From contig CANIZT010000005.1 of NCBI GenBank assembly GCA_947471905.1, positions 1-39,754 of the forward strand: a stretch of 39,754 bases of DNA, written 5' to 3'. Below the pieces are notes generated by a model. The model worked only from the letters and a program-made list of their open reading frames with translations, ran no database searches and was not told the origin of the DNA. Below are positions 1-39,754 of the stretch, piece after piece (within the stretch, counting starts at the first letter, position 1; every line of letters starts with the position of its first letter). A program made the translations under genes and the position numbers. The DNA is from Verrucomicrobiaceae bacterium. Lineage in GTDB: Bacteria > Verrucomicrobiota > Verrucomicrobiia > Verrucomicrobiales > Verrucomicrobiaceae.

Positions 1-120
1 GCGGCTGCCGGCGATGAGGAGCGCACGTGGACCGAATTCAGCGGTGAGAGCAGGCAGTTCGCGGATCACGCCGTGGCCAAAGATGATGCGCTGGGCGGTG
101 GCGAATTCGAAACGGTTCAT
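1..120 (-). CDS. Iron-containing alcohol dehydrogenase, N-terminal fragment
   Basis: Only the first 40 codons lie in the window; the gene runs off the left edge. The translation starts MNRFEFATAQRIIFGHGVIR and continues with a beta-strand ending in LLIAGSR. This is the usual opening of group III iron-dependent alcohol dehydrogenases and maleylacetate reductases: a strand, a phrase of the type 'I.FG.G', then the start of the nucleotide-binding half. The ATG shares bases with the TGA of the upstream methyltransferase gene (ATGA overlap), so the two are probably translationally coupled. The metal ligands lie outside the window, so substrate and activity cannot be judged. Confidence 0.75.
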   Translation of the reverse strand, partial: MNRFEFATAQRIIFGHGVIRELPALTAEFGPRALLIAGSR

Positions 121-1328
121 CGGCTCAGCATCATGACGCATTCGAGATGCTTGGTCTGCGGGAACAGATCAAACGGCTGCACGGTTCCGAGCTTGTAGCC
201 AGCCTCGGTGAACAAGACGAGGTCGCGCATCTGCGTGGCGGGATTGCAGGAGACATAGACGACACCTTTCGGGCCGAAGGCGAAGAGTTGCCGCAAGAAC
301 TCCGGGCTGCATCCGGCGCGCGGCGGGTCGATGAGCACGACGGTGTCGGCTCCGGCATGTGGCACGTCTTTGAAGACATGCTGCGCATCGGCGGCGATGA
401 AGCGGCAGTTCGTGAGCGAGTTGATCTCGGCGTTGTACGCGGCTTTTTTGACGGCGCTTTCGGAGATCTCGACGCCGATGACCTGTTCGAAGTCGCTTGC
501 GGCGCTGATCGCGAAGAGGCCGCTGCCGCAGTAGGCATCAACGAGATGCTTCGCGCCGGTGGCTTTGGCTTCGTCGATGGCGTGGCGGACGAACTTGGAC
601 AGGATGAAGGGATTGTTCTGGAAGAAATCACCCGCCTGGAACTCGAAGCGGATGCCGTTCACGTCTTCGATGGCGATTTCATCGCTGCGGGTGAGCACAC
701 CGTTCGCTGCGGCGCGCATGAGCAGCGTGGCACCGTTTTTGAAGGTATCGGAGTTTGCACGAGCACGTTCCCGCACGGCAGCGAGCTGTGCATTCAACTC
801 GGGCATGGCGATGGGACAGTGCTCGACATCGACCATCGCATTGCGCGTGCGCGCACGGAGGAAACCGATGGCACCGATGCCGCCGCTCTTCGGGCGATGG
901 AAGTGCGGCGTGATCTTGGAGCGGTAACCGTATTCGACGGGCGAGGGAATGACTTCGCGCACCGGATGCTCGATCTTCGCCATGTGCTTGAGCAGTTCGG
1001 CGACTTGGCGGCGTTTCGACTCAAGCTGCTCCGCATACGCGAGGTGCTGATACTGGCAGCCGCCACACTGGCCGAAGAGTGCACACGTGGGCGTGACGCG
1101 GTTCGGCGCGGGTTCCAGCACCTCGATGAGGTCGGCCTCGCTATAGTTCTTGTGATTGCGAAAGACGCGGCACTTCACCAGTTCACCGGCGAGCGTGAAC
1201 GGGATGAAAATGACCCAGCCATCGACACGGGCGACACCGGCCCCCTCGTTGGTGAGGTTTTCGATCCTCACGTCGAGTTCCTGATGGTAGGCGAAGGGAT
1301 GCGGATTGAATTTGCGCGGCGGTTCCAT
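117..1328 (-). CDS. 23S rRNA/tRNA (uracil-5-)-methyltransferase, TrmA/RlmD family
   Basis: SAM-dependent RNA m5U methyltransferase of 403 residues, a normal length for the family. A TRAM-like RNA-binding domain fills about residues 15-72. The iron-sulfur cysteines C82, C88 and C91 (CALFGQCGGC) follow, with a likely fourth in VEHCPI. The C-terminal Rossmann fold carries the SAM loop DAYCGSGLFAISAA, the motif IDPPRAGC, the catalytic cysteine region VSCNP and the final catalytic Glu region TKHLEC. All expected residues are present, so it should be active. RlmD, RlmC and TrmA cannot be told apart from sequence reading alone. Its stop overlaps the start of the downstream alcohol dehydrogenase. Confidence 0.93.
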   Translation of the reverse strand: MEPPRKFNPHPFAYHQELDVRIENLTNEGAGVARVDGWVIFIPFTLAGELVKCRVFRNHKNYSEADLIEVLEPAPNRVTPTCALFGQCGGCQYQHLAYAEQLESKRRQVAELLKHMAKIEHPVREVIPSPVEYGYRSKITPHFHRPKSGGIGAIGFLRARTRNAMVDVEHCPIAMPELNAQLAAVRERARANSDTFKNGATLLMRAAANGVLTRSDEIAIEDVNGIRFEFQAGDFFQNNPFILSKFVRHAIDEAKATGAKHLVDAYCGSGLFAISAASDFEQVIGVEISESAVKKAAYNAEINSLTNCRFIAADAQHVFKDVPHAGADTVVLIDPPRAGCSPEFLRQLFAFGPKGVVYVSCNPATQMRDLVLFTEAGYKLGTVQPFDLFPQTKHLECVMMLSR

Positions 1329-1336
1329 GCTGCGCG

Positions 1337-2029
1337 TTATTTCTTCACCGGGTCATCCATCGTCATGTAGGTGCGGCCTTTGACGTCACCATTGAAGGGA
1401 TTCAAGGTTTCGATCCGCAGCTCCTTCAAAGTTGTCGCGCCTTCGACCTTTTGCACCTTGGTGACCTGATAGCGCTTCACCACCTTGCTGTTGCGGTCGT
1501 AGGCTTCCATCTTGGCGGCACCACCGCTGGCCTGATGCACATAAAGATCGACAACGTAGTAAGGTCCGTCGCGGCTCGGGTTGGTGACGCGCACGATCCA
1601 GCATTTTTGCGCGCTGACGCGGCCTTCGCCCATCAGTTGCGGACGTGGCCAGTACAGGAAACCCAGGGAAAGGTCTTCATAGTTGAACTCCATGCCGCGC
1701 ACCTTGTCGCCATGCTGGCTGGCGGGAACCTCGGATGAGCCGCCGGGGCGCACTTGATACAGCGTGGCAGGCTCGGTGTTCAAGTCGAGGTGGACGATCT
1801 CCGGCGGTGCGTTTTTGAAGCGGAAGCGCATCACTTTGTTGTCCATGGTGAGTTCCATGGGTTCGCGGCGGCCGGTGGCGTCGTCGCGCAGTTCGCCGTT
1901 CATCTTGTGATTTTGCAGAGCGTAACTAAGGCGCACGATGCGCAGGATTTGCTCCGCAGTTTTGGGCTGGGCGTCCTCGGCACGAGCCAGCGTGGCGAGA
2001 AGCAGAAGGGGAAGAATGAAACGTTTCAT
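1337..2029 (-). CDS. Secreted LolA-like (outer-membrane lipoprotein-sorting type) protein
   Basis: 230-residue exported protein. The ATG at 2029 is preferred over upstream in-frame codons because it gives a clean signal peptide, MKRFILPLLLLATLARA. The mature part begins with a helix (EQILRIVRLSYALQNHKMNG) followed by alternating beta-strands, including a FRFKNAPPEIVHL strand and a late strand pattern with KRYQVTKVQKV. This layout resembles the LolA/LolB-like half-barrel domain annotated as 'outer membrane lipoprotein-sorting protein'. Family assignment rests on fold pattern, not on a diagnostic motif. It ends 8 bp before the methyltransferase gene, so the two may be co-transcribed. Its start faces the divergent GT-C gene about 50 bp away. 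Confidence 0.7.
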   Translation of the reverse strand: MKRFILPLLLLATLARAEDAQPKTAEQILRIVRLSYALQNHKMNGELRDDATGRREPMELTMDNKVMRFRFKNAPPEIVHLDLNTEPATLYQVRPGGSSEVPASQHGDKVRGMEFNYEDLSLGFLYWPRPQLMGEGRVSAQKCWIVRVTNPSRDGPYYVVDLYVHQASGGAAKMEAYDRNSKVVKRYQVTKVQKVEGATTLKELRIETLNPFNGDVKGRTYMTMDDPVKK

Positions 2030-2082
2030 AGGGATGACAAGGGTGAGCGACGCTTTGACATGGCGGCGGTGTCCACTATTCA

Positions 2083-3543
2083 ATGCGCTCAACCACCATG
2101 CAGCGCCAGCGCTTTCTCTTTGCCGCCCTCGTCCTTCTCACGCTCTGGCGCTGGGCGCTGCTGCCGACGCTGGAGCTCTCGCCGGACGAGGCGCTGGCGG
2201 TTTTTCGTGTGAAACACGGGCAAATCGGCGGATTTCTCGAAATGGGGCCGCTGGTGCCGTTGTTCGCGAAGCTTGGCATGCTGATCGGTGGTGCGGGCGA
2301 ATTCGGTGTGCGTTTCTTCGCGCCACTGCTCGCACTGGCGGCATCGCTGGCCGTGTGGCGGCTGATGCGCGGCCTGTTTGATGCGCAGAGTGCCGGTTGG
2401 GCCGTCGTGATCGTGAATGTGCTACCCGCCTTCAATCTCGCTGCGGTAACGATTACTCCCAGTACGCTGATGTTTGCGTTGTTGCCAACGCTGGCGCTGT
2501 GCCTGCGCATCGCCCTGCTGCATGCGCATCCGCTGCACTGGGACTGGTGGGCCGCAGCGGCGTGCATGGTGGGTGCAGTGCTCGCACAACCTCCTGCGCT
2601 GGGAACGCTGCTCGCAGTCGCGCTGGTGTTTGCGCTGCCGGAGAGGCTGCGGCATCACCTGCATGCATCAGGATTCATCGCGGTGGTCGTGGGCTGGGTG
2701 CTGGCGATGATTTACTGGCTCACATGCCAAAACGGTTTCGGCTGGCCGGAGTGGCGGCTTGTTCCGAATCTGTTTCGCTGGATCGTGCTCGCCTCGCCGC
2801 TGCTGCTCATGCTGTTCGTCATGGCGGCACGACTGGCGTTTGAGCGTGCCACGCTGATGTCACAGCGCAGTCTGCCGCTGGCGATGCTGCTGCCGCTGGC
2901 GGCGATTGATCTGCTCTACGGCCCGCATGACCGCTGGCCGGACATGGGCGGCGCAGTTTGGATGCTGTTTGCCGCGATGCTCCTCGCGCATCGCGGCACG
3001 GTGCTCGGTGGCGTCGCCAGCGAGGAGAAAATCAGCCTGCGCACCATTGCTGTCGTGCTCGCGGCACTGCAAAGCGCCTTCCTGCTGCAATCTGATCTCC
3101 CGCGCACGCTCGGCCTGCCGTGGCGTTTTTCGCGTCAGATCACGACCGGCTCCGAATACACGCATTTTTTCACCGCCGATCCTTCCAAGGCGATGCGCGG
3201 CTGGCGGGAGAGCGCGAAACTCGTTTCCGCCGTGCTTAAGGACACGAAGGACGATTCGCCGTGGTTCGTGATCGCGAGCGACTGGCGTCTCGCCGTCGAA
3301 CTCGACCACTATCTCGGCCAAAACGAGCCAGTGAAGTCACTGCACGACGAACTACGCGAGCACGGCGGCCGCAGTGCGATCTTTGTCACCGATGATCCCG
3401 CTGCCATCGCACCGCCGGCGACCTTGCAGGCCAGGTTTGTGCGATTCGAGGTGCTTTCCATCGCCCGTGTCATGCATGCGGGCAATGAGGTGCGCTGGCT
3501 GAAAATCTTCGCTTGCCACGATTATCGAGCGCCCGACTTTTGA
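2083..3543 (+). CDS. GT-C membrane glycosyltransferase (GT39/ArnT-like)
   Basis: 486-residue polytopic membrane protein with about ten hydrophobic segments from residue 10 to 340 and a soluble C-terminal part. The first loop carries SPDEALAVFRVKHG, matching the Asp-Glu motif that coordinates the polyprenyl-phosphate donor in GT39/GT83 enzymes, and the next region (FGVRFFAPLLALAASLAVWR) follows the family pattern. Such enzymes move a sugar from a polyprenyl-phosphate carrier to a protein or lipid on the outer side of the inner membrane. A DPM1/ArnC-like GT2 gene starts 17 bp downstream and would make the donor, as in arn-type pairs. An internal ATG at 2098 is an alternative start. The acceptor is unknown. 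Confidence 0.75.
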   Translation: MRSTTMQRQRFLFAALVLLTLWRWALLPTLELSPDEALAVFRVKHGQIGGFLEMGPLVPLFAKLGMLIGGAGEFGVRFFAPLLALAASLAVWRLMRGLFDAQSAGWAVVIVNVLPAFNLAAVTITPSTLMFALLPTLALCLRIALLHAHPLHWDWWAAAACMVGAVLAQPPALGTLLAVALVFALPERLRHHLHASGFIAVVVGWVLAMIYWLTCQNGFGWPEWRLVPNLFRWIVLASPLLLMLFVMAARLAFERATLMSQRSLPLAMLLPLAAIDLLYGPHDRWPDMGGAVWMLFAAMLLAHRGTVLGGVASEEKISLRTIAVVLAALQSAFLLQSDLPRTLGLPWRFSRQITTGSEYTHFFTADPSKAMRGWRESAKLVSAVLKDTKDDSPWFVIASDWRLAVELDHYLGQNEPVKSLHDELREHGGRSAIFVTDDPAAIAPPATLQARFVRFEVLSIARVMHAGNEVRWLKIFACHDYRAPDF

Positions 3544-3560
3544 CGCCCTTTTGCCCGCCC

Positions 3561-4271
3561 ATGTCTTCTTCACCCGCCATCTCCGTCGTCGTGCCTCTTT
3601 ATAATGAGGAGGATAATGTCGTGGAGATGCAAAAGCAGATCGACGCTGCGCTGGCCGGACGTGATTACGAGTTGGTGCTCGTCGATGACGGCTCCAAAGA
3701 CCAGACGCTCGCTCGCGTGCAGCGCGGCGACCGCGTGCGCGTGATCATCTTTGAAAAGAACAGCGGCCAGAGCGCCGCCATGCATGCCGGCATCAACGGC
3801 GCGAAAGGCGATGTCATCGTCACGCTTGATGGCGACCTGCAAAACGATCCCGCCGACATTCCCGCCTTGATCGCCAAGCTCGATGAAGGCTTCGACCTCG
3901 TCTGCGGCTACCGGGCGAAACGCAAGGACACGCCGTTCAAGCGGCTGCAAAGCCGCATCGCCAACTTCGTGCGCTCCCGCTTCGTTGGCGATCATGTGCG
4001 CGACACCGGCTGCACGCTCAAGGCCATGCGCCGCGACTGCCGCGAGGCGCTGCTGCTCTTCAACGGCATGCACCGTTTCATCCCCGCCCTCATTCGCAAC
4101 ATGGGCTGGCGTGTCACTGAGGTGCCGGTGAATCACCGCCCGCGCATCCACGGCGTGAGCAAGTACGGCTTCGGCAATCGTGCCCTGCGTGCCACGACAG
4201 ACATGTTCGGCGTGCGCTGGCTCAACAGCCGCCGCACCCGCTACAGCATCCGCGAAGAACGGCACGGTTGA
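3561..4271 (+). CDS. Glycosyltransferase family 2, DPM1/ArnC-like
   Basis: 236-residue GT-A fold enzyme predicted to transfer a sugar from a nucleotide donor to polyprenyl phosphate. Motifs: ISVVVPLYNEEDNV at the N-terminus, LVDDGSKD near residue 40, the metal-binding DGDLQNDP near residue 95, and the GCTLKAMRR / RFIPALIRNMGW region typical of dolichol-phosphate mannosyltransferase-like proteins. The ATG at 3561 was chosen because the GT2 fold begins right after it. No C-terminal transmembrane helices are present, unlike ArnC/GtrB, so the membrane step would rely on the adjacent GT-C protein. The short gap suggests one operon with 2083-3543. Confidence 0.88.
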   Translation: MSSSPAISVVVPLYNEEDNVVEMQKQIDAALAGRDYELVLVDDGSKDQTLARVQRGDRVRVIIFEKNSGQSAAMHAGINGAKGDVIVTLDGDLQNDPADIPALIAKLDEGFDLVCGYRAKRKDTPFKRLQSRIANFVRSRFVGDHVRDTGCTLKAMRRDCREALLLFNGMHRFIPALIRNMGWRVTEVPVNHRPRIHGVSKYGFGNRALRATTDMFGVRWLNSRRTRYSIREERHG

Positions 4272-4331
4272 TGCGTTTCTGTTGTTGACGAAGGCCGCGT
4301 TGCTCCGGCATGCTGTGAAAATCTTAGACGG

Positions 4332-5303
4332 ATGAACCTGCGCGAACAACTGCGACACCTACTCCCTGAAATTCTGCCCGATGATCCGGCGGATTCCATC
4401 AAGGGCACCGAACTTATCCGCCTCGTGCGCTTGCGCCTCGGCGAAGGCTACAGCGATGCCACGCTGCGCTATCACTTCTCCATCCTCAGCTACGATCCCA
4501 CCTCGCCCATCGCGAAGGTCGATCAGGGCCAGGGCTACTACCAGCGGCAGAAAAAAACCGCCGCTGGCAGCAACGGTGTCGCCCGCCAGAACCTCTTCGA
4601 GAGCGAAAACGAGAGCGATCAATGCTGGTCGCGCTACCTGCGCCTCGTCGCCATCTACGAGCGGCTCTGCCTCCAGCGCTCGCGCTATCCCTTCCTGCTG
4701 AACCGCAACAGCAGTGGCGCACCCAGCATGGAAGGCGAATGGGACATCCCCGATCTCGTCGTCGCCGACTGGGATCTCGACACCGGCAGCGATGAAGCAC
4801 CGCGCTTCGACGCCGCCATGCTCGATCTGCGCCGTCATCTCGGCGGCCCCGAGGTCGGCATCACCGGCGTGCAGCTCAAGCTCAACGTCTCCATCGAAAA
4901 CTTCAGCGCCGACTTCTTCCAGGCCCTCAGCGCCACGCGCTGGACCTTGCAGAGCGAGATCGTCATCGCCGAAGGCCTCAATGACGAGGCGCTTGTCGAT
5001 GCCCTGCGAAGCCTCGGTCATCAGTTCGGCGTCGGCATCAGCAGCCTCGGCATCCAGCTCACACAGCTCGATGAACTGCCCTCCGCCAAGGAACTCCGCG
5101 CCATGAGCGCCGCCGAGTTCGAAGCCGTGCACAATCTGCTGCGCATACAGAAGATCACCCTGCCCACGCCCCGCCACAGCATCGACTGGCCCGCGCTCAA
5201 CGCCCTGCGCAAAAAGCACGACTCCGTCGCCGACCTCGTCCGCTGGCTCTCCGACTGCCTCGCCAAGCGACAGCCCGAGTGGGTCGGTGGAGTGGTGAGG
5301 TGA
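4332..5303 (+). CDS. HrgA-like protein (winged-helix + COG2958/HrgA-type domain)
   Basis: 323-residue cytosolic protein. Residues about 20-75 look like a winged helix (ELIRLVRLRLGEGYSDATLRYHFSIL). From residue 100 the pattern follows the HrgA/COG2958 family: a YLRLVAIYERL helix, WDIPDLVVADWD, then VQLKLNVSIENFSADFFQAL, a basic/aromatic turn, and a C-terminal GVGISSLGIQL strand with a late IDWPAL element. In HrgA relatives the core strand reads like an ExK of a PD-(D/E)XK nuclease; here the aligned position is Gln (QLK). HrgA is known as a gene in Helicobacter restriction loci; its biochemical role is unclear. No methyltransferase or restriction partner lies nearby. The match is from remembered family patterns and needs a profile search. 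Confidence 0.55.
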   Translation: MNLREQLRHLLPEILPDDPADSIKGTELIRLVRLRLGEGYSDATLRYHFSILSYDPTSPIAKVDQGQGYYQRQKKTAAGSNGVARQNLFESENESDQCWSRYLRLVAIYERLCLQRSRYPFLLNRNSSGAPSMEGEWDIPDLVVADWDLDTGSDEAPRFDAAMLDLRRHLGGPEVGITGVQLKLNVSIENFSADFFQALSATRWTLQSEIVIAEGLNDEALVDALRSLGHQFGVGISSLGIQLTQLDELPSAKELRAMSAAEFEAVHNLLRIQKITLPTPRHSIDWPALNALRKKHDSVADLVRWLSDCLAKRQPEWVGGVVR

Positions 5304-5316
5304 GTAACTTTTAGTA

Positions 5317-5547
5317 ATGATGGGCGACAATCATCATCCAGATGCATTTGAAAAACGCCTCCGGTTTGGATGTGGTTTCTCATTTGGTGCTCTGACCGCC
5401 TTCTTCCTAGGATTACGAGAACTTGAAGCATATACAGAAACCTTCTGGGCCTTCATCATTGGTGTCGCCCTCTTCTTCGGATTTTGCGCTATGCGCCAAG
5501 GCGATGAATTCTGGCATGGCTTGTCGAAGTGGTTTCCTTGGTGGTAG
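5317..5547 (+). CDS. Small two-helix membrane protein
   Basis: 76-residue protein starting MMGDNHHPDAFEKRLRF. It has two hydrophobic segments (about residues 17-33 and 43-60) joined by a short acidic loop, and ends in a Trp-rich amphipathic tail, EFWHGLSKWFPWW. Small bacterial membrane proteins with a similar 'GDxFW..L..W.PWW' ending are widespread and uncharacterised. It starts 13 bp after the HrgA-like gene on the same strand, so they could be co-transcribed. Base composition is lower in GC than its neighbours. Alternative: spurious ORF, but the hydrophobic pattern and position argue for a real gene. Confidence 0.65.
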   Translation: MMGDNHHPDAFEKRLRFGCGFSFGALTAFFLGLRELEAYTETFWAFIIGVALFFGFCAMRQGDEFWHGLSKWFPWW

Positions 5548-5562
5548 AATCACCCTTCCCCA

Positions 5563-5679
5563 ATGCAAAACCCGGCTGCTTGGCATCTTTTCAAATCTGG
5601 AGTCGCAAATCGACGCACTTCGGCAGAAAGCTTGCAGGAAATGATGGCAGCATTCTTCACGTTCTTTGAACCCTCATGA
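5563..5679 (+). CDS. Possible 38-residue leader peptide or gene remnant
   Basis: Short reading frame starting MQNPAAWHLFKSG and ending FFTFFEPS, with an amphipathic/aromatic C-terminal half. Its TGA (5677-5679) overlaps the ATG of the downstream TIM-barrel gene (5676) as ATGA, the classic arrangement for translational coupling. No homology is recognised. It may be a small coupled protein, the tail of a decayed gene, or chance. Nothing else is seen in this 128-bp gap. Confidence 0.3.
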   Translation: MQNPAAWHLFKSGVANRRTSAESLQEMMAAFFTFFEPS

Positions 5680-6755
5680 CACGCCGCACTTTTCTGACTT
5701 CCGCCGCTGCTTTGGCAGCCCTGCCGCTGCCGGCGGCGCTGCGTGGAAAGCGGATGGGGATTGTCATTCATTCGTACTGGAAGCGCTGGCAGGGGAAGTA
5801 CTCGAGCCTCAAGAGTCCGCCGTTTGAGAACGCGCTGGATGTGCTGGATCATGTGCGCAGCCTCGGCGTGGGCGCGTTGCAGATCATGGTCAACGGCTGG
5901 ACGGGCGAACTGGCCCGCAAGGTGCATGACACCTGCGAATCCTACGGCCTGAAACTCGAAGGCAGCATCACGCTGCCGAAGAACGAGAGCGATGTGGATC
6001 GCTTCGACAAGGAGTTGCGTCTCGGCAAGGAAGCTGGGGCCACGATCTTCCGTTCGGCGAACGGTGGACGACGTTATGAGCTGTTTTCCAGCCTAGAAGA
6101 CTTCAAACATTTCAAAGCGAACGCATTCAAGTCCATGCAACTCGCGGAACCGATTGCGCGGCGGCAACGCGTGCGCATCGGCATCGAGAATCACAAGGAT
6201 TTTCAAGCGGCGGAGCTGGCGGAGCTGCTGGGACGCCTCAGCAGCCCGCACATCGGCGCCTGTGTCGATACCGGCAACAGCATGGCCTTGATGGAAGATC
6301 CGATGCACGTCGTTGAAACACTCGCGCCCTTTGCCGTGACGACGCACATCAAGGACATGGCCGTGCAGGAGACGCCTACCGGCTTTCTGCTCTCTGAAGT
6401 ACCGCTGGGCGAGGGCGTGCTCGATCTACAGCGCATGTTCGCGCTGTTTGAGAAGCACAATCCGCAAATCGACTACCACCTGGAAATGATCACGCGCGAT
6501 CCGCTGGACATTCCCTGCCTCAAACCCGGCTACTGGGCCACTTTTCCCGACAAATCCGGCACTGACCTCGCCCGCATGCTCACGCTGGTGCGCGAACGCA
6601 AGGCCGCGAAGCTGCCCAAGGTCACGGGCCTCGGCACCGAGGAGGCGCTCGATTACGAGGAGGCCAACATCGTGAAATGCCTGCATTGCGCGGGCGACAA
6701 GCTGGGATTGGACAAGGTCGTGGTGCGCAACGAGCAAGGGCAGGAAGAGAAGTGA
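5676..6755 (+). CDS. Secreted sugar phosphate isomerase/epimerase-like TIM-barrel protein
   Basis: 359-residue xylose-isomerase-like TIM barrel (AP_endonuc_2 superfamily). The N-terminus, MTRRTFLTSAAALAALPLPA, has twin arginines and a hydrophobic stretch, so Tat export is likely, as for many Verrucomicrobia/Planctomycetes relatives. Barrel strands carry candidate metal ligands: RIGIENHKDF (Glu), ACVDTGNS (Asp), THIKDM (His, Asp) and HLEMITRDP (Glu), a normal constellation for a divalent-metal sugar isomerase or epimerase. The substrate is unknown. A C-terminal tail after residue 300 holds a CLHCAG pair of cysteines. RecQ follows 47 bp later on the same strand but is probably unrelated in function. 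Confidence 0.82.
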   Translation: MTRRTFLTSAAALAALPLPAALRGKRMGIVIHSYWKRWQGKYSSLKSPPFENALDVLDHVRSLGVGALQIMVNGWTGELARKVHDTCESYGLKLEGSITLPKNESDVDRFDKELRLGKEAGATIFRSANGGRRYELFSSLEDFKHFKANAFKSMQLAEPIARRQRVRIGIENHKDFQAAELAELLGRLSSPHIGACVDTGNSMALMEDPMHVVETLAPFAVTTHIKDMAVQETPTGFLLSEVPLGEGVLDLQRMFALFEKHNPQIDYHLEMITRDPLDIPCLKPGYWATFPDKSGTDLARMLTLVRERKAAKLPKVTGLGTEEALDYEEANIVKCLHCAGDKLGLDKVVVRNEQGQEEK

Positions 6756-6802
6756 GTCTGCCGGGTTGATGAACCGCGCAGCGCATCCATGATGCACCGC
6801 CC

Positions 6803-8956
6803 GTGTCCGAACTCCCTCCAACCGCAGCCTCCACACCGATCCACGACGCCAAACTGGCGTTGCAGAAGTATTTTGGGTTCCGCGAGTTCCTAGATGGTCA
6901 AGAAACGGTGATGGCGGGCATCCTGAGTGGCCGCGACACGATGGTGATCATGCCGACGGGCGGGGGCAAATCGCTCTGCTATCAGCTCCCGGCGATGGTG
7001 ATGGATGGCGTCACCGTGGTGGTGAGTCCGCTGATCGCGCTGATGAAGGATCAGGTGGATGCGCTGGAGCGGCGTGGCATTCCAGCGACGCTGATCAACA
7101 GCTCGATCTCGTTGGGCGAGCAGCAGGAACGCATCGAAGCGCTGCGACGTGGCGAGTATAAGCTCGTCTATGTGGCACCGGAGCGTTTCCGCAGCCGCAT
7201 GTTCACGAACGCGCTGCGGCAGGTGCAGATCGCGCTGTTTGCGGTGGATGAGGCGCACTGCCTCTCGCAATGGGGTCACGACTTTCGGCCGGATTACATG
7301 CGGCTCGGCGAAGCGCTGGAGCATCTGGATCGCCCGCAAGTCATCGCGCTAACGGCTACGGCCACGCCAGAGGTGCGCGGCGATATTTTAAAGACGCTGC
7401 AATTGCGTGATCCCTACGTGGTCATTCGCGGCTTCGAGCGGCCAAATCTGAGCCTGAACATATCGCACACGAAAAGCGGCGGCGACAAATACGAGCGGCT
7501 GAAAAAAATCATCGCGCAATACAAGACAGGCATCATCTACTGCTCCACGCGCAAGCGTGTCGAGGAAGTCGGCTCCGAGTTGCGCGACTGGAAGACCAAG
7601 GTGATCGAATATCACGGTGGACTCGACGACAAGGAGCGCGAGTCGCGCCAGACGAAGTTCATCACCAAGAAAGCCGATGTGGCCGTGGCCACGAACGCCT
7701 TCGGCATGGGCATCGACCGCTCCGACGTGAGATTTGTCGTTCACTTCGACGTTCCGGGCAGTGTGGAGGCCTATTATCAAGAGGCGGGCCGTGCCGGACG
7801 CGATGGCGAGCCGTCGCATTGCGAATTGTTCTTCAATTTCGCTGACACGAAGACGCAGGAGTTCTTCATCGATGGCAACAACCCGAGCGTGGACATCATT
7901 CGGAATGTTTATCAGACGTTGTTGAGCGCCGCTGACTCGAATCATGAGGTGCAGTCCTCAATTGATGACATTGCCGACCGTGCTGGAGCCAAGAACAGCA
8001 TGGCGATCGGCTCGGCGCTCAGCCATCTCGCGCGCAACGGCTACATCGAGCGTTTCGACATTCCGGGGAAGCGCATTCGCGGCACGCGGCTGTTGCAGCC
8101 GAAGGTGCTGACGCGTGATCTTGAGATCGACATGGACGCGTTGCGCGAAAAAGACCGCCGCGACCGTTCGAAGCTCAAGTCGATGATCGAGCTGTGCTAC
8201 GACGACAAAGCCTGCCGTCAGGAGCAGATCTTGCGCTATTTCGGCGAGACCGAGAGCGCGCCGTGCGGCAGTTGCGATGTGTGCCGGGCTGAAGGTGTGC
8301 AGCCACCGCGTGAAGGCACGGCGGAAGAGGTCACGATGTTGCGTCAGGCGCTCAGCGGTATCGCCCGCATGTCCACCAAGCATGCGGATGGCACTTGGGA
8401 AGGCCGCTTTGGCAAAGGCCGCATCATCCAGATGCTCATGGGCAGCAAGTCGAAGGAGATCGTCGATGCCGGACACGACCAACTCAGCACCTACGGCCTG
8501 CTCAAGCAGGTCGGCACGCAGGCGCTGCATCCGTTGTTCGCCGAACTGGAGAAACTGGGCCTCATCGAGACCAGCAGCGGTGAATATCCCATTGTCTCAC
8601 TCACCGCACAGGGAATCGCGGCGATGAAGGCCGGACAAAACGTGAAGATGCGCTGGCCGTCGATGCATGCGCCGATGACGAAGCCGAAGGGCAAGACGGC
8701 GATGAACGAAGAACTTGCTGCGCGTGAGCTGGGTTTCGATGATGCGTTGTTCGAGAAGCTCAAGCGTCACCGCACGGCATTGGCGGAATCAGAAGGAGTT
8801 CCGTCTTACGTCATCTTCAACAATCAGACTCTGGAGTTCATGACGCGGCTGAAGCCGAAAACGATCGAAGCCGGACTCAAGATTCGCGGCGTTGGCGAGA
8901 AGAAGGCGAAGGAGTATTTGCAGGACTTCATTCAGATCATCAAGAAACACGGGTGA
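6803..8956 (+). CDS. recQ: ATP-dependent DNA helicase RecQ
   Basis: 717-residue 3'-5' DNA helicase of the RecQ family, acting in recombination and replication fork repair. Helicase motifs: Q-motif region [10 protein letters not shown], Walker A PTGGGKS (51-57), [17 protein letters not shown] near 148 including the RecQ-specific aromatic-rich loop, TATATP, and motif VI region [12 protein letters not shown]. The RecQ zinc-binding cysteines are present ([16 protein letters not shown]), followed by a winged-helix RQC part and a C-terminal HRDC domain (from about residue 640). All core residues are intact. The start is GTG at 6803; the nearby upstream ATG is out of frame. Its 3' end faces a convergent gene across an inverted-repeat element. 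Confidence 0.97.
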
Positions 8957-8959
8957 ATA

Positions 8960-9049
8960 CGGAGCGCGCGTGTGTCGAAGACCACTCGCCATTTTTTCCG
9001 GTTCGCGAATACAGCAGGAAAGTCAGGCGAGTTAAAAACTCGCGCTCCG
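8960..9049. repeat. Inverted pair of short palindromic units (REP/BIME-like) at convergent 3' ends
   Basis: Between the 3' ends of recQ and the lipoprotein gene are two related units in opposite orientation. Each begins GGAGCGCG and ends CTCGCC: unit 1 on the plus strand at 8961-8990, unit 2 on the minus strand at 9048-9026. The outer ends form a 9-bp inverted repeat (CGGAGCGCG, 8960-8968, with 9041-9049). Unit 2 also folds alone as a tight hairpin (GCGAGTT, loop AAA, AACTCGC, 9027-9043). The structure could stop transcription from both sides. It resembles paired REP elements, but no other copy is seen in this window, so dispersed-repeat status is inferred. Confidence 0.45.
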
Positions 9050-9487
9050 ATACGCTGGGCGTTTCATGATGCGCGCCCGTTGAATGATGTCCGCCGGATG
9101 TTCTGGCGTGCCGCGATCCATGAAATTGTCGATGCTTTGGGAGGCGTCGAGGATGGCACGTACCTGGCCGCCGATGGTGGGGGCGGGATTGAAATAATCA
9201 CCGGCTCCTGCGACGGCTTTGTAAACGACGGACAGTTCGACGACGAAAATGTCATCAAGCCGGTAGAACTCGCTGCCCGTCAGCAAACCGGACCCACTGT
9301 TGCCCGTGGGTCGTGCCGGTGAGGCAGGACGCAGGGTTTTATAGAGGCGGGCGCGGGAGACAGGGAATTCGAGGCTGTGCAAACGCCGCTCGTAAACCTG
9401 ACGGCGGCCGAATTCGTCCTGCGGCAGCATGTTGCAACCTGCGGTGAGACAGAGGAGGAGCAGGAGAGCGTGGATCCGTTTGGGCAT
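9032..9487 (-). CDS. Small lipoprotein of unknown function, third gene of the pel-like cluster
   Basis: 151-residue predicted lipoprotein. The ATG at 9487 gives a signal peptide MPKRIHALLLLLCLTAGC with lipobox LTAGC (lipidated Cys18). The mature part has EFGRRQVYERRLHSLEFPVS, a Gly/Pro-rich linker and a strand DDIFVVELSVVYKAVAG; no known domain is recognised. It lies 50 bp downstream of the TPR protein, in the slot occupied by pelC in proteobacterial pelABC, but the sequence does not look like PelC. Role in polymer export is therefore a positional guess only. Confidence 0.7.
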   Translation of the reverse strand: MPKRIHALLLLLCLTAGCNMLPQDEFGRRQVYERRLHSLEFPVSRARLYKTLRPASPARPTGNSGSGLLTGSEFYRLDDIFVVELSVVYKAVAGAGDYFNPAPTIGGQVRAILDASQSIDNFMDRGTPEHPADIIQRARIMKRPAYRSASF

Positions 9488-9537
9488 GCCCTGATTGTGC
9501 CGGACGGCCCGCAATCATCAAGTCTGCGTTGCGCTGT

Positions 9538-11235
9538 TTATGGTGCTTTTGCGGCCGTATTAAACTCAGATGCTTCACCGGCTTGTGGCGTAGCGAGGAG
9601 CTCTTTGTGGAGGGCCGTTTGAGTAGGAAGTTTCGCAACAGCGGCAGTCAGGATGCTTTGAACTGCGGCGGCATCAGGGTGCTGGCGGGTGAGGCTGGCG
9701 AGGGCGAGGACATCGCTGATGGCGGGATGGTTTGAGGATTCCACAAGAAGCTGCTGAGCGCGATGCGCGGTGGTGATGTCATCGAGCTGGATGGCAAGGG
9801 CGATGATGCGACGGAGAGTGGCTTCATCGAGTTGATCGCTGGTAATCTGCTGCAAGATGTGCAGGGTCTGGGGATAGTGCGCAGCATCGAACTGAAGCTG
9901 CGCAAGCTGACGCAAGGCGGGGGCATCGCCGGCGAAGCGTTTGAGAAAACCCTCCCACAAAAAAGGTGCGGAGCAGCTGCCGCGCAGAGTCACATCAATC
10001 TGAGTGAGAAGACGCCAGCCTTCGCGGTCATTGGCGGATGTTTTGAGATGTGCGGCAAGCAGATCGCGTGCAGGAGCAGGAGCATTGCCTAATGCGAAGG
10101 CTTGGGCGATCTGCTGAGCCGAGATGGGTTGCGACGGACGAGTTTGCAGTGTGGTGAGCAACTTCGAGAGTTCTTTGCCACGACCGATTTGCGTCGCGAG
10201 AGCATGCAGACGTGCAAGCACGCGAGTTTCACCCGCAGCGGCGAGGCGAAAGAACATCTCGCAGGCAATGCTGGTCTGCTGATTGAGATCGGCGATGGAG
10301 GCGGCTTCGCTGAGCCAGTGGCGGTAGTCGGTGGTGATGGCTGTTCCTGTGGCGATTTGTTCCAGCGTGACTTGATGATCGGGATAGGTGCGGAGTTGGC
10401 GCTCGATCCAGGGGAGCAGCTCATCTGACTCACCGGTTGCATAGGTGGCAAGCCCGGCGCGCTGCATGAGGCGTGCGGGGATGGCCTCAGTGGGCTTCAG
10501 CTCACGCAGAGTATCGAGCACGATGCGACCGGCTTCGGCATAACGGGTGCCTTCGAGCAGCAGCGTGGTTTGCAAATCGAGTGCGTCCTCGCGTTGCGAG
10601 GCGTCAAGGCGTGGTTTGTCTTGATCGAGCCAGACATTAACTACACGTAGCGCTGCCGCGGGACGGCGGGCGAGGCGGGCAGCTTCGGCGAGATTGAGCA
10701 CGTTCTGCCAGCTTGCGATGGGGGATTCGCAGGCACGCTCGTGGATTTCGAGGGCGAGACTGAGTTCATTGTTGTCGATGGCCTGAGTGGCGAGCAGTTC
10801 CAATGCTTCGATCTTGTGCGATTCTTCGAGACGTTCACCGGAGGCGGAGACGAGCAGGCGGCTGTCATCGATAAGGGGTGCGTCGACACGCATGAGTTCG
10901 GCAAACAGCAGCGCGGTGTTGAGCGGGCAAGGAGCGTGAACCGGCCCTTGCTGCACGGTGAGTTGACGCAGTCTCTGCTCTGGCTGTGCTTGACGCCAGT
11001 CGTTCAAAGCACGCACATCTCGTTCTGGCAGCATGGCGAGCTGAAACACGGCGGCCTGCTGCAGGTGTTTGGGTGCATTGGCAAGACGCCGGGCGATGTC
11101 AGTGCGTGTGGCTTCGAGCACAGCGTCCTGTTTGAGCGGAACTTCGTCATCGGCATGCAAACGCCAGCCCCACACAACGGCGAGTGCGGCGTAGGAAACG
11201 ATGAGCAGGGATATCTGACGTGGGCTGCGTGACAT
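9538..11235 (-). CDS. Membrane-anchored TPR-like protein, PelB position
   Basis: 565-residue protein with one N-terminal membrane anchor (ISLLIVSYAALAVVWGWRLH, about residues 8-27) and a long all-helical body of degenerate TPR-like repeats (for example LELLATQAIDNNELSLALEI, AEAARLARRPAAALRVVNVW, LAQLQFDAAHYPQTLHILQQ). It starts 24 bp after the PelA-like gene and is probably co-transcribed. PelB of the Pel system has a periplasmic TPR region fused to an outer-membrane barrel and is about twice as long; this protein ends after the helical part with no barrel-like strands. It could be a reduced PelB scaffold, a PelE-like protein, or an unrelated TPR protein. Confidence 0.7.
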   Translation of the reverse strand: MSRSPRQISLLIVSYAALAVVWGWRLHADDEVPLKQDAVLEATRTDIARRLANAPKHLQQAAVFQLAMLPERDVRALNDWRQAQPEQRLRQLTVQQGPVHAPCPLNTALLFAELMRVDAPLIDDSRLLVSASGERLEESHKIEALELLATQAIDNNELSLALEIHERACESPIASWQNVLNLAEAARLARRPAAALRVVNVWLDQDKPRLDASQREDALDLQTTLLLEGTRYAEAGRIVLDTLRELKPTEAIPARLMQRAGLATYATGESDELLPWIERQLRTYPDHQVTLEQIATGTAITTDYRHWLSEAASIADLNQQTSIACEMFFRLAAAGETRVLARLHALATQIGRGKELSKLLTTLQTRPSQPISAQQIAQAFALGNAPAPARDLLAAHLKTSANDREGWRLLTQIDVTLRGSCSAPFLWEGFLKRFAGDAPALRQLAQLQFDAAHYPQTLHILQQITSDQLDEATLRRIIALAIQLDDITTAHRAQQLLVESSNHPAISDVLALASLTRQHPDAAAVQSILTAAVAKLPTQTALHKELLATPQAGEASEFNTAAKAP

Positions 11236-11259
11236 GAAGAGTCGGAAGGAGTGAGAAGA

Positions 11260-13200
11260 TCAGCGCATTGCGGCCTGTGTGGCGGGCGGTAGCGATTGGA
11301 GCGAGACGGTGGAACGACAGGCGAGTTCGAGATGAACGATGCCGTTGATGTCGGCATTGGCGGTGTAAGGCCGACCGTTTTCGAGATAGGCACACTGGCC
11401 GCGCGGCTCGAAGCCACCGAGGACGATCTCAACGGGGCGCAGATCGCGCACCTGGAAGGTGGCGCGACGCGATGACAGCTCCATGAACTCGACGGTGGTG
11501 CTGCTTTCAGCGAGATGAATGTGCTGTGAGGGTTTGGTCTTCGTGAGGACGAGTTCGGTGCGCGCGCGGCCCATGGTGTTGATGTAAATCTGGCCCTGAT
11601 GAACGCTATAACCGGAAACGCCATGGCACTGTGCCATGTCTGGGACGCCAGCAGATGCTGGTAGGCGCACGGTGCGGCTATCGCCTGCGTTCAGGATGAT
11701 CCAGCGATTGTCACCAGCCTTCAGGATGCGCGTGAGCCGTGCGTCACGAATGCTGGCAGCATAAGCAGCAGCAGTCATAGCATGCAGCGGTTCGCCAGCG
11801 CAGGTGTCGAAGGTTTTTTCGAGTGTGGCAAGATCCTGCGCTGTGCGCGCATCGGAAAAACGGCAACGCACGGCGAATGGTTCCATGCGGATCGAATTGG
11901 CGGTAGCCGGGCTGGAAATGGATGCGGAAGGAAGCTGCTCGACATTCAAGGAGCGGCAAAAACGCAGCGCCTCGGGCGAGGGTGGCGCATTTTCAGGCCA
12001 GAGCATGAGGTTCACTTCTTTGCCAAGCGGCAGCAGACGGCGGTGGATGTAGCTCATGGAGCCAGCGATTTCGCGTTCCATGTCGTGGCGAGCGGTTTTG
12101 GCGCGTTCGTTGAGCTTGCTGGTGATGTCGATGCCGACGGCCCATTGCGATGGGCGAGAGAAGGAGTTCGAGGCGGCCTGAATTTGCGGCATTTCGAAAA
12201 TGCTGCGTGCGACATGCTCCAGACGTGGTGCATTCACAGCTTGTTGTCCGGGTAACCAGCAACGCATTTCGGCCTCGCACACGGACACGGTGACGGGCAG
12301 CAGGTAGCGATTCAGGATACAATCCCGCATGACTTCGGAGCAGAGTGGAAAGCCGGGCAGAGTGGATGGCTCGGAAAAACCAGCGCTGTCGATGTGGCTG
12401 TAGAAAATGCGACGGCCTTCGCGGGTGGTGGTGTCGGGTGCAGGTGCGCTGTGATCTGCGCCGAGCCATTGTGAGAGGAAAGCAGGCAGATTGAGCTGCG
12501 GATCTGCGGCTACGCCAGCGGGGTCGATCCACGCACCGCCCCAAGAGGCTAGGAAGGCTTGATCAAACCGATGCTCCGATCCCAGTGCATCCTGTCCGTG
12601 CAGAGCGAGGACAATGTGCGCATCCGCAGGTGCTTCGAGATCGAGGAAACCGATCGAGCGGGCGGCGATCTTCGCATTCGGGCGCAGCAAAGTGGAATCC
12701 ATGCTTGCGACATTGGTTTTGACTAGGCGTGAGGCGGGTTGTGCACGGCCGCTGATGCCGAGATGCTGCATGGCAAGCTGTCGGGCGGCGCTATCAGTCC
12801 AAGGCATGCCGGTGAGCAGCAGTGGAATATTTCTGGCGCGCAGTGAGGGCAACCATGCAGCGAGTGTGCGCTGCTGCTCATTGCTGAGCACCAACGTGGA
12901 ATCGAGGATCACAGCGGTGAAGTGATGGTCCTTTGGCAGAAAGTCTGCGCCCTTTGCGGCTTGGAAAGAAAGTTCACAGCCGAGCCATTCGAGCGACTGA
13001 CGCATTAGGCGGGAGGTAAGAGTGGTTTCAGGTACCGCTGCTTTTTCACCGACGTGCTTTTCATCCCAACCATGCAGCACAAGCACTCGGCGTGAGATTT
13101 CTTCGAGCGGACCGAGATTGACGCCATTCAATGCGGGGGTGGTGATGAATGGCAGCGCACCCATGCTTCTGAGGCGCTTCGCGGCAGGCAGTGCGGTCAT
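11260..13200 (-). CDS. PelA-like protein, C-terminal (deacetylase-type) part, separated by frameshift
   Basis: This frame carries most of a PelA-like protein: end of the GH114-like barrel (AAKRLRSMGALPFITTPALN), a Rossmann-like region (VLVLHG...FTAVILDSTL), the deacetylase-domain signature region RRIFYSHIDSAGF (12376-12411), then REIAGSMSYIHRRLLPLGK and LPASAGVPD, all in the PelA order. The real N-terminus is in another frame (13061-13948); the break is at the GGCA duplication near 13183-13191. An ATG at 13200 would allow restart, giving 646 residues. PelA's metal-binding HxxxH appears here as NSFSR (12154-12168), so deacetylase activity is doubtful. In PelA this domain trims exported GalNAc-rich polymer in the periplasm. 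Confidence 0.75.
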   Translation of the reverse strand: MTALPAAKRLRSMGALPFITTPALNGVNLGPLEEISRRVLVLHGWDEKHVGEKAAVPETTLTSRLMRQSLEWLGCELSFQAAKGADFLPKDHHFTAVILDSTLVLSNEQQRTLAAWLPSLRARNIPLLLTGMPWTDSAARQLAMQHLGISGRAQPASRLVKTNVASMDSTLLRPNAKIAARSIGFLDLEAPADAHIVLALHGQDALGSEHRFDQAFLASWGGAWIDPAGVAADPQLNLPAFLSQWLGADHSAPAPDTTTREGRRIFYSHIDSAGFSEPSTLPGFPLCSEVMRDCILNRYLLPVTVSVCEAEMRCWLPGQQAVNAPRLEHVARSIFEMPQIQAASNSFSRPSQWAVGIDITSKLNERAKTARHDMEREIAGSMSYIHRRLLPLGKEVNLMLWPENAPPSPEALRFCRSLNVEQLPSASISSPATANSIRMEPFAVRCRFSDARTAQDLATLEKTFDTCAGEPLHAMTAAAYAASIRDARLTRILKAGDNRWIILNAGDSRTVRLPASAGVPDMAQCHGVSGYSVHQGQIYINTMGRARTELVLTKTKPSQHIHLAESSTTVEFMELSSRRATFQVRDLRPVEIVLGGFEPRGQCAYLENGRPYTANADINGIVHLELACRSTVSLQSLPPATQAAMR

Positions 13201-13948
13201 CGGCAGGAGCGTAATCGATTGCGAAGACGCGCATGCCTTGCATCTGCACATTGCGGATGAGGCGTGTCAGGCGCTGTGTCTCGGCGATGGGTGTCCAGTC
13301 CACCGTGTTGTTTTTGCCTTCACGGGTATAAACACCGAGAGCGAGGAAGCCATCGGAGACATGAATAGCTTCGATGCCAATGCCGATGTGAAGATCGAGC
13401 AAGATGTGCTTGTCGGGGTAACGCTGACGCAGCGTGGCGGCGAGCGTGACCACGCTGGTGCGTGAGGCCGCATCCGCCTGTTCGTTCCCGAGACTGAGGA
13501 CAAAGCCGTCGAAGCCTTTCTTTGCCGCTGGATCGACCAGCGCCTCGACCGCCCAAGCAATCCATTGCGGATCGGTAGGGTGAACGAGGCGGGTGTGTTT
13601 GTCGTTTTCTGCTGGTTTGGAAGATACCTGACGGCCAGCGGCCAGCATGGCTCCACGTGAACCAGTGCGCACATGCGTGAGGTCGAGCAAAGCGAGGTAG
13701 CGGTTCCCCTGCGCATGACCCGGTTCCATGTCGAGTTCGGCATGCGGATTCAGAACGCTGAGGTCAAAGGCGGCGAGCGAACGGGCATCTGGACGAAGGG
13801 ATTGATCCACAAACAGGCTGCGAAACGCAGGCAACTCAGCCGCCATTCCGGTCATCACGACCAGACTCGATAGCATCCCCGCCAAAAGCTTGGGCAGCAG
13901 ACCGGACGAAGACTTTGGAAACCGGGGAGTGAGTGATGCATTAGGCAT
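13061..13948 (-). CDS. PelA-like protein, N-terminal (GH114-like) part with frameshifted tail
   Basis: 295-residue frame that is genuine only to about 13190; after that it reads nonsense from the next gene part. It opens with a signal peptide-like stretch (LPKLLAGMLSSLVVMTGMAA). A GH114-like barrel follows (ELPAFRSLFVDQ, GNRYLALLDLTHV, WIAWAVEALVDPAAKKGFDGF, RVFAIDYAPADDRTA). Removing one copy of the tandem GGCA at 13183-13190 joins the two frames into one protein of 894 residues covering 11260-13948, close to the usual PelA length. Where GH114 members have acidic motifs (SVGE, and an Asp pair after GFDGF), this sequence reads DLTH and SLGN, so hydrolase activity also looks lost. Confidence 0.75.
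   Translation of the reverse strand: MPNASLTPRFPKSSSGLLPKLLAGMLSSLVVMTGMAAELPAFRSLFVDQSLRPDARSLAAFDLSVLNPHAELDMEPGHAQGNRYLALLDLTHVRTGSRGAMLAAGRQVSSKPAENDKHTRLVHPTDPQWIAWAVEALVDPAAKKGFDGFVLSLGNEQADAASRTSVVTLAATLRQRYPDKHILLDLHIGIGIEAIHVSDGFLALGVYTREGKNNTVDWTPIAETQRLTRLIRNVQMQGMRVFAIDYAPADDRTACREAPQKHGCAAIHHHPRIEWRQSRSARRNLTPSACAAWLG
13183..13191 (-). repeat. Tandem GGCA duplication causing the pelA-like frameshift
   Basis: On the plus strand the bases read GGCAGGCAG. Deleting one 4-bp unit makes the coding strand read Arg-Thr-Ala-Ala-Lys-Arg across the junction. That fuses the N-terminal frame (ending ...APADDRTA) to the C-terminal frame (AAKRLRSMG...), exactly as expected for the family. A 4-bp slippage duplication is the simplest explanation; assembly error is possible. 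Confidence 0.7.
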
Positions 13949-14002
13949 GGCAGCGTGCGTTGGGCTTTCAGAATTGAGAACATGGGCATTTTAGAGTCTC
14001 GG

Positions 14003-14008
14003 ATTATA
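14003..14008 (-). promoter_or_regulatory. Candidate -10 box of the pelA-like operon
   Basis: The minus strand reads TATAAT here, a perfect -10 hexamer about 55 bp upstream of the pelA-like start codon. At 17 bp spacing the -35 position (14026-14031) has no TTGACA match but falls inside the left arm of the inverted repeat at 14022-14064. This suggests a promoter that needs, or is blocked by, a regulator binding there. Confidence 0.45.
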
Positions 14009-14021
14009 GAAGCAATAATTG

Positions 14022-14064
14022 TTGGGCGGTTTACAAAACACTTACCACCCGCAAAACCGCCCAA
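14022..14064. promoter_or_regulatory. 11-bp perfect inverted repeat in the divergent pelA-like/cupin promoter region
   Basis: Arms TTGGGCGGTTT (14022-14032) and AAACCGCCCAA (14054-14064) are perfect complements separated by 21 bp, with centres 32 bp apart (about three helical turns). The left arm covers the -35 position of the candidate pelA-like promoter; the right arm lies 45 bp upstream of the cupin ATG. Placement between divergent genes favours an operator for a dimeric regulator over a terminator. No regulator gene is adjacent. Confidence 0.5.
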
Positions 14065-14108
14065 AAAGGGGTCGAAACCGGCTGCTAAAAGTGAGCATCG
14101 TTGCTGCC

Positions 14109-14471
14109 ATGAGCACCTCCCCGATCCGCACGTTTTCCGAAGGTATTTTGATCGACCAAGCGTGGGGAAAACTCACTTGGCTGGCCTCCCGCGAACTGGG
14201 GAACTCAACCACGATGACCTTCGGCCATGTGATCATTCCTGCCGGTCAGACCAATCCGCGTCATCGCCACCCGAACTGCGACGAGATTCTGCACCTGCTC
14301 TCCGGCCGCCTCGAACACAGCTTGGGTGATCAAAAGTTCCTGCTCAATCCCGGCGACACGATCTCCATCTCTGCGGGTCAATGGCATAACGCCCATGCTC
14401 TGGACGGCAAAGACGCCGAGATGGTGATCTGCTTCTCGTCTGCGAATCGGGAGACAGAGTTTGAGGGGTAA
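14109..14471 (+). CDS. Cupin domain protein
   Basis: 120-residue single-domain beta-barrel protein. The ATG at 14109 (MSTSPIRTF) is preferred to an upstream TTG, which would run through the inverted repeat. Cupin motif 1 is seen as GQTNPRHRHPNCDEILHLLSG, with two His and one Glu as metal ligands, and motif 2 as LNPGDTISISAGQWHNAHAL, with the fourth His. The metal site looks complete. Such small cupins are sensors, isomerases or dioxygenases; the substrate cannot be inferred. Its stop is 1 bp from the stop of the convergent DUF1553 gene. Confidence 0.88.
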   Translation: MSTSPIRTFSEGILIDQAWGKLTWLASRELGNSTTMTFGHVIIPAGQTNPRHRHPNCDEILHLLSGRLEHSLGDQKFLLNPGDTISISAGQWHNAHALDGKDAEMVICFSSANRETEFEG

Positions 14472-14472
14472 A

Positions 14473-17400
14473 TCAGCCCTTCGTCACCACTTCATCCAAA
14501 TTCATCATGAGATTCGCCACCATCGTCCAAGCGGCGAGTTCGGCGGGGTTGAGCTTCTCATTGGGCTTCGATTCGCCGTAACTGATGGATTTCTTCGCAT
14601 CCTCGGGTTTCGCGGCATATGCGGCGAGGTGTTTTTCGAGCGACTGGCGGATGATTTCGGCCTCCTGGGCATTGGGGAAGCGGCCGGTGGTGATGCGAAA
14701 GACTGCGGTGATGCGCGCATCGGTACTGACGTTGGTTTGCATCACCTGCTGGGCGAAATTGCGTGCGGCTTCGAAGAACTGCACGTCGTTCATCAGCGTG
14801 AGTGCTTGAAGCGGTGTGTTACTGCGTTCGCGGCGCAGGCAGTAGCTCTCGCGGTTCGGCGCATCGAACGAGGTCATGTTCGGCGGCGGTGCGGTGCGCT
14901 TCCAGAAGGTGTACAGGCTGCGGCGGTAGAGCGATTCGCCGTGGTCTTGGATGTAGTTGCGCGTGTTGCTGCCGCCGAAACCGACGGGCTCCCAGATGTT
15001 CTCTGGCTGATAGGGCTTCACGCCTTTGCCGCCGATCTTTGGACTCAGCAGACCGGACACAAACAACGCCGAATCACGCACGACTTCGGCATCAAGGCGG
15101 AACCGTGGCCCATGGGCGAGCAGACGGTTCTCCGGATCCTTCTGGAGGACAGCATCCGAGCAATGCGAACTCTGCCGATACGTGTGCGACGTGACGATCA
15201 TCTTCACAAAGGCCTTCATATCCCAGCCGCTCTCACGAAACGTCACTGCTAGCCAGTCGAGCAGTTCGGGATGGCTTGGCGGCTCGCCTTGTGAGCCAAA
15301 GTCGTTGCTCGTCTTTACCAATCCGGTCCCGAAGAACTGCTGCCACAGTCGATTCGCCTGCACGCGGGCCGTGAGCGGATGCTGCGGACTCACCAGCCAT
15401 TTCGCGAGGTCCATGCGGTTGTAGTTGTCCTGCTTCGGCAGCGGCGGGAAGATGGCCGGCGTTCCGCGAGTGACCTTGTCCTTGGGCTTGTCATACTGGC
15501 CGCGCTCCATGATGAAGCTGTCCCGCTGCTGCGGTAGATCGGCCATGACGAAGGTGGCAGGAATCACCTCATCGAGAGCCTTCTTCTTTGACTCAAACGC
15601 AAGTTTCTCGCCACGCACACCATCAACGAGGCTGCGTGCGCCCTGATATTCGTTTTCAAACCACCACTCTTTGAGGCGGGCGACTTCCTTTTCCGGCCAT
15701 TCGACTGCTTTCTTGCCACGCACGAGTGTCTGCAGGTCATTCGGCAGGCCTTCGATGCGTTTGCCCTGGCTCTTCTCGGTCCAAACCTTCCACGACCATT
15801 GCGGATCCTTCGCGGGATCGACGCGCGAACTCATCGCCATGTGATCCCAGTACACTGTGCCGCCGAACTGCGTGAACGCATAGCCGGTGACCTTGATGCC
15901 CGGCTTCAAACCAAGACGCTCGGCAGGAACTTCGAGCTTCACCCACTCGCCCGCCTTCGGCAGTGCTCCCATCTGCACCTTTTCGGGCGTGCGCACCTGG
16001 CCGAAAGGAATCGCGCCTTCCTCGCCCCACACGGCACGATGATTCCATCCTGCGGTGTGAAATTGCAGCATGACCGCCTTCGGTGGATTCGCCGGATCAA
16101 TGTAGCAGTAGGTCGTGAGCTTGCCGTTCGGCGGAATCTCAAACTTCGCGCCATTTGCAAAGAAATCCTGCGCCACACCGGTCGCGGTGCGCTTCAGCGC
16201 CGTATTGCCACTGAAGATGGGGCCTTTGTCTTTGCTCACGAAGGTCGTTTTATCACCACCGCTCGATTCCAAGTTTGCACCTGCCGGAAACGCGTCTTCA
16301 AACCACACCGTCTCGCTTGTCTGCACCGGCGGCGGCGGATTCAGCGTGGTGGGATCGACATAGTTCAGGCTCTTGATCGCCTCGCGGATCTTCGTCTGCG
16401 AAGCCGCGATCTTCTGATCCAAATCCGTGAGCTGCTTCTTCTGCTCGTCGGTGCTGAGTCGCAAAATCGGCGGCGTCATCAAAATATTGCCGTCCATCCC
16501 CGGATCGGCGGCGCTGTTGAAGAACGCATACATCGAGTAGAATTCCTTCTGCGAGATCGGATCAAATTTGTGATCGTGGCACACCGCGCAGCCCGCCGTG
16601 AGGCCCATCCACACCGCCATCGTGGTGTCCGTGCGGTCCACCGCGTAGCGGAAGACGAACTCCTCATTGATGCTGCCGCCTTCGCTCGTCGTGACGTTGC
16701 AGCGATTGAATCCCGACGCGACCTGCTGGTCCGTCGTCGCATTCGGCAGCAGATCACCCGCAAGCTGCCAGACGGTGAACTGATCATACGGCAAGTTCTG
16801 ATTGAATGCGCGCACCACCCAGTCGCGGTAAGGCCACATGCTGCGTTCGTTGTCGAGATGCAGCCCGTGCGTGTCCGCATACCGCGCCGCATCCAGCCAG
16901 AAGCGCCCCATGTGCTCGCCGTAGCGCTCCGACTTCAGCAGCCGTGCGACGACTTTCTCATACGCATCCGGGCTGCTGTCTGCGAGAAAGGCGTCGATCT
17001 CCGCCAACGTCGGCGGCAGGCCGGTCAAATCGAGCGTCACCCGGCGAATCAGCGTCTCCTTCGATGCCTCAGGTGATGGCGACAGTCCCGCCTCCACCAG
17101 TCTCGCTTGGATAAACGCATCAATCCCATTCTTGACCACGCCCTTGACCGGCTGCGGAGCTGTCTTGACCGGAACCTCAAAGCTCCAGTGCTTCTTGTAC
17201 TCGGCGCCTTCCTTGATCCAGCGCTGCAAAATCTCGGCTTGGGCCGGGGTGATCTTCTTGTTCGACTCCGGCGGCGGCATCATTTCGTCTTCATCCTTCG
17301 TCAAGATGCGCTGGATGACCGTGCTGACCTCCGGGTAGCCCGGTTTGATCGGAAACGCGCCATCAATCGGCGCAATCGCCCCCTCGGCCGTATCCAAGCG

Positions 17401-17553
17401 CAAATCCGCCTTCCGCTTCTTTGCGTCCAGTCCGTGGCAGGCGAAGCAGTTGTCACTCAGGATCGGCCGGATATCGCGATTGAAGTCGAGCTTCGTCGCC
17501 CCCTGAGCAGAGGCGATGACGACAACGGAAACAAGGCAGGTGCGGAAAATCAT
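14473..17553 (-). CDS. Planctomycete-type cytochrome c / DUF1549 / DUF1553 protein
   Basis: Large exported protein of 1026 residues. The ATG at 17553 gives the signal peptide [18 protein letters not shown]. The order is: a PSCyt1-type haem-binding domain (DNCFACHG, about residues 30-115, with [10 protein letters not shown]); DUF1549 ([39 protein letters not shown], a second CxxCH); an inserted beta-rich segment at about 410-590; and DUF1553 ([43 protein letters not shown], YRQSS, then [11 protein letters not shown]). This family is a hallmark of Planctomycetes and Verrucomicrobia and is linked to polysaccharide use; its reaction is unknown. The usual DUF1501 partner is not next to it. Only 41 bp separate it from cdsA upstream. 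Confidence 0.92.
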   Translation of the reverse strand: [1026 protein letters not shown]

Positions 17554-17594
17554 GGTGGTGGTGTACGTTCGCCGTGCTCTGCGGCTTTCCGCCA

Positions 17595-18560
17595 TCACGC
17601 ATGGAACGCGTAGCGCACCACATGGAAAAACACCGGCGCGGCGAAACTCAGCGAGTCCATGCGGTCCATCACACCGCCGTGACCGCCAATGGCGGTGCCC
17701 CAGTCCTTCACGCCACGGTCACGTTTGATCGCGGACATCACCAGCCCACCGGCGAAGCCCATGAGCACGATGATGGCTGACATGCCTGCGGCTTGCAGCG
17801 GTGAAAACGGCGTGGCCCACCAGAGAGCCGCACCAAGGCCTACGGTCGTCACACCGCCACCGATCAGGCCTTCCCATGTTTTACCCGGACTGACCGTGGG
17901 CGCGATCTTGTGTTTACCGCAGGTTTTGCCCCAGACGTACTGCATCACATCGCTCATTTCGACGACAGCGACGAACCAGAACAGCAGCTTCGCATTCTGG
18001 CCTGCAAAGCCGGGAATCTTGAGAAGCAGCAGGATCGCCGGGGCGTAGCTGATGCAGTACACGCACACCATGAGGCCCCACTGGATTTTTGCTGTGCGCT
18101 CCAGGAAGTGCTCGCAATCGCCCGCGATTGCCGTGCGCAGCGGTACGAACAGGAAGGCGTAAACGGGAATCAAAATGACGAACACGCCATACCACTGCGT
18201 CGCCAGAAAGTAGTAGTGCAGCGGCGTGATGATGAAGAAGACCCAGAACAGCGCGCGGTGATCACCCGCCTTGGTCGGCGTGAGTGTGATGAACTCGCGC
18301 AGCGCCATGAACGAACTGAAGCCGAACAAAATCGTCGTGCCGATAGGGCCTACCGCCAGCGCCGCTGCAAACACCAGCACCATCATCCACCATGCACGCG
18401 TGCGGGTATTCAGGTTCGCTATCGTCAACTTCGCTTTATCCGATGAGGCGCGCCTGGCCAAAACAGCGCCGATGATCGAGGCGATAAATAACAATCCCAG
18501 TGTGCCGCCGAGTAGATAAAGGAGCGCGGGGTCTTTTGGAGAGCGGAAAAGATGAAGCAT
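17595..18560 (-). CDS. cdsA: Phosphatidate cytidylyltransferase
   Basis: Integral membrane enzyme that makes CDP-diacylglycerol from phosphatidate and CTP for phospholipid synthesis. The ATG at 18560 (MLHLFRSPKDP) is chosen because the longer frame adds a Cys/Arg-rich stretch not expected in the family; the product is 321 residues with about eight membrane segments. The CdsA signature is complete near the C-terminus: SAIKRDRGVKDWG followed by GGHGGVMDRMDS. A second conserved part, SPGKTWEGLIGG, is present. It overlaps no neighbour and may be co-transcribed with the DUF4337 gene 20 bp upstream. Confidence 0.95.
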   Translation of the reverse strand: MLHLFRSPKDPALLYLLGGTLGLLFIASIIGAVLARRASSDKAKLTIANLNTRTRAWWMMVLVFAAALAVGPIGTTILFGFSSFMALREFITLTPTKAGDHRALFWVFFIITPLHYYFLATQWYGVFVILIPVYAFLFVPLRTAIAGDCEHFLERTAKIQWGLMVCVYCISYAPAILLLLKIPGFAGQNAKLLFWFVAVVEMSDVMQYVWGKTCGKHKIAPTVSPGKTWEGLIGGGVTTVGLGAALWWATPFSPLQAAGMSAIIVLMGFAGGLVMSAIKRDRGVKDWGTAIGGHGGVMDRMDSLSFAAPVFFHVVRYAFHA

Positions 18561-18580
18561 CGGTTTGCCGCCCTCTGCTG

Positions 18581-19102
18581 TCACATCATGAAAGCTGAGA
18601 CAGCAACAGCTGTGCCCGCAATACCGACGACGACTCCGACATAAAAGATAGCCCGCCACTTCACCAGGATGGCGATGGAGCAGATCACAATGGAGATTTG
18701 CAGCAGCAGCGATGCCTGATCGGCCCTGTCATCAATGCTCATTGCATACTCGACTTCTTTTTCGAGTGCTTTGGCCTCTGCCATGATCTCTTTCTTCTCA
18801 CTTTCGTAGCGGGTGACTTCTTTTTGCATCTCTTCTGCTTTCGCCTGGGCCTTGGCAGGATCCGCAGCGTTCAGGTTGCCTAGTAAAATGGCGCTCGTCT
18901 CTGCCAAGTTCTCTTTGAGGCTCTTCGACTGGAAATAAGCCCACTTGTTGGAGGCGTGATTGGTTTTGACGATGCCGTCCGTCTTGGCGTTATCGCCGGT
19001 GTTGTCCACGAAGGACAAAACTACCGCCAGCATGGCGATGGTGAGCGCGACCACGCGCTCAAAGGGACTGTTTGCTTCTTCTGGGAGTTCGACGTCGGCC
19101 AT
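18581..19102 (-). CDS. DUF4337 family membrane protein
   Basis: 173-residue protein. The ATG at 19102 (MADVELPEE) fits the family start. One hydrophobic segment at about residues 18-33 (VVALTIAMLAVVLSFV), an acidic/basic helical middle likely to form a coiled coil (AQAKAEEMQKEVTRYESEKK), and two hydrophobic segments at the C-terminus (LLLQISIVICSIAIL, AIFYVGVVVGIAGTAVAV). The phrase ASNKWAYFQSKS after the first segment is typical of DUF4337. Function unknown; it sits 20 bp before cdsA. Confidence 0.8.
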   Translation of the reverse strand: MADVELPEEANSPFERVVALTIAMLAVVLSFVDNTGDNAKTDGIVKTNHASNKWAYFQSKSLKENLAETSAILLGNLNAADPAKAQAKAEEMQKEVTRYESEKKEIMAEAKALEKEVEYAMSIDDRADQASLLLQISIVICSIAILVKWRAIFYVGVVVGIAGTAVAVSAFMM

Positions 19103-19155
19103 AAGTTGATCTTGCACCTGTATGCCAGCAACTGACAAGCATATTTTAGCTAACT

Positions 19156-19257
19156 CTAAGACCACGCCCAGCGGAAGAGATTCCGAGCATCAACGTAGCG
19201 TGCTTCCTCAGTACTGAAGCTGAGGGCGAGAGCGAGGAGTGCATTGGATTTTTCCCA
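19156..19257 (-). pseudogene. Possible 3' remnant of a D-Ala-D-Ala carboxypeptidase-like gene
   Basis: In the 169-bp gap downstream of the GH99-like gene one frame reads W-E-K-S-N-A-L-L-A-L-A-L, continues STEEARYVDARNLFRWAWS and ends at TAG (19156-19158). The EARxxDARxLxxWA pattern resembles the end of peptidase S11 catalytic domains. No start codon or upstream part of such a gene is visible. It may be a fragment left by a rearrangement, or chance. Confidence 0.25.
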
Positions 19258-19271
19258 CACGGTATGGCGGG

Positions 19272-21170
19272 TTACTCCTTCTTGGTTTTGGTGGATGATT
19301 CCTCCATGAACTTCAGCAGCAGCGGAAACGCAGGCTCGGGCATCTTGCCGTGATCAAAGCCGCCCATCTCGTGCAGGGTCGTGTCGGCGTGTCCGACGAG
19401 CTTCATCATGCGCCAGAAGTAAGCGTTCTCTTCATAGCGGCCCAGCAGCTCCTTTTCGCGGTCGCCGGTGACTAGAAGAATGGGCGGGGCGTCTTTGCGA
19501 ACGTGAAACAGCGGCGCGAGGTCGTCGATGATGGGCTGCTTTTCGTCGATGCCGCGTTCGTCACGGATGGCGAAGTGCGTGATGACCTGCGGGCTGAGCG
19601 GGATAAGGCCTGCGATCTTGTCGGCATCGAGGTCGTGGGCGGCGAGCCATTTTTTGTCGAGACCGCACATGAGTGCAAGATAAGCACCGGCGCTGTGACC
19701 GCTGACGAAGATGCGCTGCGGGTCACCACCGAAGTCGGTGATGTGTTTAAAGGTCCAGGCGATGGCGGCAGCGGCGTCTTCGATGAAGACGGGTGATTTC
19801 ACACCGGGGCTGAGGCGGTAGTTCACGGCGACGACGGCGATGCCTTGATTACGCAGCGGCAGCGGGATCGAACGCTCGCCCTGCGTCAAACCACCACCGT
19901 GAAACCAGATGACTGTCGAAAATGGCTTCTTATTAGCGGGTGCATACACATCGAGGCGGCAGCGTTGGTTTTGCTCGACGCTGATGCCTTTTTCTTCGCG
20001 GTAGAGTAGCTCGGTGGTGAGTTGGTAGTTGGCGTCGATGAGCTGTTTGCCGAGTTCGCGGCTGATTTTTGCCAAGAGTGCCTCTGCTTCGATGAATCGC
20101 GATGAAAAGAGGTGCTCGGCGGCTTGATCGAGCGCTTTGGCATCGCCGCCGCGTTTGCGGAGTTGGTAAAGCATCACAGGCAGGCGCAGATCGGCCTTGC
20201 TGCCGCATTTGGGCAACGCTTCGAGATAGCGGTAGCCGTTGCTGCGTGTCGGCTCGATGACGGTGCCTTCGCCGTAGTCGTTCCATGTCGCGATCTGGAT
20301 GATGGGCGCTTTGCTTTTCAGCGCGAGATCGAGCGATTCGGTCAGCGTCTGGCCATCACGTGATGAGATGCTGCCGTAACTGTCATGCACGCCGGCTTGC
20401 TTATAAATGTCTTTGAAACCGGGGAAAGCCGTGGCGATGAATTTTTCATCGCGGACATAGATGAGGCCGAGTTCCTTCTTCCACTGCGCAGGCGAGAGCG
20501 ATTTGCCGCCGCTGACGGGCGGCCACGCGAAGACGCCTTCAAGGCCGTTTGGCTTGGCAAGGTGCGGCAGGCCGAACACGAGCGGTTTGGCCTCCAGATC
20601 GAAATTCCACTTCAAATGCTGCGGTCCGAAGACAAGTAGCACCGGACGGCCTTCATGCTTCACATAGCTGTCGTCGCCAAACCAATGCTCCTCGGCCCAT
20701 TCGATGTCTTTTTGGGCCTGTTTCACGTCTTCACCGTTCTTGAGCGTTTTGACGGCCTGATCCTCGTAGCAGATGGCGAACTTCAATCCGGCCTTCTTCA
20801 GCCAAGGCATGAGTTGCTGCGTGTGGCGATGGTTGACGGCGTTATCGTGGATGTCGCTCGTGCCATACCAGTCAATGACGACACCATCGAGCCCAGCGAT
20901 CTTCATGAGCAGCACCTGACATTCCAAAGCGTGATCATCGCCCGAGTCATACGGCCCAATGAGCGGGTAATCGTGCGAGGCGATCTTCCGTTGGTCATCC
21001 CACTTCTTCTGCTCCGGGTCGAAGTGATTCATCGTCCAATGCCAGCCCCACGCGCCGCTCACGTCCTTCGTAGCATACCACGGCATGTAATGCGCGAGAA
21101 GCTGCGGCTTTGCCGCGAATGACGAATGCAGAAGGACGAATGACGAAAGGAGGACCAAGAAGCTGCGCAT
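19272..21170 (-). CDS. Secreted GH99/GH71-like glycosidase fused to an alpha/beta-hydrolase esterase
   Basis: 632-residue two-domain protein with signal peptide MRSFLVLLSSFVLLHSSFA. Residues about 20-340 resemble GH99-like (endo-alpha-mannosidase-type) proteins: LLAHYMPWYATKD, WGWHWTMNHFDP, PLIGPYDSGDD, GLDGVVIDWYG and IIQIATWNDYGEGTVIEPT. Residues about 390-625 are a hormone-sensitive-lipase/BD-FAE-like esterase: oxyanion motif WFHGGG, nucleophile elbow GHSAGAY (Ser), and a late Asp/His region (VTGDREKE, GGFDHGKM). The combination suggests removal of ester groups and glycosidic cleavage on one polymer. It starts 6 bp downstream of the glycosidase-like gene, so they are likely in one operon. 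The signal peptide is encoded by a heptamer array. Confidence 0.82.
   Translation of the reverse strand: MRSFLVLLSSFVLLHSSFAAKPQLLAHYMPWYATKDVSGAWGWHWTMNHFDPEQKKWDDQRKIASHDYPLIGPYDSGDDHALECQVLLMKIAGLDGVVIDWYGTSDIHDNAVNHRHTQQLMPWLKKAGLKFAICYEDQAVKTLKNGEDVKQAQKDIEWAEEHWFGDDSYVKHEGRPVLLVFGPQHLKWNFDLEAKPLVFGLPHLAKPNGLEGVFAWPPVSGGKSLSPAQWKKELGLIYVRDEKFIATAFPGFKDIYKQAGVHDSYGSISSRDGQTLTESLDLALKSKAPIIQIATWNDYGEGTVIEPTRSNGYRYLEALPKCGSKADLRLPVMLYQLRKRGGDAKALDQAAEHLFSSRFIEAEALLAKISRELGKQLIDANYQLTTELLYREEKGISVEQNQRCRLDVYAPANKKPFSTVIWFHGGGLTQGERSIPLPLRNQGIAVVAVNYRLSPGVKSPVFIEDAAAAIAWTFKHITDFGGDPQRIFVSGHSAGAYLALMCGLDKKWLAAHDLDADKIAGLIPLSPQVITHFAIRDERGIDEKQPIIDDLAPLFHVRKDAPPILLVTGDREKELLGRYEENAYFWRMMKLVGHADTTLHEMGGFDHGKMPEPAFPLLLKFMEESSTKTKKE
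21117..21151 (-). repeat. Heptamer array encoding the signal peptide of the GH99-like gene
   Basis: Five consecutive 7-bp units read on the coding strand as TCCTTTC, GTCATTC, GTCCTTC, TGCATTC and GTCATTC. They encode the SSFVLLHSSF part of the signal peptide. The same array in the same phase recurs at 22269-22303 and 28811-28845. Confidence 0.7.
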
Positions 21171-21176
21171 GGAGGA

Positions 21177-22322
21177 TCATGGGCTTTTGGCCTGTTCTTG
21201 TCGCAAATATTTCAATGCCTCGACGCGAAATGATTCCTCCGATGATGGCTTCAGTTTCCTGGCCCACTCAAAGTAGCGCTGGTGGGTGTGCCAGAGGGGC
21301 TGCTTCTCGTTCTTTTCGTTGATGAGCCAGAAGCCGCCGGGTTTTTCGGGCGTGCCTTCGTTGTCGTAGAGTTCCCAATAGAGCACGAAGGGGCAGCCCC
21401 ATTCGATGGCGGCGATCATGGTCTCGATGCTCTTCTTGTTTTGCTCCTCGGGCGTATAGCGCCGCGCGGGGAAGCCGTATTCGCCGATGAAGACGCGTTT
21501 GCCGGAGATGCCGGGCTTGGGCTTCAGCTTCGACTCGATATGGTTGAGCGTGGCAAAGAGATCGTCGCGGATCACGCGCTGGAGACTATCGTAGCAGGAG
21601 TAGCTGACGAAATCGACCTCGACCTGCGGGAGGATGTCGTTGGCGAGGCATTGGCCGCCTTTGAGGTATGGCTCGACGAGGTTCGCCTCGGTGTAGTGCC
21701 AGACGTCGACGTTTTGATGCGGTGTGTCGCGCTTAGCATCGTCGATGGCCTGCTGGCGGACGTTTAGCCAGGCGATGAAGTTCTCACCAAAGTGCTCGGG
21801 GAAAGGCTGTTTCGGGTCAAAGTGCGGTCGCAGGTGCCAGTCGCCCTCCCAGTGGCCGAGGTAGAATTTTTTGCCTGTGCCGCTGTAAGTGCGCAGCAGA
21901 TGCGCGACGAGGTCATGCATCTCGCGATACTCCAGATCCCTCTCCGCAGGCTTGAAGGTACCTGCGCTGCCATGCGTGGTTAAGGGATAGGCCCAGATGA
22001 AAAAGTGCGTGAAGGGCATGTCGAGCACCGCGCGATGCGTCGGCTCCTTTTCCGCGATCTCGGCGAGTGTTTGCAGTCCGGGATTGCTCTCGCGCACGTT
22101 CGCCTTCGTTTTACCAAACGAGGCCTGCTTCGAGATCGAGAACTTCATGATGCCCGACCCGAGCTCCGAGATGAGCTTCGCGCTCTCCAGCAACGGCTCA
22201 TCCTGTGTGAACTGATACCGCCCGCCGATGGCCTGCGTGCCTAGAAGCATGTTGGGCGGCTCGGTCGCAAATGACGAAGCCAGAATGACGAATGACGAAA
22301 GGATCAGGCGGCGTGTGGCCAT
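21177..22322 (-). CDS. Secreted glycosidase-like TIM-barrel protein
   Basis: 381-residue exported protein. The ATG at 22322 gives signal peptide MATRRLILSSFVILASSFA. The body looks like a clan GH-A type barrel: LISELGSGIMKFSIS, FYLGHWEGDW (Glu after strand 4 region, candidate acid/base), VDFVSYSCYDSLQ, RVFIGEYGFPARR (Glu, candidate nucleophile after strand 7) and FVLYWELYDNE. The family number is not recognised. The gene lies between the lipoprotein gene and the GH99-like/esterase gene on the same strand with short gaps, so it probably acts on the same plant or algal polymer. Confidence 0.7.
   Translation of the reverse strand: MATRRLILSSFVILASSFATEPPNMLLGTQAIGGRYQFTQDEPLLESAKLISELGSGIMKFSISKQASFGKTKANVRESNPGLQTLAEIAEKEPTHRAVLDMPFTHFFIWAYPLTTHGSAGTFKPAERDLEYREMHDLVAHLLRTYSGTGKKFYLGHWEGDWHLRPHFDPKQPFPEHFGENFIAWLNVRQQAIDDAKRDTPHQNVDVWHYTEANLVEPYLKGGQCLANDILPQVEVDFVSYSCYDSLQRVIRDDLFATLNHIESKLKPKPGISGKRVFIGEYGFPARRYTPEEQNKKSIETMIAAIEWGCPFVLYWELYDNEGTPEKPGGFWLINEKNEKQPLWHTHQRYFEWARKLKPSSEESFRVEALKYLRQEQAKSP
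22269..22303 (-). repeat. Heptamer array encoding the signal peptide of the glycosidase-like gene
   Basis: Five 7-bp units on the coding strand: TCCTTTC, GTCATTC, GTCATTC, TGGCTTC and GTCATTT. They encode most of LSSFVILASSFA. First and second units are identical to those at 21117-21151. Confidence 0.7.
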
Positions 22323-22360
22323 AAATGAAAAGTGATCTCTTAAGTGGCCAGCTTTTGGAG

Positions 22361-22897
22361 TCATGGCGGTGTCATGTCTCTTTGAGAGAGGGATTCTAAT
22401 TCTATGCGACGGAGGATTCCGTCCGGAAATTGATAGTAAAGGTAGTGATCATCTACGCCGCGTGTGACTCCATAGTGTCCGTATAGTGGACCAGGCTGAT
22501 GAGGCGGAAATGCGGAGCGAACAGACCATGCGTCAGAACCGCCTTCCTTGGCGAAAATTGCCAAGTGCTCGTTTGGCGAGGATTCCGAGGCACATTCGTG
22601 AACGACAATCGTATTGTTCGTGGGGCTGCGAAACGTGCTGATTGAGTCGCCCTCTGGCTTGCCCATGGATGCAACCCAATCGTCATCGAATACACTACGA
22701 ACATGAGCGAGAACCTTGGCGGTCTTTGAGTCAGTAAGCGTTAAGGATGGGTGTGGGCAAATCGAGTCTTTGAGGGACCAACGGACTTTTGGCGCATCCA
22801 GTTCGTCGATTTGTGCCACATAGGGCAGCTTTACTTGGCTTGTGCACGCGGCAAGCAAGATGAGGGATGTTAAGAATAGAAGCAGTTTGAGGATCAT
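22361..22897 (-). CDS. Predicted lipoprotein of unknown function
   Basis: 178-residue protein. The ATG at 22897 gives a typical lipoprotein signal MILKLLLFLTSLILLAAC with lipobox LLAAC. The mature part is beta-rich (VKLPYVAQIDELDAPKVRWSL, NTIVVHECASESS, DDHYLYYQFPDGILRRIELE) and has paired cysteines (CPHPSL, HECAS). No domain is recognised. Its GC content is visibly lower than its neighbours, which could mean recent acquisition. It stands between pectate lyase and the glycosidase-like gene on the same strand. Confidence 0.72.
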   Translation of the reverse strand: MILKLLLFLTSLILLAACTSQVKLPYVAQIDELDAPKVRWSLKDSICPHPSLTLTDSKTAKVLAHVRSVFDDDWVASMGKPEGDSISTFRSPTNNTIVVHECASESSPNEHLAIFAKEGGSDAWSVRSAFPPHQPGPLYGHYGVTRGVDDHYLYYQFPDGILRRIELESLSQRDMTPP

Positions 22898-22976
22898 GAC
22901 AGCAGACGGGTTCCTGCTCCGAGTTTTAGAGGGCATAATTTGCTTCTATGCTAGATTAATCTTCAAACGTGTTTCA

Positions 22977-24203
22977 TCACTTCTCCTTCTCCAAACGCTT
23001 CCTCCATCTCGGAAGCTCCTTGCCGAGGAGTTCGGCGGGGCGGGTGCTGAAGAAGTCGTAGGCGACTTTGTTTTTGGCGGCCATCTCTTGGAAGGTATGA
23101 TAGACGATGCCGTCCTGGGCGCCGGCGAAGATGGGTTTGGCGGTCTTGAGGTCGTAGAAGCGGGCCCAGAGGACGTCGGTGGAGGCGGGGTCGGCGATGT
23201 AGTCGGTCTTGCCCCTGTCGTTCTTCGTTTTGCGCAGGCCGGTGAGGCGGTGGGCGTCGAACCACTTTAGCGCGGACTCGATGATGGCGACGACCTCGGG
23301 CGTGGTGGGGCCGCTGCGCATGAGGAACTTCACTAGGTTCGCGGACTCGCCGCCGCTGAGGGACGGCGGCTCCTTGGCGCGTGCTTTGACGGGCTCGAGA
23401 GTGAGCGGATGATGCTGCGCACACCAGACGGTGGGCTGGCCGTCGATGCGGACCTGCATGGCGGCGATGTTGGCGATGCCTTTGTCGAAAGCGGCGCGTG
23501 CACGCTGCTTTAGCGCGTCATCGGTGAAGGCGAAGTGGTTGTCGCCGTCGGCGAGGTCGTGGAGCACCTCGAGGATGTGCACCATGGCATCGTCATTGAG
23601 CGTGATGGCCTCGTGGTAGCCGCGCTCGACAGGGTAGTTTTGCGGCCAGCCGCCGTTCGGATACTGCGCGGCGAAAACGTAGTCGAGACCCTTCATCAGC
23701 GCTGCCTTCACATCGTCGCGCTTCGTGGCGGTGAAGACACCGGCGAGGAACTTGATCTGCTCGGTCGTGGTGCGGTTGTCAAAGGTGCCGCAGTAGTGCC
23801 AGGCATCGCCGGTCTGCGCGGTCCAGTGCATGCCGGGCTGGCGCGAGCCTTTCGTGTAATCGACCGCCTTTGACCAGCCGCCGGTAGGTGTCTGGTAGCT
23901 GACGACGATTTCAGCGAGCTTCTGATTTTCCGCGCTGGCGAACCACTCGGCAGGTGTGTCGCTATCAAACTCAAACTCGGCGCGATTGCCCGGCGCGGGC
24001 TTTGGCTCGGTCTTGGTGCGTTCCGTATTGAGGATGCGGTGCTCCTCCGCGGCAAACTCACGCGACTTGGAGATGTAGGCGGTCCACTCGGCCCGCTGTG
24101 TCTCTGGGAGCTTCGCGATCAGGTCATCGGTGAGCAGGGTGAAGGGCTTGTCGCCTGCCAAAGTGGTGATGGCGATGAGGAATGGGAGCAGCAACGTGCG
24201 CAT
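22977..24203 (-). CDS. Pectate lyase, PL10 family
   Basis: 408-residue secreted enzyme that cleaves polygalacturonate by beta-elimination. Signal peptide MRTLLLPFLIAITTLAG. PL10 (alpha/alpha toroid) landmarks: VVSYQTPTGGWSKAVDY, GTFDNRTTTEQIKFLA (Asp and Arg/Glu of the Ca2+/substrate site), AAQYPNGGWPQNYP, ITLNDDAM and the catalytic-region phrase WCAQHHPLTLEPVKAR. All the family blocks appear intact. It starts only 11 bp after the malonyl-CoA synthetase stop, so transcription from the malonate genes may continue into it. Confidence 0.92.
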   Translation of the reverse strand: MRTLLLPFLIAITTLAGDKPFTLLTDDLIAKLPETQRAEWTAYISKSREFAAEEHRILNTERTKTEPKPAPGNRAEFEFDSDTPAEWFASAENQKLAEIVVSYQTPTGGWSKAVDYTKGSRQPGMHWTAQTGDAWHYCGTFDNRTTTEQIKFLAGVFTATKRDDVKAALMKGLDYVFAAQYPNGGWPQNYPVERGYHEAITLNDDAMVHILEVLHDLADGDNHFAFTDDALKQRARAAFDKGIANIAAMQVRIDGQPTVWCAQHHPLTLEPVKARAKEPPSLSGGESANLVKFLMRSGPTTPEVVAIIESALKWFDAHRLTGLRKTKNDRGKTDYIADPASTDVLWARFYDLKTAKPIFAGAQDGIVYHTFQEMAAKNKVAYDFFSTRPAELLGKELPRWRKRLEKEK

Positions 24204-24214
24204 TAGACGATTTT

Positions 24215-25702
24215 TTAAAACAAAGCTTTCACGGCAGGCTTCGTGACCTTGCCCATCGCATTACGCGGCAGTTCATTCACAACAAGAAGACTCTGCGGCA
24301 CTTTATAGACGGAGAGGCGGTCTTTGCACCATTCGCGCAATGTTTTAAGTTCGAGCGTGGCGTTGTCTTTGAACACGCAGACCGCGGTGACGGCCTCGCC
24401 CCAGGTATCATCGGGCAAACCGATCACCGCACACTCGTCGATGAGCGGGTGCTCGAGCAGCGCGGCCTCGATCTCCAACGCGCTGAGTTTGTAGCCGCCA
24501 CTCTTGATGATGTCCACGCTCAGGCGGCCCATGATGCGGTAGTAGCCGCGCTCCAGCACGGCCATGTCGCCCGTGCGGAACCAATCACCGTCAAAGGTTT
24601 CCGCAGTGGCCTCGGGCCGGTTCCAGTAAGCCGCGAAGACGCCGGGGCCGCGTACTTGGATCTCGCCGGGCTCGTCTTCAGCGGTGATGATCTGGCCGCC
24701 TTCAGTCTTCAAACGCACCTCGACACCTGGAAGCGGTGCGCCGACGGCTCCAGGGCGGCGTTCGCCATGATACAAGTTCGAGATGGCCATGCCGATCTCG
24801 GTCATGCCGTAGCGTTCGAGCAATTTCTGGCCGGTGAGCGCGGTCCATTGCTCATGCACACTTGCAGGCAACGCAGCGCTACCGGAGACCATGAGGCGCA
24901 TGCGTTTGAATCCGCCGATGATGGCAGCTCGATCTTCAGACGATGCGGATTCGAGCGCTTGGATGAGTTTCACATAGATGGTCGGCACGGCCATGAAGAG
25001 CGTGTAGGCATCCACGCGCACGCGGTTGAGAATCGCGTTCAAATCGAAACGGGCGAAGGGTTCGATCATCGCGCCGGACCAAAGCGCACAGCTGGTGACG
25101 TTGATGATGCCGTGAATATGATGCATTGGCAGAAACAGTGGAATGCGGTCCCTGGCGGACCATTCCCAAGCCTGCACTAGGCTCTCGATCTGCGCCTGAA
25201 TGTTTGCATGCGTCGTCACTACGCCCTTGGGTTTGCTCGTCGTGCCGCTGGTATAAAGAATCATCGCCCGACGATCGGAAGTGATCTGCGGAAGTGTCTT
25301 TGCAGGTGCTGAGGTGATAGCGTCGATGTCTACCAAGCGCACTCCGAGCCTCGCACAAAGTGGTGCGATCTTCGCTGCGTTAGCAGCATCGGCCACGACG
25401 ATACTCACGCTGGAATCCGTGAGAGCATATTCCCATTCTGGTTCCGTGGCGGACAAACAAATCGGCAGCTTGATGCCGCCGGCACGCCAGATGGACCACT
25501 GAGCAGCCACATACTCAAATCCGCCCGGTAGCAGCAATGCAACGCGTGATTCTTTCAAATCATCTGCTTCACCAAGCAATGCTGATGCAAGCGCATCTGA
25601 GCGATCCAAGATATCTTGATAAGTGTGAGTGGTCGTTCCAGAGCGAAAGGCGATGGCTGCACCATGGGAGCGAGCGCGAGTGATGAGTGGGAGTTCGTTC
25701 AT
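24215..25702 (-). CDS. matB: Malonyl-CoA synthetase (MatB-type acyl-CoA ligase)
   Basis: 495-residue ANL-superfamily adenylating enzyme. The ATG at 25702 (MNELPLITRARS) starts the fold. Motifs: P-loop YTSGTTSKPKGVVTTHANI, PMHHIHGI, A5 region LERYGMTEIGMAISN followed by GERRPGAVGAPLPGVEVRL (the MatB-like arginines), WFRTGDMA hinge region, IKSGGYKLS and the catalytic Lys in LPRNAMGKVTK. It converts malonate, CoA and ATP to malonyl-CoA in the cytosol. The assignment over generic acyl-CoA ligase rests on these residues and on madM 5 bp upstream. Confidence 0.88.
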   Translation of the reverse strand: MNELPLITRARSHGAAIAFRSGTTTHTYQDILDRSDALASALLGEADDLKESRVALLLPGGFEYVAAQWSIWRAGGIKLPICLSATEPEWEYALTDSSVSIVVADAANAAKIAPLCARLGVRLVDIDAITSAPAKTLPQITSDRRAMILYTSGTTSKPKGVVTTHANIQAQIESLVQAWEWSARDRIPLFLPMHHIHGIINVTSCALWSGAMIEPFARFDLNAILNRVRVDAYTLFMAVPTIYVKLIQALESASSEDRAAIIGGFKRMRLMVSGSAALPASVHEQWTALTGQKLLERYGMTEIGMAISNLYHGERRPGAVGAPLPGVEVRLKTEGGQIITAEDEPGEIQVRGPGVFAAYWNRPEATAETFDGDWFRTGDMAVLERGYYRIMGRLSVDIIKSGGYKLSALEIEAALLEHPLIDECAVIGLPDDTWGEAVTAVCVFKDNATLELKTLREWCKDRLSVYKVPQSLLVVNELPRNAMGKVTKPAVKALF

Positions 25703-25707
25703 GGGAT

Positions 25708-26472
25708 TCAAGTCAGAGCGCGGACAATAAAGAACAACAACGAGGGACCTAGCAAGCAACCGAGACCGGTGTGAAACGTAGCTACCAGTGCGCCGTAGGG
25801 CACCAGTTTGCGATCTGTTGCAGCAAGGCCCGCGCTGACGCCGCTCACGGTGCCAGCGAGACCGCCGAAGACCATGGCTGAGCGTGGTGTTTTCAAGCGA
25901 AGGAACTTGGCAGCCACAGGAGTCGAGACCATGACGAGGATCGCTTTAATCACTCCGGTGGCGATGCTGAGCGCCATCACATCTGAGGTTGCGCCGATGG
26001 CGCCACCGGTCACCGGGCCAACGATGTAAGTGATCGCACCAGCCCCGATAGTGGTCAGGCTCACGGCATCACGATAACCCCAACACCAAGCGACGATGAC
26101 GCCAACGATGAAAGGCAACACCGTGCCGAGTAGCAACGCGATGGTGCCAACCCAGCCGGCATTCTTCGCCTCTTCAGCATGAACTTCAAATGCTGTGGCC
26201 ACGATGGCGAAGTCACGTAGCATATTGCCACCCATCAGGCCGACACCGCTGAACAAAGCGAGATCTGTGAGCCCTTTTGAGCCGCTAGACATCTTCCCGC
26301 CAACATATGCGAGTGCGAGTCCTATGAGAATGGCAATCGCTGAACCCTGCACGCGGCCGAACGTCAGCTTTCGTGAGATCACACCCGAAACGAGCATCAC
26401 TAAACCCACCACGGCGAAAGCGGTGACGAGTCCGTTTTCCTTCGCGGCTTTTTCAAGAATTTCCCACATCAT
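25708..26472 (-). CDS. madM: Malonate transporter subunit MadM
   Basis: 254-residue integral membrane protein with about eight membrane segments. Sequence landmarks include LVSGVISRKLTFGRVQGSAIAI, SGVGLMGGNMLRDFAIVATAFE, GAGAITYIVGPVTGGAIGATSDVMALS and FGGLAGTVSGVSAGLAATD, which fit MadM. With MadL it forms the sodium- or proton-coupled malonate carrier known from malonate-degrading bacteria. The first ATG (26470-26472) overlaps the madL TGA as ATGA, so the two subunits are translationally coupled. Confidence 0.92.
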   Translation of the reverse strand: MMWEILEKAAKENGLVTAFAVVGLVMLVSGVISRKLTFGRVQGSAIAILIGLALAYVGGKMSSGSKGLTDLALFSGVGLMGGNMLRDFAIVATAFEVHAEEAKNAGWVGTIALLLGTVLPFIVGVIVAWCWGYRDAVSLTTIGAGAITYIVGPVTGGAIGATSDVMALSIATGVIKAILVMVSTPVAAKFLRLKTPRSAMVFGGLAGTVSGVSAGLAATDRKLVPYGALVATFHTGLGCLLGPSLLFFIVRALT

Positions 26473-26849
26473 TCAGGTTCCTCCTGAGCTGTCGTTTCCG
26501 GCTCCATGCGATTGATGAAAGACACAAACAACCCACAAACAATCACGCTCCCGACCGCAGCGATCAACGCCACCGGTCCGCCCTTTAAGGCGGCCACCAC
26601 ATTCTGCTGCATCGCCATCGCAACGACGACGGGGATATAAATCGCGCCCCAGTAATGCACACCGCTCTCTGAGGTGGAACAAAGGTGACCACTCTTGTGA
26701 AGGTAGATTCGCGCGAAGATGAGCAACAACATCGCAATGCCCACGCCTCCCACATTGGTCGTCATACCCAATGCTCGACCAAGAAGATCGCCAATGATGA
26801 TTCCCAGCAAGTGGCATACGGCGAGGAGGGCGGTTCCGTAGATGATCAT
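26469..26849 (-). CDS. madL: Malonate transporter subunit MadL
   Basis: 126-residue membrane protein with four hydrophobic segments and the MadL phrases CHLLGIIIGDLLGRALGMTTN and GGVGIAMLLLIFARIYL, followed by SGVHYWGAIYIPVVVAMAMQQNVVAAL. It is the small subunit of the MadLM malonate carrier. As first gene of madL-madM-matB it should be expressed from the region just upstream, which holds a palindrome and a TTGACA box. No malonyl-CoA decarboxylase or regulator gene is adjacent. Confidence 0.92.
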   Translation of the reverse strand: MIIYGTALLAVCHLLGIIIGDLLGRALGMTTNVGGVGIAMLLLIFARIYLHKSGHLCSTSESGVHYWGAIYIPVVVAMAMQQNVVAALKGGPVALIAAVGSVIVCGLFVSFINRMEPETTAQEEPE

Positions 26850-26869
26850 GTGGCGTGGATGAAGGTGGT

Positions 26870-26898
26870 TTGGATTTTAGACAGAAATCCAATGTCAA
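26870..26898 (-). promoter_or_regulatory. Palindromic operator candidate and TTGACA box upstream of madL
   Basis: A perfect 8-bp inverted repeat, TTGGATTT (26870-26877) and AAATCCAA (26885-26892) with a 7-bp spacer, ends 21 bp from the madL start codon. On the minus strand a consensus TTGACA (26893-26898) abuts it, so the palindrome would occupy the spacer and -10 region of the promoter. The -10 itself is weak. This fits a repressor site, or a short mRNA hairpin. The rest of the 159-bp gap to the GH10 gene shows nothing clear. Confidence 0.4.
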
Positions 26899-27008
26899 AT
26901 TTCAGTTTCCTAAAGGGGCGATTCTAGTGAGGTGCACTGCCTCATGGCAACAGCTATTCGCCATTCGTGAATTGTTGCCAATAGAAGTCTCGGCAGCCAA
27001 GATGGGAG

Positions 27009-28751
27009 ATGCTTCGCGTCTTCTGGCTTACTCTCTTCGCCACCCATTCACTTCATGCACTCGATCTGCCGCCGGGAGGCGTGGAGATCAGCACGAATGC
27101 CTTACAGGCTTCCGCGAATCCTGAGGCGGGCAAGGTGGAGGCTTTAACGCTAGGGAAACGCATCACCATCACACAACCAAAGGAGGCGAAGCCGTTCAGC
27201 GCGAGGTTTACGACGCCTCTTGAGGGAGCCATCGCCAAAGATGAGCGAGTGTTTGTCATCATCAAAGTGCGCGTGGTAGGTGAGGAGAAATATGGTGAGG
27301 TGCTGGCCAAGCTTCAGCTCAAAGGGGCTCCCTACACTTCTTTTGGTCCCATGATTGGCATCGCGGTCCCGCATAAGTGGACGGAGTTGCCGGTTACCTT
27401 TGCCGCGACGGACTCCATTGAAGCGGGTAAGGGTGCTGTTGTGCTGCTTTGTGGCCACAAAGGGCAGAGCATCGAGATCGAAAGCATCCGCGTGCTCAAA
27501 TATCCGGCCAGCAGCGACATCGCCAGCTTTCCGCGTGCCAAAGGCGTCAAGCGCAGCTACCCAGGCCGTGAAGCCGACGCGTCATGGCGCAAGGCGGCGC
27601 TGGAGCGCATCGAGCAGCATCGCAAAGCAGACCTGGCACTCACGCTGACGGATGCGGATGGAAAAACGCTCGCTGACACCGAAGTGAAACTCACACTGCG
27701 AAGACATGAGTTCGGTTTTGGCTCTGCCATCAGAGCGAAGCACATCTCTGGCACCAGCGAGGATGACAAACACCACCGTGACATCCTTGAGCGGCTGTTC
27801 AGCGTCGTGGTGTTTGAAAACGATCTCAAGGACGGCAATTGGTCGCCCGATTTCGACGAGGATCGCCGCAGCAAACGGAACGCCGAGCTGGATCAAGCTT
27901 TTTCCTGGTGCGCGGAACGTCACATCGCCGTGCGCGGGCATTATTTGATGCAGGTCGCCACGCCGTTCAATTTTCAGTCGATTAAGGACAATGTCGTTAT
28001 TCGCACGAGTATCCTCGACAGCGTGCGTGAGCGCATGAGCTTTGTGAAGGATCGTGTCGTCGAGTGGGACGTGATCAATCACCCCATCGCGTGGGGCGGT
28101 GCAGACATGCTGAACAAACGTTCAGGCTTGGAGCATCTCGACCGCGAGGTGTTTCAACTCGCGCGTTCACTGACGAAGTTGCCGTTTTTTATCAACGAGG
28201 ATCAAGTCTTCCGCCCCGGTCCACAGTACGATAACACGTTTGAGTATATCAAGGCTCTGAATGCTGCGGGCATGACTGTAGCCGGTTTGGGCAATCAGGC
28301 GCACTTTCATGAGAGCTACCTGCCATCGCCTGAGCACCTGCTGGCTGTGACTGACCGCTTTGCGCAGATCGTGCCGCATCAAGCCATCACGGAGTATGAC
28401 GTGGTCACCACGGATGACGAAGAACTCGCCGCCGATTACACGCGTGATGTCCTGATTACCGTCTTCAGCCATCCTGCGTATAGTAGCTTTCTGCTCTGGG
28501 GCTTTTGGGAAGGTTCACACTGGAAGCCTGAAGCCGCCTCCTGGAACAAAGACTGGTCAGTCCGCCTGCGTGGCAAGGTGCTGGATGAGTGGATCGGCCA
28601 AAAATGGCACACCGAGGTGACACTGAAGACGAACGCGCAGGGCCGCGTCAACTGGCGTGGATTTCCTGGCTGGTATGACGCGACGGCGGGAAGTGAAACG
28701 AAGGCCGTATCGCTGATGAAAGCCAAACCGGCGACCACGGTCAGCTTTTGA
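27009..28751 (+). CDS. GH10 xylanase-like protein with altered acid/base residue
   Basis: 580-residue secreted protein. Signal peptide MLRVFWLTLFATHSLHA; a beta-sandwich carbohydrate-binding-like domain at about residues 25-165; a short linker; a GH10 TIM barrel from about 185 to 510 (EFGFGSAIRAKHI, ENDLKDGNWSPDF, AVRGHYLMQVATP); and a C-terminal beta-rich tail (LKTNAQGRVNWRGFPGWYD). The nucleophile motif is intact (QAITEYDV, E462). The strand-4 motif, normally WDVVNE, reads WDVINHP, placing His358 where the acid/base Glu belongs. It may be inactive, use another acid, or act on an unusual substrate. It stands alone on the plus strand before the sulfatase. Confidence 0.8.
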   Translation: MLRVFWLTLFATHSLHALDLPPGGVEISTNALQASANPEAGKVEALTLGKRITITQPKEAKPFSARFTTPLEGAIAKDERVFVIIKVRVVGEEKYGEVLAKLQLKGAPYTSFGPMIGIAVPHKWTELPVTFAATDSIEAGKGAVVLLCGHKGQSIEIESIRVLKYPASSDIASFPRAKGVKRSYPGREADASWRKAALERIEQHRKADLALTLTDADGKTLADTEVKLTLRRHEFGFGSAIRAKHISGTSEDDKHHRDILERLFSVVVFENDLKDGNWSPDFDEDRRSKRNAELDQAFSWCAERHIAVRGHYLMQVATPFNFQSIKDNVVIRTSILDSVRERMSFVKDRVVEWDVINHPIAWGGADMLNKRSGLEHLDREVFQLARSLTKLPFFINEDQVFRPGPQYDNTFEYIKALNAAGMTVAGLGNQAHFHESYLPSPEHLLAVTDRFAQIVPHQAITEYDVVTTDDEELAADYTRDVLITVFSHPAYSSFLLWGFWEGSHWKPEAASWNKDWSVRLRGKVLDEWIGQKWHTEVTLKTNAQGRVNWRGFPGWYDATAGSETKAVSLMKAKPATTVSF

Positions 28752-28791
28752 GCTATTTCATGCCTCGTGGTGCGTTTAAGGCGCTACTGCC

Positions 28792-30696
28792 ATGAAATGT
28801 CTTTCGCTCATCCTTTCGTCGTTCGTTATCCTGCATTCGCCATTGCTGGCGAAATCTAACGTCGTCCTCTTTCTCGCGGATGACATGGGCTGGATGGACA
28901 GCGGGGTTTATGGCTCGCAGTATTATGAGACGCCAAACATCGACCGATTCGCGAAACGCGCGATGCGCTTCACGAATGCGTATTCACAGCCGCTATGCTC
29001 GCCGACACGGGCGTCGTTGCTGACGGGACAATACTCGGCTCGGCACAAGATCACCAGCGCCACGGGTCATCAACCCCCACAGGCAGCGGGACATGTTTTT
29101 TTGCCGGAATCTGGTCCACCCAATGCGCCGATGCTCTTGCCGGAGAGCAAGAATTTCCTGGAGCCGTCGCAGATTACACTAGCAGAGACGTTGAAGGGCG
29201 CAGGTTATCGCACTGCGCACATTGGAAAGTGGCACCTTGGACTTACGGAGCCGCACTGGCCGGAGCAGCAGGGGTTTGATGTCGCGTTTCACTGCCATCC
29301 TGATCCGGGGCCACCGGGGAATTACTTTTCGCCGTATGGCGTAACGGCGGAAGGCAATCCGGGCGGCAAGAACAAGGTTGGCACCATCACGGACGGCCCG
29401 GCGGGCGAATACATCGTGGATCGACAGGCGGCGGAAGCAGTAAAGTTCATACAGAGCAACAAGGCCGGGCCGTTCTTCCTCAATCTGTGGTGCTACGGCG
29501 TTCATGGGCCATGGGAACACAAGGAAGAGTACACGAAGGCCTTCATGAACAAGAAAGATCCGAACGGCAGGCAAGGGAATCCGATCATGGCGTCGATGCT
29601 GAAGAGCTTGGATGAGTGTTTTGGACGCATCTTGGACGAACTGGACAAACAAGGCATTGCAGACAACACGATCATCATTTTCACCTCCGACAATGGTGGA
29701 AACGTGCACAGTAACATCACCGTGGAGGGCAAAAAATCCGCGAACGAGGATTGGATCAAGTGGGCCGGCACACAACCACCCACTCTGAATACGCCGCTGC
29801 GCGATGGCAAAGGCACGCTCTATGAAGGAGGCACTCGCGTGCCGATGATGTGGGCCTGGGCGGGCAAGATCGCCCCTGGAAGCACCAGTGATGCTGTCGT
29901 TGGTCCAATCGATGTCTATCCATCGGTTATCGACCTGCTTGGCATCACGAAACCGGAGCAACAATTGTTTGATGGCGTCAGCTACGCGAGCGTCTTGAAG
30001 GGTGATGGCGATTTGAAGCGCGCCGCTTACTTCAACTACCACCCACATGCTGGTGCCAACAAAGCGGGCGGTGTTTGGGTGCGCAGTGGTGACTTCAAAT
30101 TAATGCGCTGGTTTGGCAATCCGAGCACGGTGGAGCTTTATAACCTCAAGGTAGACATCAGCGAAGCCAATGACCTCGCGGTAAAGATGCCGGACAAAGT
30201 GAAGGAGCTCGAAATGCTGATCGACGGCTTCCTCAAAGACACTGGCGCGACATATCCGCGACCCAATCCATCTTACAATCCAGTCGTGGCCCAAACGAAG
30301 CCTGTGAGCACCGATCCGCTCGATGGCTGGAAGGAGCGTGGGTGCAAAGCGACCATCACCGATGGCATCCTCAGCCTGAAAGCTGCCGGCAAATCCGATG
30401 CCGCCTTCCTGGGTCACGGCATGGCTAAGATGAACGGTCCCGCATTGGTGAAGCTGCGGGTACGTAGCCAAACCGGTGGCGCAGGTAAGATTGACTCGCT
30501 GCCCAAGACTTCCGCCGACCTCAGCATCGTGCATTCAGCGCCGCTGGAGATCAAATCTGGCGATTGGCAGGAGTTGAAGATCGAAATCCAAGACAAAGGT
30601 CCGCTTGGCACGTTGCGCATTTATTTGCCGGATGCAGAGATCGATTTCATCGAAGTAGCGCCTGCGAATGGAAAAGCGCAACGCTGGAACTTCTGA
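28792..30696 (+). CDS. Secreted type I (formylglycine) sulfatase
   Basis: 634-residue sulfatase with signal peptide MKCLSLILSSFVILHSPLLA. Metal-binding start NVVLFLADDMGWMDSGVYGS (two Asp), then the maturation motif C69-S-P-T-R (LCSPTRASLLTGQYS), in which Cys69 becomes formylglycine. Later AHIGKWHLG gives the active-site Lys/His and IIFTSDNGG the second metal Asp-Asn. The core ends near residue 490; residues about 505-630 form an extra beta-sandwich domain (DGILSLKAAG, LRIYLPDAEIDFIEV) that could bind sugar. It removes sulfate esters from a polysaccharide. No sulfatase-maturating enzyme is in the window. It starts 40 bp after the GH10 gene. Confidence 0.92.
   Translation: MKCLSLILSSFVILHSPLLAKSNVVLFLADDMGWMDSGVYGSQYYETPNIDRFAKRAMRFTNAYSQPLCSPTRASLLTGQYSARHKITSATGHQPPQAAGHVFLPESGPPNAPMLLPESKNFLEPSQITLAETLKGAGYRTAHIGKWHLGLTEPHWPEQQGFDVAFHCHPDPGPPGNYFSPYGVTAEGNPGGKNKVGTITDGPAGEYIVDRQAAEAVKFIQSNKAGPFFLNLWCYGVHGPWEHKEEYTKAFMNKKDPNGRQGNPIMASMLKSLDECFGRILDELDKQGIADNTIIIFTSDNGGNVHSNITVEGKKSANEDWIKWAGTQPPTLNTPLRDGKGTLYEGGTRVPMMWAWAGKIAPGSTSDAVVGPIDVYPSVIDLLGITKPEQQLFDGVSYASVLKGDGDLKRAAYFNYHPHAGANKAGGVWVRSGDFKLMRWFGNPSTVELYNLKVDISEANDLAVKMPDKVKELEMLIDGFLKDTGATYPRPNPSYNPVVAQTKPVSTDPLDGWKERGCKATITDGILSLKAAGKSDAAFLGHGMAKMNGPALVKLRVRSQTGGAGKIDSLPKTSADLSIVHSAPLEIKSGDWQELKIEIQDKGPLGTLRIYLPDAEIDFIEVAPANGKAQRWNF
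28811..28845 (+). repeat. Heptamer array encoding the signal peptide of the sulfatase
   Basis: Five 7-bp units: TCCTTTC, GTCGTTC, GTTATCC, TGCATTC and GCCATTG, in the same order and phase as the arrays at 21117-21151 and 22269-22303. They encode SSFVILHSPLL. Confidence 0.6.
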
Positions 30697-30715
30697 GATC
30701 GTTATTTCACGACTT

Positions 30716-31012
30716 ATGATCCGTCACACTGTCGCCTTTCGTCTCAAGCATGCCCTAGGCTCCGCCGCTGAGCGTGATTTTCTTCAAGCCGCCCGCGAAC
30801 TCGCCAAGATCGCAGGCGTGCAGAAGTTTGAGTGTCTGCGCCAAACGAGCGCGAAGAATCCATTCACTTTCGGACTCTCGATGGAGTTCACCGATACGGC
30901 AGCTTACGCTTTTTACTGTGATCATCCCGATCACACTGCCTTCGTGCAACAGCGCTGGATTCCAGAGGTGGCCGAGTTCATGGAGATCGACTACGTGCCA
31001 CACACGTCCTAA
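30716..31012 (+). CDS. Dabb (stress-responsive alpha/beta-barrel) domain protein
   Basis: 98-residue ferredoxin-like dimeric barrel protein. The ATG at 30716 (MIRHTVAFRLKH) is the family start; the in-frame upstream codons lie inside the sulfatase gene. Family marks are the initial RHTVAFRLKH strand, the AGVQKFECLRQTS turn, the central FGLSMEFTDTAAYAFY strand and helix, and HPDHTAFVQQRWIPEV. Dabb proteins are small cytosolic proteins of uncertain function, sometimes enzymes on aldehydes or polyketides. Its stop faces the convergent large membrane-protein gene 7 bp away. Confidence 0.88.
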   Translation: MIRHTVAFRLKHALGSAAERDFLQAARELAKIAGVQKFECLRQTSAKNPFTFGLSMEFTDTAAYAFYCDHPDHTAFVQQRWIPEVAEFMEIDYVPHTS

Positions 31013-31019
31013 GTGATCA

Positions 31020-31574
31020 TCAAAGCCACTGCGCCAGCGCCTGCCAGAGACCACCGACCCCGAGGGCGCCGAGGAGCCAATAGAGAGCCTTCATCACGGG
31101 TTGTTCGGAGAAGGGGGCAAAGGCGCCGCGGCTGAGGTTGTTGATTTCTTTGAGGAGCCTGGTTGCTGCAGGTGTTTCCACCAATGCAGAGTAACGCTGT
31201 TGTACTTCATCCACCGCTTTACTGCGCAGGGTTTCAGCGGCGGCACGGACACGTGCGGCACTGAGGATGACGAGTACGACAACGAGCAGGTAGATGATGA
31301 TGAGCGCTGGCGGCCAGCTCCAAGCATCAAAGCGATTTACGCGTGCAAGGATGAGAAGTGCGAGCACATAAAAGGGAAAGAACGTGAGGCGGCCGATATC
31401 ACGCGTCCAGTCGGCGACCATCTGGAGGTCGATAAAGTCGCGCAGATTATCGGCGTGCAGTTTGGCGTGACGGTGCGTGCGAAGCATGGCCAGAGGCCAG
31501 TCACTTTTGCCACGGCTGAACCATTGGATGAAGACGCGATTGAGCCAGAGTGTGTCCACCACAAAGGCAGCCAA
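31020..31574 (-). CDS. C-terminal part of the large receptor-like membrane protein, separated by frameshift
   Basis: 184-residue frame opening at a TTG. It contains three hydrophobic segments (LTFFPFYVLALLILARV, PPALIIIYLLVVVLVILSA, ALYWLLGALGVGGLWQAL) and a cytosolic helix between them. It continues the protein coded at 31337-34261: the frame reads through LVSELTLAAFVVDTLWLN, which matches the expected next membrane segment, while the upstream frame turns into a low-hydrophobicity tail. Adding one base near 31575-31630 would fuse the two into about 1080 residues. No ribosome-binding site supports independent translation. Confidence 0.65.
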   Translation of the reverse strand: MAAFVVDTLWLNRVFIQWFSRGKSDWPLAMLRTHRHAKLHADNLRDFIDLQMVADWTRDIGRLTFFPFYVLALLILARVNRFDAWSWPPALIIIYLLVVVLVILSAARVRAAAETLRSKAVDEVQQRYSALVETPAATRLLKEINNLSRGAFAPFSEQPVMKALYWLLGALGVGGLWQALAQWL

Positions 31575-34261
31575 AGTAAGCTCGCTAACGAGGCACGATC
31601 GAGCCAGAGGTCGATCTGCCGCGCTTGGTCACCGCGCACCGGCGACAGCGTGGTGCCTAGCAGATGCAGCAGCAGGCTGGCCCCGACATAAAGCAGGCTG
31701 GCAACGACAATCGAGCGGCTGATGCGTGCGGTGATGGAGTTACTGAAGCGGTATTCTGACCATAGCTGCAGCGGGTGAACGACACTCTCCTCGCCCTGTC
31801 GCGTGGTGAGCACGCTGCTGGTTTTCCAGAATAGGAACATGCTTTTCAACCAGTCGAGCGGTGAGCGCCAGGGTGTGGGCTCGTTCGTTTTAACTTCATC
31901 TGCGAAGTAGTGTGCACGGAGTTCCCGTGTGCTGTCCGCCAGCATCGCGCAAGCCTTGAGGATAAGGTAGAGTGTGAGTAGTGCCGCCATTAACCGGAAG
32001 GCTTCCGCAGGCCAGGCGCTGATGCCGGAGCTGAAAAGTAACGGTTCGCCTCCGTTCCGCTGCACTGACCACCAAGACTCGATCCGCCAGAAAACCACCA
32101 CGATGATGATGATGATCATTACCGGTGATTTTACCACCTTGATGAGAATATGTTGCCAGTCGGCAGTCACGCTATTTTTCCCAAAGACAAGACCCAAGCC
32201 TGGCAGCCAGCTCACAATCATCCAACCAAGCCAGGCCAGTATCATGATGGTGCCGATCCACCATGCTTGATGTGAACGCACATCTAGCTGCCACCAAGCC
32301 GTGGATTCTGGTTGTGGATGTAGTTTTACCTCTGGTGCGGCCAGCGAGAGATCATGGGGTTCAAAGCGGCCTATCTCAAATAACCTCACAGCAGCGGTGC
32401 TGCGCAAGGATTCGAACTGCGCTGGCTCCAGCACTCCGGTGGCGGCCAGCGTGGCAGCATAGACGGATGTCTGGTAGCTATCGCGGAATGGGAGTTTGCC
32501 CATTTGATACGGATTAGCGAGCGTGATGCCATAGGGGGAGCCGACAATGAGATTGCGTGTGGTCCGTAGTTCGTCGCGCTGCCAAAGCCAGGCATCGAGA
32601 TTATTGGTGAAAAACTGTGTGCGTGGAAGGCGCGGACGCAGAGCGCGTAGGATCCACAGCTTGTCATAGACATCACCACCGAGCACGCCAACGGCCACCA
32701 GACCGGCACCCCCACGGCGTGTGAGGCTTTCATCGAGTTCCTCGAGCTGCGCGGCGAGACGGCGCAGAGCATCCGCCTGACTCACACCACTGGGCATTTC
32801 ATCGGGCGCGTATTTAGCGTCGCTACCTTTGGCTGCGGAAGCTGCTTTTTCCGCAGCGCCAGAGGCCGTGTCGCTAGTGTAACGACCATCAAGGCCGCGC
32901 GGGTAATTAATCCAGTGCCAACGGAACTGAGGACGATTGAAATCACCTCTCATATCTTGGCCATTCATCGCTTCCATGAAGGTAAGCGGGAGCTCGCGGC
33001 CATAGGATGTATCGAATTCGGAGATGATGGCGACGTTGCCGCAGTGGATATCCGTGCTGGACGTTTTTCGTAAGGTGAGGCCGCGACGTTCCAATTCATC
33101 CACCAAGGCGTCCGCCACATGATCATCGGTGGTGAGGCTGCGGATGAAGGGCGCTGCATGTGTGCCCGCAGGATCGAGCACGCCTGCCATTAGGTCATCG
33201 ACGCGCTGCTCCGCAGCCTGCGCACGCAGGGCATCATCAGCGATTTGAGGCAGTCCGGCTCCTGACAGTCGTAGCAGCGCACGTGCTGAGGCCGTGCCCC
33301 ACGGTGAAACCATGCGCAACGGCCCCGCCCACTGATCCTCACGCCACTCCGGCTTTTCTGCAGCCTCGCCAATAAAAGCAGCGAGATTGTCGGTCGAATG
33401 CGGCCCCAGTAGCAGGATTTCAATACGTTCCGCATCCAGTTCCGGTGTTTCTTCAGAACCTGCACGACGCGGATATCCATGCAGCAGGCGGTGCAACGTC
33501 GTGCGGATTTGGGAAAGCGGTTTGCCGCCGAAGGCATCGCCCCGCAGCCACAGAATGCCGACGGATTCATAGCCGGGGTTATTTACTGACGGAATGCGGT
33601 TCGAAGATTTGAACCATTCAAATGCCACATCGAGTGAAGAAATCGGCCCATTAACCGTTGCAGGTGCGGAAGCCTGTGTGTCAGCCGCGTCTGTGGCAGA
33701 AATTGTCGACGATGGCAGTTCTTTTTTGAACAATGGCAACGGCCAAGGGGAAAGGCGGCAACATTCGAGACTACCGCCATGTTCGGGCACATAACCCGAG
33801 GAAGTCAGGCCTGCCGTAACCGCCCCTCGTGCACGGCTGCGCTGTTCGATCGAGGCCATGTCCGTGCCTGGACGTAGTAGCACAGGCATAAGCAGCACAT
33901 GGGAAGGCTTTGCACGGTGCTGCCGCACATCCCGTTCAGCCACGAGTTTCAAGCGCTCGCGTAGTTCGAGGAAAAACCCCCACGGCGTGTGAACTTCGAC
34001 ATCGGTGGCGGGATTGAATTCCTTCTTGTCTGGCGGAATGAACTTCGCTCTTGCTAGGGCGCGTAACGGATCTTCGCCGGGAGCAGCGTCGAATTTATGA
34101 GTGTCTCCTACTACTACCGAAGGCGCGGCAGGCTCCACTGGGCGGCGCGGCACGAGCGGTTCGTAATTCAGCAGCACCGCTCCCGCCAAGGCTGTTAGAA
34201 CCGCTAGGGCACCAGGCAGCGGGATCGAGGACAGGATGGTTTTCTTCGCGTCGTCAGGCAT
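31337..34261 (-). CDS. Large membrane protein with receptor-like exported domain, frameshifted
   Basis: 974 residues in this frame from the ATG at 34261; the last 75 or so are out of frame. One N-terminal membrane segment (LPGALAVLTALAGAVLLNY) is followed by about 580 exported residues and then at least five membrane segments (WWIGTIMILAWLGWMIVSW, VMIIIIIVVVFWRI, LMAALLTLYLILKACAML and others). The exported part carries ISEFDTSYGRELP, NYPRGLDGRY, VLGGDVYDKLWILRALRP, FFTNNLDAWL, TRNLIVGSPYG and LPFRDSYQTS. I recall these motifs from a widespread family of large uncharacterised membrane proteins with a periplasmic-binding/ANF-receptor-like fold. Function unknown; sensing of a ligand is inferred. 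Confidence 0.65.
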   Translation of the reverse strand: MPDDAKKTILSSIPLPGALAVLTALAGAVLLNYEPLVPRRPVEPAAPSVVVGDTHKFDAAPGEDPLRALARAKFIPPDKKEFNPATDVEVHTPWGFFLELRERLKLVAERDVRQHRAKPSHVLLMPVLLRPGTDMASIEQRSRARGAVTAGLTSSGYVPEHGGSLECCRLSPWPLPLFKKELPSSTISATDAADTQASAPATVNGPISSLDVAFEWFKSSNRIPSVNNPGYESVGILWLRGDAFGGKPLSQIRTTLHRLLHGYPRRAGSEETPELDAERIEILLLGPHSTDNLAAFIGEAAEKPEWREDQWAGPLRMVSPWGTASARALLRLSGAGLPQIADDALRAQAAEQRVDDLMAGVLDPAGTHAAPFIRSLTTDDHVADALVDELERRGLTLRKTSSTDIHCGNVAIISEFDTSYGRELPLTFMEAMNGQDMRGDFNRPQFRWHWINYPRGLDGRYTSDTASGAAEKAASAAKGSDAKYAPDEMPSGVSQADALRRLAAQLEELDESLTRRGGAGLVAVGVLGGDVYDKLWILRALRPRLPRTQFFTNNLDAWLWQRDELRTTRNLIVGSPYGITLANPYQMGKLPFRDSYQTSVYAATLAATGVLEPAQFESLRSTAAVRLFEIGRFEPHDLSLAAPEVKLHPQPESTAWWQLDVRSHQAWWIGTIMILAWLGWMIVSWLPGLGLVFGKNSVTADWQHILIKVVKSPVMIIIIIVVVFWRIESWWSVQRNGGEPLLFSSGISAWPAEAFRLMAALLTLYLILKACAMLADSTRELRAHYFADEVKTNEPTPWRSPLDWLKSMFLFWKTSSVLTTRQGEESVVHPLQLWSEYRFSNSITARISRSIVVASLLYVGASLLLHLLGTTLSPVRGDQARQIDLWLDRASLASLLWLPLWWTHSGSIASSSNGSAVAKVTGLWPCFARTVTPNCTPIICATLSTSRWSPTGRVISAASRSFPFMCSHFSSLHA

Positions 34262-34310
34262 GGATGGCGGATGGGTTGTTGTTAACGGAACCGCAGTCAA
34301 ACGCGAGCAT

Positions 34311-34346
34311 AAAAACGCCGCGCCTGGTTTTATCCGGGCGCGGCGT
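34311..34346 (-). terminator. Rho-independent terminator of the SWIB gene
   Basis: A 10-bp GC-rich perfect stem (34337-34346 with 34315-34324, 12-nt loop) is followed on the minus strand by a run of five T (34315-34311). It begins 20 bp after the SWIB stop codon and lies before the large membrane-protein gene, separating the two transcription units. Confidence 0.85.
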
Positions 34347-34365
34347 GTAGGAGTTCAGGATCGAA

Positions 34366-34713
34366 TTAGGCACCGATGTGCTTGGAGACCAGCTTGGTCA
34401 TCTCAAACATTGATACTTGCTTCTTTCCACCGAACACGGCCTTCAATGCGTCATCGGCATTGATGTTGCGCTTGTTCTTGGCGTCCTGGAGACCGTTCTT
34501 CTTGATGTAGTCCCAGAGCTTCTTCGTGATCTGGCCACGAGGAGCTGGTTTGTTGCCGACGACGACTCCGAGAATCGCGTCAGGCTGCACCGGCTTCATC
34601 AGGGCTGGATTGGGCTTACGTTTGGCTGCGGGCTTCTTGGCAGCTTTTTTGGCAGCTTTTTTGGCTGCTGGTTTGGCTGCTGGTTTGGATTTGGTTGCTG
34701 CTTTCTTGGCCAT
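34366..34713 (-). CDS. SWIB/MDM2-domain protein with histone H1-like Lys/Ala-rich tail
   Basis: 115-residue protein. Residues 1-36 are a basic tail of Ala-Lys-Pro repeats (AKKAATKSKPAAK and so on), similar to bacterial histone H1-like Hc tails. Residues about 38-115 are a SWIB domain: ALMKPVQPDAILGVVVG, RGQITKKLWDYIKKNGLQD, KRNINADDALKAVFGG and MFEMTKLVSKHI. Bacterial SWIB proteins are known in Chlamydiae and other PVC bacteria and are thought to be DNA or chromatin associated. The tail is encoded by 12-bp tandem repeats. The gene has its own promoter and terminator, suggesting strong independent expression. Confidence 0.92.
   Translation of the reverse strand: MAKKAATKSKPAAKPAAKKAAKKAAKKPAAKRKPNPALMKPVQPDAILGVVVGNKPAPRGQITKKLWDYIKKNGLQDAKNKRNINADDALKAVFGGKKQVSMFEMTKLVSKHIGA
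34639..34686 (-). repeat. Four 12-bp tandem repeats inside the SWIB tail
   Basis: Plus-strand units GGCAGCTTTTTT (34639-34650, 34651-34662) and GGCTGCTGGTTT (34663-34674, 34675-34686) are each repeated twice. Each unit encodes four residues (Lys-Lys-Ala-Ala or Lys-Pro-Ala-Ala), so copy-number changes would keep the frame and only change tail length. Confidence 0.8.
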
Positions 34714-34745
34714 AGTGTTGTTGGCGGCTGTTGCCGTATTTGCAG

Positions 34746-34773
34746 GTTATGAGAGCGTCCCATAGAGCGTCAA
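34746..34773 (-). promoter_or_regulatory. Candidate sigma-70 promoter of the SWIB gene with direct repeat
   Basis: On the minus strand, TTGACG (34768-34773) and CATAAC (34746-34751) are 16 bp apart, 33 bp upstream of the SWIB ATG. Two copies of AGAGCGTC (34752-34759 and 34764-34771, 12 bp apart) lie within the spacer and -35 box, so a regulator could bind there. Confidence 0.5.
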
Positions 34774-35015
34774 TGCAAATTTCAGCATTATTTAAGGTTG
34801 TTTCCCCTGCGTACAATAGTCGGTGCCGCTCATTTTTTATTGGCCCGCCCTCGATTTTGGAAGCATTTCAAGAGGCCTAAAGTCGTGTTCCCTAGCTATA
34901 TAAGTCGTGAGCTAAGGCAATCATCGGTCTGGACAAAAAGTATGAATTGGACACCGGGCTAGTTGTGATTTTTCTCGCAGCAGGGTGAACTCGTTGGTAA
35001 TACTTCATTACTTTT
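34774..35015. other. Remainder of the 302-bp divergent gap between SWIB and kinase genes
   Basis: AT-richer than the surroundings. It should hold the kinase promoter, but no hexamer pair with good spacing is evident. No tRNA, small ORF with homology, or strong hairpin was found. No Shine-Dalgarno sequence precedes the kinase ATG. Confidence 0.5.
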
Positions 35016-36317
35016 ATGTCCGAAGACGCTGCTCCCCATGATCAACCATCGTTCGATGTTCCCAGCATCGAAGAGATGTCCGCCTACTTGCCGCAATTCA
35101 AGTTTGAAAAACTAGCTGCCTGCGGTGGTATGGGTGCAGTGTATAAAGCCTATCAAGACAGCTTGGAGCGTCGTGTGGCGGTGAAAATATTACCGCCTAA
35201 GTTTAGTGCGGAACAAGGATTCTCCGACCGTTTCAAAGTCGAGGCGCGAGCGATGGCGAAGCTCAATCACACCAATATTGTGGGCGTGTACGATTTTGGC
35301 ATCACGCCAGGCGGTCATCTATATCTTGTCATGGAATGGATCGAGGGACGCTCGCTGCACGATCTCATCCACAAAACCAACCTGCCTCTGCGCAAGGCAA
35401 CGAACTTAGCCATCCAACTCTGCGAGGCACTCAGCTTTGCACATGAGCATGGTATTATTCATCGCGATATCAAGCCGGGCAACATCATGGTTAATGATGC
35501 CGACCATGTGAAGGTGGCGGACTTCGGCTTGGCCCGCCCCACGAATGAAGCGGAGGAGGAGAATCCGATGGGAACACCGGACTATGCCGCCCCGGAGATT
35601 TGCGGTGGCAACGTGGTGGACCATCGGGTGGACATTTTTGCTGTCGGGGTGGTGCTCTATGAGATGTTGACCGGTCGCGTGCCAGAGACGCCTCGCCGCC
35701 CGGTCACGTTGTATGCCAAGGTATCGTCGCGCTGGGACGAAATCATCGCCAAGGCCATCCATCCCGATCCTAACAAGCGGTATCAGGATGCAGGCGAGTT
35801 CCGTGCTTATATTAATGCGGCGATGAAGCAAGAATCTGGCGTCCCGCTGCCGGATTCGGTCGATCAACGACCAAAGGGAGCGCCGCAGAAGAAAGCAGCG
35901 GCAATGACACAACAGCAGCAAATGGTGCTGACGTTTGTTTTTGTGGGAGTGGTGCTGGTGGCTTTGGCGGCGATGATTTTTTGGCCCACCTCCAGAAAAG
36001 GCTCATCTTCTTCTGCGAACACGAGCAATACAGAAGCCACACCAGAGGAGGTGAGTGCAGTGATTGACAAGCTAGAGCAGAATGATGCGGAATTGGCTCG
36101 GCTGATGAACTCATTTACGCAGGACTGGGAGACCAGTGGTGCGAGCAAGTCTCCAGCCATCGCTGAAAAACTTCGCTCGTCTCTGCTCGCAGCGACGAAG
36201 GCAAAAGCGAAGGATCGTGCGGAAGCGGCACGACGGGCGGAGATTGTGGCTGCTGCGCTGACGAAGTTGAGTGGTGCTCCTTCATTGAAGGCACTCAAAG
36301 CAGCGGCAGCGAATTAA
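35016..36317 (+). CDS. Hanks-type serine/threonine protein kinase, membrane-anchored
   Basis: 433-residue receptor-like kinase. The kinase domain spans about residues 28-285: glycine loop ACGGMGAVYKAY (first Gly of GxGxxG replaced by Ala), catalytic Lys57 in VAVKIL, HRDIKPGNIMV, VADFGLA, and GTPDYAAPE. All residues needed for phosphotransfer are present. A single membrane segment follows (MVLTFVFVGVVLVALAAMIF, about 305-325), then a 100-residue exported tail rich in Ala/Lys/Glu with helical heptads, lacking PASTA or other known sensor repeats. It phosphorylates unknown cytosolic targets. No phosphatase gene is adjacent. It is transcribed away from the SWIB gene. Confidence 0.93.
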   Translation: MSEDAAPHDQPSFDVPSIEEMSAYLPQFKFEKLAACGGMGAVYKAYQDSLERRVAVKILPPKFSAEQGFSDRFKVEARAMAKLNHTNIVGVYDFGITPGGHLYLVMEWIEGRSLHDLIHKTNLPLRKATNLAIQLCEALSFAHEHGIIHRDIKPGNIMVNDADHVKVADFGLARPTNEAEEENPMGTPDYAAPEICGGNVVDHRVDIFAVGVVLYEMLTGRVPETPRRPVTLYAKVSSRWDEIIAKAIHPDPNKRYQDAGEFRAYINAAMKQESGVPLPDSVDQRPKGAPQKKAAAMTQQQQMVLTFVFVGVVLVALAAMIFWPTSRKGSSSSANTSNTEATPEEVSAVIDKLEQNDAELARLMNSFTQDWETSGASKSPAIAEKLRSSLLAATKAKAKDRAEAARRAEIVAAALTKLSGAPSLKALKAAAAN

Positions 36318-36343
36318 AAGGGGCGCACCAACTTCTCGCAAAC

Positions 36344-37501
36344 TTAGCGGAAGCTCTTCGCGAAGTCATCGGAGGTTGCCTTCGCGACGACTTTGGTTTT
36401 CTGGAAGGTTGAGGCCTCGCCTTTTTCGATGAGGATGCGCTCGTAATCGGCTGCAGACATGGGCAACTCGATAGTTTTGTCCTGCCAAGTGGAAAGCAGG
36501 ATGGCGTTTGCAAGTTCGACGCTGCGGATGCCCTCGGCGGCGGGTGAGAGCAGATGCTCGCCCTTCAAAATGGCATTGGTGAAGTTCTGCAAGATCTCGA
36601 CGTGTTGTCCGCCGGTCTGCTCGACCGGGATGTTCATGTGCCAGCTCTCGGGCATGGCAAAGGCAGCTTCCGCCTCCATGCAAAATTTGCTCATCGGTTT
36701 GCGATTACGCTGGAAGTGGATCGTTGTGCCGTCGGTTACGGTGAGACGGCCCTGCTCGGCGGAAATTTCGAGCTTGTTGATGCCCGGCGCTTCGCCCGTG
36801 CTGGTGACAAAGGTGGCGGTGGTTCCGTTGTCGTATTGCATGATGGCCGTCACATCGTCCTCGACTTCGATCTCATGGAAGCGGCCAAACTGGCAGAAGC
36901 CACGCACTTTATCAGGCATGCCAAACAGCCATTGGAACAGATCGAGGTTGTGTGGGCATTGGTTCATCAGCACACCACCACCTTCACCCTTCCAGGTGCC
37001 GCGCCAGCCGCCGGTCGCGTAATAGTAGTTCGTGCGGAACCAGTTCGTTACTTCCCAATGCACACGGCGCACGGCACCGATCTCGCCGCTGTCGATGAGG
37101 TCCTTGACCTTCCTGAAGCAGGCGTTCGTGCGCATGTTGAACATGGCGGCGAAAATTTTGCTCTTGTCTGTGTGCGCCGCGATCAGTCGTTCGCAGTCGG
37201 CTTTGTGCACCGAAATCGGCTTCTCCACAAGCACATGCAGCCCGGCTTTGAGCGCCTCAATGCCGATGGTGGTGTGACTGAAATGCGGCGTGCAGATGAG
37301 GATCGCGTCGAGATGGCCGCTGCGAATCATCAGGTTCACATCGGTGAAGGCTTTCTCGCCTTCCACCAAGTTCGGCAGCGTGCCGACGCTCTCACACAAC
37401 GCGGTGACGCGCAGTCCGGGCACCTTGCCCGCACGAATATTCGCAAGGTGCGCCTTGCCCATGTTTCCGAGACCAACAATGCCAATTCTGACGTTTTCCA
37501 T
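36344..37501 (-). CDS. Gfo/Idh/MocA family oxidoreductase, cytosolic
   Basis: 385-residue NAD(P)-dependent dehydrogenase. N-terminal Rossmann motif VRIGIVGLGNMGKAHL with an intact GxGxxG, the family motif HVLVEKPISVHKADCERL (catalytic-region Lys), then the C-terminal alpha/beta domain with RVHWEVTNWFRTNYYYATGGWRG, GGVLMNQCPHNLDLFQWLFG (His in the conserved substrate region) and a DVTAIMQYDNGTTATF strand. It probably acts on a sugar or inositol derivative. It has no signal peptide, unlike the neighbouring family member transcribed divergently from the shared 103-bp gap. Confidence 0.92.
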   Translation of the reverse strand: MENVRIGIVGLGNMGKAHLANIRAGKVPGLRVTALCESVGTLPNLVEGEKAFTDVNLMIRSGHLDAILICTPHFSHTTIGIEALKAGLHVLVEKPISVHKADCERLIAAHTDKSKIFAAMFNMRTNACFRKVKDLIDSGEIGAVRRVHWEVTNWFRTNYYYATGGWRGTWKGEGGGVLMNQCPHNLDLFQWLFGMPDKVRGFCQFGRFHEIEVEDDVTAIMQYDNGTTATFVTSTGEAPGINKLEISAEQGRLTVTDGTTIHFQRNRKPMSKFCMEAEAAFAMPESWHMNIPVEQTGGQHVEILQNFTNAILKGEHLLSPAAEGIRSVELANAILLSTWQDKTIELPMSAADYERILIEKGEASTFQKTKVVAKATSDDFAKSFR

Positions 37502-37604
37502 GACGCGAGCGTAGCAGGCCGCATGGGACGGTCAAGCACTCCGCAGTTGCGCATTGGGCGGCACGCCTGCATTTTCCAGCATGCGACCACCAAGCAGCCT
37601 CACA

Positions 37605-38666
37605 ATGCGATTCATCCTCGTCATGGGATGGCTGGCGGCGCTATGGAGCAATCACCTCATGGCAGAAGATCTTCGCATCGGCATCATCGGCCTTGATACC
37701 TCGCACTCGGAACAGTTCACGCTGCGGCTGAACGATCCGGCAAATCCCAACCATATCCCTGGGGCCCGCGTCGTCGTGGCTTTCCCCGGCGGCAGTCCGG
37801 ACATTGAGGAAAGCAAGACGCGCATCGAAGGCTTCACTGCTGCCGTGCGTGACAAGTATGGCGTGCGCATCGTCGGTAGCGTCTCCGAAGCCTGCAAAGA
37901 TGTGGACGCCATCCTGCTGCTCAGTCTCGATGGTCGTCCGCGGCTGGAGCAGATGAAACAAATCATCGCTGCAGGCAAACCCGTGTTCATGGACAAGCCG
38001 GTTGCAGCATCTCTTAAAGACGCTGTGGCCATTTACCAACTCGCTGCCACATCCCAAGTGCCCGTTTTTAGCGCCTCTGCTGTGCGCTGGTATCCCGGCG
38101 TGCTCGAAGTCGCCAATGCCGAGACGACACCCGCGCGCGGTGCCATTTCCTATGGCCCGGCGCATGTGCTGCCGCATCATCCCGACCTGTTCTTCTACGG
38201 TATCCACCCAACGGAGGCGCTGTTCACTGTCATGGGCTCCGGCTGCCTTTCCGTCACACGCACCACCACCGCTTCCGCTTCCATTGTCACTGGCCTTTGG
38301 TCAGGCAGTCGCACTGGCACGCTGCATGCCATTCATGAAGGTGCAAAGGGCTACAAGCTCACGCGTTTTGGTGATGACAAAATTGCTGAACAAAAATCCG
38401 AAGGCGATTACACACCGATGCTTAGCGAGATCATCAAGTTCTTCCAGACGAAGCAGCCGCCAGTCTCCGCAAAACAGACACTTGAAATCTACGCCTTCAT
38501 GGAAGCCGCTGAAGAAAGTAAGCGCAAAGACGGCGCACGCATCACGCTGCGCGAAGTGATGGTCAAAGCGGGTGCTCCTGATGCTTGGCTGCCCGAGGAC
38601 GGCAAAGTGAAGCCCACGACGCCGAAATCGGTGCCCAAAGGTCTGCCTAAGCCGGGCGGTTCGTGA
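37605..38666 (+). CDS. Secreted Gfo/Idh/MocA-like protein with altered nucleotide motif
   Basis: 353-residue protein. The ATG at 37605 gives signal peptide MRFILVMGWLAALWSNHLMA, so the protein is predicted to be exported. The Rossmann start reads LRIGIIGLDTSHSEQF, lacking the GxGxxG of active NAD(P) dehydrogenases. The second motif is VFMDKPVAASLKD (EKP changed to DKP). The C-terminal domain is recognisable (YGIHPTEALFTVMGSG, GTLHAIHEGAKGYKLTRFG). This subfamily is common in Planctomycetes/Verrucomicrobia. Whether it binds a cofactor outside the cytosol is unclear; GFOR-like proteins carry theirs during Tat export, but this signal lacks twin arginines. Its TGA directly abuts the yicC stop. 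Confidence 0.82.
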   Translation: MRFILVMGWLAALWSNHLMAEDLRIGIIGLDTSHSEQFTLRLNDPANPNHIPGARVVVAFPGGSPDIEESKTRIEGFTAAVRDKYGVRIVGSVSEACKDVDAILLLSLDGRPRLEQMKQIIAAGKPVFMDKPVAASLKDAVAIYQLAATSQVPVFSASAVRWYPGVLEVANAETTPARGAISYGPAHVLPHHPDLFFYGIHPTEALFTVMGSGCLSVTRTTTASASIVTGLWSGSRTGTLHAIHEGAKGYKLTRFGDDKIAEQKSEGDYTPMLSEIIKFFQTKQPPVSAKQTLEIYAFMEAAEESKRKDGARITLREVMVKAGAPDAWLPEDGKVKPTTPKSVPKGLPKPGGS

Positions 38667-39542
38667 TCACTCCGCGTTCTGCACCTGCTCCCGAATTTTT
38701 TCCAGTTCGGTCTTCGCGGTAACGACGTGATGCGCGATCTCGGCGTTGTTGCACTTTGATCCCATCGTGTTGAACTCACGGAAGAACTCCTGCAGCAGAA
38801 AATCCAGGCTGCGACCTGCAGGTGCATCGGCATCAAGATAAGCGCGGAACTGCTTCACATGGCTCGCCGCACGTGACTGCTCCTCGGAGATGTCGGTGCG
38901 ATCCGCAAAGAGGGCAATTTCTTTGACCAGCCGTTCGTCATCGAGTGGCAGCGGCATTCCCGCTTCCTCCAAGCGCTGGCGTAACATTTTGCGCTGATAC
39001 TCCGGCACTGTTGCCGCCTTCGCACGAATCGATTCCAGCAGCGCTTCAATGGTGCGCAGTCGTGCTTCGATGTCCGCTCGCAGACTCGCGCCTTCCGCTG
39101 CACGCATCACGGCCAGTTGCTTCAATGCGGCGGTCAGCGCCTCCTGAATTGCCGGCCACGCTTCTTCCACCGTGGTTTCAGTTTGTGCCATGCCCAAGAC
39201 GCCGGGCAAGCGCGTGATGTCCGCCAGCGCGATCTGCGGCGGAATGTCTAGCTTCAAGGCAAGCGCATGCATCGCGTGAAAATACTGTGCCGCCAGCGCT
39301 TGATCGACACGCACCGTGTCCGCTGTTGCTGCCGCGGCCTCTTTGCGCACCGCTACGTTCACGCGTCCACGTGAAACAGTCGCAGACACTTCCGTGCGCA
39401 CGGCGTTTTCCAGCTCTGCCAGCTCACGCGGCAGATTCACCGCCACCTCGAGCTGTTTGCGGTTCACGGCGCTGCATTCCACGCTCCATGTCACACCTGC
39501 GCGCTGTGCTTCGCCCCTGCCAAATCCGGTCATGCTTTTCAT
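38667..39542 (-). CDS. YicC family endoribonuclease-like protein
   Basis: 291-residue cytosolic protein; the ATG at 39542 gives the characteristic start MKSMTGFGRG. YicC_N features: WSVECSAVNRKQLEVAVNLPREL (normally KSVNHR..) and SRGRVNVAVR. The C-terminal DUF1732 block is intact: DISEEQSRAASHVKQFRAYL, GRSLDFLLQEFFREFNTMGSKCN and the IAHHVVTAKTELEKIREQVQN ending. E. coli YicC is a small-RNA-linked endoribonuclease. The gene often precedes gmk and rpoZ elsewhere, but here its downstream neighbour is convergent. It diverges from parB across 111 bp. Confidence 0.93.
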   Translation of the reverse strand: MKSMTGFGRGEAQRAGVTWSVECSAVNRKQLEVAVNLPRELAELENAVRTEVSATVSRGRVNVAVRKEAAAATADTVRVDQALAAQYFHAMHALALKLDIPPQIALADITRLPGVLGMAQTETTVEEAWPAIQEALTAALKQLAVMRAAEGASLRADIEARLRTIEALLESIRAKAATVPEYQRKMLRQRLEEAGMPLPLDDERLVKEIALFADRTDISEEQSRAASHVKQFRAYLDADAPAGRSLDFLLQEFFREFNTMGSKCNNAEIAHHVVTAKTELEKIREQVQNAE

Positions 39543-39653
39543 AGCCATCAGATGGAGCGAAATCGGCTTCTGGTAAAGCCTTGGATGCAACAGGCAGATT
39601 CACTGCGATTCCGGTTTGCAACGACGCGCCTGCTCCCTAGTCTCGCCCTCCCT

Positions 39654-39754
39654 ATGGCAAAATCGGCTCTCGGAAAAGGTCTCGGCGCACTCATTTCGGC
39701 ACCCACGTCGGTGTCAGGAGTGTCGCGCCTGCCTGCCCTTGCACAGCCTGCACC
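39654..39754 (+). CDS. parB: Chromosome partitioning protein ParB, N-terminal fragment
   Basis: The first 33 codons lie in the window and continue past the right edge. The translation MAKSALGKGLGALIS is the conserved N-terminal ParA-stimulating motif of chromosomal ParB/Spo0J proteins, followed by a Ser/Pro/Ala-rich linker. ParB binds parS sites near the origin and works with ParA in chromosome segregation, so the replication origin may be nearby, outside the window. No parS-like 16-bp palindrome was noticed. Confidence 0.88.
   Translation, partial: MAKSALGKGLGALISAPTSVSGVSRLPALAQPA

Follow-up and report, generated by a model that had tools for sequence, protein, structure and literature searches.

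A Predicted Venus-Flytrap Domain Built Into a Polytopic Membrane Protein of Verrucomicrobia

Introduction

Type I periplasmic-binding folds are known as soluble partners of ABC transporters, and they also form the sensor parts in kinases and the ectodomains in animal neurotransmitter receptors. A gene from a freshwater Verrucomicrobia bacterium of the Prosthecobacter group raises the question of what such a fold may do when it is part of a polytopic membrane protein. The gene is located in a stretch of DNA of 39,754 nucleotides, referred to here as the window. A previous sequence-only reading had interpreted its product as a possible sensor in which a periplasmic-binding-like exported domain is joined to a multi-span membrane domain. 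In another system, a periplasmic-binding domain carried on transmembrane helices has been found merely as an occasional variable part (PMC7159879).

Results

Reading Frame and Selective Constraint

The following features define the gene and its reading frame:

31020..34261, minus strand: gene for a type I periplasmic-binding protein (PBP)/nine-transmembrane-helix (9-TM) membrane protein of ~1,080 aa, with ATG at 34261 and stop at 31020; frame broken once near 31571
31568..31574, minus strand: 4-base deletion that breaks the PBP/9-TM frame, identified by comparison with the intact relative of genome G032 (94% DNA identity)

The minus-strand translation contained all five motifs on which the sequence-only reading was based: EFDTSYGR (33019-32996), PRGLDG, GGDVYDKLWILRALRP, TRNLIVGSPYG, and PFRDSYQTS (32491-32465). 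The extent proposed for this large gene was also correct, although it is not a single open frame. The interval comprises two ORFs, one at 31337-34300 (987 aa) that departs from the conserved frame near 31571, and another at 31020-31574 (184 aa) that carries the remainder. This split is due to the four bases missing with respect to G032, and a short repeat lies beside the deletion at ~31571. In five relatives from the same genus, the protein is encoded in single unbroken frames of 1,060-1,102 aa.

Comparison with the G032 relative revealed 34/13/140 substitutions at codon positions 1/2/3, a coding signal far beyond chance, with dN 0.018 and dS 0.203 overall. The portion past the frame break was equally constrained (dN 0.013, dS 0.286). 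The codon-position bias and the dN and dS values indicated that the gene is under purifying selection along its whole length. Since this constraint persists 3' of the break and the relatives are intact, the break would have arisen either very recently by mutation or during assembly. The relative in genome G596 (L073:8182-11252) also consists of two ORFs, the join lying at one base position, which points to a frameshift or an assembly error.

The Exported Domain Adopts a Predicted Type I Binding Fold

The protein was divided into the following parts:

34169..34225, minus strand: N-terminal transmembrane helix (signal anchor), residues 13-31, by hydropathy over the family
32279..34108, minus strand: exported (periplasmic) domain, residues 52-661, by AlphaFold2, VIA-align and Foldseek
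~33907 to 32327, minus strand: part of the exported domain that superposes on type I PBPs, by VIA-align with 3td9 (model residues 71-593)
32465..33019, minus strand: second lobe, containing the five motifs and being the most conserved part of the family
31020..32260, minus strand: membrane domain of eight predicted helices, by hydropathy and conservation; no Pfam family

An AlphaFold2 model of the window's own residues 52-661, built with 26 relatives, reached a pLDDT of 82.5 and a pTM of 0.85, and it showed two alpha/beta lobes of type I topology. VIA-align superposed this model on Thermotoga LivK (TM1135, 3td9) with Z 18.9 and rmsd 3.8 over 304 residues, and comparable values were obtained for ~50 type I binding proteins, including leucine/isoleucine/valine and amide binding proteins. 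Foldseek yielded 33 matches at E <= 0.001, all of them type I binding folds by title; the best PDB matches, with E 1e-8 to 1e-7, were led by the mGluR1 ectodomain and included ABC-type binding proteins for amino acids and aromatic acids. The same fold emerged independently from a full-length model of a relative, a model of lower quality. On the basis of these models, the exported domain can be assigned confidently to the type I periplasmic-binding (Venus-flytrap) fold, in agreement with the sequence-only reading. The outcome that would have contradicted that reading, an unrelated enzyme fold, was not obtained, and an enzyme ectodomain was discarded as a candidate, all strong structural matches in Foldseek and VIA-align being binding folds.

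At the sequence level, the Pfam profiles Peripla_BP_6 and ANF_receptor did not match the protein. Profile-profile alignment by hhalign to 21 diverse Peripla_BP_6 proteins was weak (E 0.006, probability 6%), with the register correct, while alignment to LivJ/LivK alone, a two-sequence profile, was uninformative. Searching the PDB sequences with the family profiles gave chance-level matches only. In view of the missing Pfam match and the weak profile-profile alignment, we claim a shared fold and not membership of PF13458. Conservation was concentrated in the second lobe, with 84 of 221 columns above 2.5 bits versus 34 of 231 in the first, and the invariant polar motifs are also in the second lobe. 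Some distant relatives (L037:7800-11918, L038:6414-10418, and L040:7468-11571) carry a helical, coiled-coil-like insertion of ~250-300 residues in the exported domain; most of it is missing from the L039 relative.

The Membrane Domain Shows Conserved Periplasmic Loops

Hydropathy over the family predicted one N-terminal helix, followed by the exported domain and then by eight C-terminal helices, with a K+R content of 13-17% in the predicted inside loops versus 6-11% in the outside loops. Conserved motifs were found in the periplasmic loops of the membrane domain (GEP..GIS.WP, PxRG, and R..FDxWxWP), and these loops were more conserved than the cytoplasmic ones (2.12 versus 1.52 bits, p about 1e-7). 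Hydropathy and loop conservation together upheld the multi-span membrane domain of the sequence-only reading. Conserved outer loops would be expected of a membrane domain whose outer face is acted on, or supplied, by the binding domain. In the full-length model of the relative, the membrane domain had low pLDDT (about 40-65). No cytoplasmic output domain was recognized in the protein by Pfam and NCBIfam, or by comparing 15 relatives with Pfam.

We lean towards interpreting this architecture as an inner-membrane, ligand-gated receptor for a small molecule. Its main rival, which we consider rather unlikely, is a transporter with a tethered binding protein, in which the exported domain would capture a solute and pass it to an eight-helix secondary transporter or channel. 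ABC solute-binding proteins are the nearest solved folds of the exported domain, the conserved periplasmic loops could serve as a docking or entry site, and eight helices would be sufficient for a permease. However, no ABC ATPase or permease genes are present in the neighborhood of the gene, and the membrane domain had no Pfam transporter match and no similarity to LivH or LivM in hhalign (E 0.74 and 0.35 with single sequences, which makes this a weak test). Moreover, it would be unusual for a binding protein to be joined to its permease and, in addition, to an N-terminal anchor.

The Gene Is an Optional Insert Between Two Flanking Genes

The insertion site is delimited by the following features:

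30668..31012, plus strand: flanking gene for a Dabb-domain protein at one edge of the site, convergent, with its stop 7 bases from the PBP/9-TM stop
34315..34346, minus strand: GC-rich hairpin and T run between the SWIB and PBP/9-TM genes, a probable terminator (-24.8 kcal/mol, z -3.0)
34366..34713, minus strand: flanking gene for a SWIB-domain protein at the other edge of the site

The hairpin was not listed by a scan for the consensus terminator pattern. From the hairpin and T run, the PBP/9-TM gene is probably transcribed alone, apart from the SWIB gene, and an operon with the latter was rejected in view of the same strong element. The gene at 35016-36317, divergent from the SWIB gene, encodes a serine/threonine protein kinase bearing a transmembrane segment at its C-terminus.

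The gene lies between the SWIB and convergent Dabb genes in the window and in three other genomes of the genus (G032, G004, and G799), and in a fourth (G012), where the contig ends at this locus, it adjoins SWIB. Ten further members of the genus have SWIB and Dabb adjacent, 75 to ~900 bases apart, without the PBP/9-TM gene, and no decayed copies of it were found at these empty sites. According to a tree of the flanking sulfatase, this pattern requires at least two gains or losses, and the supported branches are compatible with a single origin. Based on the insertion pattern and on the separating hairpin, the PBP/9-TM gene is an accessory single gene, outside any conserved operon in the genus. 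Its neighbors in the window (SWIB, kinase, Dabb, and sulfatase genes) are not the ATPase and permease genes of Liv-type ABC import, and no recognizable partner was found among the genes of the window. The conserved system with recurrent partners anticipated from the sequence alone was not supported by the neighborhood: the neighbors are unrelated and the gene is optional.

Distribution of the Family

The protein did not match any model in Pfam, NCBIfam or PADLOC, a Pfam scan of 15 divergent relatives found no significant family in common, and literature searches found no described family matching it, consistent with the conserved but uncharacterized family previously suggested. Genome surveys covered the phylum of the window, and plasmid and viral-contig searches extended beyond it. 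Relatives were detected in 6 of the 35 genus genomes surveyed, in 8 of 387 phylum-wide, in 11 of 384 from the class, and in 4 of 240 from a different class within the same phylum, a patchy distribution amounting to 2-3% of phylum genomes. The close relatives belonged to Prosthecobacter and to metagenome genomes of other Verrucomicrobiaceae, and a distant one came from Opitutales. Outside the phylum, plasmid tblastn detected a single stretch of 83 codons with 34% identity in a Methylosinus plasmid, where no full-length gene is annotated. Apart from this stretch, the family was found only in the window's phylum, which gives no support to the conservation across phyla that had been presumed. A phage or plasmid gene was rejected, as two viral-contig scans contained no relative and the plasmid search gave only the Methylosinus match.

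Distant Relatives Lie Near LCAT, CHAT and Caspase Genes

No partner gene was conserved in most genomes examined. In G084 and G431 (genus g88, family f34), the genes upstream of the PBP/9-TM gene encode first a putative lipoprotein and then, two genes away, an LCAT-like lipase. G316 has an LCAT-CHAT fusion gene 67 bases downstream, followed by a convergent caspase gene. At most one LCAT protein above the cut-off was present per genome examined, and in these three genomes the sole one lies 1-2 genes from the PBP/9-TM gene. Given this scarcity, chance is an unlikely explanation for LCAT lying no more than two genes away in two unrelated lineages; we estimate its probability at roughly 0.001 per lineage for a 4,000-gene genome.

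Two loci from one genus of another class (L038:4231-10418 and L039:5319-10631) show the LCAT-like lipase, the putative lipoprotein (no Pfam match), and the receptor-like protein as a cluster. At L041:1144-10179, a distant relative precedes an LCAT-CHAT fusion gene and a convergent gene for a caspase with an N-terminal half that is alpha/beta hydrolase-like by eye; from its gene content, this looks like a conflict or cell-death locus. LCAT-CHAT proteins in other genomes adjoin SIR2 and predicted STAND-like genes, which are the usual company of conflict systems. For example, in L157:7145-14304 an LCAT-CHAT fusion is followed in succession by what are, by eye, a SIR2-like protein and a STAND-like NTPase, and in the Rhizobium leguminosarum plasmid NZ_CP071627 LCAT-CHAT is followed by SIR2. 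The Opitutales relative (L024:4513-7839) adjoins a YhcG-type nuclease (PADLOC PDC-S02) and a STAND-like NTPase. PADLOC matched some of these distant-relative neighbors to caspase or PDC-S02, the PBP/9-TM family itself being unmatched. Neither LCAT nor CHAT was found in the window's genome (78% complete).

These neighborhoods raise the alternative, in our judgement improbable, that the PBP/9-TM protein is the sensor arm in a system for phage defence or programmed death, with LCAT-like lipases and CHAT or caspase proteases as effectors. It would account for the G316 cluster, for LCAT two genes upstream in G084 and G431, for the SIR2 and predicted STAND genes beside LCAT-CHAT elsewhere, for the nuclease near the Opitutales relative, and for the patchy presence of the gene at a precise site. 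However, the LCAT/CHAT pattern occurs in only two independent lineages, most relatives have unrelated neighbors, neither LCAT nor CHAT was found in the window's genome (78% complete), the protein itself has no PADLOC match, and a periplasmic binding domain would be an unusual phage sensor. A link to defence-type genes, which the sequence-only reading had suggested looking for, occurs only in the two distant lineages. A structural role is more improbable still; here the binding fold, no longer able to bind a ligand, would serve as a scaffold, as in LpoA, and the protein would aid envelope assembly. Foldseek did match LpoA (5vbg, E 2.4e-5) and Verrucomicrobia envelopes are unusual, but the invariant charged residues cluster in the lobe 2 motifs and absence from most congeners fits a core envelope role poorly.

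Discussion

The confidently modeled fold, the predicted topology, the conservation pattern, the purifying selection, and the optional presence at one chromosomal site were all obtained by computation, and the models describe what appears to be a polytopic protein of no known membrane family that incorporates a Venus-flytrap sensor domain. A sensor role is plausible, and the signaling or stress role proposed from the sequence alone stays a hypothesis.

The protein resembles LivK TM1135 (3td9) and AmiC (1pea) in its two-lobed fold (~300 residues, Z 17-19), and the family has, as type I PBPs do, a yGR-type motif where lobe 2 begins, aligned in the expected register. It differs from these proteins in being ~250 residues longer and anchored to the membrane at both ends, in the lack of a Pfam match and of ABC transporter genes nearby, and in an identity of about 8-16% in the alignments. 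A second resemblance is to class C GPCRs (mGluR, calcium-sensing, and sweet-taste receptors), in which a Venus-flytrap ectodomain is also followed by a polytopic membrane domain; whole class C receptors are included among the best Foldseek matches of the PBP/9-TM models. In contrast to those receptors, the protein has an N-terminal anchor helix and, by hydropathy only, eight rather than seven C-terminal helices, and it has no recognized cysteine-rich domain. The membrane parts give no sign of kinship, so that this is a likeness of plan only. Unlike sensor kinases and chemoreceptors with a periplasmic sensor, it has no recognizable cytoplasmic output domain. The LCAT-CHAT fusions and caspase-hydrolases of bacterial conflict loci are genomic neighbors of the G316, G084, and G431 relatives, not part of the PBP/9-TM protein, and neither LCAT nor CHAT was found in the window's genome.

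For the ligand-gated receptor that we favor, we infer the following sequence of events. The N-terminal helix and the eight-helix C-terminal domain would hold the type I ligand-binding domain in the periplasm, where binding of a small molecule, probably amino-acid- or organic-acid-like, would close its two lobes. Lobe closure would be relayed to the conserved periplasm-facing loops, and the membrane domain would transmit it by changing its cytoplasmic face or the state of a pore. A partner may provide the output: in two distant lineages this may be the LCAT-like lipase, and in one of them the LCAT-CHAT fusion next to the caspase. A bolder version, to which we give little credence, is a receptor plan like that of class C GPCRs, in which a Venus-flytrap sensor and a polytopic transducer of new fold would allow an extracellular small molecule to activate lipase, CHAT or caspase effectors.

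If the receptor interpretation is true, a prokaryotic type I fold in a polytopic protein without ABC genes, a kinase or a recognized membrane fold would represent a new route of transmembrane small-molecule signaling. Since the gene is occasionally paired with LCAT, CHAT, and caspase genes, its possible role in controlled cell damage can be tested directly.
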